From Cytophagaceae bacterium (GTDB lineage: Bacteria > Bacteroidota > Bacteroidia > Cytophagales > Flexibacteraceae), in NCBI GenBank assembly GCA_027490155.1, contig JAIXYP010000009.1, positions 1 to 64,000 on the forward strand: 64,000 bases of DNA. The letters are read 5' to 3'. Numbering within the stretch: position 1 is the first letter of the stretch; every line of letters begins with the position of its first letter. The translations under genes were made by a program, and so were the position numbers. The notes below the pieces were generated by a model, which had not been told where the DNA came from, did not search any database, and saw only the letters and a list, made by a program, of their open reading frames with translations. Shown here piece after piece: positions 1-64,000 of this stretch.

Positions 1-470
1 TCATGTCCTTCAGATGCCTTGGTTGTTGGGGTGATGATCGGGCTTGGCAATTGGTCATTCTCCTTCAGGCCTTCAGGAAGTGGCACCCCACAAAGTGTCC
101 GGTGGCCAGCAGCATATTGCCGCCATGCATGGCCCACCAAGTAACCACGAATGACCATTTCGACAGCATAAGGTTTGCACTTCTTTCCGATCGAAACAAA
201 AGGCACAGGTACCGCTTCTAGCCAGTTCGGAACGATATCTTCAGTGGCGGCGAGGAAATAGGAAGCTAGTTGATTCAAGACTTGCCCTTTGAATGCTATT
301 GGCCTTGGCAAGATGACGTCAAAGGCTGAAATCCGGTTTGATGTCACCATCACCAGTTTGGTGCCTAGGTCATAGACATCGCGAACCTTACCATGATAAA
401 CGCTAAGGAGACCAGGCAATTTCAATGGGAGCGTCAGGACGTCGGATGAATCGAGATAGTTGCTGGACAT
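1..470 (-). CDS. purC: Phosphoribosylaminoimidazole-succinocarboxamide synthase (SAICAR synthase), N-terminal part, cut by the window edge
   Basis: Catalyses ATP-dependent joining of CAIR and aspartate to give SAICAR in cytosolic purine synthesis. The minus strand reads from an ATG at 468-470 without a stop to the left edge, giving 156 codons. The product has the family N-terminus: [12 protein letters not shown] (nucleotide-binding strand), then [14 protein letters not shown], a substrate-binding [14 protein letters not shown] motif, and [10 protein letters not shown] at the edge, which matches the TTKAEEGHDE block of plant-type and Bacteroidota PurC. A TAnnTTTG-type promoter element lies about 63 bases upstream at 534-541. 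The rest of the gene lies outside the window. The family identity is clear; nothing about the C-terminal half can be said. Confidence 0.93.
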
Positions 471-533
471 TGGGACCTAAAGTGGGCTTTCTGTATCGGA
501 ATGCAGATCAAAACCGAAGTCTCGACCACGGCA

Positions 534-541
534 CAAACCTA
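534..541 (-). promoter_or_regulatory. Candidate -7 promoter element for purC
   Basis: Read on the minus strand the octamer is TAGGTTTG, an exact match to the TAnnTTTG -7 element of the Bacteroidota primary sigma factor. It would start transcription roughly 55-60 bases before the purC ATG. No TTTG is present at the expected -33 distance, so the assignment rests on one element only. Confidence 0.35.
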
Positions 542-599
542 CATCCTGAAAGTGGAAAATAGACCAGACAGAAGCCGAAAAACTACCCTAAAGAGCCAG

Positions 600-1685
600 T
601 TATTTATATCGCCGCAGCAGTTTCTGGATAGACACCGAATTTTTAGAGGCTACCTCTAGGTTCTGGTCTGCCACCTTGATGATCTGAGCTGCGGCATCTG
701 ACTTGCTTTTACCGAGATGAAACTTGGCCATCCTTGCCATTTGAGCCACCTGATCAATATCCTTAGCATATTGACGTTGCGCTTGCTCTCCATCTGGGAT
801 GCTCAACAACCGCGACATCAGGACTGCAGATAGATTTAGGTAGGCGAGACCCAAGTCAAGGGTATTTTCGGGGTTATAGCGTTGGGCCTGCTGGGCTAGG
901 AATAAAGGTTTACGTTCGTCAGGAGTCTGAACAAAGGCAGCAAGACTATCCTGAAAGCTCTGGCAGCGCATTTTTTGTCCAGCCTTTGCGCTTATAGCCT
1001 GATCACTACCCTTTTTGATGGTTGCAAGATCAACCTCACAAGGCAGCAACTGGAACATAGGGGCAGAAGGAAAATGCGTCAGGATAGCCGCCTGGGGCTG
1101 GAGATCAAACCAACTGCGCTCAAACCGATGGATGTAACGATCATCTTGTAGGCCCCCTGCTCCCCATGTCGGCTCAATCAAGTGCCATTGTTTGCCAATC
1201 AGGAGTGCAACCCAAGCGTGGTTAGGTTGCTGCCAGCTAAGCTGCTCCCCATCTGCCGATCGGGCAAATCCATTGACCTCATAGGTTTGGAGACCCACTT
1301 TTGAGGCTACATAACGATATACTGCCACATACCCAGAACAGACACCAAGTCGACGTGACCACACCGTTTTCGCTTCGGCTAACCTTACGTTGCCTAGGCT
1401 GCCAGACTGGCGAAAAGCATCAATGTCGTATCTGACCTCAAGGGCAAGGATGGTGTATATCAAGGCCGCTTTGCTAAGATCGTCAAATTGTTGAACCTTG
1501 ACATAGTTTGCAAAAGTGTCAAGGGATTTGAGGTTTTGGCCGGTTGTTTTGCTTGCAACCGCCTCGATATTGGTCCAATTTAGGTTGCCTTCAGACTGTG
1601 CTTTTGCAATCCATGGTGTCACGAACGCGGCCAAAAGCAATGACAAAAGTGCAAATGTGGTATGCTGGAGGCGGGTTAGGGGCAT
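600..1685 (-). CDS. Secreted transglutaminase-like (KY-type) protein, copy 1
   Basis: 361 residues. An N-terminal signal peptide ends near residue 29 (IAKA-Q). A transglutaminase-like core follows at about residues 60-200: Cys116 in LGVCSGY, His156 in PNHAWVAL and the third triad position in LIEPTWGAG. The order and spacing fit the kyphoscoliosis-peptidase (KY) branch of transglutaminase-like proteins, which may cross-link or cleave proteins or only bind them. The third position is Glu171 where the family and the neighbouring copy have Asp, so activity is uncertain. The C-terminal 150 residues are helical and match nothing I recognise. The gene lies 221 bases downstream of a paralogue on the same strand. 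It is probably exported to the periplasm or cell surface; the substrate is unknown. Confidence 0.75.
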   Translation of the reverse strand: MPLTRLQHTTFALLSLLLAAFVTPWIAKAQSEGNLNWTNIEAVASKTTGQNLKSLDTFANYVKVQQFDDLSKAALIYTILALEVRYDIDAFRQSGSLGNVRLAEAKTVWSRRLGVCSGYVAVYRYVASKVGLQTYEVNGFARSADGEQLSWQQPNHAWVALLIGKQWHLIEPTWGAGGLQDDRYIHRFERSWFDLQPQAAILTHFPSAPMFQLLPCEVDLATIKKGSDQAISAKAGQKMRCQSFQDSLAAFVQTPDERKPLFLAQQAQRYNPENTLDLGLAYLNLSAVLMSRLLSIPDGEQAQRQYAKDIDQVAQMARMAKFHLGKSKSDAAAQIIKVADQNLEVASKNSVSIQKLLRRYK

Positions 1686-1906
1686 TAGTGTAGATTGTTG
1701 GGATATTGAGCTAAGGACAAAATTGCACTTTCCGTACTAGAAAAAAAGGGACCAAGCTTAGTGTGGTTTACCTGTCTGAATTAGGCTTTGAGACTAAACC
1801 TGACCAGAACTTTACCAATCTGCAAGATTTAGCTGCTGCCCTTTCAAAACGACGCCACAGCCAGTATTATTCTTCACAATGGCAACCAAAACCACGTGGC
1901 AACAAA

Positions 1907-3112
1907 CTACTCCTCCTCAGATTGTAAGTAAGAACTTAGACTAATAGATACCTCTGTATTATTAATCAACCACAATTCCCACCATTTAGCGTCTTTTCGA
2001 TGGTGCCTCAACAGCTTCTGGATTTCGATGCAGCGGTTAATCCTCTCATCAATAACCTGGATTGCCTCTGTACTATCCTTTGATTGTGATCTAGAAAAAT
2101 AATCTCTACTAGATCTAAAAAGATAAAGTATATAGTCTAATTCTCGATAAAATATAGCTAGTAAATTAGGGTCTAACTCGTGATTTTTAAGGTGATAAAT
2201 GTAAAGGAATAGCCCACGTTTATAAAATGCGTAACCAAGACTCTCTGTGTTAAGAGGGTTATAGTAAAAGCCCTGCCGAGCCACATAAACATCTTTGTAT
2301 TCATCTAGAGTAGCCAAATACTTGTCAATACTGTCAGTGAATGAAATACATGGACTTCCAGCCTCGGTTCTTAAATCTGCATAATCGAGACTCTTATGAT
2401 CCTGAATCTCCCTAACAGTTACTGGACACTTCAACAGTTGGAAAATAGGTGATGTCGGGATATGTGTAGTTATAAATATATCAGGTTGTGGAGCAAACCA
2501 CTCAGGATCGAAGCGCTCGTAAAAGACACCATCAGCGCAGTATCCTGCACCCCATGTAGGGTCAACAGGGTGCCAAACATTGTTCAAACGGACTAATAAC
2601 CAGGCATGCCTAGCACTTTGCCAACATACCGTATCCTCCTCTGACTGCCTATCATATCCATCTACCTCAATTACCGGAATCTTACAATCCTCAGCAATTG
2701 TGCGATACAATCTCACGTAGTCACCACAAATACCTAAGCGATTTCGCCAAGTATAGTCTGGTTTATCCAAAAAGTCATCCTGAAACTTATCCTTGTTGTT
2801 TTTTTTATAGACATAGTACCTGATCCTAGTTGCTACCCCATAATAAATAAGGGCAGCTCGATGTCGTTCGGATAACCCTTGCCTATTTACAAACTGCGCA
2901 AAAGCCTCATGACTTAATAGGTCCTCGTCATTTGTCTTGTAGTAAGTTGCTTTTATCCTCGACCAAAATACCTCGTTAAAAATATCTTGTGCCTCCTTTA
3001 GGCTAAGGGATTGAGCAAAGGCATCAAAATTGATCAGGCCAAGAATGAAGACACATAACAGTGTCCGACCAATGCCCCTCCACCACCGCATCATACCACA
3101 CCTTGGAATCAT
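1907..3112 (-). CDS. Secreted transglutaminase-like (KY-type) protein, copy 2
   Basis: 401 residues and clearly paralogous to the downstream gene. A signal peptide of about 34 residues (DAFA-Q) is followed by the transglutaminase-like core: Cys129 in LGICGDY, His169 in ARHAWLL and Asp184 in PVDPTWGAG, a complete Cys-His-Asp triad. Shared blocks continue after the core (P.FQLL.C and YNP.NT.), so the whole protein was duplicated, not just the domain. The 3' half of the gene is visibly richer in A and T than its neighbours. The gene starts 9 bases after the dsbD stop, which suggests co-transcription with dsbD and a role in the envelope. The function is not known. Confidence 0.75.
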   Translation of the reverse strand: MIPRCGMMRWWRGIGRTLLCVFILGLINFDAFAQSLSLKEAQDIFNEVFWSRIKATYYKTNDEDLLSHEAFAQFVNRQGLSERHRAALIYYGVATRIRYYVYKKNNKDKFQDDFLDKPDYTWRNRLGICGDYVRLYRTIAEDCKIPVIEVDGYDRQSEEDTVCWQSARHAWLLVRLNNVWHPVDPTWGAGYCADGVFYERFDPEWFAPQPDIFITTHIPTSPIFQLLKCPVTVREIQDHKSLDYADLRTEAGSPCISFTDSIDKYLATLDEYKDVYVARQGFYYNPLNTESLGYAFYKRGLFLYIYHLKNHELDPNLLAIFYRELDYILYLFRSSRDYFSRSQSKDSTEAIQVIDERINRCIEIQKLLRHHRKDAKWWELWLINNTEVSISLSSYLQSEEE

Positions 3113-3121
3113 GCCACAAAA

Positions 3122-5383
3122 CTACTTGCCAGCTTTGTAGTTGGCAACAGCCTGATCCAGAAAGGCGATGTAGGCGTCAACATCTAGGTTGTGGGCTCGT
3201 GGCTGGACCAATAGCTGCTCCTTAACACCTAGGGTGACATAATAAGGTTGCGCATTGTTGTTAAACTTCGTGATCTGGAAGTCGGCGTTTTGTTTGCCAA
3301 TGCTGGTTTTTTCCTTGTTGTCGTAAGTGCTGGTGTACCACTCAGTCTGAGGCAACTCTGTTTTGTCGTCAACATATAGGGCGACAAGGACGAAGTTTTC
3401 ACGCAGGCGTTTCAGGACCCGAGGGTCAGACCAAACGCGTGCTTCCATCTCACGGCAGTTGACACAACCATGGCCTGTGAAGTCAATGAATAATGGTTTA
3501 TCTTGCTCTTTCGCACAAGCAAGGGCTTGTTTATAGTCGAAATAGCCATTGAGTCCGTGTGGCCAATGTAAGATCTCGCTATGTCGTGGAGTGGCACACC
3601 GTTCGCTAGTTGATAGAGATGGGGCCGAAAGGTTGCCGGTGAATTCGGCGATCTTGCCAAGGTCAAAGTCCTGTGTATTGATGGGTGGTAGATAGCCTGA
3701 TAGCTGCTTGAGCGGTGCTCCCCATAGACCAGGGATCAAATACACCACAAAGCTAAAGACAACGATTGCCATGGTCAGGCCAGGGAGGCTGGTGTGGCTA
3801 ACAGGGCTATCATGAGGAAAGCGAAGCTTGCCAAGTAGGTAGAAACCAAGTAGTGCAAAAATCACAATCCAGAGACTAAGGTAAACCTCACGGTCCAAGA
3901 TGCCCCAATGGTAGGCTTGATCCGCTATGCTGAAAAATTTGAGCGCCAGGGCCAGCTCGATGAACCCAAGCACCACCTTGACCGAATTGAGCCATCCGCC
4001 CGACTTAGGCAAACGCTGCATGGCCTGAGGAAAAATAGCAAAGGCCGTAAAGGGTAAGGCAAAAGCCAATGAGAAACCGAACATACCAATCACAGGCATC
4101 AAGACGGCGCCGCCAGCACTAGCTACAAGGACAGAGCCCACAACAGGGCCTGTGCAGCTGAAGCTCACCACGACAATGGTCAACGCCATAAAAAAGACCC
4201 CGTAAAGCCCACCCTTCTCACTTTCGGAGTCAATGCGGTTGACTAGGGTGCCAGGCAAAACGATCTCGAAGGCACCTAGAAAAGAAAAGCCAAACAACAG
4301 GAAAACCACAAAAAACAACAGGTTCGGGATCCAGTGGGTGCTCAGGAAGTTGGCAAATTCAGGTCCATTGATGCGGGCCACCACGGTACCGATGATGGTA
4401 TAGATCGCAATGATTGAGAAGCCATAGAACAAGGCCAACCGAATCCCTTTGGCCCTTGACTTTTGCTGTTTGGTGAAGAAACTCACCGTCATCGGGATCA
4501 TCGGGAAAACGCAAGGCGTAAACAATGCAGCTAAGCCAGCGAAAAACGAGAGCAAGAAAAAGCCGAATAGTGAGTCTGACTGAGCCCCTTCTGGCTGGGT
4601 AGGGATTGCTACTGTAGCAGAGTCTGTAGTTAGTGGCGTTGTTGCCTTGGCACTTGTTATACTATCAAAGTACTGTTTTTCGGCCTGGGCCTTGATATTA
4701 TTAGTATCAGCAGAGGCTGTCTTTATATCAATTTGGGCAGAGCGATTAGTCGCTGTAGGCGCCTTGGCCGACTGGTCCTGGAGGTCGGAAGTAGTGGCAG
4801 AACCAGTGGTGGATAGTTTGACAATAAAGTCCTCATTTGAAGGAATACAACGGCCATCAACATCGGTACAGGCTTGGGCATCGTATGCGCCTCCAATCTC
4901 GGAAACCGGAGCCTTAATCTTGACTTTTTGCCTGAACTCTGCTTTACCTACAAAGTACTTGATCTCGGCATTCCAGATTGGGTCAAACTTCTTTTTGGGA
5001 TGGATCGGGATAAGCTTACCTAGGGTCTCATACGAAGATGAAGGCTTAAGCTTGACCGTTGTGACGGTGGGTCCGATGTTTGGGTCAAAGTCAGAGCTGT
5101 ATAAGTACCAACCGCTTTCGATCCTGACCTTAAAGACCAACTCGGCAATTGACCCAACTTTTGGGGCTGCTGGGCTTATAGAAACAGTCCATTCTGTAGG
5201 CTTGACCACTTGAGCAATGCCACTCCCTAGGCCAAAGATGAGCATCAGAAGTGTCAGGAGACCTTGTCCAGTTCTTTTGCCAAAACTAATCGTCAGACAA
5301 GAAAATAGTCCCTTGCATGGGCTTACCAGTCGATTTGGACTGGTTCTTGCAGGTAAGGCAATGGTCGATGTACGAGGATTCAT
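3122..5383 (-). CDS. dsbD: Thiol:disulfide interchange protein DsbD
   Basis: Carries electrons from cytosolic thioredoxin across the inner membrane to periplasmic thiol proteins. All three DsbD modules are present in 753 residues. The N-terminal periplasmic domain (about 60-190) has the pair Cys172/Cys179. The CcdA-like membrane domain (from about 270) has the redox cysteines in ALFTPCVFPM and SFSCTGPVVG. The C-terminal thioredoxin-like domain has Cys640-VN-Cys643 in GHGCVNC. A low-complexity Ser/Thr/Ala linker (about 190-265) joins the first two modules. The N-terminus is long before the hydrophobic signal LLTLLMLIFG, so the true start may lie inside the annotated one. The two KY-type secreted proteins follow directly downstream. 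Confidence 0.92.
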   Translation of the reverse strand: MNPRTSTIALPARTSPNRLVSPCKGLFSCLTISFGKRTGQGLLTLLMLIFGLGSGIAQVVKPTEWTVSISPAAPKVGSIAELVFKVRIESGWYLYSSDFDPNIGPTVTTVKLKPSSSYETLGKLIPIHPKKKFDPIWNAEIKYFVGKAEFRQKVKIKAPVSEIGGAYDAQACTDVDGRCIPSNEDFIVKLSTTGSATTSDLQDQSAKAPTATNRSAQIDIKTASADTNNIKAQAEKQYFDSITSAKATTPLTTDSATVAIPTQPEGAQSDSLFGFFLLSFFAGLAALFTPCVFPMIPMTVSFFTKQQKSRAKGIRLALFYGFSIIAIYTIIGTVVARINGPEFANFLSTHWIPNLLFFVVFLLFGFSFLGAFEIVLPGTLVNRIDSESEKGGLYGVFFMALTIVVVSFSCTGPVVGSVLVASAGGAVLMPVIGMFGFSLAFALPFTAFAIFPQAMQRLPKSGGWLNSVKVVLGFIELALALKFFSIADQAYHWGILDREVYLSLWIVIFALLGFYLLGKLRFPHDSPVSHTSLPGLTMAIVVFSFVVYLIPGLWGAPLKQLSGYLPPINTQDFDLGKIAEFTGNLSAPSLSTSERCATPRHSEILHWPHGLNGYFDYKQALACAKEQDKPLFIDFTGHGCVNCREMEARVWSDPRVLKRLRENFVLVALYVDDKTELPQTEWYTSTYDNKEKTSIGKQNADFQITKFNNNAQPYYVTLGVKEQLLVQPRAHNLDVDAYIAFLDQAVANYKAGK

Positions 5384-5608
5384 AAGTGTGCTACAAAAGT
5401 AACATGAAAAGATGTCCTAATGTTGGGCTTTTTGTGCTTTTGAGGTTTTGCGATCGTGGAGTAGGCTAGCGAAACTGGGGCATACCAAATCTGATTTTTG
5501 TTTTTGCTGCAGATGTCCTCAGTGCCCTAATTACCTATATTGCAGCTAACCAAAAGAGGCCCCGTTTCAGGACCGACAGTACCCAGATTTGAGTTGCCAC
5601 ACAAGTTC

Positions 5609-5647
5609 CAAACTTGCCCCAAACCACGTTTGGACTTTGCAAGTTTG
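5609..5647. repeat. Nested inverted repeat upstream of the glycosyltransferase gene
   Basis: Outer arms CAAACTTGC (5609-5617) and GCAAGTTTG (5639-5647) are perfect 9-base complements. Inside them CCAAAC (5619-5624) and GTTTGG (5628-5633) form a perfect 6-base stem around CAC. The right outer arm overlaps the TTTG of the candidate promoter, so the element could be an operator or a cruciform. It has no T-run and is not a normal terminator. Confidence 0.6.
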
Positions 5648-5673
5648 CCTTAAGGGGCTTTCTCATAATCTTG
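5644..5673 (+). promoter_or_regulatory. Candidate promoter for the glycosyltransferase/GH57 genes
   Basis: TTTG at 5644-5647 is followed after 18 bases by TAATCTTG at 5666-5673, which differs from TAnnTTTG at one base. The predicted start of transcription is near 5680, giving an untranslated leader of about 65 bases. The -33 box lies in the right arm of the inverted repeat at 5609-5647. Confidence 0.35.
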
Positions 5674-5746
5674 AACATACTTACGGGCTGGTACACCAAA
5701 AAGTTTGAAATACTGTGGAAATCACACTAACAATTTGTGTAAAACG

Positions 5747-7060
5747 ATGAGCGCCGGAAGACTAAAAGTATTAATGCTAGGTTGGGAATACCCTCCTGTA
5801 ATGGCAGGTGGATTGGGTACAGCCTGTTACGGCCTCTGTAACGCCCTAAAGGCACATGCCGACATCACCTTGGTATTGCCAAAATCGTCAGCAGCCATGG
5901 TACAGGACAACCTCCAGATCTTGGGGGTTAATCAATACGGGCTTGACCAAGCAGCCACTGTCGAACAGCCACCGCACCGTTGGGAAGAGATCGTTGAAGA
6001 GGTTATTGAGGTACCAGGCAACGAGCTACATCCATACCCTATCAGTGCGGTTCATAAACGAGTGATCGAACACCTAAAGTTTGATCCATCAGACGACCAA
6101 GAAGTCCGCGCACTTTACGAAACGGACGAGCCATATGGTGCCAACATTATGCAAAAGGTGGCAGTCTATGCCGAAGTGGTTAGCAAATTAGCGCTCACAA
6201 AAGACTTTGACATCATCCATGCGCATGACTGGGTAACTTACATGGCTGGCGTACGGATCAAGGAGCTAACAGGCAAGCCGCTGGTGGTTCATGTACACTC
6301 GCTCGAAACTGACCGGATCGGCACGCAGGCCAAGTACATGCAGGCTAATGCGGTTTATGAAATCGAGCGGTATGGGATGACAGAGGCAAACCTATGCATA
6401 CCTGTCAGCCACTTTACTAAACAGTGTGCTGCCGACCATTATGGGATCAATCCGGATAAATGCCGCCCTGTTTATAACGCCATCGATCCCGAGCCGACCT
6501 TCCGCATTGACCGTGCCGAAGGCGACAAAATCGTATTGTTCTTGGGCCGCATCACGTTCCAGAAAGGACCTGAATACATGGCCGAAACTGCCTACAAGGT
6601 GCTACAGCGTTACCCCAAAGTGGTGTTTTTTGTTGCAGGCGTCGGAGATCAGCTAGATCAGCTAAAGCACCGTGTTGAGCAACTCGGCATCCGTGACAAG
6701 TTTGTTTTTGGTGGTTTTTTGAAGAAGGCACAGGTGAAACAAGTGTTGGCGCAGGCTGATGTCTATTTCATGCCATCGGTATCTGAGCCCTTTGGTCTAT
6801 CGGCCTTGGAGGCTGCCCAGTTCCAGATCCCATGCGTGCTGAGCACACAAGCTGGTGTATCTGAGGTGATGGACTTTGCCCTCAAGGCGGACTATTGGGA
6901 TACTGACCGCTTTGCGAACTATATCTATGCCTTGCTCAACTACGAAGGTATCCGGCAGGAGCTAATTGAGCATACCACCGAAAACCTAGAAGAAATGAGC
7001 TGGGATCGAAGCGCTCGAGATGTCCTCGCAGTTTATCATGAGGCCTTAACACAAGGATGA
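5747..7060 (+). CDS. Glycogen/starch synthase-like glycosyltransferase (GT-B fold, GT4/GT5-type)
   Basis: 437 residues from the ATG at 5747, which puts the nucleotide-sugar fold right at the start (KVLMLGWEYPPVMAGGLGTA). The KxGGL-like loop of glycogen synthases appears here as MAGGLGTA. The C-terminal Rossmann domain has VLFLGRITFQKGPEYM and the donor-site motif PSVSEPFGLSALEA with the conserved E-x7-E. The family transfers glucose from ADP- or UDP-glucose to an alpha-1,4-glucan in the cytosol. A GH57 amylase gene follows 229 bases downstream on the same strand. That pairing is common in Bacteroidota and supports a role in storage polysaccharide metabolism. Donor and acceptor are inferred, not shown. 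Confidence 0.8.
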   Translation: MSAGRLKVLMLGWEYPPVMAGGLGTACYGLCNALKAHADITLVLPKSSAAMVQDNLQILGVNQYGLDQAATVEQPPHRWEEIVEEVIEVPGNELHPYPISAVHKRVIEHLKFDPSDDQEVRALYETDEPYGANIMQKVAVYAEVVSKLALTKDFDIIHAHDWVTYMAGVRIKELTGKPLVVHVHSLETDRIGTQAKYMQANAVYEIERYGMTEANLCIPVSHFTKQCAADHYGINPDKCRPVYNAIDPEPTFRIDRAEGDKIVLFLGRITFQKGPEYMAETAYKVLQRYPKVVFFVAGVGDQLDQLKHRVEQLGIRDKFVFGGFLKKAQVKQVLAQADVYFMPSVSEPFGLSALEAAQFQIPCVLSTQAGVSEVMDFALKADYWDTDRFANYIYALLNYEGIRQELIEHTTENLEEMSWDRSARDVLAVYHEALTQG

Positions 7061-7121
7061 TTAGGCCTGTGATGCAGAGGCTCATACTTTTACGACGACA
7101 ACTGTCCTTTGTGGCCTAGCC

Positions 7122-7129
7122 TATATTTG
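7122..7129 (+). promoter_or_regulatory. Candidate -7 promoter element upstream of the GH57 gene
   Basis: TATATTTG matches TAnnTTTG exactly, about 160 bases before the GH57 ATG. No TTTG lies 19-21 bases upstream. It could let the GH57 gene be transcribed separately from the glycosyltransferase gene. Confidence 0.3.
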
Positions 7130-7289
7130 GCATTGCCGTATTTTTAGCAATTTTATTTTCCATCCCTTGTGCCTGAACATATGATCATAAGGGATGCTAT
7201 CAAAAATCACCCCGGACTATTACCTATGCACAACCATATCAATGGCAGAGCAAAGTCCGGACAGGAGTAACATAAACCCACTATGCTCC

Positions 7290-8489
7290 ATGACAAATAT
7301 CGTATTCTACTTCCAGGTGCATCAGCCATTCAGGCTCAGGCACTATAGCTTTTTCAACATTGGCCAAAGCCATATTTATGAGGCAGCCAACCTGAACTTC
7401 GAGCTCCTGAATCGCATTGCAGACCGCTGCTACTTGCCGGCCAACGAAATGTTACTCAAGATGATCAAGGATTATGGTCCTGATTTCAAAGTAGCCTTTT
7501 CGATTTCTGGTTGTGCGCTTGAGCAGTTTGAGATGTACCGACCTGATGTTCTGGACTCTTTCAGACGTCTGCTAGACACTGGTCAAGTGGAGCTTTTAGC
7601 TGAAACCTATTTCCACTCCTTGGCAGCCCTATATAGCCCAATGGAGTTTGTACGACAGGTGAACAAGTACAAGGCCAAACTCAAGTCCCTATTCGGCTAT
7701 GAGGCGACCACCTTCCGGAACACGGAGCTGATCTACGACAACGCTATTGCGACCCAAATCAGCAAATTGGGCTTCAAACAGACCGTTGCAGAAGGTGTAG
7801 GTAGTTATCTTGATGCTGTAAGCCCAACTGCTGAGGCCACACACATCTTCAAAGCACCTGGGTCCAATGGTCCCAAACTATTGTTGCGCCAATACCGCCT
7901 AAGCGATGACATCGCCTTTAGGTTTACTGAGCCCAAATGGCCTGGCTACCCGCTTGATGCTGACAAATATGCATCTTGGCTGCGGGCCTTGGCTATCGAG
8001 CAGAAGGCCGAGTCGATTAACCTTTTTATGGATTATGAGACCTTTGGTGAGCACCGCCCATTGAGCTCAGGCATCCTAGACTTTCTGTACTTTTTGCCTC
8101 AGGCGGTGGCTGCCTACCCCGATATGAAGTTTGCGACACCATCAGAGGTGTTGTCTACAGCAAAACCCAAGAAGGTTTATGACGTAACAAAACCTACTTC
8201 TTGGGCAGACGACAACCGTGACATCAGCGGCTGGGTCCTGAGCCACACGCAAAAAGATGCCCTTAAACGGGTATATGCGCTTGAAGAAGCGGTTTTAGCC
8301 AAAGGCAACGAGGCCCTGATCCATCAGTGGGGCAAACTCCAGACCAGCGACCACTTCTACTACATGAGTACCAAGTACTGGGGGGATGGTGTCCGGGAGG
8401 TCTTCAGCCCCTACAAATCGCCGTTTGATGCCTACATCAACTACATGAACGTCTTGGCTGATTTTGAGCAGACTATTAAGGGGGTGTAA
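7290..8489 (+). CDS. Glycoside hydrolase family 57 alpha-amylase-like protein
   Basis: 399 residues from the ATG at 7290, chosen because family members begin with the first beta strand, here TNIVFYFQVHQPFR; an earlier in-frame ATG (7194) would add an unrelated 32-residue tail. GH57 signatures are visible: FQVHQPFR (region 1), FSISGCALEQFE (region 2), TFRNTELIYDN with the candidate nucleophile Glu (region 3), and NLFMDYETFGEH with the candidate acid/base Asp (region 4). GH57 enzymes act on alpha-1,4-glucans or transfer glucan chains. There is no signal peptide, so it should act in the cytosol on glycogen made or remodelled by the upstream glycosyltransferase. Confidence 0.85.
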   Translation: MTNIVFYFQVHQPFRLRHYSFFNIGQSHIYEAANLNFELLNRIADRCYLPANEMLLKMIKDYGPDFKVAFSISGCALEQFEMYRPDVLDSFRRLLDTGQVELLAETYFHSLAALYSPMEFVRQVNKYKAKLKSLFGYEATTFRNTELIYDNAIATQISKLGFKQTVAEGVGSYLDAVSPTAEATHIFKAPGSNGPKLLLRQYRLSDDIAFRFTEPKWPGYPLDADKYASWLRALAIEQKAESINLFMDYETFGEHRPLSSGILDFLYFLPQAVAAYPDMKFATPSEVLSTAKPKKVYDVTKPTSWADDNRDISGWVLSHTQKDALKRVYALEEAVLAKGNEALIHQWGKLQTSDHFYYMSTKYWGDGVREVFSPYKSPFDAYINYMNVLADFEQTIKGV

Positions 8490-8523
8490 AGGATATCCTT
8501 TGAGCTGATCCGTTTCTCAAAAC

Positions 8524-8553
8524 AAAAGCCTAGACGAAGTGGCCTAGGCTTTT
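8524..8553. terminator. Bidirectional terminator hairpin between convergent genes
   Basis: AAAAGCCTAG (8524-8533) and CTAGGCTTTT (8544-8553) form a perfect 10-base stem with a 10-base loop. It ends the GH57 transcript. On the minus strand the stem is followed by a better T-rich tail (TTTTGTTTTG), so it may also stop read-through from the sugar transporter operon. Confidence 0.75.
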
Positions 8554-8706
8554 GGGTACAGACTTAAACACTCCTCACAGCATTCTTTGTCAGAATATTA
8601 TGGGTTGCAAATGACTTCGTGCGAAGCAGGACATGACGGGGAGATAATCGCTGGACTGCAAGTACAAAGCTCGAGAATTGTTCCCATATCCCGTGTTAAG
8701 TTTCTG

Positions 8707-8732
8707 ATTGCCGAAGATTGACATTCGGCAAT
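8707..8732. terminator. Perfect 9-base hairpin at the 3' end of the transporter operon
   Basis: ATTGCCGAA (8707-8715) and TTCGGCAAT (8724-8732) pair perfectly around an 8-base loop, 17 bases beyond the transporter stop codon. It lacks a T-run on either strand. It may be a 3'-end stabilising or processing hairpin rather than the terminator, which could be the hairpin at 8524-8553. Confidence 0.5.
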
Positions 8733-8748
8733 TGGTCTTCAGGGCATG

Positions 8749-10029
8749 CTATTGGGCCTCATTATTGGCCAAGCCTAGCCTAAATCCAGCGAGTGCATAC
8801 CATACCAAGTAGGCATATCCCAGCACCAAGATCCATATGCTGGCTGTGTACCCAAAGCTATCGATCAGGCCACCTTGCAGGACCGGATAGATGGCGCCGC
8901 CGACAATCATGCTTACCAGCAGACCAGAACCCTGTGCAGTATGTTTGCCCAAATGTTTGATTCCCATCGGGAAGATACAAGGCCACATTACCGAATGGCA
9001 AACGCCAAGTCCTACCAAAGCATAAACCGCTATCATACCGGGGGTTAGGATAGCAGCCACAGATAACATTGAGCCCAGACAAGAAACCAGCACAAGCATC
9101 CTACTATTAGACATCATATTGGTAATGATGATGCCGATGGCCCTACCAACTAATAATCCGCCCCAATAATAGGAAACATAAATAGCGGCATCAACCTCTT
9201 GCACCCCCACAATCTGTTTCATGTAGCCAATCAGCATACTGCCGACGGCAACTTCAACACCCACATAAACAAAAATGGCACCCATTGCTGTCAATAAATG
9301 GGGGTAGGCCCAAGCAGATGTCTTTGACGCGCTGTTGTCTGATGTTTGGCCAGCATCAGCAGGCTGCAGCAATGAGCTAAGGTCTGGCAATTTGATCGCA
9401 TTGATTACAATGGCTAAAACCACAACAAAGCAAGCCAAAGCTAAATAAGGCAATTGCACAGCTGCGGCCCGTTCTGCAATCGGCAATGCAGTGTCAATCA
9501 AGATGAGTTTTGCCCCGATGATTGGCCCTATTGTTGCTGCCAAAGAGTTAAGGAACCCTGCCATGTTGAGCCGCTTTGTTGCCGTTTCTGGTGGACCTAA
9601 CGAGCTGACATATGGGTTTGCCGCCACTTGCAGCACGGTGAACCCAGACCCAACAACAAAAAGGCCAGTCAGAAACAAGGGATAAGAAACGATGATACTG
9701 GCAGGTATAAATAGCAAAAGTCCTATCGCTACAATGGCAAGTGCTATCGATAGTCCTCGTTTGTACCCGACAGCAGTCAGGAGAATACCAGCTGGAACCG
9801 ACATGACGAAATAGGCACCAAAAAAACAAAACTGAACAAGGCTGGCCTGCCACTGGCTAAGATCGAATAGCCCCTTGAGGTGCGGGATCAGGATGTCGTT
9901 CAGGACTGTGACCATTCCGAACAAGAAAAACAGGCTCAGCATCGTTGCCAATGCTAGGCGCTGGTCTGCTTGGTGCTTCGGTGGGTGCCCTATTGCTGGA
10001 TCTTGAGTTGGTGAGGTGATTGTAGCCAT
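8749..10029 (-). CDS. FucP/GluP-type sugar MFS transporter
   Basis: 426 residues with about 12 hydrophobic segments. It has the blocks typical of the fucose permease/glucose-galactose transporter group: TVLNDILIPHLK in the first helix, FCFFGAYFVMSVPAG in the second, the YKRG loop between helices 2 and 3, and VLQVAANPYVSSLGPPE. These proteins import a hexose or related sugar with protons across the inner membrane. It ends an operon with a sugar nucleotidyltransferase gene whose stop codon is 3 bases upstream. A paralogue lies at 41367-42680. The sugar cannot be read from the sequence. Confidence 0.85.
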   Translation of the reverse strand: MATITSPTQDPAIGHPPKHQADQRLALATMLSLFFLFGMVTVLNDILIPHLKGLFDLSQWQASLVQFCFFGAYFVMSVPAGILLTAVGYKRGLSIALAIVAIGLLLFIPASIIVSYPLFLTGLFVVGSGFTVLQVAANPYVSSLGPPETATKRLNMAGFLNSLAATIGPIIGAKLILIDTALPIAERAAAVQLPYLALACFVVVLAIVINAIKLPDLSSLLQPADAGQTSDNSASKTSAWAYPHLLTAMGAIFVYVGVEVAVGSMLIGYMKQIVGVQEVDAAIYVSYYWGGLLVGRAIGIIITNMMSNSRMLVLVSCLGSMLSVAAILTPGMIAVYALVGLGVCHSVMWPCIFPMGIKHLGKHTAQGSGLLVSMIVGGAIYPVLQGGLIDSFGYTASIWILVLGYAYLVWYALAGFRLGLANNEAQ

Positions 10030-10032
10030 AAC

Positions 10033-10926
10033 TTAAACGAGATTGGCATAAACACCAGCTTGGTGCAAGGCGGCTAGCTCTGCCATCACCATTGATTTGT
10101 CTGCTGGGTAGGTAATACCAAACCATGGGGCCTTGCAGGAAATGACTGAAACTGGCAAGGTGCCATTTTGGGCAGCTTGGTTAATTGCTGTTGCGATAAA
10201 GAATTCTGCCCCGGGTTTGTCCAGCTCAGTTGACAGGTAATCAGCAAATGCGGCTCGGAAGATGGGGAAGACCTCAGGTTGTAACGCCCAAAAATTCATG
10301 CTGACGACGGCCTCAGGGTCTTGTGGTAGTCCAGACCCATCCTCCAGTGTAGCTGTTACCACCCCATCAATGCGGTAGATCTTCGTGAACTCGACGATGT
10401 CAGTGAGTTGGTTTTGGTCATCTACTTGGCAGATGGCGCGTGCTACAGTGCCGTTTGGTGACAGGGTATTGCCTAATTGGTAACCGATTACGGCACAAGC
10501 TGGAGCTTGGTTCAGGACAAAGAAATCAGCAGCTAATTGGTAGCTCGCCGCACTGTAAAAGTCATCACAGTTAATGACAACAAAAGGCCTATTAACTACT
10601 CCGTCTGCCATAAGGACCGCATGCGCAGTACCCCATGGCTTTTTGCGCTCAGCAGGCACGGCAAAGCCCTCAGGCAACTTATCCAGCTCTTGATACACGA
10701 AGTCAACCGTAACCTGATCACCGTAACGATTGGCATAGAATGACTTGAGCTGCTCCTCGATCTCCTTCCGGATGATGAAAACAACCTGACCAAAGCCAGC
10801 CTTAATGGCATCCTGAACGGCATAGTCGATAAGCGTTTGACCTTGTGGGCCAAGAGGCTCTAGTTGTTTGAGCTGACCATAACGACTGCTCATTCCGGCA
10901 GCGAGGATAAGTAAGGTGGGCGACAT
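10033..10926 (-). CDS. Sugar-phosphate nucleotidyltransferase (NTP_transferase fold)
   Basis: 297 residues from the ATG at 10926; an upstream in-frame start at 11049 would add 41 residues unlike the family. The N-terminus TLLILAAGMSSRYGQLKQL is the G-x-G-x-R...K nucleotide-binding signature. VINCDDFYSA contains the metal-binding Asp-Asp. The rest fits a GT-A-type pyrophosphorylase without a trimeric left-handed helix domain. The reaction is expected to be NTP plus sugar 1-phosphate giving NDP-sugar. Only 3 bases separate it from the sugar transporter gene. Such pairs, often with a sugar kinase, are seen in Bacteroidota and suggest sugar salvage; no kinase gene is present here. Confidence 0.78.
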   Translation of the reverse strand: MSPTLLILAAGMSSRYGQLKQLEPLGPQGQTLIDYAVQDAIKAGFGQVVFIIRKEIEEQLKSFYANRYGDQVTVDFVYQELDKLPEGFAVPAERKKPWGTAHAVLMADGVVNRPFVVINCDDFYSAASYQLAADFFVLNQAPACAVIGYQLGNTLSPNGTVARAICQVDDQNQLTDIVEFTKIYRIDGVVTATLEDGSGLPQDPEAVVSMNFWALQPEVFPIFRAAFADYLSTELDKPGAEFFIATAINQAAQNGTLPVSVISCKAPWFGITYPADKSMVMAELAALHQAGVYANLV

Positions 10927-11095
10927 GGGCCTAGGGGATAGGGATTTTAATTGAAGTCCAACACAGTGTAGCAATCCCTGCACTGGTGATACTGGACAAA
11001 ATAAACACAAGATCTGCGATTTGGGGCACTGCTTGGAGGACAAATCCAATCTGAGGCCTCAGCCACGGGACAATGGAATGACAACATCAAACAAA

Positions 11096-11124
11096 TAGCC
11101 CCCCAAGTGTATCTCGGAGGGCTA
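11096..11124 (-). terminator. Intrinsic terminator of sucD
   Basis: On the minus strand TAGCCCTCCGAG and CTTGGGGGGCTA form a 12-base stem with two wobble pairs around the loop ATACA, followed by a T-rich TTTGTTTG. It begins 28 bases after the sucD stop codon. Confidence 0.8.
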
Positions 11125-11151
11125 GGATGTTTATTGACTGGATAGGCCAGA

Positions 11152-12024
11152 TTACTTCTTCAAAGCCTTAACCATGGTCTCGCCAATAACGGCAGGAGAG
11201 TCAACGACATGTAGGCCGCACTCACGCATGATTTTCATTTTGGCAGCAGCGGTATCTTCAGCTCCACCGACGATGGCACCGGCATGGCCCATGCGGCGTC
11301 CAGGAGGGGCTGTTTGTCCTGCAATGAAGCCAACAACTGGCTTAGTTCCGTGTTCCTTGATCCAGTAAGCAGCTTCAGCTTCCATACCACCACCTATCTC
11401 TCCGATCATGATGATACCTTCGGTTTCTGGGTCGTTCATCAATAGCTCAACAGCTTCGCGAGTTGTTGTCCCGATGATTGGATCGCCACCGATGCCAATA
11501 CAGGTACTTTGGCCAAGGCCTGCTTTTGTGATTTGATCTACAGCTTCGTAGGTCAAGGTACCAGAGCGAGAAACAATACCAATAGTGCCTTTGCGGTGGA
11601 TAAAGCCAGGCATGATACCTACTTTGGCCTCACCTGGGGTGATAACACCTGGGCAGTTAGGCCCAATAAGGGTGACAGCTTTACCACGGAGATATTCGCG
11701 CGCAGCGATCATATCCTTGATAGGGATGCCCTCGGTGATACAGATCACTACTTTGATACCAGCATCGGCAGCTTCCATAATGGCGTCAGCGGCGAAAGCA
11801 TGGGGCACAAAGATGATGCTCACGTCGGCACCGGTTGTCGAGACTGCATCGGCCACTGTGTTGAACACAGGCCTATCCAGATGTTGGGTACCACCTTTGC
11901 CAGGGGTAACCCCACCGACGACGTTTGTACCATACTCGATCATCTGGGTGGCATGGAAGGTGCCTTCAGAACCAGTAAAACCTTGGACGATTACTCGTGA
12001 GTTTTTGTTAACCAGAACGCTCAT
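11152..12024 (-). CDS. sucD: Succinyl-CoA synthetase, alpha subunit
   Basis: 290 residues, the usual length. With the beta subunit SucC (not in this window) it interconverts succinyl-CoA and succinate with formation of ATP or GTP in the citric acid cycle. The N-terminal CoA-binding domain has [16 protein letters not shown] and [18 protein letters not shown]. The ligase domain has [14 protein letters not shown] and [13 protein letters not shown], which carries the His that is phosphorylated. It is transcribed alone, from a consensus promoter at 12104-12134 to the terminator at 11096-11124. Confidence 0.95.
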
Positions 12025-12103
12025 ATAAGCTGCTATTTTTAGCCAGTCAGTAGTAAGGGTTGGTTGTTAGGTGAAATGAAACCAGGGTATCTGACAGGCG
12101 GCA

Positions 12104-12134
12104 CAAAAATAGGCACAGAAACGGCCCTGCCAAA
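12104..12134 (-). promoter_or_regulatory. Consensus Bacteroidota promoter of sucD
   Basis: On the minus strand TTTG (12134-12131) is followed by exactly 19 bases and then TATTTTTG (12111-12104). Both elements match the Bacteroidota primary promoter consensus (TTTG, 19-21 bases, TAnnTTTG) at every fixed position. The expected start of transcription is near 12097, about 70 bases before the ATG. This is the best promoter match I found in the window. Confidence 0.75.
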
Positions 12135-12264
12135 CCAATCTGCAAAAAGCCTGCAAACATCTTTGTTTGCCCAGTTTATCCGTTATTTGGGTCATCTATC
12201 CGCTGATGCCTTTTGACATCGCCCATATCACCCCACCCTGCCGATTATGCTGCTAACACATGCC

Positions 12265-12843
12265 ATGCAAACTGTACCTCTAATCCTCGGCAGTGGATCC
12301 CCACGAAGGAAACAGCTACTGGCTGACACGGGCCTAAAGTTCAGTGTCCTGACCAAAAACACCAATGAGGATTGGCCTGCAGACCTCCCTACTGATGAGA
12401 TTGCAGCCTATCTGGCTAATAAAAAAGCTACAGCCTTCAAGGCCGAAGCACAACAGAGCATAATCCTGACTGCAGATACTGTTGTATGTGTAGGTGACAA
12501 AGTGCTCAATAAAGCTGAAACCCACCACCAAGCACTCGAGATGCTACGATTATTAGCTGGCAAGACGCACCAAACCTACACTGGTATATGCATCAGGTAT
12601 CAGGACCAAGTGATCAATGCTACTGCAGTAGCCGACGTAACTTTTGCGGATATGCCAGACGAGGTCCTTAACCACTACATCAACACCAGCAAACCGTTTG
12701 ACAAAGCGGGAGCTTATGGAATCCAGGACTGGATAAGTTTGGTTGGCATCACCGAGATCAAGGGGTCTTACTACACCGTTATGGGACTACCTACGCATTT
12801 GGTCTATGCGGAGCTATATAGGTTATACGCTTCCCTTCAATAG
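12265..12843 (+). CDS. maf: Maf-type nucleotide pyrophosphatase
   Basis: 192 residues from the ATG at 12265, which places LILGSGSPRRKQLL near the N-terminus; an in-frame ATG 18 bases earlier is possible. Maf proteins hydrolyse dTTP, UTP or modified nucleotides to the monophosphate and remove non-canonical nucleotides in the cytosol. The Ser-x-Arg-Arg loop, the TADTVV acid block and the FDKAGAYGIQDW segment are present. Those match the YhdE (dTTP/UTP) type better than the YceF type. The gene stands alone between sucD and the serine hydrolase gene. Confidence 0.9.
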   Translation: MQTVPLILGSGSPRRKQLLADTGLKFSVLTKNTNEDWPADLPTDEIAAYLANKKATAFKAEAQQSIILTADTVVCVGDKVLNKAETHHQALEMLRLLAGKTHQTYTGICIRYQDQVINATAVADVTFADMPDEVLNHYINTSKPFDKAGAYGIQDWISLVGITEIKGSYYTVMGLPTHLVYAELYRLYASLQ

Positions 12844-12956
12844 TTGTGTCCCGGCATAGCTAGTCGATTCGCCAGATGATTTGATATAAGGTCAACCAGA
12901 TGGACTACAATCATTTCTTACACGGCCAGGCAGCCACTTCAAAATCTTTGGTCCTT

Positions 12957-14225
12957 ATGTCTCAAAACAGGCATTCAACTATAAAGAAAGTCTGGTTATT
13001 GAGCCTCATGATTTTTGTTGGGGTGTCAGGATGGATGGTACCTCAGGCCTATTGCCAAACAGAGACCAACAGCCAACATACCCGTAAACTAGATGCCTTA
13101 CCTGCACTCATCAGGAAGGACACCATGCTGACCCGCATTTTGCTCGACCCTAGGTACCAAGTACAGCTAATTGTTTCGCCCGTCCTTTCTGAACTTGCCC
13201 CAAAGGAAAACAATACGAAGGTTGCACCCAGCCAATTTATCAGCTATCGCTACCCTAATGCTGATAAGCCTGCTTACTTCTATCCTGCTAGTTTGGTCAA
13301 GCTGCCGACGATGCTTGCAACATTCGTCAAGCTCAACCAACTTGAGCTAAGGAAGTGGGATCAATACCGGATCACGTATGCAGCATCCGCTCCTTGCCAG
13401 ACCGCAGTGCCAGCCAAGGTCAAAGGCAGGCCAAATTATCGACCACCATTACTGGTGGACTATATGAAACAAATATGCCTTGTGAGTGACAACAATGCCT
13501 ACAGCCGGCTGTATGAGTTCTGTGGGCAGTCATTCCTGAACCAACAACTGAAGCGTTGGGGTTTGCCAGAGGCACGCATCATTCAGCGTTTTGCCCCATG
13601 TAACTATGATCAGAATAAGCATACGAATGCAATCAAGTTATATACCGTACGCAATAACAAATTACGCATAGCCTACGCCCAGCCTGCGGCCCACAACCAT
13701 ACCCCACTCAGTAACCCTGCCCCTGGAGCGAGGGCAATTGGCAAGGGATACTTTAAGTATGGGCGATACTATCCAACACCGATGGATTTCAGCCGACATA
13801 ACAACCTACCTCTAGAGGATGTCCATCAGCTGTTTTGCCAGTTGATGATCCGGAAGGTCCCTGGCGTAACTGTCGCTCAACAAGATTCCTTGGTCAAATG
13901 GCTCGGACTATTGCCTCGAGAAGGCCAAATGGGATATGAAAAAGACCTAGGTACTTATCATGATAGCTACAAAAAGTACTTAGTATTTGGCACCCAAGCT
14001 CAAGTCATTAACCCAGATCCACTCAGGATTGTAAATATCGTAGGGCAATCGCATGGTTGGCTATCAGATGTGGCCCTTATCAGAGGTCATGTCGTTTCAG
14101 TCTTGATTTATTGTGATGAGGATGACATTGTAGGTGACGGTAAATATACCACCGAGCATGTAGGGATGCCCTTCTTGAAGCGATTGGGGGAAGAATACCT
14201 AAAAGTCTTCTCGGGTACAGAGTAA
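12957..14225 (+). CDS. Secreted serine hydrolase of the class A beta-lactamase fold
   Basis: 422 residues from the ATG at 12957, chosen because a signal peptide (KKVWLLSLMIFVGVSGW, cut near AYC-Q) follows directly; an ATG at 12900 would add 19 residues before it. The active-site Ser-x-x-Lys is SLVK in PASLVKLPTM. SDN is present in LVSDNNAYSR. The third motif, Lys-Thr/Ser-Gly in true beta-lactamases, is replaced by VGQSHGWLSDVALI. The protein belongs to the beta-lactamase2 group, which is frequent in Bacteroidota, and may be a peptidase acting on the wall or on a peptide. It should be periplasmic. Resistance to antibiotics should not be inferred. Confidence 0.72.
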   Translation: MSQNRHSTIKKVWLLSLMIFVGVSGWMVPQAYCQTETNSQHTRKLDALPALIRKDTMLTRILLDPRYQVQLIVSPVLSELAPKENNTKVAPSQFISYRYPNADKPAYFYPASLVKLPTMLATFVKLNQLELRKWDQYRITYAASAPCQTAVPAKVKGRPNYRPPLLVDYMKQICLVSDNNAYSRLYEFCGQSFLNQQLKRWGLPEARIIQRFAPCNYDQNKHTNAIKLYTVRNNKLRIAYAQPAAHNHTPLSNPAPGARAIGKGYFKYGRYYPTPMDFSRHNNLPLEDVHQLFCQLMIRKVPGVTVAQQDSLVKWLGLLPREGQMGYEKDLGTYHDSYKKYLVFGTQAQVINPDPLRIVNIVGQSHGWLSDVALIRGHVVSVLIYCDEDDIVGDGKYTTEHVGMPFLKRLGEEYLKVFSGTE

Positions 14226-14381
14226 ATCCCATTTTTGCGAATTTGCTGTCAAGTCCAAGGCCAGTTTTCAAGGATCTTCGATCAAGATTGGTCCAATTGG
14301 GAGCCTCGGAAAACTTTTATCGGCAAAGATTTGGCAATCTCAAGACAACCATCCTTATTGCATATGCTTAAAGCACAATAT

Positions 14382-14456
14382 ATGAACAAGTCAATCGCAC
14401 AAGCATGGTGGTGGCAGTCTTCAGAATATCTGATGGCTAGCGCAGCTATGGCGTAA
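14382..14456 (+). CDS. trpL: trp operon leader peptide (24 residues, three consecutive Trp)
   Basis: A 24-codon ORF with the core AQAWWWQSS; Trp codons at 14406-14414 are residues 9-11. Tryptophan is the rarest residue, so three in a row 28 bases ahead of a regulatory hairpin and directly before the trp operon is diagnostic of a leader peptide. Translation would sense charged tRNA-Trp: a ribosome short of it stalls on the triplet. The reading frame is open further upstream (to 14235), but the ATG at 14382 is the start nearest the Trp codons. Stop codon TAA (14454-14456) lies inside a small hairpin (14453-14467). Function is inferred from the architecture. Confidence 0.82.
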   Translation: MNKSIAQAWWWQSSEYLMASAAMA

Positions 14457-14519
14457 CGACTCGTTACCGACCGATCTTAAACAAAGCGTCAGCCATCTAA
14501 TTGGTTGACGCTTTTTTTT
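14406..14519 (+). promoter_or_regulatory. Transcription attenuator of the trp operon
   Basis: Mutually exclusive stems can be drawn. Protector 1:2 pairs AGTC/TCAGA (14416-14425) with TCTGA/GGCT (14429-14438), starting 2 bases after the Trp codons. Antiterminator 2:3 pairs GATGGCTAGCGC (14432-14443) with GCGTCAGCCATC (14486-14497): 7 perfect pairs, one mismatch, then four pairs including a wobble. Terminator 3:4 pairs AAGCGTCAGCC (14484-14494) with GGTTGACGCTT (14503-14513), followed by T6. A ribosome stalled on the Trp codons would mask segment 1, free segment 2 and prevent termination. With ample Trp the 1:2 stem forms and the terminator wins. Confidence 0.82.
14484..14519 (+). terminator. 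Attenuator terminator (stem 3:4) before trpE
   Basis: AAGCGTCAGCC and GGTTGACGCTT make an 11-base stem with one G-T pair and an 8-base loop, followed by six T. It lies 38 bases before the trpE ATG and 28 bases after the leader peptide stop codon, so it acts within the trp transcript and not as the end of the upstream serine hydrolase gene. Confidence 0.88.
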
Positions 14520-14557
14520 GTTTATGCCCCTAAAGTAATCTCCAAGCCTCCTAAGCT

Positions 14558-15982
14558 ATGGCCTATCAATTGCACTCCACCTACAAGTTCCAACTTGCAG
14601 ATCAGTTTACACCTGTCAATCTTTACCTCACCTTGCGTGATCGGTTTCAGGGCTGTGTAATGCTAGAAAGCAGTGACTATCATGGGCAAGAAAACAGCTT
14701 AAGCTATCTGGCGTTCGAGCCTATTGGTAGCTTTTCAGTCACTAAGGGCCTTTGCACCATGCAGTACCCTGACGGCAGGGTCGAAAACAGAACGATCTCC
14801 AACCCTGAGCTACCCGCAACCCTAGCGCAGTTTGTAGAGCAGTTTGCACCCACGGAGCTCAAGCTACCCTTTGCTACTGGTGGATTTTTCGGCCACTGGA
14901 ACTATGAGGCAGCCGAGCTTGTCGAGGACATCAATCTAACATCCCAAAATGGTTATGGCGAAACCAAAGTAGAGCAGTTGCCACAAGTCCATTATCAGGT
15001 GTTTAAGTATGTGATTGTCTTTCGCCACTTCCATAACGAGCTGTACTTAATTCAACATCGTCCTGAGGAGGGTGCTTCCAATCATGATGGGCTACCAGTC
15101 CTTACCCAGCTTTTGGCCCAGTCGCAGGTCAACGCAAGGTTCAAGTTTTCGACAACAGGACCTGAGGTGGCAGACCAGACCAATGAGGCCTATCTAGAAA
15201 ATATCCGACGCGGAATTAGGCACTGTTACCTAGGCGATGTTTTTCAACTAGTTGTGAGCCGGACATTCAGCCAAGCCTTCGAAGGGGATGAATTTAATGT
15301 TTATCGGGGACTGAGGTCGGTCAATCCGTCACCCTACCTTTTTTTCTTTGACTATGGCAACTACAAGATATTCGGCAGCAGCCCAGAAGCCCAACTCTTG
15401 GTAAAGGGCAGAAGGACAGAAATTCACCCGATAGCAGGCACGTTTAAGCGGACAGCCGATGATAAAGCTGACCAAGAAGAGGCCAAACGTCTTTTGGCCG
15501 ACCCTAAAGAAAACGCAGAACACGTCATGCTGGTGGACCTCGCTCGCAATGACCTTAGCCGATTTTGTGACAACGTTGTTGTTGAGCGCTTCAGAGAAAT
15601 TCAGTATTACTCACACGTAATCCACTTGGTATCAAAGGTTACAGGGGATTTGTTACCGGGGCATCATCCGCTAGAGGTTGCTGCAGCAACATTCCCCGCC
15701 GGGACTTTATCAGGAGCACCTAAACATGAGGCCATGAAGATCATCAAATCGCTAGAGGCATCAGGGCGTGGCTTTTATGGTGGTGCCATTGGCTTAATTG
15801 ACTGGGACTGCAATCTAAACCATGCCATCATCATACGCTCCTTCCTTAGCATTAATAACAAGCTATATTACAGGGCGGGAGCAGGAGTAGTAGCTAAATC
15901 AGTCCCTGAACTCGAGATGCAGGAGGTGCTGAACAAACTAGGGGCTCTGAAACGAGCTATGGCCTTGGCTCAGGAGCTGTAA
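14558..15982 (+). CDS. trpE: Anthranilate synthase component I
   Basis: 474 residues. With TrpG it converts chorismate and glutamine-derived ammonia to anthranilate, the first committed step of tryptophan synthesis. The N-terminal part has VMLESSDYH, which corresponds to the LLES feedback-inhibition site that binds tryptophan. The chorismate-binding domain has YRGLRSVNPSPYLFFFDYG, GSSPEAQLLVKG, HPIAGTFKR, ENAEHVMLVDLARNDLSR and AGTLSGAPKHEAM, ending in GAGVVAKSVPELEMQEVLNK. First gene of trpEGDCFBA-aroF, directly behind the attenuator. The presence of the ESS motif indicates enzyme feedback control in addition to transcriptional control. Confidence 0.96.
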   Translation: MAYQLHSTYKFQLADQFTPVNLYLTLRDRFQGCVMLESSDYHGQENSLSYLAFEPIGSFSVTKGLCTMQYPDGRVENRTISNPELPATLAQFVEQFAPTELKLPFATGGFFGHWNYEAAELVEDINLTSQNGYGETKVEQLPQVHYQVFKYVIVFRHFHNELYLIQHRPEEGASNHDGLPVLTQLLAQSQVNARFKFSTTGPEVADQTNEAYLENIRRGIRHCYLGDVFQLVVSRTFSQAFEGDEFNVYRGLRSVNPSPYLFFFDYGNYKIFGSSPEAQLLVKGRRTEIHPIAGTFKRTADDKADQEEAKRLLADPKENAEHVMLVDLARNDLSRFCDNVVVERFREIQYYSHVIHLVSKVTGDLLPGHHPLEVAAATFPAGTLSGAPKHEAMKIIKSLEASGRGFYGGAIGLIDWDCNLNHAIIIRSFLSINNKLYYRAGAGVVAKSVPELEMQEVLNKLGALKRAMALAQEL

Positions 15983-16047
15983 TCTAGCCAAATTTACCCC
16001 CTTTTAGTCCTAATGACCACCTCAACATTTTCATTCTGATACCGGCT

Positions 16048-16647
16048 ATGTATCATCCTGTCAAAGAATCTGATCAACCAATTAATGTCCTAGTGCTAGA
16101 CAATTATGACAGCTTTGTCTATAACCTAGTCTATCTCTTACGCCAATTTGGTGTGGCCACGACTGTTGTCCGAAATGACAAAATCGGCCCTGCAGAGGCT
16201 GCCAAATTCTCCCATATTCTACTTTCCCCTGGGCCTAGCCTACCCTCTGATGCTGGGAATATGGAGGCCATCATCAAGCATTGCGCCTCGACTGTTAGCA
16301 TCTTGGGCGTTTGTCTAGGGCATCAAGCCATTGCAGAAGTATTTGGTAGCCAGCTGTTTAATCTCGAAGAACCATTACATGGTGTGGCTTCAACTTGCTT
16401 GGTCCAACCAATGGCAGGTCCATTTTTCGACCTCGTCCCGCAGCAGTTTCAGGTAGCACGTTACCATAGCTGGTCTGTGCGGGAAGACAGCCTAGGTCCG
16501 GACCTGATTGTAACCGCAAGAGACAAGGACAACCTGATCCTAGGCATCAGGCATAAGCAATTTAGGTGTTGGGGGGTTCAGTTCCATCCAGAGTCCTACC
16601 TCTGCAAACAAGGTCCCAAACTAATCGAGCAATGGCTCAAACTCTAG
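16048..16647 (+). CDS. trpG: Anthranilate synthase component II (glutamine amidotransferase)
   Basis: 199 residues, a class I glutamine amidotransferase that supplies ammonia to TrpE. It shows VLVLDNYDSFVYNLVYLL at the start, the nucleophile Cys in LGVCLGHQAIAE, and the His-Glu of the triad in QFHPESYLCKQG. It is a stand-alone subunit, not fused to TrpD. The gene sits 65 bases after trpE and 13 bases before trpD in the operon. PabA could look similar, but the position in the trp operon decides for TrpG; it may serve folate synthesis too. Confidence 0.93.
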   Translation: MYHPVKESDQPINVLVLDNYDSFVYNLVYLLRQFGVATTVVRNDKIGPAEAAKFSHILLSPGPSLPSDAGNMEAIIKHCASTVSILGVCLGHQAIAEVFGSQLFNLEEPLHGVASTCLVQPMAGPFFDLVPQQFQVARYHSWSVREDSLGPDLIVTARDKDNLILGIRHKQFRCWGVQFHPESYLCKQGPKLIEQWLKL

Positions 16648-16660
16648 CAGACCTACACTG

Positions 16661-17656
16661 ATGACTTTCAAACAATACCTCGAAAAACTTTTCCAACGGC
16701 TAACCCTAGAGCAGGATGAAGCCCATGATATGCTAGTGCTATTGGGCACAGGCCAGGCCAACGCAGCCCAGATGGCAGCCTTCATGACTGTCTATCTGAT
16801 GCGGGCGATCACACCCAACGAGCTAGCAGGTTTTCGGACTGCAATGTTGGACCTCTGCCATAGGGTAGAACTGGAACATGAGTCTATGGATGTCTGTGGC
16901 ACTGGTGGTGATGGCAAGGATACGTTCAACATCAGCACCACTGCTGCTTTTGTGGTGGCAGGCGCAGGCCAATTAGTGGCCAAACACGGAAATTATGGCG
17001 TCAGCAGCATCTGCGGCAGTAGCACGGTAATGGAGGCCTTAGGCTACCAGTTCAGTAACACAGTCGACACCATCAAGCGGCAGGCGGCCTACGCCAATAT
17101 CACGTTTTTACATGCGCCTTTGTTCCACCCCGCAATGAGCTTTGCTGGCCCAGTACGGCAGGAGCTCGGGACCAAAACTTTCTTCAATATGTTGGGGCCA
17201 TTGGTCAATCCGGTCTTGCCCAAACATCAGCTATCGGGAGTATTCAATCTGGACCTTGCTCGGCTCTACACTTACCTCTTGCAAAAAACGGATGTAAACT
17301 TTGGCGTTATACACGGGCTTGACGGCTATGACGAAATCTCGCTCACAGGACCTGCCAAATATTTATCGAGGGGAAAAGAAACCTTGATCTCGCCCGCGGA
17401 CTTTGCATTTGAGACCCTAAATGCGAGCATTTTGGCAGCGAATAGCACACCAAAAGAGAACGCCAAACGGCTGATCAAGATCCTAAAAAACGAGGCCCCT
17501 GCATCTGACAAAGAAGTGGTGGTTGCTAACGCTGCAGTAGCCCTTCTAACATCTCGAAAAGCCGAAACCTTACTCGAAGCGGTCGATTTGGCCACAATTT
17601 CAATCGAAAGTGGCAGTGCCTACCAATGTCTGCATCGGCTTCTGATGACGGCCTAG
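16661..17656 (+). CDS. trpD: Anthranilate phosphoribosyltransferase
   Basis: 331 residues, the normal length. It joins anthranilate to PRPP to give phosphoribosylanthranilate. The PRPP-binding glycine motif is CGTGGDGKDTFNISTT, and KHGNYGVSSICGS and NMLGPLVNP are the following family blocks. The small helical N-terminal domain (about residues 1-70) is intact. PRPP would come from the Prs enzyme encoded at 36645-37589. Confidence 0.95.
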   Translation: MTFKQYLEKLFQRLTLEQDEAHDMLVLLGTGQANAAQMAAFMTVYLMRAITPNELAGFRTAMLDLCHRVELEHESMDVCGTGGDGKDTFNISTTAAFVVAGAGQLVAKHGNYGVSSICGSSTVMEALGYQFSNTVDTIKRQAAYANITFLHAPLFHPAMSFAGPVRQELGTKTFFNMLGPLVNPVLPKHQLSGVFNLDLARLYTYLLQKTDVNFGVIHGLDGYDEISLTGPAKYLSRGKETLISPADFAFETLNASILAANSTPKENAKRLIKILKNEAPASDKEVVVANAAVALLTSRKAETLLEAVDLATISIESGSAYQCLHRLLMTA

Positions 17657-17713
17657 GCCAGTCATGAAAGGCTAGCCGACTAACAAAAAAGCTAAACCTA
17701 ACCTGAACCTAAA

Positions 17714-18538
17714 ATGACCAGCACATTAAAAAACATCCAGACTAATATTCTAGCCAAAATCACGACCCGAAAGCGGCAATTTGTTGATGAAGCTAAAGCG
17801 CTATATCCTACGGCTATCCTAGAGAAAAGTATTCATTTTACTGCCCCTACGGTCTCGATGCAGCACTACCTTTTGCGCCCGGACAAGTGTGGTATCATTG
17901 CCGAAATCAAACGCGAGTCACCTAGTCTTGGCCCAATCATACCTTATCTATCTGTAGAAAAAGTATCGATAGGCTACATGCAGGCAGGCGCTTCTGCCTT
18001 GTCTGTTCTGACCGATAGTCCGTTTTTTGGCGGCAGTACTCAAGACCTTATCACTGCCCGACGGTTCAACCTATGTCCCATTTTGCGCAAGGATTTCATT
18101 TTAGACGAGTACCAGATCTTGGAGGCGCGCGCTATTGGTGCTGATACCATCTTGCTTATTGCTGCCATTCTGACCAAGCAAGAGGTCAAGTCATTTGCAC
18201 GCCTAGCCCAATCCCTCGGGCTGGAGGTTCTATTAGAGGTACACAGAAAGGAGGAACTTGACCACTGGACACCAGAAATCGGACTTGTTGGGGTCAACAA
18301 CCGCGATCTGGTTAGCTTTAGGTTAGATGTCCAGACGAGCCATAACCTATACACAGCCTTACCAACTGAGGTCGTCAAGGTCAGCGAAAGTGGCTTAAAA
18401 GATCCAGAAACAGTGGCACTGCTCTATCAAACTGGCTATCGAGGTTTTTTGATCGGAGAGCGATTCCTGACCACAGCTGACCCTGCCGAGGCCTGTGCCA
18501 AGTTCATCAAACAACTCAAGCCACTCATCGCTGCCTAG
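17714..18538 (+). CDS. trpC: Indole-3-glycerol phosphate synthase
   Basis: 274 residues, a single-domain TIM barrel not fused to TrpF. It closes the indole ring by decarboxylating carboxyphenylaminodeoxyribulose phosphate. Visible motifs are IIAEIKRESPSLG (catalytic Lys), ALSVLTDSPFFGGS, PILRKDFILDEYQI (second catalytic Lys), VGVNNRDLVSF, KVSESGLKDP and FLIGERFL at the phosphate-binding end. The gene lies 57 bases after trpD. Confidence 0.95.
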   Translation: MTSTLKNIQTNILAKITTRKRQFVDEAKALYPTAILEKSIHFTAPTVSMQHYLLRPDKCGIIAEIKRESPSLGPIIPYLSVEKVSIGYMQAGASALSVLTDSPFFGGSTQDLITARRFNLCPILRKDFILDEYQILEARAIGADTILLIAAILTKQEVKSFARLAQSLGLEVLLEVHRKEELDHWTPEIGLVGVNNRDLVSFRLDVQTSHNLYTALPTEVVKVSESGLKDPETVALLYQTGYRGFLIGERFLTTADPAEACAKFIKQLKPLIAA

Positions 18539-18619
18539 TGTTTAGATTATACCCCAAGCTTTAGGCTCAATTATAGAACAACAACATTATCCTAGTACCA
18601 ACCAGCACAAATCTCAATC

Positions 18620-19315
18620 ATGTTTTCTCCATTTCACCTAGCTAATCCTGCACGCCCACTCATAAAGGTTTGCGGCACTCGTGAGGTCCGAAACATCCTA
18701 GAAATCGACCAACTAGGTATCGACTATATGGGGTTTATCTTCTTTAACAAAAGCCCTCGTAATGCGCAGGCCACTTCGCCTTTAGCTTTCAACATCAAGA
18801 CCAATGCTAAACGTGTAGGTGTGTTTGTTAATGCCAAAACCACGGTTATCAAAAGCATGGCTTTGCTCTGGAACCTTGGCCATATTCAACTCCATGGGGA
18901 CGAGCCACCCGAGCAAGCCAAAATCTTGTCCCAAACCTTCGGCATGGATGTCTGGAAAGCTTTCAGGATCACGAATGACTTTGACTTTGAGCTTCTAAAG
19001 CCCTATCAGGAATTTGTGTCGGCCTTTGTGTTTGATGCACCAGGCCACAACTATGGCGGCAATGGCAAGCAATATGACTGGCAAAAACTAAAGGAGTATG
19101 AGGGCAGAACGCCCTTTTGGCTCAGTGGGGGTATAGGGCTTCGCACCCTAGATTCGCTCAAAGACTTTTATCATCCAGCGTGCATCGGATATGATGTCAA
19201 TTCCAAGTTCGAGATCGTCCCGGGTAAAAAGGATCCGAAACTGATTGCAGATTTCATTAAAGAAGTTCGGCCAGATATTGTATCAAAACTAATAGAGTCA
19301 ACTCACAATATATGA
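18620..19315 (+). CDS. trpF: Phosphoribosylanthranilate isomerase
   Basis: 231 residues. It isomerises phosphoribosylanthranilate to the ribulose derivative used by TrpC. The catalytic Cys18 lies in IKVCGTREV. The catalytic Asp lies in VFDAPGHNYGGNG, and the phosphate-binding end is WLSGGIGLRTLDSL. The stop codon overlaps the trpB start by 4 bases (ATGA), so the two are translationally coupled. A shortened TrpF-like protein occurs separately at 27163-27693. Confidence 0.94.
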   Translation: MFSPFHLANPARPLIKVCGTREVRNILEIDQLGIDYMGFIFFNKSPRNAQATSPLAFNIKTNAKRVGVFVNAKTTVIKSMALLWNLGHIQLHGDEPPEQAKILSQTFGMDVWKAFRITNDFDFELLKPYQEFVSAFVFDAPGHNYGGNGKQYDWQKLKEYEGRTPFWLSGGIGLRTLDSLKDFYHPACIGYDVNSKFEIVPGKKDPKLIADFIKEVRPDIVSKLIESTHNI

Positions 19316-20556
19316 GCACGTTATCAGAAATTACTTTGATTGATGCTGAAGGTTTTTATGGTACCTTCGGAGGTGCATTCGTGCCCGAAATGCTCTATGC
19401 CAACATCGCTGAGCTTCAAGAATGCTATCTAAGCATCATGGCCGAACCTAGCTTTGAGGCCGAACTAGAGTTATTGCTACGAGACTTTGTAGGCCGGCCT
19501 ACACCACTTTTTGAGGCTAAACGGCTTTCAGCTAAGTATGGCTACCAAGTTTTGCTCAAACGTGAAGATTTATGCCACACAGGCGCCCACAAGGTGAACA
19601 ACACTGTAGGGCAAATTTTGCTAGCCAAACGACTTGGTAAGCGCAAAATCGTAGCTGAAACGGGCGCTGGGCAACACGGAGTAGCAACTGCAACCGTATG
19701 CGCCCTGATGGGTATGGACTGCATTGTCTATATGGGTGAGGTGGACATGGCACGCCAGCAGCCCAACGTTGACCGTATGCGGATGATGGGCGCCAAGGTT
19801 GTACCGGCGACAAGTGGCAGCAAAACACTCAAGGACGCCACCAATGAGGCTATGCGGCACTGGATCAGTCACCCTGTAGATACACACTACATCATCGGCT
19901 CGGCAGTAGGTCCACACCCCTACCCAGATATGGTAGCTCGGTTTCAAGCAATCATCTCTGCCGAATGTCAAAGCCAGTTAACGGCGCAATTTGGCAAGGA
20001 ACACCCTGCCGCTGTCTTGGCATGCGTAGGTGGTGGGAGCAATGCCGCTGGTGCCTACTATCACTATCTATCTGATGAGCGTGTTAAGCTCTTTGGAGCG
20101 GAAGCGGCTGGTCTTGGGGTTGAGACAGGTCATACGGCTGCCACCCTTAACCTAGGAACAACTGGTGTCTTACATGGCGCAATGTCCAAAATCATCCAGA
20201 CGGCAGATGGCCAAGTGATTGAACCCTACAGCATCTCTGCTGGGTTGGACTACCCTGGGATAGGCCCTCTGCACGCCTATCTCCATGAAACAGATAGAGT
20301 TGAATATATCCCCGTTACAGATCAGCAAGCCCTAGATGCTGGGTTTGAACTTAGTGGCCTAGAAGGGATCATCCCGGCACTTGAAACCGCCCATGCTTTG
20401 GCCCTTTTGCCAACGCTTGACCTACCTCAAGGTAGTACCATTATCGTCTGCCTTTCAGGCCGAGGAGATAAGGACTTATTGACCTACACCAAGTACCTAG
20501 ATCAATACACTCTAAGTGCTGACCATAGCACTAGCTCAGCATCCAAGAATGTATAG
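19312..20556 (+). CDS. trpB: Tryptophan synthase beta chain
   Basis: 414 residues. It condenses indole with serine using pyridoxal phosphate. FGGAFVPEML opens the chain. The PLP Schiff-base lysine is in GAHKVNNTVGQ, the phosphate loop is VGGGSNAAG and the C-terminal catalytic block is VCLSGRGDKDL. It is the TrpB1 type that channels indole from TrpA. It overlaps trpF by 4 bases, and trpA begins within a few bases of its stop. Confidence 0.96.
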   Translation: MSTLSEITLIDAEGFYGTFGGAFVPEMLYANIAELQECYLSIMAEPSFEAELELLLRDFVGRPTPLFEAKRLSAKYGYQVLLKREDLCHTGAHKVNNTVGQILLAKRLGKRKIVAETGAGQHGVATATVCALMGMDCIVYMGEVDMARQQPNVDRMRMMGAKVVPATSGSKTLKDATNEAMRHWISHPVDTHYIIGSAVGPHPYPDMVARFQAIISAECQSQLTAQFGKEHPAAVLACVGGGSNAAGAYYHYLSDERVKLFGAEAAGLGVETGHTAATLNLGTTGVLHGAMSKIIQTADGQVIEPYSISAGLDYPGIGPLHAYLHETDRVEYIPVTDQQALDAGFELSGLEGIIPALETAHALALLPTLDLPQGSTIIVCLSGRGDKDLLTYTKYLDQYTLSADHSTSSASKNV

Positions 20557-20560
20557 GACC

Positions 20561-21382
20561 ATGGAAACGAAAAGCAACCTAACCGATACAAACAGGATCA
20601 ACGTTCGAATCAACAAAAGGGGGCTGACTCCTTTGTTGTCTGTATTCTTTACGGCTGGGTTTCCTGCACTAGGTGATACATTACCAATTGCCGAAGCATT
20701 AGCTGCCGCTGGGGTTGATATGCTAGAGATTGGGATGCCTTATTCGGACCCGATTGCTGATGGCCCCGTCATACAGAACAGCAGTGAGGTGGCCCTTCAG
20801 AATGGCATGTCAATTGACCTCCTATTTGATCAGCTGGCTGACCTCAGGCCCAAAATTGACATCCCAGTATTATTGATGGGTTACTATAATCCTATGCTGC
20901 AATATGGGATTGAGCGATTCGTGCGACAGTGCCAAGCAGTTGGTATTGATGGCCTTATCATCCCCGACCTACCACCACATCTATACGAAAGGTACTATGC
21001 CAGCTTATTTGAGGAGGCAGGCCTAGCAAATATCTTCCTGATCAGTCCGCAGACGTCAGACGAGCGCATTAGGTATATCGATGGCATTTCTGCTGGGTTC
21101 ATATATGCTGTCTCCAGTGCAAGTATCACAGGTGGTAGTGGCCCGATTAAAGATAGCCAAACCGCTTATTTCGAAAGGCTTAATGGCCTTAAGCTCCGGA
21201 CACCTCATGTTATTGGATTTGGCATCTCCGACGCCACCTCTTTCCGACAAGCGACTAAATATGCAGATGGGGCGATTGTGGGTACGGCATTTATTAACCT
21301 ATTAAATAGCTATCCTCAGCACTATCAGGAACATATCGCCTCATTCGTACAATCACTAAAAGAGCAAGCATTCCCTAGCTGA
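20561..21382 (+). CDS. trpA: Tryptophan synthase alpha chain
   Basis: 273 residues from the ATG at 20561. An alternative ATG at 20549 overlaps trpB by 8 bases and would add four residues; both fit a coupled operon. TrpA cleaves indole-3-glycerol phosphate to indole and glyceraldehyde 3-phosphate. The catalytic Glu is in MLEIGMPYSDP and the catalytic Asp in PIADGPVIQ. LLMGYYNPMLQYG, GLIIPDLPPHLY and FGISDATSF follow in the expected order. Confidence 0.95.
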   Translation: METKSNLTDTNRINVRINKRGLTPLLSVFFTAGFPALGDTLPIAEALAAAGVDMLEIGMPYSDPIADGPVIQNSSEVALQNGMSIDLLFDQLADLRPKIDIPVLLMGYYNPMLQYGIERFVRQCQAVGIDGLIIPDLPPHLYERYYASLFEEAGLANIFLISPQTSDERIRYIDGISAGFIYAVSSASITGGSGPIKDSQTAYFERLNGLKLRTPHVIGFGISDATSFRQATKYADGAIVGTAFINLLNSYPQHYQEHIASFVQSLKEQAFPS

Positions 21383-21471
21383 CCGATCCACCATTTTCGA
21401 TATAAAAATCGAGAACTTCGTTCAGGCCAAACAATCCAACACCCCACTTTAGATTTTCGAAACATACAACC

Positions 21472-22494
21472 ATGATTATTACCCTTCGGCAAGATGCCAG
21501 CCCTGACCAAATCCTGACCATTGAACAAAAACTCACTAGTCTTGGCCTCAAACTGGTCGATGTAACAAGCCAATCTGGGCGATACTTCGTGATTGCAGGG
21601 ATGCCCAACCTGGACATTCGATCATTAGCTGACCTCAAAGGTGTGGATGATGTCCATATTGTAAGCGACACATACAAACTCGTTAGCCGCAAATGGAAAC
21701 TAAATCCTAGTAGCATTCCGGCAGGTCTGGCAAGCGATGTTACTCCTATTGGTGGTGGTGGCATGTCAATAATGGCTGGACCCTGCTCGGTTGAAAGCGA
21801 AGATCAGCTTGTCCAAATTGCTGATTTCTTGGTCAGCCAGGGTGTGCAATTTATGCGAGGGGGTGTTTTCAAACCACGCAGTTCACCTTACGCCTTCCGA
21901 GGTTTGGGTATCGAGGGCTTGGCCATGATGGCAAGCGTTTGCCGCCCTCGGGGCATCAAGATCGTGACTGAGGTGATGCAGGTTTCGCAGATCGACCCTA
22001 TGCTAGCATATGTTGATGTGTTTCAGGTAGGTGCACGCAACACACAAAACTTCAACCTGCTAGATGCCTTGGGGCAAGTTTCGACGCCTGTATTGCTCAA
22101 ACGAGGCATTAGTGGTACCATTGACGAGCTACTTCAATCAGCGGAGTATATTTTTTCTGGTGGCAATGAGCGGATCATCTTTTGCGAGCGTGGCATTCGT
22201 ACCTACGAAACCGCATCCCGCAACACACTGGATCTCAATGCAGTGCCAATCCTGAAAGATAAATCCCACCTACCTGTCATCATCGACCCATCTCATGGTA
22301 TTGGCATCCGCCAGTTTGTGACGCCAATGGCTTTAGCAGGGTTGATGGCAGGTGCTGATGGTGTTATCCTTGAAGTACACCCCGAACCTGAAAAGGCCGC
22401 TAGCGACGGTGCCCAAACGTTAAGCTTTGCCGAGGCTGAAATCTGTTTTGGCAAAATGCGCCAAACCCATGAGCTTCTTAAATCTTGGCAATAG
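21472..22494 (+). CDS. aroF: 3-deoxy-7-phosphoheptulonate synthase (DAHP synthase, type I-beta)
   Basis: 340 residues. It condenses phosphoenolpyruvate and erythrose 4-phosphate, the first step of the shikimate pathway. An N-terminal ferredoxin-like domain (about residues 1-70) precedes the barrel, as in Thermotoga DAHP synthase, where such a domain binds feedback inhibitors. The barrel has MAGPCSVESEDQL, GGVFKPRSSPYAFRGLG, QVGARNTQNF, LLKRGI and VIIDPSHGIG. No chorismate mutase domain is fused. It is the last gene of the trp operon, 89 bases after trpA, so the trp attenuator should also control it. Confidence 0.93.
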   Translation: MIITLRQDASPDQILTIEQKLTSLGLKLVDVTSQSGRYFVIAGMPNLDIRSLADLKGVDDVHIVSDTYKLVSRKWKLNPSSIPAGLASDVTPIGGGGMSIMAGPCSVESEDQLVQIADFLVSQGVQFMRGGVFKPRSSPYAFRGLGIEGLAMMASVCRPRGIKIVTEVMQVSQIDPMLAYVDVFQVGARNTQNFNLLDALGQVSTPVLLKRGISGTIDELLQSAEYIFSGGNERIIFCERGIRTYETASRNTLDLNAVPILKDKSHLPVIIDPSHGIGIRQFVTPMALAGLMAGADGVILEVHPEPEKAASDGAQTLSFAEAEICFGKMRQTHELLKSWQ

Positions 22495-22535
22495 TCAGAT
22501 AACGAAGTTCTAATATCTGATGGCTAGTATTTTTT
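22495..22535 (+). terminator. Weak candidate terminator after the trp operon
   Basis: TCAGATA (22495-22501) and TATCTGA (22514-22520) form a 7-base stem directly after the aroF stop codon; T6 follows only 9 bases later (22530-22535) inside the 3' end of convergent pyrF. An alternative stem TAACGA/TCGTTA is also possible. The gap before the T-run makes this weak. Confidence 0.35.
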
Positions 22536-23354
22536 CGTTAGCCATTGCACCATCTCTTGTTGGAGGCGTTGAGCTTCAGTTTTTGCGGCTAAAGCAAAGT
22601 CTGGCCCCGCCGATGCGTAGATAATCTGGCGGGAGCTATTGATTAGCAAGCAGCAATCTTTTGTCATGGCGGCTTCGCAAACATCGTCTAGGCTACCACC
22701 CTGAGCGCCTACACCTGGCACCAACAAAAAGTAATCAGGGGCTAAGGCCCGTACTATTGCAAGATCCGCACCTCGGGTTGCACCAGCTACTAGCATTAGC
22801 TGATCAGGGTTGCCCCACGAGCATAGTCTTTCAATTACCACCTCAAACAGACGCTGGCCATTATCTAATAGCAGTTGCTGAAAGTCTTGACTTCCTGGGT
22901 TGGATGTAAGGGCCAAGGCAATGGTCCATTTGCCATTATGGTCCAAAAACGGTTGAACCGAATCAGCCCCCATATAGGGTGCCACCGTTACAGCATCTGC
23001 ACCCATAGCATTGAAGAATGCTTTGGCATACTGGTCACTGGTGTTACCGATGTCACCGCGTTTGGCATCCAAGATCGAAAGGCAGTCGCCCGGAATTTGC
23101 TTGATTGTCTCCTGCAGAAGTGTCCAGCCACTAGTGCCCATGGCCTCATAAAATGCCGTATTGATTTTGTAAGCTACTGCATAAGTGCTAGTGGCGTCAA
23201 TAATAGCTGCATTGAAGGCTAATATGGCGGCTCCAATATCGTCTGGATATGCCTCCAACAAATGCTTTGGTACCTTGGTAGGATCGGTATCAAGCCCAAC
23301 ACAAAGGAAAGTCTGCTTTGACCGGATGGTATCTATGAGCTGCTGACGGGTCAT
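22524..23354 (-). CDS. pyrF: Orotidine 5'-phosphate decarboxylase (PyrF, group 2)
   Basis: 276 residues, the length of the longer group-2 (Mycobacterium/Bacteroidota) PyrF. It decarboxylates OMP to UMP in pyrimidine synthesis. FLCVGLDTDPTKVP is the first strand. The catalytic Lys-Asp network is in LDAKRGDIGNTSDQYA, and LVPGVGAQGG forms the phosphate-binding loop. The gene is convergent with the trp operon and lies downstream of lolA. Confidence 0.94.
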   Translation of the reverse strand: MTRQQLIDTIRSKQTFLCVGLDTDPTKVPKHLLEAYPDDIGAAILAFNAAIIDATSTYAVAYKINTAFYEAMGTSGWTLLQETIKQIPGDCLSILDAKRGDIGNTSDQYAKAFFNAMGADAVTVAPYMGADSVQPFLDHNGKWTIALALTSNPGSQDFQQLLLDNGQRLFEVVIERLCSWGNPDQLMLVAGATRGADLAIVRALAPDYFLLVPGVGAQGGSLDDVCEAAMTKDCCLLINSSRQIIYASAGPDFALAAKTEAQRLQQEMVQWLTKKY

Positions 23355-23407
23355 TTCGGGCTTGGTAGGGCTATGGAAATTGAGATTGAGATAGCTAAGT
23401 TTCTAGA

Positions 23408-24094
23408 TTACCTCAAGTCAATCACCTTGACTCCGGGATGCTTTGCTTTGTCGAAGGCAAAAAGGGCTGGCTCTAGTGGCACATTAGGCGTGAAAGAGCT
23501 CACACTAAATATCTGTTGGTTGTTGCTTCCTCGTTCAAATACAATCCAGCGTCTAATGGCTAGGGTTGTCTTGTCTAGGTAAATCCTGATCTTGAAAAAC
23601 TCCTTGGTTTTGTCGTCTGGTTGGAGGTCCACAATCTGGAGGGTTTCCTTTCCGTTCTTGACCTCGCCCATCATGATGTAGCGATAACCTTTCTGGTATA
23701 GCATGAAGATTTCACCAGGCGAAATCTCGTCGGACGAAGGCTCATAGTCTGCGACGTTAACCTCTTTACTGGACGTGATATGTGTCCAGAGGGTGGTGCC
23801 GTTGCAGTAAATTACTTGATCACCTGTTCTTAAGTTGAATTTATTGCCACTGACCGTGACTTCGCCCTTCATGTCAAGATTCTTGACCTTATCACCACCA
23901 GCTTCCTCAACGGTGCGGCTGAAACTAACCCGGAAGGATTTGTAAGCCCGATACTTTTGGCTGACTTTGGACAACAGTTCCTCAGCAGCAGGATCATTTA
24001 GCTGGGCAAATGAAGGAAAACCCAAGCCTAGCAAGCCGATTAGAAGACTAAGGACTGGAAGGACAGTGGATTGGCGTAAAGCGTTAATGTGCAT
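23408..24094 (-). CDS. lolA: LolA-like periplasmic outer-membrane lipoprotein carrier
   Basis: 228 residues from the ATG at 24094; starting there puts the signal peptide (LPVLSLLIGLLGLGFPSFA) in normal position, while the ATG at 24124 adds 10 residues. LolA shuttles lipoproteins from the LolCDE complex to the outer membrane. The half-barrel fold is suggested by YRAYKSFRVSFSRTV, a KGEVTVSGNKFNLRTGDQVIYCNGTTLW-type strand series (described, not quoted in full) and the late LDKTTLAIRRW. Sequence identity in this family is low, so the call rests on the overall pattern. It lies 53 bases upstream of pyrF. Confidence 0.78.
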   Translation of the reverse strand: MHINALRQSTVLPVLSLLIGLLGLGFPSFAQLNDPAAEELLSKVSQKYRAYKSFRVSFSRTVEEAGGDKVKNLDMKGEVTVSGNKFNLRTGDQVIYCNGTTLWTHITSSKEVNVADYEPSSDEISPGEIFMLYQKGYRYIMMGEVKNGKETLQIVDLQPDDKTKEFFKIRIYLDKTTLAIRRWIVFERGSNNQQIFSVSSFTPNVPLEPALFAFDKAKHPGVKVIDLR

Positions 24095-24210
24095 GAAAAT
24101 TGTTGGTGAATAGCTTGGGCCCATAATGATGATCAGACAAAAAGCCTGCCATCGGACGTTAACCAGCTGTCAACTCTTGGTAATGGATCGTTATCTGGTT
24201 GCAATAATGC

Positions 24211-24238
24211 AAAAAATACCCGCTTTGTAGGCAGGTAT
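24211..24238 (-). terminator. Intrinsic terminator of the HlyD/MacA-like adaptor gene
   Basis: On the minus strand ATACCTGC and GCGGGTAT form an 8-base stem (one G-T pair) around a 7-base loop and are followed by a T-run of five. It lies about 80 bases after the adaptor gene stop and before lolA. Confidence 0.7.
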
Positions 24239-24317
24239 CTTTGGTTTTGATCAAGAAGCTCACCCGACAAATGGGCAAAAAAGAAATAGTTGACCTTAAA
24301 CTTTTTACCACGCAGTA

Positions 24318-25721
24318 CTAGTTATCTGACTTGTCGTCAGCAACTGCATCGTTTCCTTTTTTGGGCTGATCCTTCTTGATACTGACCTTTTTGCCGTCCT
24401 TAAGGCGTTTGCTAACCTCCAAGAACGGTCCTGAGATCACCTCTTCACCTTCTTTCAGGCCATCTAGGATCTGGATATTCTCGAAGTCACTAATGCCTGT
24501 CTTGACGATGCGTTTTTTGGCTATACCCTTTTCATACACAAACACAACCTCTTTGATGTCTTCTTTTGCCTCTACTTTTTTGGTGTCGGTCGTGACCTTA
24601 GGACCATCTTTATTCTCGCCTTCCTTAGCTTTTTTGTCCTGCTTGTCTTTTTCGTCTTGCCTTGTAGTTACAGATGTCAACGGTACTGTCAGAATGCCAT
24701 CGCGACGCTCTGTAATAATCTCGACTGCTGCGGTCATGCCTGGGCGGAAAGGTGAGGCATTGCCTTTGTCTTTGACAAGGTCAGCATAGCTCGCAGGTAG
24801 AATCCGGACTTTGACTTCAAACTCGGTCACGACATCTGAGGTAACGGCTGTTTTGGCGGTGTTGGCCACGGAAGTGACAATGCCTTTGAACTTACGCTTT
24901 TGGCTTGAGTAGCTATCAACATCGATATCTGCTGTGTCACCAATCGTAAGGCGTACAATATCATTTTCATTAACATCGACCAAGGCCTCCATATTATGAA
25001 GGTTGGCTAGGCGCATGATCTCAGTACCAGTCATTTGCGAGGTACCAACAACACGCTCACCCTTTTCAACAGTTAGTTTGCTTACTGTGCCGCTGACTGG
25101 GGCAAATATTTCGGTCTTACGAAGGTTTTCAAGTGCGTCCTTAAGTCCAGCCCTAGCACTTTCTACGTTGAACTTGCCAGCTTCGATATTAGCCTTCGCA
25201 CTTTCGGCCTCTTGCTGACCTACTTGGTAATTAGTACGAGATAGGTCCCAATCGGCATCGGAGATAACTTTTTGTTCCCAAAGTTTTTTGTTTCGGTCAT
25301 ACTCCAGTTTAAGCCTCACTAAGCGCCCTTCTGTTTGTGCTAAGCCAGCACGAGCTTGCATCAGGCTAGCTTGTGCACTTCGGACTGCTGCTTGTGCCCT
25401 ATCTACCATTGAGCGATAGTTATCTGGCCTGATCTTGCAGAGTAACATTCCTTGCCGTACCGAGTCGCCCTCCTTGACATTAAGCTCAATGATTTCGCCT
25501 GATACGTCAGAGCTAATTTTGACTTCTACCTCTGGCTTGATTTTGCCACTAGCACTAACCCGCTCGGTGATTGAAGCTAGTTTGGATTTGGCTATCGTCA
25601 CCTCGGTGATTTCTTCCTTACCGACCCAGCCCTGTTGCTTGCCGACAATCAGAAAAACGACCACCGCAACCACAAGGCCACCGATGATGTACAACCATTT
25701 TTTACTACTGCTCTTTGCCAC
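24318..25721 (-). CDS. Periplasmic adaptor subunit (HlyD/MacA family) of an efflux system
   Basis: 467 residues. An N-terminal membrane anchor (WLYIIGGLVVAVVVFLIVG) is followed by a lipoyl-type half (VSGEIIELNVKEGDSVRQG), a long coiled-coil hairpin (about residues 100-200, rich in Ala, Gln and Glu), the second lipoyl half (IFAPVSGTVSKLTVEKGE) and beta-barrel/membrane-proximal domains. It resembles MacA, which joins a MacB-type ABC transporter to a TolC-like channel. A strongly charged Lys/Glu/Asp segment of about 38 residues (about 350-390) is inserted before VVFVYEKGIAKKRIV. No transporter or channel gene adjoins it in the window, so the exported compound is unknown. Confidence 0.85.
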   Translation of the reverse strand: MAKSSSKKWLYIIGGLVVAVVVFLIVGKQQGWVGKEEITEVTIAKSKLASITERVSASGKIKPEVEVKISSDVSGEIIELNVKEGDSVRQGMLLCKIRPDNYRSMVDRAQAAVRSAQASLMQARAGLAQTEGRLVRLKLEYDRNKKLWEQKVISDADWDLSRTNYQVGQQEAESAKANIEAGKFNVESARAGLKDALENLRKTEIFAPVSGTVSKLTVEKGERVVGTSQMTGTEIMRLANLHNMEALVDVNENDIVRLTIGDTADIDVDSYSSQKRKFKGIVTSVANTAKTAVTSDVVTEFEVKVRILPASYADLVKDKGNASPFRPGMTAAVEIITERRDGILTVPLTSVTTRQDEKDKQDKKAKEGENKDGPKVTTDTKKVEAKEDIKEVVFVYEKGIAKKRIVKTGISDFENIQILDGLKEGEEVISGPFLEVSKRLKDGKKVSIKKDQPKKGNDAVADDKSDN

Positions 25722-25790
25722 GGGATGGGACGTTTATTGTAGAATTTAGACACTAACAAAGGCTAGACCTTGCGGCCAGCACTACGGATA

Positions 25791-26612
25791 TTATTTACGC
25801 CCAAAATCAGCTGGGTTTTCACCCCACTTTGTGGTGTCCCACTTCAGGATTTTGGTATTGTAGTTATTGTTCTGCAGCCAAGTTGAAGCCCGATTGATGA
25901 GTTCCCAAACGATTTTGGTATTAGCGGTATTGGGCAACTTTGTACGGGCATTTTTAGCTTTTACCCAAGCCATGGCATTGACCGAGTCAGAGTAGATCGG
26001 GATGCTAATGCCCAATTTCTGCTGGAAGGCAAGGGCATGAACAATTGCCAAAAACTCGCCAATGTTGTTGGTGCCACGTACAGGTCCAATCCGAAACAAC
26101 TCTTGACCTGTTCGATTGTCCACCCCACGATATTCCATTGGGCCAGGGTTGCCACTACAGGCTGCATCTACAGACCAGCTATTGATGTCAAAGCCTTTTA
26201 GCAAGGCCAATTTAGCTGGTGAGACTGATTTTAGTTCACTTGGTCCTGAACCTTGTCCTGATCTTGCCCCCCCTTTTGGGTCGTCCGCCAGTGGTCGTAG
26301 TTTCGGGCCAGTGGTGGTTGTAGTACCTGCTTTGGCTTCCCCTTTGGGCTTGTCCTGACCACTGAGTTCTGTCCTGGATGCAGAGCCATTTAAAATTGAC
26401 GACTTTGGCTGTTTGTAGTTAGGACTATTGACACCCATCTTAGGGGCAGCCAACATTCCGTTTCGGTAGGCAGCTTTAGCCTCCTCTAACGTTAGGTAGC
26501 CTTTGTATACAGCACCAGAAAATCCTTTAGTTTCGTCCAAAACGTCCTCCCAATCGGTATAGACCCCAGGTGAGTGCCCTGCGAAGACAACATAAGCCTT
26601 ATTCTTTGCCAT
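25791..26612 (-). CDS. rnhA: Ribonuclease H with N-terminal viroplasmin (hybrid-binding) domain
   Basis: 273 residues. The N-terminal 50 residues (KNKAYVVFAGHSPGVYTDW) form the caulimovirus-viroplasmin/RNase H1 hybrid-binding domain that grips RNA-DNA duplexes. A flexible linker of about 80 residues rich in Gly, Ser, Thr and Lys follows. The C-terminal RNase H fold has the acidic residues in VDAACSGNPGP, IGEFLAIVHAL, IYSDSVNAM and the final ENPADFGRK. It degrades the RNA strand of RNA-DNA hybrids during replication and R-loop removal. The gene is transcribed toward the adaptor gene and is divergent from the thioesterase gene. Confidence 0.88.
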   Translation of the reverse strand: MAKNKAYVVFAGHSPGVYTDWEDVLDETKGFSGAVYKGYLTLEEAKAAYRNGMLAAPKMGVNSPNYKQPKSSILNGSASRTELSGQDKPKGEAKAGTTTTTGPKLRPLADDPKGGARSGQGSGPSELKSVSPAKLALLKGFDINSWSVDAACSGNPGPMEYRGVDNRTGQELFRIGPVRGTNNIGEFLAIVHALAFQQKLGISIPIYSDSVNAMAWVKAKNARTKLPNTANTKIVWELINRASTWLQNNNYNTKILKWDTTKWGENPADFGRK

Positions 26613-26770
26613 GTTGCAAACTTAACTGCCTTTGGCTTGACAAGCTAGTACCAAACTAAAATCAGGACTTCGTAGGTAGAGCCAAAAACGTGGCGATTGG
26701 CCATTGCATTTCATAACCGATATTGGGCCCATTAGTTTCTATATATCCACGCACCACGCACAATTTTCCG

Positions 26771-27160
26771 ATGTCCTATACTGTTCCGACCAATATCCAG
26801 CAACATAGCTACACTGTCAAACCCGAAGATGCTCCTGACTTTGGCGATGGCCCATTGCACCCTGTGATGAGCACCTACACCCTTGCTAGAGAGGCTGAAT
26901 GGGCCGGTAGGCTCTTTGCATTGCAGCTCAAAAACGACCATCAGGAAGGGATAGGCACAGCTATTACGATCAAACATCGTGCGCCGGCCTTTATAGGACA
27001 AACGGTCAAGTTTGAGGCCAGGTGCACCCACTGGGATGGTAAAAGGCTTGATTGCAGCTTTATAGCAACCATTGGAGCGACTGTAATAGCGGAAGGGATG
27101 ACTCAGCAAGCGATTCTGCCAAGGGAGCAGCTAAAGCAGATGATGGAAAACAAACTTTGA
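26771..27160 (+). CDS. Hotdog-fold thioesterase, FlK-like
   Basis: 129 residues from the ATG at 26771; the in-frame extension to 26723 adds 16 non-conserved residues. The pattern VMSTYTLAREAEWAGR followed by TAITIKHRAPAFIGQTVKFEA matches the predicted-thioesterase group that contains fluoroacetyl-CoA thioesterase FlK: an early Thr, a Glu on the central helix and a His in the KH motif. It would hydrolyse a small acyl-CoA in the cytosol. The substrate is unknown, and fluoroacetate should not be assumed. It ends 2 bases from the convergent TrpF-like gene. Confidence 0.7.
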   Translation: MSYTVPTNIQQHSYTVKPEDAPDFGDGPLHPVMSTYTLAREAEWAGRLFALQLKNDHQEGIGTAITIKHRAPAFIGQTVKFEARCTHWDGKRLDCSFIATIGATVIAEGMTQQAILPREQLKQMMENKL

Positions 27161-27162
27161 AT

Positions 27163-27693
27163 TTACCCCTCTACCTCTAAGGCCTCAAGTACATCTGCCA
27201 AGTGGTCAAGGTTGGCAAACCCAGGGCGTTCTTCAGGTCTTCCATCAAGGACTAAGACAGTGGCACGTTCTGTGGCTTCAAATAATTGCAGCTGACCGGT
27301 GTAGTGTAACCAAACCGGAAAGTCCATACCAGTGGCTTGGTCTCCTTCCTGAAAATAACCAATAACCTTGGCTGTGTCTCCATAATCTGGTCCGGTCAGG
27401 ACTACCTTAGCACCTGTTGGAAGTAATGGCAAAACCTCTGCAGGTACCATCCAGACGGAGGGTTGATAGGTAGCGAAAACTTCATTCACCAGTGCCTGAT
27501 TAGCCTCGGTTAGTTCGGCTACGAGCTCGACCCCAGCAACCCAGTCGTAGATGGCCTTTGTCTGTGAGCGATAATCATCAGTATCAGCTGCGCTGAACAA
27601 AAAACCTAGGTATTGCACCTCCATACCAGCAGCATATCGAGCTTCCGAAAGATGGGTGCAGCGCCTGAGCATAACTGCAATTGAGAGTGCCAT
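27163..27693 (-). CDS. Shortened phosphoribosylanthranilate isomerase-like (TrpF-like) barrel protein, probably not an isomerase
   Basis: 176 residues. The start (VMLRRCTHLSEARYAAGMEV, then QYLGFLFS) resembles TrpF (K-x-C-G..., DARYAAGAGADYLGF): Cys12 sits at the catalytic-cysteine position, but the preceding Lys and following Gly are changed. The end (VLDGRPEERPGFANLDHLAD) resembles the TrpF tail (DVSSGVE..PG.KD). The middle strand with the catalytic Asp and the Gly-rich phosphate loops is missing or altered, and the chain is some 30 residues short. A complete trpF exists in the trp operon. I read it as a TrpF-derived barrel with a different or no catalytic role. It lies 65 bases downstream of an SDR gene. 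Confidence 0.55.
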   Translation of the reverse strand: MALSIAVMLRRCTHLSEARYAAGMEVQYLGFLFSAADTDDYRSQTKAIYDWVAGVELVAELTEANQALVNEVFATYQPSVWMVPAEVLPLLPTGAKVVLTGPDYGDTAKVIGYFQEGDQATGMDFPVWLHYTGQLQLFEATERATVLVLDGRPEERPGFANLDHLADVLEALEVEG

Positions 27694-27758
27694 AAGGTTG
27701 GGTAAGGACTATGGTTGAAATCAGATGAAAGGCAAATATCTGCATATCAGGGCCGAAA

Positions 27759-28457
27759 TCAATGCCACTCGCCCGTCGGGAAGAAGACCATACGCTTCAT
27801 GAAGGTGGTCTTGGGCATTGATAGCACATAGTTAACAGCATCAACTAGCTCGGAAGGCTGCATGATTTTAGATTTGTCCCCACCATAAGGATTGCCATCG
27901 TGCCAGAGGGCGGTATCGATGCCGCCAGGGCACAAAGTTGTAACCTTCACACCTTGATCTAGGACCTCTTGGGCCAAAGCCTCCGCAAAACCGTTGACAC
28001 CATGTTTAGTGCTACAATAAGTGGACTCGCCCGGGATACCGCGGGTGCCAGCCACCGAGCTGATCATGATGATGTGCCCAGACTTCTGAGCCAGTAAGTA
28101 GGGCAACGCAGACCTGGTGCTATATAGCACCCCTTTTAAGTTCGTATCTACTAAGCGGTCGATCTGCGCAAACGACTGCTGTACGAATGGTACCTTTTCA
28201 AAAACGGCAGCGTTGTTTATAAGGACATCTAGTCTGCCACCCCATGCTCCTACAAGATCACTAATGACCTTTTGCACTTGCTGTGCGTCCGTAACATCGC
28301 AGCTAACGGCCTTTAGTGTCAAGGCCTGAACAGCTGCTTCATCTTCTAAGGATTGAACTTTACGAGCTAAGCCGACTACTTGGTGGCCAGCTTTAGCCAG
28401 CGCTAGGGTCAATGCCAAGCCAACGCCACTACTAGCGCCTGTGATGATAATGTTCAT
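27759..28457 (-). CDS. Short-chain dehydrogenase/reductase (SDR)
   Basis: 232 residues, a classical SDR. The cofactor loop is NIIITGASSGVGLALT (TGxxxGxG), NNAA follows in VLINNAAVFEKV, the catalytic Ser is in IMISSVAGTRG and the Tyr-x-x-x-Lys is YCSTK. An Arg in GLARK suggests NADP(H). The substrate is not evident; many close relatives are annotated loosely as 3-oxoacyl reductases, but this one is not beside fatty-acid genes. It is followed by the TrpF-like gene on the same strand. Confidence 0.85.
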   Translation of the reverse strand: MNIIITGASSGVGLALTLALAKAGHQVVGLARKVQSLEDEAAVQALTLKAVSCDVTDAQQVQKVISDLVGAWGGRLDVLINNAAVFEKVPFVQQSFAQIDRLVDTNLKGVLYSTRSALPYLLAQKSGHIIMISSVAGTRGIPGESTYCSTKHGVNGFAEALAQEVLDQGVKVTTLCPGGIDTALWHDGNPYGGDKSKIMQPSELVDAVNYVLSMPKTTFMKRMVFFPTGEWH

Positions 28458-28598
28458 AGATACAGCGTTTAAGATGTCATGAGTTGTGCCATTGTCTTAA
28501 TAACCTGGACAACAAACCCAAAACTAGTGCAGACAGTGGCTATGGACCAATAGATTTTCTTGATGCTAACAAATCATCCACCCAGACCGTTATTGCGT

Positions 28599-28606
28599 TA
28601 ACTTTG
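28599..28606 (+). promoter_or_regulatory. Candidate -7 promoter element of the thioredoxin gene
   Basis: TAACTTTG matches TAnnTTTG and lies 39 bases before the ATG at 28646, a usual leader length. No clear TTTG stands at -33. Confidence 0.35.
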
Positions 28607-28645
28607 TATCCGCAAAAGCGGACTTTCTACCCGCCTACTACCAAA

Positions 28646-28966
28646 ATGGAAATCATCAACACGACCGATGCCGACATCCAGTCTCGGCTGAATGAGAACT
28701 CAAAAGTAATCGTCAAGTACTATGCCGACTGGTGTGGGTCCTGCAAACTATTTGCGCCTAAATTTAAGCGCATTGCCAAGGACGAAAAGTACCAAGACGT
28801 AACCTTCCTTGAGGTTAATGCCGAGCAAAATCCAGAGGCCCGGAACCTCGCCAAAGTGACCAACCTACCCTTCTTTGCCACATTTAATAATGGTGAGCTT
28901 GTCGGTTCTGTAGCTGCCAGTAAAGAGGATGCCGTCACAAACCTACTGAACACGCTTTATATCTAA
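28646..28966 (+). CDS. Thioredoxin-family protein
   Basis: 106 residues from the ATG at 28646; an in-frame extension to 28484 carries no family sequence. The active site is YADWCGSCKLFAPKF, and the cis-Pro is in VTNLPFFATF. No signal peptide is present, so it is a cytosolic disulfide reductase or a redox partner. It is followed by a DUF6952-like small gene and then mnmA on the same strand. The thioredoxin-DUF6952 order is one I know from other Bacteroidota. Confidence 0.88.
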   Translation: MEIINTTDADIQSRLNENSKVIVKYYADWCGSCKLFAPKFKRIAKDEKYQDVTFLEVNAEQNPEARNLAKVTNLPFFATFNNGELVGSVAASKEDAVTNLLNTLYI

Positions 28967-29198
28967 GATTGACCAAGGATCTTAAGGGTGATGATCTTCT
29001 TCATTCGATAACATAGCATCAGGTCCTAGGCGTGTCTTAGCCTCCACTGTTCTCTGGAGATACAACCACCTAAATCCCTAAAGGTCAACCAAATATAAAT
29101 TTTGCTTCAGTTTCTAACTTAGCGAGCAACCCTAGATCAGCACGTTCCATTTCATTTATGGAATTGGGCGCAATCTGTCACCCCTTCAAAGCAACATA

Positions 29199-29441
29199 AT
29201 GAAACTACCCGTAATCAAGACTGTGGTCGAAAGCTATAGCCTAGCACAACTCGCAGCTGCCGAAAATTCCCTCCTGAACGAAGAACCACTCGAAATTAAT
29301 GTCGAAGGTGATGACGAGGGCGAACAGCTTACACATGTATTGGCTGCGATCGCAATTAAAGAAGCGATGAAGAACGAAGGCATAAACTATGCGCAGGCCT
29401 TGCGGCAATACACTGCTAGGGTCCGCACTAGTATTTCCTAA
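29199..29441 (+). CDS. Small acidic protein, DUF6952-like
   Basis: 80 residues. It begins KLPVIKTVVESYSLAQLAAA, and the KLPVIK start, acidic middle (EGDDEGEQLTHVL) and helical end with an Ala-Leu-rich segment match my memory of the Bacteroidota family DUF6952, which usually follows a thioredoxin gene. It has no cysteine, so it is not itself a redox protein. It is probably cytosolic and may be a partner of the thioredoxin. It lies 96 bases before mnmA. Family assignment is from recall only. Confidence 0.6.
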   Translation: MKLPVIKTVVESYSLAQLAAAENSLLNEEPLEINVEGDDEGEQLTHVLAAIAIKEAMKNEGINYAQALRQYTARVRTSIS

Positions 29442-29536
29442 ACATTTTTGTCCTTGGACTAAGTTGGTCAGATCCATGAGGTCACCAGCTAACAAGTTTC
29501 GGGGATACTATATTTTTTTAGTTAAAGATTGAGATT

Positions 29537-30688
29537 ATGAGTAGGCATGGGCGCGTCTTAGTAGCAATGAGTGGCGGCATCGATAGCTCGGTGGCGGCAG
29601 TGATGTTGCACGAAGAAGGGTACGAAGTCATTGGTATGACGATGAAAACCTGGGATTATGCCTCTGCAGGCGGTTCCAAAAAGGAAACAGGTTGTTGTAG
29701 CCTTGATAGTATAAATGACGCCCGCAACATTGCGGTTACCCTTGGGTTCCCGCATTACATTCTCGATATCCGTGAGGAGTTCGGTGACTATGTCATAAAT
29801 CACTTTACTGGCGAGTACCTAGAAGGGCGTACGCCCAACCCTTGTGTGCTTTGTAATACCCATATCAAATGGGATGCTTTGCTCAAACGTGCTGACAGGC
29901 TAGACTGCGAAAAGATTGCAACTGGACATTATGCCCAAGTTAGGCACGAAAATGACCGTTATGTCATCAGCAGAGGTATAGATATGCTCAAGGACCAAAG
30001 CTATGCACTTTGGGGCATTAGCCAAGAAAGCCTGAGCCGGACTTTGTACCCGTTGGGTCACCTTCGCAAAACTGAAATCAGGAGTATGGCTGCAGAGCGC
30101 GGCTTCATGGATTTGGTAAACAAAAGCGAAAGCTACGAGATCTGCTTTGTACCGGACAATGACTATCGTGGGTTCCTACGCCGCCGTGTGCCCGGCCTAG
30201 ATGAACAAGTGGCTGGAGGCAACTTCGTATTGCAAGATGGAACCATTGTCGGCCAACACGAAGGTTATCCATTTTACACAATAGGCCAACGTAAGGGACT
30301 TAAGATTGCATTAGGCTACCCTATTTTCGTAACCGAAATCCGGAAGGATACCAACGAAGTTGTTCTAGGACGCGACCACGAGCTGTATCGTGATAGCTTG
30401 GTAGCTGGCCAGATTACGATGGGCAAATATGCCAATCTGGAGGGGCGTACGCTAGAGACCGTGACCAAAATAAGGTACAAAGACCCAGGGTCGCCTGCCA
30501 TAATCACCGGTCAGGGTGGGAAAATCATCGTTGACTTCCACGAGCCTGTAAGTGCCATTGCGCCTGGACAAGCGGCTGTCTTTTACGAAGGTGATGACGT
30601 CGTTGGCGGTGGCTGGATCCTGAAAGCCTACAACCGAGAGCAAAACCAAGCACCAACCGAACATGGCACTCTTCACCAGCATGCCTAA
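29537..30688 (+). CDS. mnmA: tRNA-specific 2-thiouridylase MnmA
   Basis: 383 residues. It adds sulfur to U34 of Lys, Glu and Gln tRNAs, using ATP and a persulfide relay. The PP-loop is VAMSGGIDSSVAAVML. The first catalytic Cys is in TPNPCVLCNTHIKW and the second in ESYEICFVPDNDYRGFL. The C-terminal barrels contain GQHEGYPFYTIGQRKGL. It has a Cys-Cys pair in KETGCCSLDS near residue 55, a feature of Bacteroidota MnmA. It ends at a hairpin at 30721-30754. Confidence 0.95.
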   Translation: MSRHGRVLVAMSGGIDSSVAAVMLHEEGYEVIGMTMKTWDYASAGGSKKETGCCSLDSINDARNIAVTLGFPHYILDIREEFGDYVINHFTGEYLEGRTPNPCVLCNTHIKWDALLKRADRLDCEKIATGHYAQVRHENDRYVISRGIDMLKDQSYALWGISQESLSRTLYPLGHLRKTEIRSMAAERGFMDLVNKSESYEICFVPDNDYRGFLRRRVPGLDEQVAGGNFVLQDGTIVGQHEGYPFYTIGQRKGLKIALGYPIFVTEIRKDTNEVVLGRDHELYRDSLVAGQITMGKYANLEGRTLETVTKIRYKDPGSPAIITGQGGKIIVDFHEPVSAIAPGQAAVFYEGDDVVGGGWILKAYNREQNQAPTEHGTLHQHA

Positions 30689-30720
30689 TACAATTCGTTT
30701 TTCGGCCCTCAATAGGATAT

Positions 30721-30754
30721 AGCCAAGACTTGCATAGTTGGTGCAGTCTTGGCT
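30721..30754 (+). terminator. Hairpin after mnmA, probable terminator
   Basis: AGCCAAGACT (30721-30730) and AGTCTTGGCT (30745-30754) are perfect 10-base complements; GCA/TGC inside them can extend the stem. The tail ATATTGCTTTTG is only moderately T-rich. The hairpin ends 14 bases before the start codon of the next gene, so it could also act as a translation or read-through control. Confidence 0.55.
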
Positions 30755-30768
30755 ATATTGCTTTTGAT

Positions 30769-31521
30769 ATGAGTACCTCCTCAATAGCCAGCCCTACAAC
30801 TGCCAAAGGCTTGATCATCTTGGCCTTTTTAGGCGCAATTGCACTCCTGCTTGTACAGTGCAAGAGCTCGACCCTAGAGCCGAACGAGCAAACCGTTGGC
30901 TATACTTATTTCCCTCTTGCTAAAGGACAATACCGAATCTACAAGGTGGATGAGGTCATCAATCGCTACCAGCAACCAACCCAACGCTTGGGTTACTTGG
31001 TCAAAGAGCTAATCGGTGACACATTTACCGACCCTCGTGGCGAACAAGCTTTCCGCCTTTATCGCTACAAATATCAGGATACAGCTCGGGTGGCCAACTA
31101 CAACGCGATTGGCTGGCAGCTAGATAGTCTATGGTCGGTCAGAAGGGCAGCCAACACCTCTGTCCGGACCGAAAATAACATACCCTATCTCAATCTGATT
31201 TTTCCTGTTCGGGAGGGTAGCAACTGGAACGTAAACCAGTACAACCAATTCGGAACGCAAAATCCTGTTACCTATCGCGTGCGTGACTTTGGCAAACCTT
31301 ACACGCTACATGGCATCAACTACCCAAAAACATTACGGGTCAGCCAATACAACGATTTCAGCTGCCTAGGTCAAGACCAGCGCTTTGAGCTCTATGCCGA
31401 TGGCGTTGGCCTAATTTTCAAGTCTAGCCAGATCGCGGCCTTTAACCCAGATAGTTGTCTTGGGAAAGTGATCCAGGGCAGATCCCTCACCCAGACATTA
31501 ATTGCCACTGGCAATGAATAA
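30769..31521 (+). CDS. Uncharacterised lipoprotein
   Basis: 250 residues from the ATG at 30769. A hydrophobic stretch ends in the lipobox LLVQC-K (Cys about residue 28), so it is a lipoprotein. The mature part contains YFPLAKGQYRIYKVDEV, which resembles other Bacteroidota lipoproteins of unknown function, and is rich in beta strands and aromatic residues. The gene lies 18 bases before the T9SS subtilase gene and is likely co-transcribed, so the two may act together on the cell surface. I do not recognise the family. Confidence 0.7.
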   Translation: MSTSSIASPTTAKGLIILAFLGAIALLLVQCKSSTLEPNEQTVGYTYFPLAKGQYRIYKVDEVINRYQQPTQRLGYLVKELIGDTFTDPRGEQAFRLYRYKYQDTARVANYNAIGWQLDSLWSVRRAANTSVRTENNIPYLNLIFPVREGSNWNVNQYNQFGTQNPVTYRVRDFGKPYTLHGINYPKTLRVSQYNDFSCLGQDQRFELYADGVGLIFKSSQIAAFNPDSCLGKVIQGRSLTQTLIATGNE

Positions 31522-31539
31522 CCACTACACCAAACGAAA

Positions 31540-33354
31540 ATGAAGCTTACAAAATTCCACTATCTGCTTTTGGTTGGGCTGATGGCTATCCTAGAACCAT
31601 GGAGGCCTTTACTAGCGGTGGCTAACAAGGTAAATCCCCAAAACAAGACAACCGCCATTCATCGATACATAGTCTATTTCAAGGATAAGGCAGGATCTCC
31701 CTTCGCCACAGCCCAACCAACTGACTATCTAACCTCGAAATCCGTCCTTAGGCGCAATAAGCAAGGAATCAATATCCAGGAACGCGATTGGCCTGTGAAT
31801 CCGAGCTATGTCAGCCAAGTGGCTGCCACAGGTGCTGACATTTGGTACACCTCGCGCTGGCTCAATGCCGCAATTATCGAGTGTGATTCTGCAACTCTGG
31901 CCCAGGTGCTGCGTCTGAACGTGATCAAACCGAATAGCTTAGCAGATACCCGACTTTTGAGTTATTTGCCCAAAGCTAATAAGGATGATTGGTCCCATTC
32001 AGGCATTGCAAGTGCACCCAAAACAAATTGTACTGGCAACTTTCTATATAAGCCTACTTCTATCCTAGGAATTAATGCAAGTCCATTTGGCCGAACCCAA
32101 CCTGCCCAAATGGCTAATCCGTTTTCGCTCAATTATGGCCAAAGCGAGCAGCAGAACCTGATGTTGGGGATTGACTCCATGCACGATGCAGGCTACTTCG
32201 GCCAAGGCATGACTATTGCTGTGCTGGATGCCGGTTTTGCCAACGTGGACAGGCATGATTGTTTTGAAGCCATGCGGACCAATGGTCAGATAAAAGGAAC
32301 TTTTGACTTTGTACGCAGAGGCGTAGGCAATGTCTATCGTGAAAATGCACATGGCGGTGCCGTCCTGAGTATCATGGCAGGTTACCTATCAGGCAAATTA
32401 ATAGGCCCAGCATACGCAGCGGACTTTTTCCTCTTTCGAACTGAAGATGTAGCCACCGAATACGAAATCGAATGCGCCTATTGGGTCATAGCAGCCGAGC
32501 GAGCAGACAGCCTAGGTTGTGATCTAATCAATAGCTCCTTGGGCTATAATACTTTTGATAACTCAGACCAAGACTACAGCCTTGCCGATCTAGATGGGCA
32601 ACGAACATTTATTAGCCGAGCTGCAAATATTGCCGCGTCAACTGGTATGCTGGTTGTTGTGTCTGCTGGAAATACTGGGGGGTCTGGCGCTCCATGGTTC
32701 GGAAAGATTACAACGCCTAGCGATGCTGACTCAGTCCTCACGGTTGGTGCGGTAAACTTGGCCGGGAACATCGCTGGGTTCAGCAGCCGTGGGCCTAATG
32801 CACTAGGTAACATCAAGCCAGATGTAGCAAGCCCGGGAGCCGGTGTGGTTGTTTATAATCCTAACATCAACGACGGAATCACGGCCAGCTCGGGTACTAG
32901 CTTTGCCTCCCCAATCACTTGTGGATTAGCTGCAGGGCTTTGGCAGGCCTACCCTAGTCTTAGGGCCAAAGACTTACATCAAATGATCAGACTTACGGCA
33001 TCACAGGGATCAAACCCAGATACAGCTTACGGATATGGCATCCCTAACTATAACCAATTTAGGCGGGTCATTACAAAAACACCTACCGTCACCGAGGCCC
33101 AAATGCCGTACCTCGTTAGCAACCTAATCGATGCAGGACAGCCACTTAAGCTAGTCTGCCAAGACCCAGTACGGGATTCGCAATTAAAAATACGTATTTA
33201 TAGCAGCACAGGTACCTTAGTTCAGTATCAGGTACTGGAGCAGTATCAACCAACTGCCCAAATCAACCAAACCACAACCTTAGGCTCGGGCATTTATTTC
33301 CTCAGGATCCAGAACCAAAAGGTAAGCCGGGTGATGCGATTTGTTGTTCGCTAG
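31540..33354 (+). CDS. Secreted subtilisin-like serine protease (S8) with T9SS C-terminal sorting domain
   Basis: 604 residues. Signal peptide, a propeptide-like region (about 40-190), then a subtilase domain: catalytic Asp in IAVLDAGFANVD, His in ENAHGGAVLSIM, the oxyanion Asn in VVSAGNTGGSG and Ser in SSGTSFASPITCG. The last 80 residues (KIRIYSSTGTLVQ...GSGIYFLRIQ...MRFVV) are a type IX secretion sorting domain (por-type A). It should cross the outer membrane and be attached or released, digesting external proteins. T9SS machinery is not in the window. A lipoprotein gene sits just upstream. Confidence 0.92.
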   Translation: MKLTKFHYLLLVGLMAILEPWRPLLAVANKVNPQNKTTAIHRYIVYFKDKAGSPFATAQPTDYLTSKSVLRRNKQGINIQERDWPVNPSYVSQVAATGADIWYTSRWLNAAIIECDSATLAQVLRLNVIKPNSLADTRLLSYLPKANKDDWSHSGIASAPKTNCTGNFLYKPTSILGINASPFGRTQPAQMANPFSLNYGQSEQQNLMLGIDSMHDAGYFGQGMTIAVLDAGFANVDRHDCFEAMRTNGQIKGTFDFVRRGVGNVYRENAHGGAVLSIMAGYLSGKLIGPAYAADFFLFRTEDVATEYEIECAYWVIAAERADSLGCDLINSSLGYNTFDNSDQDYSLADLDGQRTFISRAANIAASTGMLVVVSAGNTGGSGAPWFGKITTPSDADSVLTVGAVNLAGNIAGFSSRGPNALGNIKPDVASPGAGVVVYNPNINDGITASSGTSFASPITCGLAAGLWQAYPSLRAKDLHQMIRLTASQGSNPDTAYGYGIPNYNQFRRVITKTPTVTEAQMPYLVSNLIDAGQPLKLVCQDPVRDSQLKIRIYSSTGTLVQYQVLEQYQPTAQINQTTTLGSGIYFLRIQNQKVSRVMRFVVR

Positions 33355-33384
33355 GTAGAGGGCCTAATAATACAAGCAGGCTAT

Positions 33385-34275
33385 TTAATCTTTATGCAAA
33401 GGGCGCTTCTTGATCAGCCCACCCCGGATCTCTCCGATGGGGTTCATGACGATGAAGGCCTTAGGGTCAATCTTTTCGACCTCCCCTTTTAGCTTCTGAA
33501 TCTCCAAACGGGTCACGATCGTGAACAGGATGTTGATTTCATTGTTGCCACCATCCTTTCGACGGTAGCCACGCTCACCTTTATAGATAGTTACGCCACG
33601 TGCCAAGACATAAAGGATCATCCGACGGATCTCTTCGTTTTTTTCGGACACAATCGTAACCCCCGTATATTCTTCAATACCTTGGATCACGAAATCAATG
33701 GTCTTTGCAGCAGAAAAGTAGGTCACGATGGCATAAAGTGCTGTCTCTAGGCTAAAGACGAAGGCCGTTACACTGAAGATGATCAGGTTGATCACCAAAA
33801 TGACATCGCCGACAGTAAGGCTTGTTTGGCGGCTTACGGCAATAGCCAGAATCTCGGTGCCATCAATAACGCAACCTCCACGAATACATAGGCCAATACC
33901 ACCACCTAAAAAGAAGCCACCAAACAATGAAATCAGCAGTTTGTCGTGGGTGGCACCCTCTACATCAACAAAGTAAAGGATTAGAGCCAAGATGGTCATC
34001 GCTATACTAGACCTAATCGCAAAAGCAGTCCCGACCTGTTTATAGCCGAGGTACAAAAATGGCAGGTTTATCAAAAGAACCAAAATGGATAGATTGATAC
34101 CAGTAATAGCATTGGTTATTAAGCTGATTCCCATCACGCCTCCGTCCACAAAATGGCTAGGAAGGAGGAAAAACTCTAGTCCGATTGCAGCGCTTGCAAT
34201 GCCAGACATCATATAGACAAGTTCGATTGAGCGTTCAGAAACCGACCTAGTATGGCCCTGATTTTTCTTTGACAT
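33385..34275 (-). CDS. YitT family membrane protein (DUF161 plus DUF2179)
   Basis: 296 residues. Five to six hydrophobic helices fill residues 20-200, with LLPSHFVDGGVMGISL and GGCVIDGTEILAIAVSR, the repeated motif of YitT. The soluble C-terminal DUF2179 domain begins about residue 215 (GVTIYKGERGYRRKDGG...VTRLEI). Its biochemical role is unknown; an inner-membrane transporter is often suggested. The gene is convergent with the subtilase gene and lies downstream of a terminator (34325-34357). Confidence 0.88.
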   Translation of the reverse strand: MSKKNQGHTRSVSERSIELVYMMSGIASAAIGLEFFLLPSHFVDGGVMGISLITNAITGINLSILVLLINLPFLYLGYKQVGTAFAIRSSIAMTILALILYFVDVEGATHDKLLISLFGGFFLGGGIGLCIRGGCVIDGTEILAIAVSRQTSLTVGDVILVINLIIFSVTAFVFSLETALYAIVTYFSAAKTIDFVIQGIEEYTGVTIVSEKNEEIRRMILYVLARGVTIYKGERGYRRKDGGNNEINILFTIVTRLEIQKLKGEVEKIDPKAFIVMNPIGEIRGGLIKKRPLHKD

Positions 34276-34324
34276 GACTTAGTATTTGTTATTCAGTGGT
34301 AGATATTGGTGCAAGCTAGACCAA

Positions 34325-34357
34325 AAAAAGGCACCGAACCATGTCCAGTGCCTTTTT
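34325..34357 (-). terminator. Intrinsic terminator of the Cys-rich lipoprotein gene
   Basis: AAAAAGGCAC and GTGCCTTTTT form a 10-base stem with a 13-base loop, and on the minus strand a run of seven T ends it. It separates the lipoprotein gene from yitT. Confidence 0.85.
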
Positions 34358-34391
34358 ATACCTTAAACTAAATAACCCCCCTCAGGGCTTG

Positions 34392-35120
34392 CTACCAGAG
34401 CGAAATTGCGTTCCAGAGCCTGATCATTGTCACGTGCCAGATGTCAGCAAAGCTATTACCCTTGCGTGATGCCTTGCAGAGGAATGGATAGTCAGGTGGC
34501 TCGACAAGTCCGACGAGATTGGTGCAGGTACAACCAAAGAAGGTATTATAGACGCTCATGATGGCCGCACAAGATGTACACTTGATCCCGACGGAACAAA
34601 GAACTGTATTGCCAACAACGTCCAGGACAAGGGAGTCCACAGGCGTAACTGTGCCTGTTTCAGGATCGGTAATGGTGGTGGTACCAGAGACCGCAAGATC
34701 AACATAAAGAGATCCTACAGGTCCATCGTTATCGGCTAGGCTAGCTTCAAGATTATATTTTTCATCTGTCATTTTCACGACCTCGACATCGGTCACAAAA
34801 ACTTCAGCTAGTAGCAGGCTATCAAAGATGGCGGTTGTGTCTGTGCCAGACTTGACCATGCCTGACTCCTTGATGTCGAGCATCCGGCGGTTTGCAATCA
34901 TCTCACGCCAAGCTTGTGGGAATGCTTGGTTGAGCATTTTGGGTGTAAAGCCTGTCCGGCCTTTACCATTTTTCCAGTAAGCAACAACCGTTTGGGGCTT
35001 GGCTGCTGCATTTACTGTTTCCTGTGAGGGTGTTGGTACATCTCTGGAGCTGGAACAGGCATACAGCATGGCTAAGCCAGCCGTTAGCACTATAACGGAC
35101 CAGTTACTTCTAATTTTCAT
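34392..35120 (-). CDS. Uncharacterised Cys-rich lipoprotein
   Basis: 242 residues. A signal peptide ends in the lipobox LYAC-SSS (Cys22). The middle part (about 50-170) has alternating hydrophobic strands with no motif I know. The C-terminal third has seven cysteines, in CSVGIKCTSCAAI, FFGCTCTN and FLCKAS, likely forming disulfides or binding metal. It is probably in the periplasm or outer membrane. The gene is monocistronic, ending at 34325-34357. Function unknown. Confidence 0.72.
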   Translation of the reverse strand: MKIRSNWSVIVLTAGLAMLYACSSSRDVPTPSQETVNAAAKPQTVVAYWKNGKGRTGFTPKMLNQAFPQAWREMIANRRMLDIKESGMVKSGTDTTAIFDSLLLAEVFVTDVEVVKMTDEKYNLEASLADNDGPVGSLYVDLAVSGTTTITDPETGTVTPVDSLVLDVVGNTVLCSVGIKCTSCAAIMSVYNTFFGCTCTNLVGLVEPPDYPFLCKASRKGNSFADIWHVTMIRLWNAISLW

Positions 35121-35670
35121 AGGACTATTGATTAGTGGGGTTTCGAATAAGGGGATTAAGGGGTTACAAGGTACTAGTTATGGAAATCAAGTAAAGAGTG
35201 CAATACTGGATTGTAAGCTTTTAAAAAAAATCAATGTCGGATTATGTAAGTTTATTATCGGTAAACAGAGGATAAGTACACATAAGTACACCTAAACCAA
35301 TACTTATTGGAAGTTATTTGTAATTCAGCAGCCTTAACATTCGTTTCCGTGATGTAAGATTATGGTCAATATTAAAGCAGAATGGAGTTCAGAAAACAAC
35401 CTTATTCTAAAATAAATATCACTCAGTAGAGGCAGACTTTCCTGTCTCTTCCAAAACCATTGTTGCTCCATATGGCCCAGTTGATAGGTCCTGAAAGGCG
35501 CTATTTTGCACTTTATCGAGTAGTGTTAGAAGTGCCAGTGTTACGGGATACCAATTATTGGCCAATATCACTTTGGTAGGTAGTTACCCATCAATACTTC
35601 TGAAATCAGGAAACAGTGAACATTAACTACCTTGATTGCCACGGAAGGATGGCTAGTCATTTAAGGCATA
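35121..35670. other. Long AT-rich intergenic region with repeat cluster
   Basis: About 550 bases between the Cys-rich lipoprotein gene and the rpmE2 terminator contain no gene I can support on either strand. Most is A/T-rich. The distinct structure is a cluster of ATAAGTA repeats and a 14-base palindrome at 35272-35310. No tRNA-like fold, riboswitch consensus or transposase fragment was found by eye. Confidence 0.6.
35272..35310. repeat. Tandem 10-base repeat next to a palindrome
   Basis: ATAAGTACAC occurs twice in perfect tandem (35272-35281, 35282-35291). The complement of its core, TACTTAT, lies in the palindrome CCAATACTTATTGG (35297-35310, arms CCAATA/TATTGG). Two direct and one inverted copy of ATAAGTA within 40 bases look like a protein-binding site cluster about 150 bases upstream of the lipoprotein gene. 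Confidence 0.55.
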
Positions 35671-35699
35671 AAAAAAGGGAAGGCCAACTTGACCTTCCC
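35671..35699 (-). terminator. Intrinsic terminator of rpmE2
   Basis: On the minus strand GGGAAGG and CCTTCCC form a 7-base stem that can be extended past one mismatch; T6 (T7 counting the adjacent base) follows. It lies 29 bases after the L31 stop codon. Confidence 0.85.
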
Positions 35700-35728
35700 C
35701 ATCAGAACATATCTGGACAAATGCCAAA

Positions 35729-35974
35729 TTAGTTTTTGCCGTATTTGCGGTTGAATTTTTCGACCCGACCAGCTGCAGCGATAAACACTTTCTTGCCGGT
35801 ATAGAACGGATGACTAGCACTAGAGACCTCGACTTTGAGGACTGGATAGGTATTACCATCTTCCCAGACTATGGTCTCGGAGGTTTGAGCTGTCGAGCGG
35901 CTCAAGAATTTGAAATCGCTTGAAAGGTCTTGAAAAACGACCTGGCGATAGTTAGGGTGAATATCTTTTTTCAT
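35729..35974 (-). CDS. rpmE2: 50S ribosomal protein L31, type B (zinc-free)
   Basis: 81 residues. The start [15 protein letters not shown], the central FLSRST and the ending HPFYTGK...[13 protein letters not shown] are those of L31. The two CxxC zinc motifs of type A are absent, so it is the zinc-independent form (L31B, ykgM-like). It bridges the large and small ribosomal subunits. The gene lies 69 bases downstream of rplY. Confidence 0.95.
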
Positions 35975-36043
35975 GACAACCAGCGGTGGTTATGAGCGGT
36001 GAGAAAAATGGGGACTGAGTTTGTGTTGTAAGCTGACAGCTAT

Positions 36044-36613
36044 CTAGGCAGCAGCTTGTTTGCCACGGAGTGCACGTGGGATATCAACACTTACGACCGG
36101 AACGGATTTGGCGTTGGTAATTTTGAAACCATTCGCTTTTACCTCGCCTACCTTGATCGTTTTGCCTAAGTCTAGGGCCGAAACGTCAACAGGAATTGAG
36201 TCTGGCAGATTAGCTGGCAGGGCAACAACTTTGAGTTTGCGGAGTTTGACATTGAGCTTGCCACCTTTAGTGACGCCAACAGCGGTACCTTCGATCTGGA
36301 CAGGGATATCCATCTTGACCTCTTTCTCTGGGTTGAGCAGCATAAAGTCTGCATGGAGAATGAGTTCGTTCACTGGGTGAAACTGGACATCCTGAAGGAT
36401 TGCGCTAAACTCTTTTCCTTCGATGTTAAGCGCAACGGTATAGGCGTTGGGCGTGTACACCAGCTGGCGGAAAAGAATCATCGGGACAGCAAAATGGACC
36501 TGCTCAGCGCCGCCATACAACACTGCCGGAACAAGGGATTGTTCACGGAGTTGTTTGGCGTCAGCTTTGCCGAGATTTGCTCTGTTATACCCTATAATCT
36601 CTACTGACTTCAT
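36044..36613 (-). CDS. rplY: 50S ribosomal protein L25/general stress protein Ctc
   Basis: 189 residues from the ATG at 36613, which is the family start (KSVEIIGYNRANLGKADAK); a longer frame to 36718 runs back into the prs gene. The N-terminal half binds 5S rRNA (LVPAVLYGG...FHPVNELILHADFM). The C-terminal TL5/CTC domain (GTAVGVTKGGKLNVKLRKL onward) is present. The gene follows prs by 31 bases, an arrangement common in Bacteroidota. Confidence 0.94.
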   Translation of the reverse strand: MKSVEIIGYNRANLGKADAKQLREQSLVPAVLYGGAEQVHFAVPMILFRQLVYTPNAYTVALNIEGKEFSAILQDVQFHPVNELILHADFMLLNPEKEVKMDIPVQIEGTAVGVTKGGKLNVKLRKLKVVALPANLPDSIPVDVSALDLGKTIKVGEVKANGFKITNAKSVPVVSVDIPRALRGKQAAA

Positions 36614-36644
36614 TGTTTTGTTTTGGTAAAGGGTTTGCAATTGA

Positions 36645-37589
36645 TTAGTTCCCTGATGTTTCCACGAACAAGGAGCTGATGCTCTCGTGGCCGTGGACCC
36701 GTTTAATCGCCTCGGCAAACAAACCAGCTACACTCAGGACCTTGATTTTGGGGTGCTCTTGTTTCAACGGAATGGTATCGGAAATAATGAGCTGCTCGAG
36801 CTGTGATTCACTAATGCGTTCGAGTGCGTTTCCGCTTAACAAACCATGTGTCACGACCGCTCTCACACTGGTGGCGCCTTTATCCATCAGGATATCAGCA
36901 GCGCGACACAGGGTGCCAGCAGTGTCAATGATGTCATCAACCAATATTACGTTTTTTCCTTCTACATCGCCTATGACCTGCATACTAGCTATTTCGTTGG
37001 CGCGTTTGCGATACTTATCACAAACAACCATCTCAGTAGCAAAATGTGCCGCAAAGCGACGTGCCCGGCCAAGACCTCCCACGTCAGGGGCCGCAAAGAT
37101 AAAGTTTTCTAGCTTTAGTTGTTGCAGGTATGGGATAAAAATTGCAGATCCGTTCAGGTGATCTACTGGGAAGTCAAAGAAACCTTGGATCTGGCCTGCA
37201 TGTAGGTCGCAGGTCATTAGACGTTGAGCACCAGCAGCAGAAAGTAAATTAGCGACCAACTTGGCCGCAATCGCAACACGTGGTTTATCCTTACGGTCCT
37301 GACGGGCGTAACCGAAATACGGCAAAACGACTACCACTTGCTTAGCACTGGCTCTGCGCGCAGCATCGATCATCAGCAACAGCTCCATTAGGTTATCTGC
37401 TGGTGGGAAGGTGCTCTGGATCAAGAAAACGTTATCCCCCCTGATGCTTTCGTTAAAGTTAGGGGACATTTCCCCATCTGCGAACTTCTGGAGTGTAACA
37501 CTGCCGATGGGTTTGCCATAAGCATCTGCTATACTCTCGGCCAAGTAGCGGGTGGCCGAGCCCGCAAACATCTTAACGGACGATTCCAT
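36645..37589 (-). CDS. prs: Ribose-phosphate pyrophosphokinase (PRPP synthetase)
   Basis: 314 residues from the ATG at 37589, matching the usual Bacteroidota length and start (VKMFAGSATRYLAESIADAYG); ATGs at 37616 and 37643 give 9 or 18 extra residues. It makes PRPP from ribose 5-phosphate and ATP. Visible are the flexible loop YFGYARQDRKDKPRVAIAAK, the metal site CDLHAGQIQGFFDFPVDHL and the PRPP loop VILVDDIIDTAGTL. The product feeds the enzymes encoded by trpD here and by the pyrimidine and purine pathways of pyrF and purC. Confidence 0.95.
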   Translation of the reverse strand: MESSVKMFAGSATRYLAESIADAYGKPIGSVTLQKFADGEMSPNFNESIRGDNVFLIQSTFPPADNLMELLLMIDAARRASAKQVVVVLPYFGYARQDRKDKPRVAIAAKLVANLLSAAGAQRLMTCDLHAGQIQGFFDFPVDHLNGSAIFIPYLQQLKLENFIFAAPDVGGLGRARRFAAHFATEMVVCDKYRKRANEIASMQVIGDVEGKNVILVDDIIDTAGTLCRAADILMDKGATSVRAVVTHGLLSGNALERISESQLEQLIISDTIPLKQEHPKIKVLSVAGLFAEAIKRVHGHESISSLFVETSGN

Positions 37590-37689
37590 AATGTTGCGTG
37601 TGTCCCTCAGTTCCATTGATATCCACCTATCTGGAAGAACCAAGGCTTAGGGTTTGCAAAGGTGGGCCGTTTTTGCTGATATGGCAAAC

Positions 37690-37725
37690 AAAAAGCCTAC
37701 TTTGATCAGGACAAAATAGGCTTTT
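37690..37725 (-). terminator. Intrinsic terminator of lon
   Basis: AAAAAGCCTA (37690-37699) and TAGGCTTTT (37717-37725) pair, and TTTG/CAAA inside the loop can extend the stem past a mismatch. On the minus strand TTTTTGTTTG follows. It separates lon from prs. Confidence 0.8.
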
Positions 37726-37766
37726 GGTAGGTACAAGTACAACTACTTATAGTTGAGCATTCTGCA

Positions 37767-40280
37767 TTAGGCGGTTGCAACTACACCTTGGCCAAAGCCA
37801 TCACCTCGCCAAGCTAGGTCGATCGGGTGATTAACCATTTCACCCAGAAGAGCAATCGATAGTACCTCAGAGGCATGATCGACATAATGGATCGTGAGGC
37901 CGGTGAGGTAAGACTCGGGGATTTCGTCAACATCCTTGCGATTGCGACTGCACATTATGACCTCTTTGATCCCGGCCCGTTTGGCGGCTAGTAGTTTCTC
38001 CTTGATGCCACCAACAGGCAACACCTTGCCTCTGAGTGTGATTTCGCCAGTCATTGCTAAACGAGGGCGAACCTTGCGCTGTGTGTATAGGGAAGCTAAA
38101 CTTGTTAGCATTGTGATACCTGCTGATGGGCCATCCTTTGGCACGGCACCGGCCGGAACGTGCAGATGGATATCAAAGTTGTCAAACGTTTTGTAGTCAA
38201 TACCTAGATCGTCAGCGTGTGCTTTGAGGTAGCTGAGAGCGGCATTGGTGCTTTCCTTCATGACATCGCCTAGCTGGCCAGTAATGCTGACCTTGCCTTT
38301 ACCACGGCTGAGGCTGCTCTCGATATACAAGATGTCGCCTCCTACTGGCGTCCAAGCCAAGCCAATGACCACACCAGCGGCTTCTGTCTCTTGGTATTCA
38401 TCTTTGTCAACCTTGGCAGGCCCCAAGAGCTCGCGTACGACTGCCCCCGTGATAATTGTGTGATATGGCAGGCCAGAAGCGAATTTAACCGCAATCTTCC
38501 TCACTACTTGGCCAATGGCGCGATCTAGATTCCTAACGCCACTTTCACGGGTATAGTCCTCTGTGAGACGGACAAGACCTGATGGATCAAACTTCAGGAA
38601 CTTTTTGGCCAGACCGTTTTCCTCAAGCTGTTTAGGAACGAGGTGGCGTTTGGCTATTTCGACTTTTTCTTCAAGGGTATAACCGGTTAGCTCAATGATC
38701 TCCATCCGATCTCGCAGTGCCGGATGTAGGGTATCTAGCGAGTTGGTAGTCGCAATGAACATCACCTTGCTGAGGTCATACTCTACCTCAAGGTAGTTGT
38801 CGGTAAAGGTGTTGTTTTGTTCTGGATCAAGGACCTCAAGCAAAGCAGAGGCTGGATCCCCACGAAAATCCGAGGCGATTTTATCTAGCTCGTCAAGGAT
38901 CAGGACAGGATTACTACTTCCCGCCTTCTTGATCTGCTGGATAATTCGGCCAGGCATAGCACCTATATATGTACGTCTGTGACCTCTGATTTCGGCCTCA
39001 TCACGCACTCCTCCGAGGGACATCCGAATATATTTGCGTCCCATGGCATTAGCGATGGACTTCCCAAGGGACGTCTTACCAACCCCAGGAGGGCCATAGA
39101 GGCACAAAATGGGCGCCTTCATATCGTTACGGAGCTTGAGGACTGCTAGGTACTCCAGAATTCGCTCTTTTACCTTCTCCATCCCGAAGTGATCGGCATC
39201 GAGCACCTTTCGGGCTTTGTTAAGATTGAAGTTGTCTGATGTATAGCTCCCCCATGGTAGGTCAACTAATAGCTCAGTATAGTTCAGCGTAATGCCATAC
39301 TCTGGGCTGCTGCTATGGATCCGAGACAATTTGTCGATTTCTTTGTTAAAGTGGGCCTCGACAGACTCAGGCCACTTTTTGCCCTCAGCTTTTTGTTTGA
39401 TGGCATTGATCTCTTGGGTGTAGGGCTCCGAGCCTAGTTCATCCTGCATCACCTTGATCTGGTGACGGAGGTAATGGTCGCGTTGTTGCTGATCTAGGTC
39501 AGTATGGACCTTATGCTGGATTTTTTGTTTGAGCTCTAGGTACTGGATCTCAGTGGTCATTAGCTCCATCAGGAGGTTGGCTCGCTCGACGGCGTTGACA
39601 CACTCTAGCAAGCGCTGTTTATCCTTGACTTCGACATTGAGATTTGAGCTCAGGAAATTGGTGAGGAAGATTCCGTTATCGATGTTATCAATCGCGAGCT
39701 GTGCCTCTTGCGGGATGTCAGGATTAAGCCTGAGGATCTTAAGAGCTAATTCCTTGAGGCTTGCCATAATAGCTTTGCCTTCGCGTTTGTCTTTGACAGG
39801 AAAGCTGTCCTGCCTTACACTCGCCTTGACAGAAATATGAGGATCTTCTTGTAAGATCTCGGCAATCTCAAACTTGCGCTTACCTTGGATTATGATCGTT
39901 GTATTGCCGTCTGGGAGGGCCAACAACTTCATGATATGTGCAACTGTACCTGTCGAGTAAAGGTCTTCGGAGGTAGGCTCTTCGTTGGATTTCTTTTGGG
40001 CGATGACCCCAATAATCTTGTTGCCTTTGTAGGCCTTCTTGACCAAGCGCACAGACTTTTGGCGGCTGACAGTGATAGGCAGGACAACGCCAGGGAAAAG
40101 CACTGTGTTTTTGACTGGCAAAATCAGCAGTTCGTCAGGGATGTCGTCCTTGTCGAGATCGGCAACATCATCATCCGAAAGTAGCGGAATGAGCTCGCCA
40201 TTTTCGTCTGAAGTTTTGGTCAGAACCATAAAATCTTCTGCCTCGTTTTCGTTCTCGTTATTGTTGTTGTTTTCTGACAT
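37767..40280 (-). CDS. lon: ATP-dependent protease Lon
   Basis: 837 residues. The N-terminal substrate-binding domain starts about residue 50 (LLILPVKNTVLFPGVVLPI). The AAA+ module has Walker A GPPGVGKTS, Walker B PVLILDELDK and sensor IATTNSLDTLHP. The protease domain has the catalytic Ser in PKDGPSAGITM and Lys in LLAAKRAGIKEV. It degrades misfolded and regulatory proteins in the cytosol. An Asn/Glu-rich stretch forms the first 15 residues. It is monocistronic; I found no heat-shock promoter consensus in the 449-base upstream gap. Confidence 0.96.
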   Translation of the reverse strand: MSENNNNNENENEAEDFMVLTKTSDENGELIPLLSDDDVADLDKDDIPDELLILPVKNTVLFPGVVLPITVSRQKSVRLVKKAYKGNKIIGVIAQKKSNEEPTSEDLYSTGTVAHIMKLLALPDGNTTIIIQGKRKFEIAEILQEDPHISVKASVRQDSFPVKDKREGKAIMASLKELALKILRLNPDIPQEAQLAIDNIDNGIFLTNFLSSNLNVEVKDKQRLLECVNAVERANLLMELMTTEIQYLELKQKIQHKVHTDLDQQQRDHYLRHQIKVMQDELGSEPYTQEINAIKQKAEGKKWPESVEAHFNKEIDKLSRIHSSSPEYGITLNYTELLVDLPWGSYTSDNFNLNKARKVLDADHFGMEKVKERILEYLAVLKLRNDMKAPILCLYGPPGVGKTSLGKSIANAMGRKYIRMSLGGVRDEAEIRGHRRTYIGAMPGRIIQQIKKAGSSNPVLILDELDKIASDFRGDPASALLEVLDPEQNNTFTDNYLEVEYDLSKVMFIATTNSLDTLHPALRDRMEIIELTGYTLEEKVEIAKRHLVPKQLEENGLAKKFLKFDPSGLVRLTEDYTRESGVRNLDRAIGQVVRKIAVKFASGLPYHTIITGAVVRELLGPAKVDKDEYQETEAAGVVIGLAWTPVGGDILYIESSLSRGKGKVSITGQLGDVMKESTNAALSYLKAHADDLGIDYKTFDNFDIHLHVPAGAVPKDGPSAGITMLTSLASLYTQRKVRPRLAMTGEITLRGKVLPVGGIKEKLLAAKRAGIKEVIMCSRNRKDVDEIPESYLTGLTIHYVDHASEVLSIALLGEMVNHPIDLAWRGDGFGQGVVATA

Positions 40281-40729
40281 ATAATGATCTGACTAGTGCC
40301 ATATTGGCAGTCAAGGTGGATTTTTAGGGATACGAAAGCTCTAGTCTATGGCATTTGGTGACTTCGACCTATGCCATCCCTCAGATTCAGTTTCGTGGAC
40401 TTACCAACGCAATATAAGTGCCAACAAGGTACTCAATATTGTTTTGTAAGGACCAGAACTGGTCATCTTGTCTCTGTTATTGAGGATAATCTCCACAACT
40501 ACCCAGCAAGGTCAACGTCAAATTTGGGAATAGGTGCTAAATAGGTCACCTCGAACATAAGATGACTAGGTCTACCAAAATCCAACTGGTCTCCCTCTTG
40601 GCCATGATCTAGCATTTAAATCCATCATGATTGGCAAGGAGATTGACCTAAGCAAGCTAGTTCGGGAAACTGACGCTAGATTAGCACCTCCTGAGACAGG
40701 TCTGTATCAAAACATCAACGCCAAATTAC
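40281..40729. other. Divergent intergenic region between lon and the IscA-like gene
   Basis: The 449 bases have no recognisable gene, RNA or repeat, and no full TTTG/TAnnTTTG promoter on either strand. A 41-codon plus-strand ORF (40627-40752, starting MIGKEIDLSKLV) overlaps the first 23 bases of the IscA-like gene in another frame. I cannot support it as a gene from sequence alone. Confidence 0.5.
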
Positions 40730-41089
40730 ATGTCTTCCACCCCAAATCTTGATCAAGTACTTGTGTCCTTACCACCGTTTCAGACTCGATCTTGCCCAGT
40801 CCTGATCACACCTGGGGCCAAAGCTGAGGCATCGGAAATCCTGCTGCGCAAAAACATTCCCTCAGGCTATTTCCTGAGGCTGGGTGTGCGAGCTGGAGCT
40901 GGCTGTGCAGGAACCAATTATATCCTAGGGTTTGATAAACCATCTGCAAGCGACGACGCCTATGACGTGGAAGGACTAGTCGTGCTGATAGAGAAGAAAC
41001 ACACCATGTACTTGATAGGGCTCCAGCTAGATTTTGTTAGCTCAGAGGCAGAACGTGGGTTTGTATTTGGGCCAAAGGTGACACAATAG
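40730..41089 (+). CDS. HesB/IscA-like A-type iron-sulfur carrier lacking the C-terminal CxC
   Basis: 119 residues. The core fits A-type carriers: ITPGAKAEASEILL, then SGYFLRLGVRAGAGCAGTNYILGF with Cys59 at the position of the first ligand Cys, and LIGLQLDFV...AERGFVFG. In IscA, SufA and ErpA the chain then has CGCG(E/S)SF with two more ligands. Here it ends in GPKVTQ, so both are missing, and neither other frame downstream restores them. It cannot bind a cluster in the usual way unless as an altered dimer. It may be a scaffold or regulator. An unrelated N-terminal 22 residues include a Cys in TRSCPVL. Confidence 0.7.
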   Translation: MSSTPNLDQVLVSLPPFQTRSCPVLITPGAKAEASEILLRKNIPSGYFLRLGVRAGAGCAGTNYILGFDKPSASDDAYDVEGLVVLIEKKHTMYLIGLQLDFVSSEAERGFVFGPKVTQ

Positions 41090-41366
41090 CTTTCACAATT
41101 CGACAAACTCGCTAGGTCAATCCATGTTTGGTTGAATGTCAAAGAGCAATTCATCGCTGATGCTAAAATTTGGTCCTAAGTGTAGGCCTAAAGCAATCTT
41201 AATTGGCGAGAGGGGCGGTTTGTGTTGCTAGAGTTTGTAAACCACTAGGCGTGATCCAAAAAGCAAGCTTGAAAGTTGCCGAATTTGGTTTCCCCCAAAA
41301 TTTACTGCATTTTCGGCCTTCATAGCACTAAAAATCACGCTTTAGCACCTCGACCAATAAAAGGCC

Positions 41367-42680
41367 ATGCCTCCTATCAGCACTACGAGTAATACCCGAT
41401 CGTCAGCCCAATTCACAGGAAACTACCAAGGTCCGCTGGCCGTTCTGACCTCACTGTTTTTCATTTGGGCTTTTGTCACGAACCTAAATGACATCCTTAT
41501 CCCGCACCTCAAAAAGGCCTGCGAACTAACTGACTTTCAGTCGTCTTTAGTGCAATCTGCTTTCTTCGGAGCCTATTTTGTCATGTCACTCCCAAGCGGT
41601 TGGGTGGTCAAGAAGCTTGGCTACAAACGCAGTATTTTAGTGGGCTTATTTGCAATGTTAGTTGGCGCTTTGTTGTTTATTCCTGCTGCTTATTCGCGTC
41701 AGTACCTCCTGTTTTTATCAGGACTGTTCATCCTTGCCAGTGGTGTCACATTGTTGCAGGTGGCCGCCAACCCGTTTGTTTCGGTCCTAGGTCCACCAGA
41801 AAAGGCTTCATCTAGGCTAAACATGACACAGGCCTTCAACTCTTTAGGTGCAGCATTGGCTCCTTTCCTTGGTGGCTTGTTAATCCTGAGTGGCAAAGAG
41901 TTTTCGGCAGACGAACTGGCGGCGATGATCCCTGCAGATCGCATTGCCTATCTTAGCTCTGAGGCTCTGAGTGTTGTTTGGCCTTACATTGGCCTTTCAG
42001 TTGTACTCGTATTACTGATGGCGTTGATCCACTTTAGCAACCTGCCCGAGATCGATGAGGATTTGGAACAAGAGGAGGAAGGATACCTATCAGGGTACCA
42101 TGCCAAAAAAACCTCAGTCTGGCAATATAGCCACCTAGTTTGGGGCGTTGTGGCCATTTTCTTCTATGTCGGAGCAGAGGTTGCGATTGCTAGCTTCTTG
42201 ATCAAGTACGCTAAGGAGCTATTGGGACTAGCCGAGGCAGATGCCAAAAACTTCCCTAGCTATTACATGGTATTTGCGATGGCTGGACGGTTTGCCGGTG
42301 CAGCCCTACTTCGGAACCTCAATCCTGCTCGCACTGTTGGTTTCAATGCCGTGGCCAACATCCTGATGGTAGCAGCCGCCATCACCCTACCGATGAACAT
42401 TGGCGTCTGGGCTTTGGTCCTGATGGGTCTTTTCAACTCTATCATGTTCCCGACCATCTTTACCGAGTCGATAAGGGATCTAGGCAAGTTTACGAAAGCA
42501 GGCTCATCCTTGCTGATTATGGCAATCGTTGGCGGTGCCATCATCCCACCTTTGACTGGTTTGGCCTTTGACTATTGCAAAGACCATGGCATCAGCCAGG
42601 TGTTTGCATTTTTGGTCCCGGGTGCAAGCTATCTTGCAGTGGTCTGGTTCGGCTTTGTAGGCCATAAGATTAAGGCCTAG
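41367..42680 (+). CDS. FucP/GluP-type sugar MFS transporter
   Basis: 437 residues with about 12 membrane helices. Family blocks are WAFVTNLNDILIPHLKKAC, FFGAYFVMSLPSGWVVKKLGYKRS, LQVAANPFVSVLGPPEKAS and FNSLGAALAPFLGGLLIL. It is a paralogue of the transporter at 8749-10029 and belongs to the same fucose/glucose-galactose group of proton-coupled importers. There is no sugar-metabolising gene beside it. The next gene encodes a TonB-dependent receptor 38 bases downstream, which may share the transcript. Confidence 0.86.
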   Translation: MPPISTTSNTRSSAQFTGNYQGPLAVLTSLFFIWAFVTNLNDILIPHLKKACELTDFQSSLVQSAFFGAYFVMSLPSGWVVKKLGYKRSILVGLFAMLVGALLFIPAAYSRQYLLFLSGLFILASGVTLLQVAANPFVSVLGPPEKASSRLNMTQAFNSLGAALAPFLGGLLILSGKEFSADELAAMIPADRIAYLSSEALSVVWPYIGLSVVLVLLMALIHFSNLPEIDEDLEQEEEGYLSGYHAKKTSVWQYSHLVWGVVAIFFYVGAEVAIASFLIKYAKELLGLAEADAKNFPSYYMVFAMAGRFAGAALLRNLNPARTVGFNAVANILMVAAAITLPMNIGVWALVLMGLFNSIMFPTIFTESIRDLGKFTKAGSSLLIMAIVGGAIIPPLTGLAFDYCKDHGISQVFAFLVPGASYLAVVWFGFVGHKIKA

Positions 42681-42718
42681 ACAGCATTGCTTGCTGCTAA
42701 CAATCTGGCAAGCTTACA

Positions 42719-45226
42719 ATGCGTTGTATATTTGGGAATACTATCACCAGTTGTGATCAGGACCTTTCCTTTTTCGCAGCTTGTTTTGGTATCCCAAATC
42801 TCTCCAACTTTTTGGTGTCCGCCCTCGCAAGACAAATATTGCTCCTTATAACGGTTATTGGCGCGATTGGTACCTTACTGCCGATTTCATGCCTTGCCCA
42901 ACAGACGCCTGCAGACCAAAGCACAAAAACCAGGTCCCTTACATCAATAACTATACACTGGATTCGGGGTCTAATAACGGATGCGATAACTGGTGAGGCC
43001 TTACCTGGGGCTACGATTGTTGTTCCACGGACCCAGCGAGGGACCCAATCTGATCTCAATGGCCTTTTTGTATTGAATCTCAATACTGAAGATACGGTCC
43101 GGATCGTAGTAAATTATGCTGGCTACCAGAGTCACAGTGTGCTGATGCGGCCTACAAATGCCAAACGAGGTAAGGAGTTCATCATCAAACTCTACCCCAT
43201 TGAGCGTGAAGCAGTTGAGGTTTTGGCAGATCAGTTAGCCTCGGGACAGTCTCGGCTAGATGATGCTAGGCTTGGCGTGGAAAGCATCACTGCTAAGGAA
43301 GCCAAGGAGCTGCCAAGTTTCTTTGGGGAGGCCGATATGCTCAAGGTGCTGCAGCTAAAACCTGGCGTCCAGAATTGGGGTGAAGGCAATGCCGGTCTCT
43401 ATATCAGAGGTGGAGGTGCCGACCAAAACCTAATGCTAATGGATGATGGGCAGATCTATAATGCCCAGCATCTCTATGGGTTCTTTAGCATTTTTAGCCC
43501 AGAGGCGATTGACCGAGTGGACCTGCACAAAGCTACTTTCCCAGCCCAGTTTGGTGGCCGACTCAGCTCGGTTGTTGAGTTCAAAGTACGCGAAGGGGAC
43601 AAAGAGAAAACCCATGTGGGCGGTGGAGTTGGCATCCTGAGTAGCAGGTTGACGGTGGAGGGGCCCATCTTGAAAGACAAGGCTAGCTACCTGATCAGTG
43701 GTCGGCGGACCTATTTTGACACCTTTACACGGTTAATCAACAAAAGCCAATCTGGTCGATCGGACTATACACCAATCCCTGACTATTACTTTTATGACCT
43801 CAATGGCAAATTTGCTTGGCAGATTGGGCCTAAGGACAAAATCACCTTGACGGGTTACTTCGGTCAAGATGTATTCTCGACTTCCAGGGAACGGTTCAAG
43901 TTCGATTTTGGGTGGTCCAACTCCTTGGGTAGCCTACGTTGGTTCAGGCAGTATAACCAGCATCTGAACGGCACCTTAGGGATCAGCTATAGCGATTATA
44001 CCTACCAGCTGAGCAATGAGTTTGATACCTTTAGCTACAACCTCACATCAGGCATCCGGGATTATGCCCTAAGATATGACTGGACTTGGACCCCTACACC
44101 ACAACACTTAATCAATTTGGGGGGACAGGCAACCTATCATGCCTTCACTGTGGGACGGACTAGTGCCTCTGGAAGTGATGATGAACTGGCATTTAGGTTA
44201 GGTCAGATTAAATACGCCCGGGAAGGGGCTATCTATGTTGCAGACGACTTTTCTCTGTCTGACCGTTGGCTCTTCAACTTAGGGCTGCGGGTTAGTATAT
44301 TCTCAGACCCTACATCCTATTACATAGGTCAAGAGCCAAGGGCCTCATTCCGCTACAGAGTAAACAACTGGATCAGTGCGAAGGCAGGATACTCTAGGAT
44401 GTACCAATATGCCCACCTAGTCAGCAGCAGTGGTGTGGCACTACCGACTGACTTTTGGTACCCTAGCACCAATAACATACTGCCACAGGTGGGTGACCAA
44501 GTAGGTGCTGGTTTGACTGCACTACTTTTTGGTGGCAAGTACCTAATAAGCACTGAGATCTTTTACAAAAACCAACAGAACCAAATCGACATCAAGGATG
44601 GCGCTACCCTCTTCCCCAACAACCGCATAGATACCATCTTCGCCCGAGGACGTGGGTGGGCATATGGGGCAGAGTTCTACATCGAAAAGAAAGTAGGTCG
44701 GACAACAGGCTGGATTGGCTATACCCTTAGCTATGCTTGGCGGCAGTTTGACGTCATAAATAATGGAGAGCCATTTCATCCACGTTATGATCGTCGTCAT
44801 GACATCTCAATCGTAGTCAGGCACCAGTTCAACAAGTCCTTGACGCTGACATCCACCTGGGTGTTCGGCACAGGAAATGCCATCACGTTGCCGCAAGGCA
44901 GGTCTTTGATCCAGGACTATAATGGGACTACTCCTACCCCACCCAGTATCTCTATTCTGCCACAAGTCAATCAGCGGAATTGGTATCGGATGGAACCAAA
45001 CCACCGAATGGATATTTCCTTGGTTTGGAATCTGCGTCCTCGTTGGGGAGAATCTGATATTACATTCAGCCTCTATAACGTATATAACCGTGCCAACCCC
45101 TACTTTATCTACTTTGACAACACCTATAGTGGACCCAATAGTAGCGGATTTATAACAGGTGTGCAGGCTAAACAGGTTAGCCTCTTCCCTATCCTACCAG
45201 GCTTGAGCTACAATTTTCGGTACTAG
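42719..45226 (+). CDS. TonB-dependent outer membrane receptor with N-terminal CarboxypepD-like domain
   Basis: 835 residues. The N-terminus contains a signal-like hydrophobic stretch (LLLITVIGAIGTLLPISCLAQ), preceded by about 35 residues that suggest a later true start. A CarboxypepD_reg-like domain follows (RGLITDAITGEALPGATIVV). Then come the plug (MLKVLQLKPGVQNWG, GLYIRGGGADQNLMLMDD) and a 22-stranded barrel ending in aromatic F-R-Y (LSYNFRY). It imports a large substrate across the outer membrane using TonB energy. There is no SusD-like partner nearby. The sugar transporter upstream may be linked, but the substrate is unknown. Confidence 0.85.
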   Translation: MRCIFGNTITSCDQDLSFFAACFGIPNLSNFLVSALARQILLLITVIGAIGTLLPISCLAQQTPADQSTKTRSLTSITIHWIRGLITDAITGEALPGATIVVPRTQRGTQSDLNGLFVLNLNTEDTVRIVVNYAGYQSHSVLMRPTNAKRGKEFIIKLYPIEREAVEVLADQLASGQSRLDDARLGVESITAKEAKELPSFFGEADMLKVLQLKPGVQNWGEGNAGLYIRGGGADQNLMLMDDGQIYNAQHLYGFFSIFSPEAIDRVDLHKATFPAQFGGRLSSVVEFKVREGDKEKTHVGGGVGILSSRLTVEGPILKDKASYLISGRRTYFDTFTRLINKSQSGRSDYTPIPDYYFYDLNGKFAWQIGPKDKITLTGYFGQDVFSTSRERFKFDFGWSNSLGSLRWFRQYNQHLNGTLGISYSDYTYQLSNEFDTFSYNLTSGIRDYALRYDWTWTPTPQHLINLGGQATYHAFTVGRTSASGSDDELAFRLGQIKYAREGAIYVADDFSLSDRWLFNLGLRVSIFSDPTSYYIGQEPRASFRYRVNNWISAKAGYSRMYQYAHLVSSSGVALPTDFWYPSTNNILPQVGDQVGAGLTALLFGGKYLISTEIFYKNQQNQIDIKDGATLFPNNRIDTIFARGRGWAYGAEFYIEKKVGRTTGWIGYTLSYAWRQFDVINNGEPFHPRYDRRHDISIVVRHQFNKSLTLTSTWVFGTGNAITLPQGRSLIQDYNGTTPTPPSISILPQVNQRNWYRMEPNHRMDISLVWNLRPRWGESDITFSLYNVYNRANPYFIYFDNTYSGPNSSGFITGVQAKQVSLFPILPGLSYNFRY

Positions 45227-45255
45227 AAGGGATTCGACTATTGACCTTCTAATCG

Positions 45256-45711
45256 CTATTTGCCTTCCAAGATCTGCTGTGCGTGGTCTTTGGTTTTGGC
45301 TTTCTCGATGATACGAGACAGGTTTCCTTCCTCATCAATCAGGAAGGTAGTGCGGGCAATACCCATATACTTTTTGCCGTACATCGATTTTTCGACCCAG
45401 ACACCATAGGCCTCTACTAAAGTATGGTCTGTGTCCGCCACCAATGGGAAGTTGAGGTCATACTTAGTGATAAACTTCTGGTGACTTTTTTCGTCATCCA
45501 CACTCACACCAATGACTTGGTAGCCAGCAGCTTGCAGTACAGGCATGCTATCCCGAAGGTTACAGGCCTGCTCAGTGCAACCAGGGGTGCTATCCTTTGG
45601 GTAGAAATAAAGGGCAACCTTCTGACCCAAAAACTGATCTAAGGAGATTGGTTGACCATTTTGGTCTTTGCTGACGAATTTGGGGGCTGCTTGGCCAACT
45701 GTGAGTGACAT
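45256..45711 (-). CDS. bcp: Thiol peroxidase (BCP-type peroxiredoxin)
   Basis: 151 residues. It reduces hydrogen peroxide and organic peroxides with thioredoxin. The peroxidatic Cys is in PKDSTPGCTEQACNLRD, with the resolving Cys five residues later, the alpha-2 arrangement of BCP/PrxQ. The final block MYGKKYMGIARTTFLIDEEG is typical. It is convergent with the TonB receptor gene; an AGAAGG/CCTTCT repeat between them is too weak to call a terminator. Confidence 0.94.
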   Translation of the reverse strand: MSLTVGQAAPKFVSKDQNGQPISLDQFLGQKVALYFYPKDSTPGCTEQACNLRDSMPVLQAAGYQVIGVSVDDEKSHQKFITKYDLNFPLVADTDHTLVEAYGVWVEKSMYGKKYMGIARTTFLIDEEGNLSRIIEKAKTKDHAQQILEGK

Positions 45712-45805
45712 GTGTCTGGGAGTGTATTATGGATTTCTGCTAGTATAACTACCTCTTGGTGCTGAATGTTTGCCTGGATTAAGGTGTCAGGGATCGACAA
45801 TATAA

Positions 45806-47743
45806 CTACTTGACCTTGGTTTCGTACCTAGATATGTTGCCTAGGTTGTCCTTAACCTCCAAGACCAAATCCCCAATAAAAGGCTGACCCTTTATTAGTG
45901 GCTCTGCCCAAATGACATTGTACTTATGTTCGTAGCAGAACAGGAGCCATTGTCCGTTAAGGGTACCACGCCAGCTATGTATACCTGAAAGATTATCTCC
46001 AATCAAGAACTTAAGGATGCTACGCCCGACGGCCACCCTGGTTATGCTCGGCCCTTTAGTATCTGAGACCAGTTTGTATTTGCCAAAGTACTTGGTCCTG
46101 AACTTGATGCTGCCATCAGGGGCCCAACGACCACCAACAAATTTGACCCTATCCTTGCTCATGACCTGGGCCACTCCTGTTTTCTCGGGATCAGCGACAG
46201 AATCAAATGGTTTGAAGCCCATCAACAAAGGGCCATGTAATGGGGTCAGACCGTTTGAAATTGAAACGGATTTTTCTTCAAACTCCTCTTTGATTTCGAG
46301 ATATAGGGTATCGTACAATACTTCATCGCCAAATGCCATCTCGATGTGTTGGCCTTTGTACTCGAGCACCTTTGAGGAAGGCATCACTGCCTTGAAGTGC
46401 ATCAGCTCACGCCCATTGTCGGTGATCAGGCTATCTGGCAGGCCTTTGCGCATATCCCATAAGAAAACACCAGTCAGGTCCTCATTATATGCCAAGGGGC
46501 ATGGCATCATCCGTTTGCCGGCACCGATCGTAATGATATTGGTATTGGGACGTAGATTGGTGGCTTTGATTTTAAGGACATTTTCTTGTAACTCATGTCG
46601 GAATCTGGCTTTAGGCCCTCCTGCCGTCAAGGCGACGGCTGGTGTACGAGGTCTTTTGCCGATCAGGGTCATCTCTAGGTCGGCGCTATTGCCGTATGCA
46701 TCAGATACATGGATTAGCACCTCGTGCCGCATGCTATCCTTGATGGTGATTCGGCCTGTTTTTTCGGCAGTCCGGAATTGATGGAGCATATTACCATCAG
46801 CCAAATAACACTTCTGATACTTGTCTCCTGTCCGGACATAGTTGTCATAAACCAAATGGTTGTTGATCTGTTTGGCTTCGGCTAGTGGCAGATGGGCTAG
46901 ATTATGAAAATAGACCTCTTTGCCATCTAACTTAATATCGATGCAGTTTATAGATGCGCGAGAGGATCCGTTATTGATACGGTCCCGGACCAGAGCCTCT
47001 AAACCAACTGTACCCCAGACTTCGACTGGTTTTTCTGCTCGGTAGCGTTTGCCTACTTTTTTGACACCTATTTCAACACGGTCATATTTGCCATTGACAC
47101 GTCCATTAATATCTAGCGGTCTGATGGCCATCCTGATAAAATAAGGTGGCAACCTATCTTCGACCTCTGGGAAACCAACAATGAGTGGATTATAGATTCC
47201 ATCAAGCGAGTCCCTGATCTCAAAGTGGAGATGAGGCCCACCTGAGCTCCCCGTATTGCCGCCTAGACCAATCACCTCACCTTTACGGAACCTAAACATC
47301 CCTTTTGGCGGGGTGATTTCGACCTTAAACTGCTCAAGATCATATTGTTTACGCCGCAAATAGGCCTCGACGGTTGGGTCAAAGGTCTGGAGGTGGGCAT
47401 AAACTGTGCTCAGGCCATTATTATGCCTCAGGATCAGCATGTTGCCATACCCATGACTGTCTTGTTGGATAAGTGTTACATACCCATCAGCAGCAGCAAC
47501 AATGGGCTTGCCAACGACATAATTGGTTCTAATATCGAGCCCCCCATGGAAGTGGTTTGAGCGCAACTCGCCCATATTGCCAGTTAAACTGGCTTTGGTC
47601 CCGGGCAAATACGGAAACTGGAAATATCCTTTAGAGTATAGCGGCTGCCCACATAGTGGTAGGCAGAATGCCAACGAAAAAAAAGGGAGTATCTTTAGAA
47701 ATAACTTCAGGAGGAATGGCAAAGGACTAGGAGATAACGGCAT
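45806..47743 (-). CDS. M23 (LytM-type) metallopeptidase family protein
   Basis: 645 residues. A signal peptide (LPFFSLAFCLPLCG) is followed directly by an M23 domain at about residues 40-190: zinc ligands in HFHGGLDIRTN (H-x-x-x-D) and HLHFEIRD (HxH), with VVAAADGYVTLI-like strands and SHGYGNMLILRHNNGL between. The remaining 450 residues form beta-rich domains I do not recognise, ending in VKDNLGN. M23 enzymes cut peptidoglycan peptides; some act only as regulators of amidases. Both zinc motifs are intact. A TAGTTTTG element lies 11 bases before the ATG. Confidence 0.86.
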   Translation of the reverse strand: MPLSPSPLPFLLKLFLKILPFFSLAFCLPLCGQPLYSKGYFQFPYLPGTKASLTGNMGELRSNHFHGGLDIRTNYVVGKPIVAAADGYVTLIQQDSHGYGNMLILRHNNGLSTVYAHLQTFDPTVEAYLRRKQYDLEQFKVEITPPKGMFRFRKGEVIGLGGNTGSSGGPHLHFEIRDSLDGIYNPLIVGFPEVEDRLPPYFIRMAIRPLDINGRVNGKYDRVEIGVKKVGKRYRAEKPVEVWGTVGLEALVRDRINNGSSRASINCIDIKLDGKEVYFHNLAHLPLAEAKQINNHLVYDNYVRTGDKYQKCYLADGNMLHQFRTAEKTGRITIKDSMRHEVLIHVSDAYGNSADLEMTLIGKRPRTPAVALTAGGPKARFRHELQENVLKIKATNLRPNTNIITIGAGKRMMPCPLAYNEDLTGVFLWDMRKGLPDSLITDNGRELMHFKAVMPSSKVLEYKGQHIEMAFGDEVLYDTLYLEIKEEFEEKSVSISNGLTPLHGPLLMGFKPFDSVADPEKTGVAQVMSKDRVKFVGGRWAPDGSIKFRTKYFGKYKLVSDTKGPSITRVAVGRSILKFLIGDNLSGIHSWRGTLNGQWLLFCYEHKYNVIWAEPLIKGQPFIGDLVLEVKDNLGNISRYETKVK

Positions 47744-47857
47744 GATCTAGCTACAAAACTAAGGCAGGGAAGGCGTACGGTTGGTGTTTTTCGCAAGATC
47801 AACCATCAATTTGTGGTACAATGTGCCTTGAGGGACTCATTTTGGCCAGTTATCCCT

Positions 47858-47865
47858 TAATTTTG
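47858..47865 (+). promoter_or_regulatory. Candidate -7 promoter element of lutB
   Basis: TAATTTTG fits TAnnTTTG and lies about 80 bases before the lutB ATG. No TTTG at the proper distance upstream was found. Confidence 0.3.
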
Positions 47866-47944
47866 ACTGTAAGTTCCGTTGGTGCTTTGGCAACCACCAC
47901 TACTGTGATTGCACTACTTACCGGAACGCTGAAAGCCTTTAGAT

Positions 47945-49330
47945 ATGTCTATCCTTGCCTCCGAAAAATTTCAACTTGATGCCGATACCAAGGTCTTTGA
48001 TCTTAAACATCGACAAACCATCAAGTTCAATATGGCCAAGTACGAAGCTGCTGTTGAAAGTGGCCTTACTCAATATACTGACCATGCAGCGGCTAGGGAT
48101 CGGGCTTCAGATAAAAAGAACGAGGCTGTCCAACACCTCGGGACCTATTTGGAAGAGTTCGAGACCAAATTCAAGGCCCGAGGCGGCAAAGTCATTTGGG
48201 CACGTGACAAAGAGGAAGCCTTATCCGAGATCCTCAAGATTTTCCAGCAAAAGCAAGCTAAGCTAGTCGTGAAGTCAAAAAGCATGACAAGCGAGGAGAT
48301 CGGGCTCAATGAGTTTTTGGAGCACCATGGTGTAGAGCCTGTCGAAACTGACCTTGGTGAGTGGATTGTCCAGATGGCTGGGCAGCGGCCTTATCATATA
48401 GTGACGCCAGCCATGCACATGAACCGTCACGACATCAGTGCGCTCTTCGTGGACAAACTAAAGGTAGCTCCCACCGAAGATCCTCAGGAGCTTACGATGA
48501 TAGCCCGTCGGTTGCTACGTGAAAAGTACACCACGGCCGATATTGGTATTACTGGAGGGAACTTTCTGGTCGCAGACACAGGGGCAGTAGCCGTAACCGA
48601 GAATGAAGGCAATGCACGCCTCACGATGACCTTCCCGAAAACGTTGATCAGCATTGTAGGCATCGAAAAGGTGTTACCCAAATTGCAAGACCTTGAGACC
48701 ATGTGGCCCATTTTGGCAACGCATGGAACTGGCCAGCATGTCACTGTCTATAACACACTGCTGGGTGGACCCCGCCAAACAGATGAGACAGACGGACCAG
48801 AGGAAATGTACGTCATCCTACTTGACAATGGGCGCACAACCCTATTGGCTGACCCAGTCAAACGACAGGCACTTAAGTGTATCAGGTGCGGGGCTTGCCT
48901 CAATGCTTGCCCTGTCTATAAAAACATTGGCGGCCATACCTACGAAACGACCTATAGCGGCCCAATCGGCTCCATCATATCGCCGCATTATCTTGGCATG
49001 AAGGAGTTCAAACACCTGAGCTATGCTTCATCCCTGTGTGGTGCTTGTACATCAGTTTGCCCAGTCAGGATTGATATTGCCGAAATTTTGCTCTTGAACC
49101 GCAAGCAGTCTGTAGATGAAGGCTATGTTAAACCTATCGAACAACTAGGCTTCAAGATCTGGAAATTTGCGATGAAGCACCGCATCATGCTCAACCTTGG
49201 TGGTGGTAAGCTTAAGACGATTGGTGTCAACCTACTGTTTAAAGGTAGCTGGGGCAAACACCGTGGGGACATCGAGTTGGCACCTAAGAGCTTTAATACC
49301 TTGTGGAAAGAGCGTAGGGGGGAAAGTTAG
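47945..49330 (+). CDS. lutB: LutB/LldF-type iron-sulfur subunit of lactate oxidation
   Basis: 461 residues. With LutA and LutC it oxidises L-lactate to pyruvate at the inner membrane. The N-terminal LUD domain (about 60-290) includes GITGGNFLVADTGAVAVTENEGN. Two [4Fe-4S] motifs follow: CIRCGACLNACPVY and CGACTSVCPVRID. A C-terminal LutB extension of about 80 residues ends the chain. It stands alone here: no lutA lies upstream and no lutC downstream, so partners must be encoded elsewhere or absent. It ends at the strong hairpin at 49461-49519. Confidence 0.9.
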   Translation: MSILASEKFQLDADTKVFDLKHRQTIKFNMAKYEAAVESGLTQYTDHAAARDRASDKKNEAVQHLGTYLEEFETKFKARGGKVIWARDKEEALSEILKIFQQKQAKLVVKSKSMTSEEIGLNEFLEHHGVEPVETDLGEWIVQMAGQRPYHIVTPAMHMNRHDISALFVDKLKVAPTEDPQELTMIARRLLREKYTTADIGITGGNFLVADTGAVAVTENEGNARLTMTFPKTLISIVGIEKVLPKLQDLETMWPILATHGTGQHVTVYNTLLGGPRQTDETDGPEEMYVILLDNGRTTLLADPVKRQALKCIRCGACLNACPVYKNIGGHTYETTYSGPIGSIISPHYLGMKEFKHLSYASSLCGACTSVCPVRIDIAEILLLNRKQSVDEGYVKPIEQLGFKIWKFAMKHRIMLNLGGGKLKTIGVNLLFKGSWGKHRGDIELAPKSFNTLWKERRGES

Positions 49331-49460
49331 TTGCCCATTAACACATTGGTTGGATCTTACCTCTCAGGTGTTACCGTACAACCAAAACATATGGCTATGG
49401 ACTAACTATAATCTACTCAACCTAAGACTCTGTTTAACAAACAGTTAGCACTAAACCTCA

Positions 49461-49519
49461 AGCATAAAAAAAACTAAGGGCCACAATCTGCTAGATCGTG
49501 GCCCTTAGTTTTTTATGCT
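49461..49519. terminator. Strong bidirectional terminator between lutB and the APC permease gene
   Basis: CTAAGGGCCAC and GTGGCCCTTAG form a perfect 11-base stem flanked by A8 on the left and T6 on the right, with AGCAT/ATGCT beyond. Inside, ATCT/AGAT extends the stem past one mismatch to a 3-base loop. It serves both convergent genes. Confidence 0.92.
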
Positions 49520-49539
49520 AGCAAAGGTTAGCTAGAAAA

Positions 49540-51117
49540 TCACTTACCAAGCTTACTGTTCCGACGGCCATAGACGAAGTAAACCGCCAAGCCAACCACC
49601 ATCCAGATCATGGCAACTGTTAGGGTTGTGATGTCAAGCGCAACGATCATGAAGCCGCAAACCAACATCCCGAGGATTGGTACCAAGGGTACCCAAGGTG
49701 TGCGGAACGGACGTACCAAATCTGGTGATGTCCTGCGCATGATGATGATACCAAGGCAGACAATCACAAACGCAAACAAGGTACCAAAAGAGGTCAAATC
49801 ACCAGCAACGCTACCAGGGATAAATGCACCAAACATCCCTACAAAAATCAGCAGGATCCAGTTGGCCTTGTAAGGGGTTTTGTATTTAGGGTGAAGGTCG
49901 CTGAGCATTTTAGGCATTAGCCCATCATGGCTCATGGTGAAGAATACACGACTTTGGCCCATCAGCATCACCAGGATAACTGACGAGAAACCAGCCAAAA
50001 TAGCGACAGAAACGCTAGTGGCCAACCAGCCATAACCCGGCATATACTCCTTGATGGCATAGGCAACGGAGGCTTCTTTGCCTGCTGTTTTGAACTCGGT
50101 CCAGTTGGCAACTCCAGTCAGGACGTGCCCGAATAAGACGTAAAGGATCGTACAAACAACCAAAGACCCCAAGATGCCAATCGGCATGTCACGGGCAGGA
50201 TTTTTAGCTTCTTGAGCCGCGGTGCTGACCGCATCAAAACCAATAAAGGCAAAAAATACGATAGCTGCACCACCAAGGACACCACCCCATCCATGTTTGA
50301 AAATCCCCTCATGCCCTGGTATTCCTTGCGGAATAAAGTAAGGCGTATAGTTTTCGGGATTGATGTATTGCCAACCTATTGCGATGAAAAGCAGTACAAT
50401 AGAGACTTTGACAATAACGATAATGCTGTTGACGATGGCGCTTTCTTGGGTGCCACGGATTAAGACCATAGTGATCAGGAACAAAATCAACAAAGCAGGT
50501 GCGTTAATAAACCCACGTGTTACATTGACAGATTCAGTCAAAGCAGCTGGGAGGGCATCATACTGTGCACCGTCCATATAAAGGATGTTGTCTTTGATCG
50601 ATTTGGAGAGGATTGGCGCAGACTCAAGAATCTTTTTTATCGCTTCTGGGTCGGTGACACTACGGAGTGCCTCGAATGGGGAGTGGCACCACTCATATGG
50701 TATAGCCCCGCCCAGTAGGTTATTTAGGTATTCGCTCCATGCAATGGACACCGTCGCCGCCCCCAAAGCATACTCCATAATTAGAGCCCAACCGATAACC
50801 CAAGCTACGATTTCGCCCAAGGTAACATAAGCATAAGCATAAGCAGACCCAGCAATTGGGATAGTGCTGGCAAACTCAGCATAACAAAGACCTGCAAAAG
50901 CACAGCCGATAGCGGCCACGATAAAAGCTAGGGTTACAGCTGGTCCTGAGGCATCAGCGGCAGCGGCAGCTGTCCGGACGAACAAGCCGGCACCGATAAT
51001 GGCACCAACGCCGAGCGCGACAAGATTAGTAGCGCCAAGGGTTTTCTTGAGACCATGGCCACCACTATTAGCCTCTTTGAGGATTGTTGTTAAGTTCTTA
51101 GTTCTGAAAATTGACAT
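49540..51117 (-). CDS. Amino acid permease, APC superfamily (CAT/YfnA-like)
   Basis: 525 residues with 12 or more hydrophobic helices. LGVGAIIGAGLFVRTAAAAAD is the glycine-rich first helix of amino acid/polyamine/organocation transporters; AYAYAYVTLGEIVAWVIGWALIMEY is also typical (helix 3 region, partially quoted: IVAWVIGWALIMEY). A hydrophilic loop of about 60 residues lies between helices 3 and 4 and may face the periplasm. It probably imports a cationic or branched-chain amino acid; the substrate is not certain. It is divergent from the SAM riboswitch-metH unit. Confidence 0.85.
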   Translation of the reverse strand: MSIFRTKNLTTILKEANSGGHGLKKTLGATNLVALGVGAIIGAGLFVRTAAAAADASGPAVTLAFIVAAIGCAFAGLCYAEFASTIPIAGSAYAYAYVTLGEIVAWVIGWALIMEYALGAATVSIAWSEYLNNLLGGAIPYEWCHSPFEALRSVTDPEAIKKILESAPILSKSIKDNILYMDGAQYDALPAALTESVNVTRGFINAPALLILFLITMVLIRGTQESAIVNSIIVIVKVSIVLLFIAIGWQYINPENYTPYFIPQGIPGHEGIFKHGWGGVLGGAAIVFFAFIGFDAVSTAAQEAKNPARDMPIGILGSLVVCTILYVLFGHVLTGVANWTEFKTAGKEASVAYAIKEYMPGYGWLATSVSVAILAGFSSVILVMLMGQSRVFFTMSHDGLMPKMLSDLHPKYKTPYKANWILLIFVGMFGAFIPGSVAGDLTSFGTLFAFVIVCLGIIIMRRTSPDLVRPFRTPWVPLVPILGMLVCGFMIVALDITTLTVAMIWMVVGLAVYFVYGRRNSKLGK

Positions 51118-51271
51118 AGGTCAGTCTATCCAATGTATGTAGTCAAGTCGCAAAGTAGGCATTTGTTTGGTAGATATGCCACTCAATGGTTGTTAATGTC
51201 TGCGAAAATGTGGACTCGGAACAAAACGATCAACTTTGTTGCACGATGCTACCGATTTGACGTAATTTGCA

Positions 51272-51451
51272 GGGCTTATCCAGAAAGACGGAGGGAATGG
51301 ACCCGACGATGTCTTGGCAACCCAGCAACCACCCTGTTATCAATTTCGGGCTCCCTCTAAAATAGCACGAGTCAGCAGGTTACTAATGGTGCCAAATTCC
51401 ACTTACAGCGCTGCCTTGTCTAGGCTTGGCGACTGAAAGAAAGATAAAGCG
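51272..51451 (+). promoter_or_regulatory. SAM-I (S-box) riboswitch upstream of metH
   Basis: The conserved blocks are present in order: P1 strand GGCTTATC (51273-51280), the k-turn/P2 region GGAGGGAATGGACCCGACGA, TTGGCAACC, the P3 arms with AGCAACC and GGTTACT, GGTGCCAAATTCC, and the closing P1 strand GATAAAGC (51443-51450). P2 closes as AAGAC/GTCTT. P3 is longer than in Bacillus S-boxes. When SAM is high the aptamer would lower expression of methionine synthase. Location right before metH confirms the call. Confidence 0.88.
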
Positions 51452-51631
51452 ATTTGAGTCAACCCCACTCATTTCTGGCTTAGCGATACCTTTTGCGGAT
51501 TCTCGCAACGGATCCTTATTGCTCTTTATCCAACGATTTTTGATCTCGGATGGCATTGTGCTTTTGGCAAAGTCAAGTAGAGAGGCAATTTGGGATCGAA
51601 CTATACTTTTTTAGACCATAACCCCGGCGCA
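51452..51631 (+). other. Expression platform between the SAM-I aptamer and metH
   Basis: The 180 bases hold no clear terminator with a T-run. CTTTATC (51524-51530) is a perfect complement of the 3' P1 strand GATAAAG (51443-51449) and could compete with P1. A small hairpin TTGCG/CGCAA lies at about 51494-51509. The regulatory output (transcription or translation) cannot be decided from the sequence. Confidence 0.5.
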
Positions 51632-54600
51632 ATGACCACACCCTCCACTAAATCCTATGTCCTAAATGAACTGCTCAAGGAACGCATACTAGTACTGGAT
51701 GGTGCCATGGGTACCATGATCCAGAGGCATAACCTGACAGAAGAGGACTACAGGGGCGATAGGTTTGCGAATAATGAGCGAGATCTCAAAGGCAATAATG
51801 ACCTCCTGACCCTTACACAACCTGAACTGATAAAAGATATCCATCGGGCCTATTTTGCTGCTGGTGCTGACATAGTCGAGACCAATACGTTTAGCTCCAC
51901 CACGATAGCGATGGCGGATTACCATCAGGAGCACCTCGCCTACGAACTTAACTACCAAGGTGCCAAGATTGCGCGTGAGGTGGCGAATGAGTTTACTGCT
52001 CTTGAGCCCCATAAACCACGCTTCGTAGCTGGTTCCATAGGCCCAACCAACAGGACCGCCTCGATCTCACCAGATGTTAATAACCCGGGCTACAGGGCTG
52101 TATCATTTGATGAGCTCAAAAATGCTTATGCTGAGCAGATCAAGGGCCTTGTTGATGGCGGTGCAGACATCCTATTGGTCGAAACCATTTTTGATACGCT
52201 TAATGCCAAGGCGGCCCTATTTGCAATCCAGGAGTTTAACGAGTCTACAGGGCTAGATATTCCTGTTATGGTCTCTGGCACAATTACGGACGCTAGCGGT
52301 AGGACACTTAGTGGTCAGACTGTGGAGGCATTTCTGTACTCAGTCTCACATGTCAATTTGCTGAGTGTTGGATTCAATTGTGCGCTTGGAGCAGATCTGT
52401 TGCGGCCTTATGTAGAAGAGCTCAGCGATAAGGCACCATTTTTCACCAGCGCCCACCCCAATGCAGGTCTTCCGAATGAGTTTGGCGAATATGACGAGAG
52501 CCCAGAGCAAATGGCTAGCGTCATCGAAGGGTTCCTCAAGGATAACTTCATCAACATCATCGGTGGGTGTTGCGGCACAACGCCAGACCACATTAAGGCC
52601 ATTGCGGACGTCGCTGAGCGTTACAGCCCACGCCACAAACCCGAAAATGACCACAACCCCAAACTCTCTGGCCTTGAACCACTTAAGATATTTGACGGGC
52701 TTAACTTCGTCAACATCGGGGAACGGACCAATGTTACAGGCAGCCGCGCTTTTGCTAGGCTGATCAAGGATGGCAAGTTTGACGAGGCTGTATCTGTAGC
52801 CCGTCAACAAGTTGAGGGCGGAGCGCAAGTCATCGATGTCAATATGGACGAAGGCATGCTTGACAGCGAAGCGGCCATGGTCCTATTCCTGAATCTGATT
52901 GCCGCCGAGCCTGATATCGCCCGTGTGCCGGTAATGATTGATAGCAGCAAATGGTCAGTCATCGAGGCAGGTCTAAAATGCGTGCAGGGCAAGGCCATCG
53001 TCAACTCCATCAGCATGAAGGAAGGAGAAGATACCTTCCGAGCCCAAGCACGCAAGGTCCTTAAATACGGGGCCGCTGTCGTTGTGATGGCATTTGATGA
53101 AGATGGCCAAGCCGATAGCTACGAACGCCGTATCGCAATCTGCGACCGTGCCTACCACATCTTGGTAGATGAAGTAGGTTTCCCAGCCGAAGACATCATT
53201 TTTGACCCAAACATCCTTACGGTTGCCACTGGCATTGAAGAGCATAACAACTATGCTGTCGACTTTGTCAGGGCCACTGAGTGGATCAAAACCCATTTGC
53301 CACACGCCCGAGTTAGTGGTGGGGTCTCCAATATTTCGTTCAGCTTTAGGGGCAATGATACGATCAGGGAAGCCATGCACTCGGCTTTCCTTTATCGGGC
53401 CATCAAAGCAGGTATGGATATGGGGATTGTGAATGCGGGCATGATCACGGTCTATGAAGACATCCCGAAAGACCTACTTGAGCTAGTTGAAGATGTACTT
53501 TGGAACCGCCGGCCTGACTCAACAGAAAGGTTAGTAACTGCGGCAGAGACCATCAAATCCAAGGGGAAAGAAATCGTCAAAGATGAATCTTGGCGCCTTT
53601 TGGAGGTCAAAGCACGCCTAGCCCATGCCCTAGTGAAAGGTATTGCGGACTATGTGGACGAAGACATCGAAGAATGCAGACACCTCTATAAACGCCCAAT
53701 CGAAGTAATCGAAGGGCCTCTGATGGATGGTATGAACATCGTTGGCGACCTTTTTGGTGAAGGCAAGATGTTCTTACCACAGGTCGTCAAATCAGCACGT
53801 GTCATGAAAAAGGCCGTTGCTTACCTTCAACCATTCATAGAAGCTGAAAAGACTGAAGGCAGCAATGCCCAGGGCAAAATATTATTGGCCACAGTAAAGG
53901 GAGATGTGCATGATATAGGCAAAAACATCGTTGGTGTCGTCCTTGGCTGTAACAACTATGAGGTCATCGATATGGGCGTGATGGTGCCAGCCGAAAAAAT
54001 TTTAGAGCGCGCCCGCAAAGAAAACGTGGATGTGATCGGCCTCAGTGGTTTGATCACTCCATCGTTAGATGAAATGGTCCATGTAGCCAAAGAGATGGAA
54101 CGCCAAGGCTTCAAGATTCCTCTATTGATTGGTGGGGCCACGACAAGCCGCATCCATACTGCAGTTAAAATAGCACCTAACTATAGTGGCCCGGTGGTCC
54201 ATGTGCTGGACGCTAGTCGTTCGGTCCCTGTTGCGGGTAAACTCATTGGCCCTGATAGTAGGGAGGCCTTTGCATTAGATGTCCGAGAGGAGTATGACCA
54301 GATGCGGACAGACCATGCTGCCAAGCACAAGGATAAATCCTTTGCTACGTTGGCCGAGGCTCGCCAAAACAAGGTCAAAATCGACTGGAACGCCACCAAG
54401 ATCGTTAAGCCGAGTTTCCTTGGTGTCCAATACTTTCAGGACTATGACTTGGCCGAAATCGCTAAGTACATCGACTGGACTCCGTTTTTCCAGACTTGGC
54501 AGCTATTTGGACGGTACCCCAAAATCCTAAAAGATGATAAGGTTGGTGCTGAGGCAACAAAACTTTTTGCTGATGCCCAAGCCATGCTGAAACGAGTTTT

Positions 54601-55396
54601 GGATGGGAAATTGCTGAAAGCCAAGGCCGCTATCGGTTTCTGGCCTGCAAATGCTGACGGGGATGATATTGTCCTCTATCAGACCGATGAAAAAACGATC
54701 AGCACTGATTGTGACAAACATGGTAGCCATACCAACACTATCCAAACTGTTTTAACTGATGCTGATGGCAAACCAGTTCGGCGGACCCTGAAGCTACACC
54801 ACTTGCGGCAGCAGAGTAAACGTGCTGTTGGCGTACCTAATTATTGCCTATCTGACTTCATCGCACCTGTCGAAAGCAGCAAGGTGGACTACATTGGCGG
54901 ATTTGCAACCACGGCTGGTATTGGGCTGGATGAACTCGCAGCTTCTTACGAAGCGGACCACGATGACTATAACTCGATCATGATCAAAGCCATTGGTGAC
55001 CGGCTGGCGGAGGCTTTTGCTGAACTGATGCACGAAAAAGTGCGCCGTGAGCTTTGGGGATATGCCCCTGCTGAACTTCTAGAGAACGAGGCCTTGATTG
55101 ACGAACAATACCAAGGCATCCGCCCTGCTCCAGGTTATCCCGCCTGCCCCGAACATACCGAAAAAGGCACCCTGTTCACCCTCCTTGATGCTGAGGAAAA
55201 ACTTGGCATGACCTTGACCGAAAGCTATGCGATGACCCCAGCAAGCTCTGTGAGTGGATGGTATTTCAGCCACCCAGATAGTCGGTATTTCGGCCTAGGC
55301 AAAATTGCCAAGGACCAGATACAGGACTATGCACAGCGTAAGGGCATGACCTTTGAAGAAGCTGAAAAGTGGTTAGGCTCTGTAGCTAATTATTAA
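51632..55396 (+). CDS. metH: Cobalamin-dependent methionine synthase
   Basis: 1254 residues from the ATG at 51632 (TTG at 51590 adds 14). It transfers a methyl group from methyltetrahydrofolate to homocysteine. All domains are present: homocysteine-binding ([11 protein letters not shown]; zinc Cys in GFNCALGAD and GGCCGTTP), pterin-binding ([20 protein letters not shown]), cap helices, the B12 domain with the axial His in [11 protein letters not shown], and the C-terminal reactivation domain ([15 protein letters not shown]). It is full length and not split, as it is in some other phyla. A SAM-I riboswitch precedes it. Confidence 0.97.
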
Positions 55397-55429
55397 GTAC
55401 TCTGGCCAGACTGAAGTCAAATAATCAAA

Positions 55430-55466
55430 AAGACCACCTGTCGCTTATGTAGCATCAGGTGGTCTT
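55430..55466 (-). terminator. Terminator between metH and obg
   Basis: AAGACCACCTG (55430-55440) and CAGGTGGTCTT (55456-55466) are perfect 11-base complements. On the minus strand TTTTT follows, so it fits best as the obg terminator; it can also end metH. Confidence 0.85.
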
Positions 55467-55495
55467 CTTGGTTTTGGAGGGGTATGATGACCTGC

Positions 55496-56488
55496 CTAGG
55501 CGTTGAGCATATCCCAAATGACATCCTTCAGCCGTTCGATGTTGAAGTTAGTAGCGGCACTGATGTAGATATGACGCAAGTTGGCAGGTACGGTCTTTTT
55601 GACCTCTGCTAGCTCATCAGGCAAAAGCATATCGCACTTGGTGATGGCCAATAGGCGCTGTTTGTCCAGTAGCTCTGGGTTATGGGCCCCTAACTCTGAT
55701 ATCAAGGTTTGGTACTCGGCTTCGACGTTTTCGGTTGTTGCGGGCACGCAGAACAACAGCATACTATTCCGCTCAATGTGACGTAAGAAGCGCAGACCAA
55801 GGCCCTTGCCTTCGCTAGCCCCTTCTATGATACCAGGTATATCAGCGATGATGAAAGACTGGGCATTACGGTGTTTGACGACACCTAGGTTTGGTGTTAG
55901 GGTCGTGAATGGGTAGTCACCAATCTTGGGTTTTGCAGCAGACACCACTGAAAGCAGCGTGCTTTTGCCGGCATTCGGGAAACCAACAAGGCCAACATCT
56001 GCTAAGACCTTTAGCTCAAGCACGATCCACTCCTCGATGCCATCTTCGCCTGGCTGGGCATACTCAGGGGCTTGGTTGGTGCTGGTCTTGAAATTCCAGT
56101 TGCCGAGGCCACCACGACCGCCTTTTGTCAGGACGACTTCATGGCCGTGGTGCAAGATTTCAAAACGGACTTCGCCTGTTTCGGCATCTTTTGCAACAGT
56201 ACCAAGTGGAACCTCAACAATGATGTTTTTGCCACTGACCCCCGTCATCTTGTTAGCACTACCGTTGGCTCCAGGGTCAGCAATGATATGTTTGGTGTAT
56301 TTGAGATGCAATAGGGTCCAGAGCTGAGAGCTGCCCCGGACAATGATGCTGCCACCATGGCCACCATCACCACCATCGGGCCCACCGAGTGGTGCCCATT
56401 TTTCTCGTCTGAAATGCGAAGACCCAGCCCCACCCCTTCCGGAGCGTGAGCAGATCTTGACATAGTCTATAAAATTATCACTTGCCAA
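55496..56488 (-). CDS. obg: Obg/CgtA GTPase
   Basis: 330 residues from a TTG at 56488, which gives the normal family start (ASDNFIDYVKICSRSGRGG); a GTG at 56527 would add 13 unconserved residues, and there is no in-frame ATG. Obg binds the 50S subunit and helps ribosome assembly and stress control. The glycine-rich Obg fold (GGPDGGDGGHGG) leads into the G domain with G1 GFPNAGKST, the switch FTTLTPNLG, DIPG and TKCD. The variable third domain is absent, as in other Bacteroidota. It is divergent from bshB1. Confidence 0.94.
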   Translation of the reverse strand: MASDNFIDYVKICSRSGRGGAGSSHFRREKWAPLGGPDGGDGGHGGSIIVRGSSQLWTLLHLKYTKHIIADPGANGSANKMTGVSGKNIIVEVPLGTVAKDAETGEVRFEILHHGHEVVLTKGGRGGLGNWNFKTSTNQAPEYAQPGEDGIEEWIVLELKVLADVGLVGFPNAGKSTLLSVVSAAKPKIGDYPFTTLTPNLGVVKHRNAQSFIIADIPGIIEGASEGKGLGLRFLRHIERNSMLLFCVPATTENVEAEYQTLISELGAHNPELLDKQRLLAITKCDMLLPDELAEVKKTVPANLRHIYISAATNFNIERLKDVIWDMLNA

Positions 56489-56630
56489 TGTCTGGAGGCC
56501 ATCAAATCTTGTCTGCCGGAAGCGCACGTCGCTGGGCTAAATGATGATGGCGGTGCAAAAATCGGTTATTATTTCCGCTTTTGCTGTACAATTGCAGAAA
56601 TGGCCCCGTGCCAACCCCAATTCGCTGCCC

Positions 56631-57365
56631 ATGAAACTTGACATCCTAGCCCTTGCCTCTCATCCTGATGACGCCGAAATGAGCTGTAGCGGCACCCTTG
56701 CCCTACATGCAAAACTGGGCTACCGCACTGGTATAGTTGACTTCACACGGGGGGAACTAGGCACAAGAGGGACGCCTGAACTCCGGGACGTAGAGGCGGC
56801 CGAGGCGGCTAAAATATTGGGCCTTGCTTGGCGTGGCAACCTCCGGCTGCCAGACGGATTTGTAGGCACTTCACCTGACCAAGTGATGCGGGTGATAGAA
56901 GTGCTTCGGCACACCCAACCTGAGGTCGTCCTGTGCAATGCCCCAGCAGATCGCCACCCGGACCACGGTAGTGGTGCCGAGCTAGCAATTCGGGCTTGTT
57001 TTATGGCGGGCCTTTCCAAAATAGAAACCTACTGGAACGGCCAAAAACAGCAAGCATGGCGCCCCAAACAGGTGTTCCATTACATCCAGGACCAACTCAT
57101 CAAACCTGATTTTGTGATCGACATCACCCAGCATTGGGAAACCAAGTTGGCTAGTATCAAAGCCTTCAGGAGCCAATTTTACGACGCCTCTAACGAGGGG
57201 CCAGAAACCTATATCAGTACGTCAGAGTTTTGGCATTTCCTCGAGTCCCGCGCAATGGAATACGGACATGGAACCGGGGCCCTCTATGCCGAGGGATTTA
57301 TCAAAACGAGGCAAATGTTGGTAACCAACCTGCTGGACCTCACACCTAAGACCACCTTGGTATAG
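56631..57365 (+). CDS. bshB1: Bacillithiol biosynthesis deacetylase BshB1
   Basis: 244 residues from the ATG at 56631 (LDILALASHPDDAEMSCSG); an ATG at 56541 adds 30 residues. It removes acetyl from GlcNAc-malate in synthesis of the thiol bacillithiol. It is a PIG-L/LmbE-type zinc enzyme: HPDDAE near the start and HPDHG in PADRHPDHGSGAELA. GELGTRGTPE and the C-terminal SEFWHFLESRAMEYGHGTG are BshB1-type blocks. The other bsh genes are not in the window. Confidence 0.92.
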   Translation: MKLDILALASHPDDAEMSCSGTLALHAKLGYRTGIVDFTRGELGTRGTPELRDVEAAEAAKILGLAWRGNLRLPDGFVGTSPDQVMRVIEVLRHTQPEVVLCNAPADRHPDHGSGAELAIRACFMAGLSKIETYWNGQKQQAWRPKQVFHYIQDQLIKPDFVIDITQHWETKLASIKAFRSQFYDASNEGPETYISTSEFWHFLESRAMEYGHGTGALYAEGFIKTRQMLVTNLLDLTPKTTLV

Positions 57366-57375
57366 GTCAGCTAGA

Positions 57376-58071
57376 TCATGGAGCCAACCGACTGATGGTC
57401 CAGCCCGGCTGAACGTTGGGCTCGGCAATGGCTTCTTGGCGTTCGTACACAATACGATCGTGCAGGCGGCTGGGGCGGCCTTGCCAAAACTCAATGTAGT
57501 AAGGGATCAAACGATAACCTCCCCAATGCTCGGGGCAAGTCAAGGCAGCACCTTTTGACTCGTTAACCAGTTTTTCGGTCTTGAGCTCTAGGACATTGCG
57601 GCTTACGATTTTCTCTGACTGCGGGCTAACGATTGCACCAATCTGGCTTCCGACAGGCCTTGACTGGAAATACTTCTCGGACTGCTTGCGGCTAACTTTT
57701 TCAACTATGCCCTCAATCCGGACCTGCCGCTCTAGTTTGTCCCAGAAAAAGGTAGCAGCAGCCACCGAATTGGTTGCTAGGTGAATCCCTTTCCGGCTGT
57801 TGTAATTTGTATAGAACACCAAGCCAAGGTCGATTTCCTTTAGTAGGACAACCCTAGCAGCAGGTAGTCCTGTCTCTGAAACGGTTGAGATAACCATGGC
57901 ATTCGGCTCTAGCATGCCCGCCTCTGTGGCATTGGCAAGCCAAGTCCTGAGCTGAATAAATGGGTCTGTAGGCATCTCGTCCTCATTGAGGGCGCCAACG
58001 GTATAATTGCGACGCTGGTCCTGCAGGTTGAGCCCAGCCAAGACGGCGGGATTATGATCTTGATTTGGCAT
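57376..58071 (-). CDS. pdxH: Pyridoxamine 5'-phosphate oxidase
   Basis: 231 residues from the ATG at 58071. It oxidises pyridoxamine or pyridoxine phosphate to pyridoxal phosphate using FMN. The FMN-binding region has AMVISTVSETGLPAARVVLLKE and FYTNYNSRKGIHL (quoted in part), and ERQVRIEGIVEKVS follows. The C-terminal WGGYRLIPYYIEFWQG and RLHDRIVYER bind the substrate. It is convergent with bshB1, with only 10 bases between the stops. Pyridoxal phosphate is the cofactor of TrpB. Confidence 0.94.
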   Translation of the reverse strand: MPNQDHNPAVLAGLNLQDQRRNYTVGALNEDEMPTDPFIQLRTWLANATEAGMLEPNAMVISTVSETGLPAARVVLLKEIDLGLVFYTNYNSRKGIHLATNSVAAATFFWDKLERQVRIEGIVEKVSRKQSEKYFQSRPVGSQIGAIVSPQSEKIVSRNVLELKTEKLVNESKGAALTCPEHWGGYRLIPYYIEFWQGRPSRLHDRIVYERQEAIAEPNVQPGWTISRLAP

Positions 58072-58402
58072 TTTAGGTGGGTGCAACTAGGTCTTAGGCT
58101 GATGCTAAGTTTGTGTAGGTGTACTGATTAGGATTGGTAATCGCAGGCATTCTACTCACTAGTTTGGAGTCGGGACAAAGGTAAAATCCAGACATTGACC
58201 ATTAACCAGATCATGATATATGTTAGCAAATCAGGGACCGAAAATCCTAAAACCACGAGGAAACTGGTATTCGTTTTGCATTTCTGGTTTGGTTCGCATT
58301 ACTTAGGCCAGCAGGCCTTAATGTTTGAGCTGATTGGTTTGATACCAATCCCATCTATGGCCCCTACCCAACTAGCTACGACCACGAAACACGAATCTTA
58401 AG
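58072..58402. other. Divergent intergenic region between pdxH and yqgE
   Basis: The 331 bases hold no convincing gene; a 68-codon plus-strand ORF (58195-58401) has no family resemblance. Elements seen are a TACCTTTG octamer on the minus strand (58176-58183), a possible -7 element of pdxH, and a perfect inverted repeat GATTGGT/ACCAATC (58332-58350) about 50 bases before yqgE. Confidence 0.55.
58332..58350. repeat. 7-base inverted repeat upstream of yqgE
   Basis: GATTGGT and ACCAATC are perfect complements around TTGAT, a size and symmetry typical of an operator for a dimeric regulator. A second, weaker palindrome, AGGCC/GGCCT, lies about 25 bases upstream. Confidence 0.45.
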
Positions 58403-58975
58403 ATGGCAGTTCCGATAACCGATAATATTGAGGTTGACAGAGGCACCTTGTTGCTGGCAGACCCGTTTTTGTCAGATGGCACCTTTGACAGATCGGTCAT
58501 CCTGATCTGCGAACACAACGAAACGGGCACCATGGGCTTTATCCTCAACAACAAAACGGAGTATCATTTGCCCGATGTGCTGGAGGATCTTAGCGATGCT
58601 AATCAGGACCTATACATCGGTGGACCGGTGCAGCAGAATACATTACATTACCTCCACCGCATTGGCCCAGTTATCCAAAACGCCTTTCAGGTGACTAATC
58701 ACATTTATTGGGGAGGCAATTTTGATCAACTCAAGGTCAACGCACAGTTAAAGACCATCGACCCAGGCGATATACGATTCTTCTTGGGCTATACGGGCTG
58801 GGGCAAGGGGCAGCTAGAAGCTGAAATTGCGGATGGGACTTGGCTAGCTTTCAACGGGCATGAGTTTGACTTTTTTGACATACCGCCAAAAGAGCTATGG
58901 CGCTCCGTCCTGAAAGAAATGGGAGGTAAGTATCGAGAGATGGCAAACTACCCCAAGGATCCTAATATGAACTAG
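58403..58975 (+). CDS. yqgE: YqgE/AlgH family protein
   Basis: 190 residues. It shows the family fold: RGTLLLADPFLSDGTFDRSVILICEHN at the start (in part LADPFLSDGTFDRSV), TMGFILNNKT, YIGGPVQQNTLHYLHRIG and FFLGYTGWGKGQLEAEI. A biochemical function for YqgE has not been established to my knowledge; in some bacteria the homologue AlgH affects regulation. It stands alone and is divergent from pdxH. Confidence 0.93.
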   Translation: MAVPITDNIEVDRGTLLLADPFLSDGTFDRSVILICEHNETGTMGFILNNKTEYHLPDVLEDLSDANQDLYIGGPVQQNTLHYLHRIGPVIQNAFQVTNHIYWGGNFDQLKVNAQLKTIDPGDIRFFLGYTGWGKGQLEAEIADGTWLAFNGHEFDFFDIPPKELWRSVLKEMGGKYREMANYPKDPNMN

Positions 58976-59025
58976 GTTGAGAGTGCCAACTTTATGCTTT
59001 GTTTTTTCGTCTAGCTGCCGATATG

Positions 59026-59691
59026 CTAGAATTTGCGCTCCAGAATCGTTTGAAGAAGGAATGCTTGGCTTAGCGCCTGTTTGTCTCTAAGGAGTTTGGC
59101 TAATTTACTTGCCTCTGTTGGTGGCGAGGCGGCATGATTGACCTTTGTGAGGCTGGTATTGTTGTCGGCCTGAGTCATTTTGCTAGCACCAGCAGATTTT
59201 GCGGCAGACTGGTCATAAATGTCCTGATACCGAGTTGGCGAAGTCGGGGCTAGTGCCGTTGTTGGCTTTGTCGGTTGGCGATGGGCCTTTTCAGACGGCA
59301 ACACTGGTGGTGGCAAAACAGGATTGGACCGCTCCTGACCTAGTCCATCTCCAGCTTTGCCCATGGTGCCTGGGTGGGCTGACTTAATGGGTTTGCCAGC
59401 CTTGGTCCAGCTATCTGGGCCAATCTCTTCAAGGCTATCAGGTGAAGTCGAAGGCCTAAAACTAGTTTCCACTGAAGTTGTTGCTGATTTAGCACTTGCC
59501 TCGGCCTGTTGGACTTCCCTGATTTTACGCAGCAAGTCATCATAACTGGTGGCAGCCTCAGCCTTAGGCCCAGTTGACGGTACCCGATTGCGTTTGCGTT
59601 CGGCCTCCTGTTTTGCCTTGGCTTGATAGCGGTAAATGCTGACAATGAGCCAACCTACCGCTATCAGTCCGTATATCACAATCTTGAACAT
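59026..59691 (-). CDS. Uncharacterised membrane-anchored protein
   Basis: 221 residues. A single hydrophobic segment at residues 3-21 (FKIVIYGLIAVGWLIVSIY) is followed by a basic, Ala/Glu/Lys-rich stretch (about 24-65) and a long low-complexity linker rich in Ser, Thr, Pro and Ala. A short helical segment ends the chain (TEASKLAKLLRDKQALSQAF). This looks like a single-pass inner-membrane protein with a disordered cytoplasmic part. I do not recognise a family. It follows the metallo-hydrolase gene by 24 bases and is probably in one operon with it. Confidence 0.6.
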   Translation of the reverse strand: MFKIVIYGLIAVGWLIVSIYRYQAKAKQEAERKRNRVPSTGPKAEAATSYDDLLRKIREVQQAEASAKSATTSVETSFRPSTSPDSLEEIGPDSWTKAGKPIKSAHPGTMGKAGDGLGQERSNPVLPPPVLPSEKAHRQPTKPTTALAPTSPTRYQDIYDQSAAKSAGASKMTQADNNTSLTKVNHAASPPTEASKLAKLLRDKQALSQAFLLQTILERKF

Positions 59692-59715
59692 AAGCTCTGA
59701 AGCGCAGCATGTTGT

Positions 59716-61179
59716 TTAGAGATCGTAGGTCTGGCCTTTGGCTGGGATTTCAACCATGTCATAGCCTTCGCCAGCCAAGGTGGCAGCGAAGTCAACTTGG
59801 CTTTTATAATCCCCATGGACCAAAAACACCTTTTTGACCTTGGTTTTGTCCTGTTGCGACACCCAAGCAATAAGGTCATCTAGGTCACCATGGCCACTGA
59901 ACACGTCAGTATGAGCAATAGTGCAGGTGACAGCATACTCGCGTTTGTCCCACTCAAAGCTCTTTTTGCCATGTAGCAAATCATGCCCAATTGTCCCTTC
60001 GGCTGAGTAGCCCACCAGCAAAATGGTGCTGTACGGGTTGCTGAGGTTCTGACGGACGTGATGCTCTACCCTACCGCCAGAGATCATCCCAGAAGATGAA
60101 ATGATCACGCAAGGCCGGTTGTAATCACTAAGGGCCTTGCTGTCCTTGGCATTCTCGACGAAGGTGAGATTCTTGAAGTCAAACAACTCGCCATGCGTGT
60201 CACGAAATTCACGGGCTTCGTCGTTCAGCAAGCTGGGGTATTTTTCGTAAACAGCAGTAGACTTAAGTGCCAACGGGCTGTCCGTGAAGACACGAACCTG
60301 CGGGAAATTGAGGTCAGCATAGACCTTGTTAAGTGTAAAAAGCAGGGCTTGGGTACGCCCTACTGCAAAGGCAGGAATCACCAAACGGCCTGGGATATCC
60401 ACACAAGTTTTGCGAACGAGATCGCCAAGGATCTGGACTGGATCACCTTCATCCTTATGGTATCGATTGCCATAAGTGCTTTCGCAGATTAGGTAATCCA
60501 CCTCAGGGAACGGGTAGGGATCCTTAAGTAAAGGGTAATTATGCCGACCAATATCACCGCTGAAACCGATTCGCTTCATGACCCCATCCTCCTCAATTTC
60601 GAGCAAGATGTTAGCTGCCCCAAGGATGTGACCTGTCGGAATAAACGTCATCCAGACACCTTTGCGGAGCTTGACGCGCTGTAAAAATGAGATTGTAGCG
60701 AAGTAGTCAAAAGACTCTTCGGCATCCTTTTCGAGATATAGGTTGGAAACCTCCTTGATTGGTTTGACTTTTTTATTACCTCTTTTATCGTTCCCCATAA
60801 TCCTGTTTAGCCGCTTGCGATGAAGCATGGCGCTATCCAATAACAATGGCTGGGTGAGGTCGTATGTGGCAGGGGTGCAAAAGATCTTACCTTCAAATCC
60901 TTCGCGGATTAGGTTTGGGATTTCGCCACTATGGTCGATGTGGGCATGGGTGAGCAGAACTGCGTTCAGAAATGAGGGCTCAAATGGGAAGAGCCGGTTT
61001 TTCATATCAGATGGCCATACATCTGGTGCATTTTCGTCTGGCCTACTGAGGTCTGTGCCACAGTCAATCAGTATCCGGTAATCGTCGTCGAGCTCAAGTA
61101 AATACATGCTGCCAGTTACTTGGCGGGCAGCTCCCCAAAATGTTAGCTTCACAGGCTTCTTTCTATATGTAGGGGCCAT
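59716..61179 (-). CDS. Beta-CASP metallo-beta-lactamase-fold hydrolase (RNase-type)
   Basis: 487 residues from the ATG at 61179; an ATG at 61212 adds 11. The N-terminal VKLTFWGAARQVTGSMYLL and LTHAHIDHSGEIPNL carry the HxHxDH zinc motif. The beta-CASP insert includes AFAVGRTQALLFTL, VFTDSPLA and IISSSGMISGGR, with HTDVFSGHGD and VHGDYKSQ following. Similar proteins (MBL-fold RNA-specificity family, CPSF-like) cut RNA in archaea and bacteria. All zinc residues appear intact. A small membrane-protein gene follows on the same transcript. Confidence 0.87.
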   Translation of the reverse strand: MAPTYRKKPVKLTFWGAARQVTGSMYLLELDDDYRILIDCGTDLSRPDENAPDVWPSDMKNRLFPFEPSFLNAVLLTHAHIDHSGEIPNLIREGFEGKIFCTPATYDLTQPLLLDSAMLHRKRLNRIMGNDKRGNKKVKPIKEVSNLYLEKDAEESFDYFATISFLQRVKLRKGVWMTFIPTGHILGAANILLEIEEDGVMKRIGFSGDIGRHNYPLLKDPYPFPEVDYLICESTYGNRYHKDEGDPVQILGDLVRKTCVDIPGRLVIPAFAVGRTQALLFTLNKVYADLNFPQVRVFTDSPLALKSTAVYEKYPSLLNDEAREFRDTHGELFDFKNLTFVENAKDSKALSDYNRPCVIISSSGMISGGRVEHHVRQNLSNPYSTILLVGYSAEGTIGHDLLHGKKSFEWDKREYAVTCTIAHTDVFSGHGDLDDLIAWVSQQDKTKVKKVFLVHGDYKSQVDFAATLAGEGYDMVEIPAKGQTYDL

Positions 61180-61390
61180 CCCGATAGGAATTAGGGTGGC
61201 TCTTGGTAGCAATCTTTGGTCGATCTGGGCGTTATGGTGCCGAATCTAAAGCACTAATTAAACCAAAAAAAACGGATATCCACCGCTTTAGAGGCTTTCC
61301 GTGACCAAGACTATGGCTAATCTAAGAATGAGATTGGCCAAAATCTAACAATCTCATGCAACAAACGGACCAGAGTCATGATCAACGGTT

Positions 61391-61421
61391 ATTGGTAGTT
61401 AGGCATCTGATATTAGTTTTG
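61391..61421 (+). promoter_or_regulatory. Candidate promoter of the DUF5686 gene
   Basis: ATTG (61391-61394) is followed after exactly 19 bases by TAGTTTTG (61414-61421), so one base differs from the TTTG/TAnnTTTG consensus. It lies 18 bases before the ATG at 61440 and supports that start over an in-frame ATG at 61356, which is upstream of the promoter. Confidence 0.5.
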
Positions 61422-61439
61422 TCAGGATATCCACTCTGT

Positions 61440-63989
61440 ATGAAACCCAACCCTTCTGTAACAGCTTCTATTCGATTGCGGCGCTATCTGCATTTGGCCT
61501 TGATCTTTAGCTGTTTCATTACGATCGGGATCCCAACTTGGGCACAGCAAAGTCCCCCAGCGACAATTGTAACGGGCAAAGTGACGGAGTCTGAAACTGG
61601 AGACCCAATCCCGTTTGCGAGTATCATTTTTAAAGGGACCACCATAGGTGCCAATACTGACTTCGAAGGCAAGTTTACACTACGTACCACTAAAAAGGTT
61701 GATAGTCTGCAAGTTGTCTACGTTGGCTTCCGTCCAAGGACAAAGGCCGTCAGGTCCGGAATTAGCCAAGTTATCAACTTTCAGCTAGCGCCTAGCTCCT
61801 TCGAAAAGGTAGAGATTGAGGTCATTGCTGGTGAAAATCCAGCGTATGAAATCATCCGACGGGCTGTCCGGAACAAGGACAGGAATGACCGCAAAAACAT
61901 CTTGGACTATGAGTACGAGAGCTATAACAAAGTCGAGGTAGATGTGGACAACATCGGAGAGAAGTTTGCAAAGCGTCCCCTAATGCGTAAAATCAAGGCT
62001 GTGGTGGACTCGTTAGCCAAATTTGCTGGAGAGGATGGCAAACCGCTTATCCCGATCTTTATCAGTGAGAGTATCAGTAAATACTATGCAAGTGCAAAAC
62101 CCTTCCGCACCCACGAGGACGTCATCAAAACCAAGGTAAAAGGAGTTGGTCTGGACGAAAGCTCATTCATCACAAACATCATTGGTACAAGCCTACAGCA
62201 ATATAACTTCTATGATAACCAGGTCGAAATTTTAGGCAAGGCTTTCATCAGCCCCATAGCCTCAGGTTGGCGCTTCAGCTACGATTTCGAGCTTAAGGAC
62301 AGCATGTTTGTTGGTGAAGACTGGTGTTACAAACTGGTTGTTTATCCGCGTCGTGAGGCTGACCTAGCATTTAGTGGCACCATCTGGATTACCAAAGAGG
62401 ACTATGCCCTCAAACGACTAGACCTCATAACAACAAGCAGTACCAACATCAACTTTGTATCGAAGCTAAAGCTGCAACAAGAGCTGACAAGGATGCGAAA
62501 CGGAGCTTGGCTACCGAGCAAAAACCGCTTATTGGTCGATATCGCTAACCTAAATGACCAATGGGCCGGCCTGTTGGCTAAAAGTTATAGCTCGAACCGT
62601 AACTTCCGGATCAATAACCAAGCCCCAGACGAGCTTTTTGACAAAGCCGTCGAGTTTTCGGAAGATGCCAAAACGCCGTCTGAAGACTATTGGACCACCG
62701 CACGGCATGATACCCTAAGTGGCGACGAGCTCAAGATGATGAAGATGATCGACACCATCAGGAATATGCCTGTGGTTAAAACCTACGTGGAGATAATTGA
62801 CATTGCAATCAACGGATCTCAACGGTTTGGCAAGGTAGATGTAGGGCCATATTTGGGAACCATTGCCGTCAATAACATCGAGGGCCTAAGGCTAAGGTCT
62901 GGGTTCCGGACCAACTCTTTTTTCAACAAAAAATGGACTATTGATGCTTATGGGGCATACGGCACTACGGATGGTCGATTTAAAGGGAGCCTTGGGCTAG
63001 AGTATATCTTCAGCCGGAAGAAGTGGACCAATGCAGGGGTCTATGTCCAGCATGACATCGACCAATTGGCCTTACAAGACAACCAATTTTCACGGTCGGG
63101 GCTTTTTTATGCCCTGACCAAATGGGGGGACATCAAGGTTGGTAGGCCTTTCCTAAATACCTCTGTGTCAGCCTTTGTGTCGCGTGACCTTTTCAAAGGA
63201 TTTAGCCCCACCCTGACGATCAAACGGACACAATTTGAGCCCCTGTTTGATTTCGTTTATCCTTCAATGCAGAGTGACGGGAGCGTGGTGCCCAATTACA
63301 ATGGCTTTAGCACCACAGAAGGACAGCTTGACATTCGGTATGCTGCTAAAGAATTCCTCCTGGAAGATAATACCAATAGTCGCTATGGTATATATGGTCG
63401 CCTTTCCCCCATCTGGACGCTGAAAATCATAGCAGGCCGTGCGGCAATGGGTGGCGAGGTCCTGAACTATTATCGTTTCTCTGCTGGCTTAAACCAATAC
63501 CTCAACTACGGTGCATTAGGCAGCGGTCGCTACATCATCGATGTCGGTATGGTACCTAACAAAGTACCATATCCCCTACTCAAAACCCACCTTGGCAACC
63601 CATTTGCGATCTACGCAGCTCAGTCGTTTAACACGATGAACTTTTTTGAGTTCGTGAGCGACCGTTGGGTATCGGTTTCGTATCAGCACTTTTTCGAAGG
63701 CCTCTTACTCAACAGCATCCCAGCCATCAAAAAGCTCAACCTACGGCTAACTATGCAAGGCAAGTTACTTTATGGTGGGATAACTGCCGCAAACCAAGAA
63801 TACAACACATTGCCTGGCGTCCCTAGTCAGTTCTCAAGCCTAGATGGCAGACCATACGCCGAAGTTGGCTACGGCATCGAGAACATTTTTCGGTTTATCC
63901 GTGTGGACTTTTTGCATCGCCTAACCTATCTGGACAGGCCCAATGCGCGCCCCTTCCATATCAAAATTGGCGCCTCCTTTAAGCTCTAG
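61440..63989 (+). CDS. Outer membrane protein with CarboxypepD-like and DUF5686 domains
   Basis: 849 residues from the ATG at 61440. Signal peptide (LHLALIFSCFITIGIPTWA-Q), then a CarboxypepD_reg-like domain at about residues 35-120 (TGKVTESETGDPIPFASIIF). After that comes the DUF5686 region: AYEIIRRAVRNKDRNDRKN, SESISKYY, ITKEDYALKRLDL and a long beta-barrel-like C-terminus with repeated aromatic strands and a final KIGASFKL. It is a Bacteroidota-specific surface protein of unknown function, often near cell-envelope genes. The upstream promoter candidate and short leader support the chosen start. Confidence 0.87.
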   Translation: MKPNPSVTASIRLRRYLHLALIFSCFITIGIPTWAQQSPPATIVTGKVTESETGDPIPFASIIFKGTTIGANTDFEGKFTLRTTKKVDSLQVVYVGFRPRTKAVRSGISQVINFQLAPSSFEKVEIEVIAGENPAYEIIRRAVRNKDRNDRKNILDYEYESYNKVEVDVDNIGEKFAKRPLMRKIKAVVDSLAKFAGEDGKPLIPIFISESISKYYASAKPFRTHEDVIKTKVKGVGLDESSFITNIIGTSLQQYNFYDNQVEILGKAFISPIASGWRFSYDFELKDSMFVGEDWCYKLVVYPRREADLAFSGTIWITKEDYALKRLDLITTSSTNINFVSKLKLQQELTRMRNGAWLPSKNRLLVDIANLNDQWAGLLAKSYSSNRNFRINNQAPDELFDKAVEFSEDAKTPSEDYWTTARHDTLSGDELKMMKMIDTIRNMPVVKTYVEIIDIAINGSQRFGKVDVGPYLGTIAVNNIEGLRLRSGFRTNSFFNKKWTIDAYGAYGTTDGRFKGSLGLEYIFSRKKWTNAGVYVQHDIDQLALQDNQFSRSGLFYALTKWGDIKVGRPFLNTSVSAFVSRDLFKGFSPTLTIKRTQFEPLFDFVYPSMQSDGSVVPNYNGFSTTEGQLDIRYAAKEFLLEDNTNSRYGIYGRLSPIWTLKIIAGRAAMGGEVLNYYRFSAGLNQYLNYGALGSGRYIIDVGMVPNKVPYPLLKTHLGNPFAIYAAQSFNTMNFFEFVSDRWVSVSYQHFFEGLLLNSIPAIKKLNLRLTMQGKLLYGGITAANQEYNTLPGVPSQFSSLDGRPYAEVGYGIENIFRFIRVDFLHRLTYLDRPNARPFHIKIGASFKL

Positions 63990-64000
63990 CCTTTTGCATC

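Follow-up and report, generated by a model that had tools for sequence, protein, structure and literature searches.

The trp operon of this Cytophagales bacterium is preceded by an RNA switch that, judging from its sequence, most likely shuts the operon down in the presence of ample tryptophan, and we assign the element with high confidence as a ribosome-mediated transcription attenuator that would work as E. coli trpL. This E. coli-type logic had originally been predicted from the letters of the window alone, the window being the 64,000-nucleotide stretch analysed here. The classical trp-attenuator reading is now well supported by comparison, as related bacteria carry leaders with WWW or WW followed by terminators and retain the pairing between regions 2 and 3 (2:3) that would form the antiterminator.

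The element lies upstream of a complete trpEGDCFBA cluster with a DAHP synthase gene, all on the forward strand. The trpE gene for anthranilate synthase component I (14558-15982) has TIGR00564 as its best NCBIfam match (E 1.1e-115, below the model cut-off), and trpF (18620-19315) is likewise below cut-off against NF002295 (E 1.2e-40). Matches above cut-off identify trpG, anthranilate synthase component II (16048-16647, TIGR00566), trpD (16661-17656, TIGR01245), trpC (17714-18538, NF001377), trpB (19312-20556, TIGR00263) and trpA (20516-21382, TIGR00262), the last with an uncertain start codon and overlapping trpB as listed. The 3-deoxy-7-phosphoheptulonate (DAHP) synthase at 21472-22494 (TIGR01361, above cut-off) is probably the last gene of the operon. 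The source genome, of the order Cytophagales, comprises 4.0 Mb on 69 contigs and is rated 100% complete. Neither the Trp repressor TrpR nor a gene for TRAP was found in it, so attenuation may be the main form of tryptophan control in this organism. No second attenuator for comparison was found in the genome, since hisG has no visible leader upstream and ilvD (dihydroxy-acid dehydratase, PF00920) is absent despite the completeness rating, which possibly points to branched-chain amino-acid auxotrophy. Counting TGGTGGTGG across the genome as a guide to further Trp leaders was uninformative, with 240 matches on both strands versus 182 for a reversed-pattern control.

The putative leader peptide is encoded by a 24-codon ORF on the forward strand, MNKSIAQAWWWQSSEYLMASAAMA (14382-14456), running from an ATG at 14382 to a TAA at 14454-14456, with an in-frame ATG at 14364 as an alternative start. 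The three consecutive TGG codons of the original prediction lie exactly at 14406-14414, where a run of regulatory codons precedes the complete cognate biosynthetic operon. Their presence in the sequence and the conservation of WWW in relatives mark them as the proposed stall site. No Shine-Dalgarno-like site precedes the ORF. Transcription may start downstream of a promoter-like -7 box, AAGATTTG (14326-14333, forward strand). Because it deviates at one position from the Bacteroidota consensus TAnnTTTG, this box is an imperfect and weak promoter candidate for the window itself.

Behind the Trp codons, the forward strand encodes stems that exclude one another, and base-by-base inspection agreed throughout with the architecture first proposed. 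The protector hairpin, stem 1:2 (14416-14438, -7.9 kcal/mol), begins 2 nt after the last Trp codon and has a computed pair probability of 0.94-0.95 before region 3 is transcribed and with no ribosome present. Region 2, the 5′ arm of the antiterminator (14432-14443), begins 16-18 nt after the last Trp codon, a placement in which a stalled ribosome would cover region 1 and leave region 2 free. It pairs with region 3 (14486-14497) through 11 base pairs, including one G-U (14440-14489), around a single mismatch (14439/14490); the duplex has a free energy of -19.4 kcal/mol (p 0.010 when compared with shuffled versions of region 2). Region 3 also supplies most of the 5′ arm of the terminator (14484-14519), so that 14486-14497 is common to both structures. 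The terminator consists of a 12-bp stem 3:4 (hairpin 14484-14513, about -19.3 to -19.4 kcal/mol) followed by six further T (14514-14519), and it folds beyond chance (z -7.2; 0 of 200 shuffles as good), as does the larger stretch 14406-14524 (z -5.0; 0 of 200). A third small hairpin, absent from the original prediction, spans the leader stop codon (14450-14472, forward strand, -5.1 kcal/mol) and sits in the antiterminator loop, which it shortens.

The position of stem 3:4 bears on the possibility that the switch acts on trpE translation, or in trans through a released leader RNA or peptide, rather than on termination. A trans-acting peptide is known from the trp attenuator of Sinorhizobium meliloti (PMC7298713). 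In our case, however, 3:4 does not cover the trpE start, whose ATG (14558) lies 38 bases beyond the end of the terminator, and the conserved T tract after 3:4 points to termination, which together make this explanation quite unlikely. An additional role in trans beside termination is compatible with the T-tract evidence and may exist.

As an attenuator, the element would operate while RNA polymerase and the leader-translating ribosome advance together. With ample charged tRNA-Trp, the ribosome would clear the three Trp codons and arrive at the stop codon; region 2 would then be covered or caught in 1:2, so that 3:4 could form and transcription would stop at about 14519. With uncharged tRNA-Trp, the ribosome would instead stall on 14406-14414 and cover region 1. 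Region 2 would then pair with newly made region 3, the terminator would come too late, and the eight biosynthetic genes would be transcribed. Base-pair probabilities computed for growing transcripts, with the 5′ part hidden by the ribosome, are consistent with this scheme. If the RNA is free from 14425-14431, corresponding to a ribosome at the last Trp codon, 2:3 is predicted to form with a probability of 0.99 for transcripts ending at 14497-14505. If it is free only from 14444-14469, corresponding to a ribosome at the stop codon, 2:3 is predicted to be unavailable and 3:4 to form, reaching a probability of 0.98 for a ribosome edge at 14469 and a transcript end at 14510. Once the full hairpin has been made, 3:4 wins at equilibrium for every ribosome position computed, and antitermination must therefore be kinetic, as it is held to be in E. 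coli. Without a ribosome, 2:3 beats 1:2 at equilibrium as soon as region 3 is made, so that basal termination without leader translation would depend on 1:2 forming first; the computed pairing numbers do not decide this basal state.

To evaluate the arrangement across Bacteroidota, we collected loci by trpE from named genomes across the phylum, 195 genomes of the same order and further upstream regions, giving 212 trpE upstream regions in which a few genomes occur twice. A region counted as positive when two or more clustered Trp codons stood in a leader ahead of a terminator folding at -12 kcal/mol or better. By this definition, leader and terminator occurred together in 175 of the 212 regions; applied to controls, the same scan found 1 case in shuffled copies, none on the reverse strand and 3 among 440 other windows taken from the same loci. 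Requiring WWW together with the terminator left 143 of 212 regions and no hits in any of the three kinds of control. Named carriers include Adhaeribacter, Pontibacter, Hymenobacter, Algoriphagus, Fulvivirga, Salegentibacter, Gillisia, Aquimarina, Sphingobacterium, Pedobacter, Chitinophaga and Maribellus. The relatives' leaders have a median length of 20 codons with the first Trp at residue 9, and region 2 starts a median of 18 nt past the last Trp codon (13-21 for the 10-90% range), a distance into which the window fits. Given the ribosome footprint, a ribosome stalled on the Trp codons would leave the start of region 2 just exposed. Of 174 leaders, 117 have TAnnTTTG in the 90 nt upstream, versus 9.4 expected. 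A Shine-Dalgarno-like 4-mer is present in only 3 of the 174, and positions -3 and -6 are enriched in A, in agreement with a report on Bacteroidetes mRNAs (PMC7366714).

Within the order Cytophagales, 102 of 130 usable trpE regions carry the arrangement. Four of its families (f4, f14, f20 and f22) keep trpE and have mostly lost the Trp leader, which makes them well suited to studying what has taken its place. Most relatives from the window's own family, f1 (G027, G043, G072, G085, G099, G113 and G126), show no true trpE and only distant chorismate-binding enzymes, and the tryptophan pathway seems to have been lost in several genera. Variants of the leader itself were also seen. Two loci, L162 and L217, have alternating Trp codons in place of WWW (FWFWQW and FWFWYW, respectively). 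Fulvivirga marina (L018) possesses two complete WWW-leader and terminator units in tandem, MKNNSLNNAWWWHYTKTW and MRTLIYINKVWWWHFSHIGE, from about 350 to 80 bases before trpE, which by their sequence would act as two attenuators in series.

The strongest evidence for a real antiterminator is the co-evolution of regions 2 and 3, which we evaluated by pairing the two regions natively or swapped between loci. Over 105 loci with distinct region 3, native 2:3 pairs averaged -13.7 kcal/mol versus -10.0 kcal/mol for swapped pairs, 14 standard deviations beyond permutation. Similarly, 46 lineage representatives gave -12.9 versus -9.6 kcal/mol, with 0 of 50,000 permutations as good; the native advantage is thus about 3.3-3.6 kcal/mol. 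The sequences involved are wholly different between lineages, reading GTGAACAGC/GCTGTTCAC in Pontibacter, GGCGATAAGTC/GACTTATCGC in family f2, CGATCGG-GG/CC-CCGATC in a Cyclobacteriaceae MAG and GATGGCTAGCGC/GCGTCAGCCATC in the window. The alignment of relatives that had been proposed as a check accordingly revealed Trp codons and terminators conserved before trpE and a 2:3 pairing kept despite sequence turnover. Single loci give weaker evidence: when each is compared with shuffled sequence, only about half of the relatives attain p 0.05, and 2:3 of the same-family relative L114 is unremarkable (p 0.21).

Conservation at close range could be followed in a same-genus relative (G138) whose TrpE is 97% identical to that of the window. 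Its leader differs at 2 of 75 bases, with WWW kept, and the intergenic stretch before it at 17 of 85; the promoter-like block 14311-14381, which contains the -7 box, differs at 4 of 71. The terminator stem is kept, the 2 changes in 38 bases of the terminator being single-base gaps in the loop and at the T tract, and every base of the hairpin at 14450-14472 is identical. The sole difference at a paired base, T14438 to C, costs one pair in 1:2 and one in 2:3.

These comparisons bear on a simpler explanation, in which the hairpin does no more than terminate transcription of the upstream gene (12900-14225) and the frame rich in Trp codons arose by chance. A strong intrinsic terminator downstream of a same-strand gene would suit this explanation, and in the same-family genome L115 trpE is preceded by a terminator without any Trp leader. 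A relative with the hairpin and without Trp codons had been named as damaging to attenuation; we rejected L115 as a counterexample because its hairpin comes immediately after the upstream gene and appears to be the terminator of that gene. In the window, by contrast, the hairpin lies some 260 bases past the gene stop, after the conserved promoter-like block. Together with the excess of Trp leader and terminator before trpE (175/212 against 3/440) and the co-evolution of 2:3, this leaves the upstream-terminator explanation very little probability.

Attenuation by the leader also has to be compared with known RNA families. Rfam RF01692, 'Bacteroid-trp', comprises Trp leader RNAs of Bacteroidetes described by Weinberg et al. 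in 2010 and listed as a cis-regulatory candidate, not a riboswitch (PMC2864571). The window resembles it in position and composition, having an AUG, a UGG-rich ORF and structure before trp genes in a member of the Bacteroidetes. RF01692 (49 bits) nevertheless did not match the window at its gathering score, nor 14200-14700 at any E up to 10. The model scored above gathering in four Flavobacteriia loci (L010, L014, L034 and L075) and three Cytophagales loci (L185, L208 and L222). As seen on L185:120-246, it takes in the leader together with an upstream stem, and its end, ...AAAAAGGCUUGUC, falls in the 5′ arm of the terminator, the model thus lacking both stem 3:4 and 2:3, which the window has. 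Regions 2 and 3 of the window are moreover unrelated to the common form found in Pontibacter.

The E. coli trpL family (RF00513, Trp_leader) shares with the window a leader peptide, Trp codons immediately before stem 1:2, the 2:3 and 3:4 pairings, a U tract and the downstream trpE. It differs in having two adjacent Trp codons rather than three. The window also departs from it in its lack of a Shine-Dalgarno site, in the absence of TrpR from the genome and in a region 2 that is contained in the ORF and ends some 10 bases ahead of the stop codon. RF00513 (41 bits) gave no match to the window up to E 10, and a few Cytophagales leaders score below its threshold. The Rfam scan of the window returned only a SAM riboswitch far from the leader (RF00162, 54.4 bits, 51273-51450, forward strand), directly before a 1268-aa ORF (51590-55396) that reads, by eye from its sequence, as the cobalamin-dependent methionine synthase metH. 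At permissive settings, only chance matches to the leader were returned.

Riboswitch-like, T-box or TRAP-like devices control trp genes in other phyla, and a metabolite- or tRNA-sensing or protein-bound leader with an incidental ORF is nonetheless highly improbable here, given that the Rfam scan of the window found no T-box (none up to E 10 in 14200-14700) and no riboswitch in the leader region, that the genome has no detectable TRAP, and that conservation is highest for the Trp codons among relatives with otherwise unrelated RNA.

Attenuation of this kind was already known for the phylum, and the element in the window is a divergent new example. The same mechanism was proposed in 2019 for the trp operon of Flavobacterium psychrophilum, from another class of Bacteroidota, on the basis of the Bacteroid-trp motif (PMC6414381), and a transcriptome map of that species gives clues to leader-peptide attenuation before amino-acid operons (PMC9723704). 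The novelty implied by the original prediction has to be corrected accordingly: the principle dates back to RF01692 and the F. psychrophilum proposal. The element in the window itself falls outside RF01692. In the literature searched, a scope that left out most subscription journals, we found no description of phylum-wide 2:3 co-evolution, which together with the leaders lacking Shine-Dalgarno sites constitutes the useful addition. The Rfam family leaves out the regulatory half of the element and fails to capture divergent members such as that of the window.

Overall, we consider it somewhat more probable than its opposite that in trp-prototrophic Bacteroidota the trp attenuator is an ancestral and almost universal feature, whose region 2 and 3 sequences turn over freely while their pairing is kept, that it works without Shine-Dalgarno sites, and that RF01692 recognises only part of it. 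Attenuation with such leaders would imply that RNA polymerase and ribosome are coordinated tightly enough for it across the phylum. If true, such coordination exists throughout a phylum with unusual translation initiation. A test bed is provided by well over a hundred trp leaders of Bacteroidota, only a few of which have a Shine-Dalgarno site, and a read-through assay on them could measure transcription-translation coordination in Bacteroidota directly.
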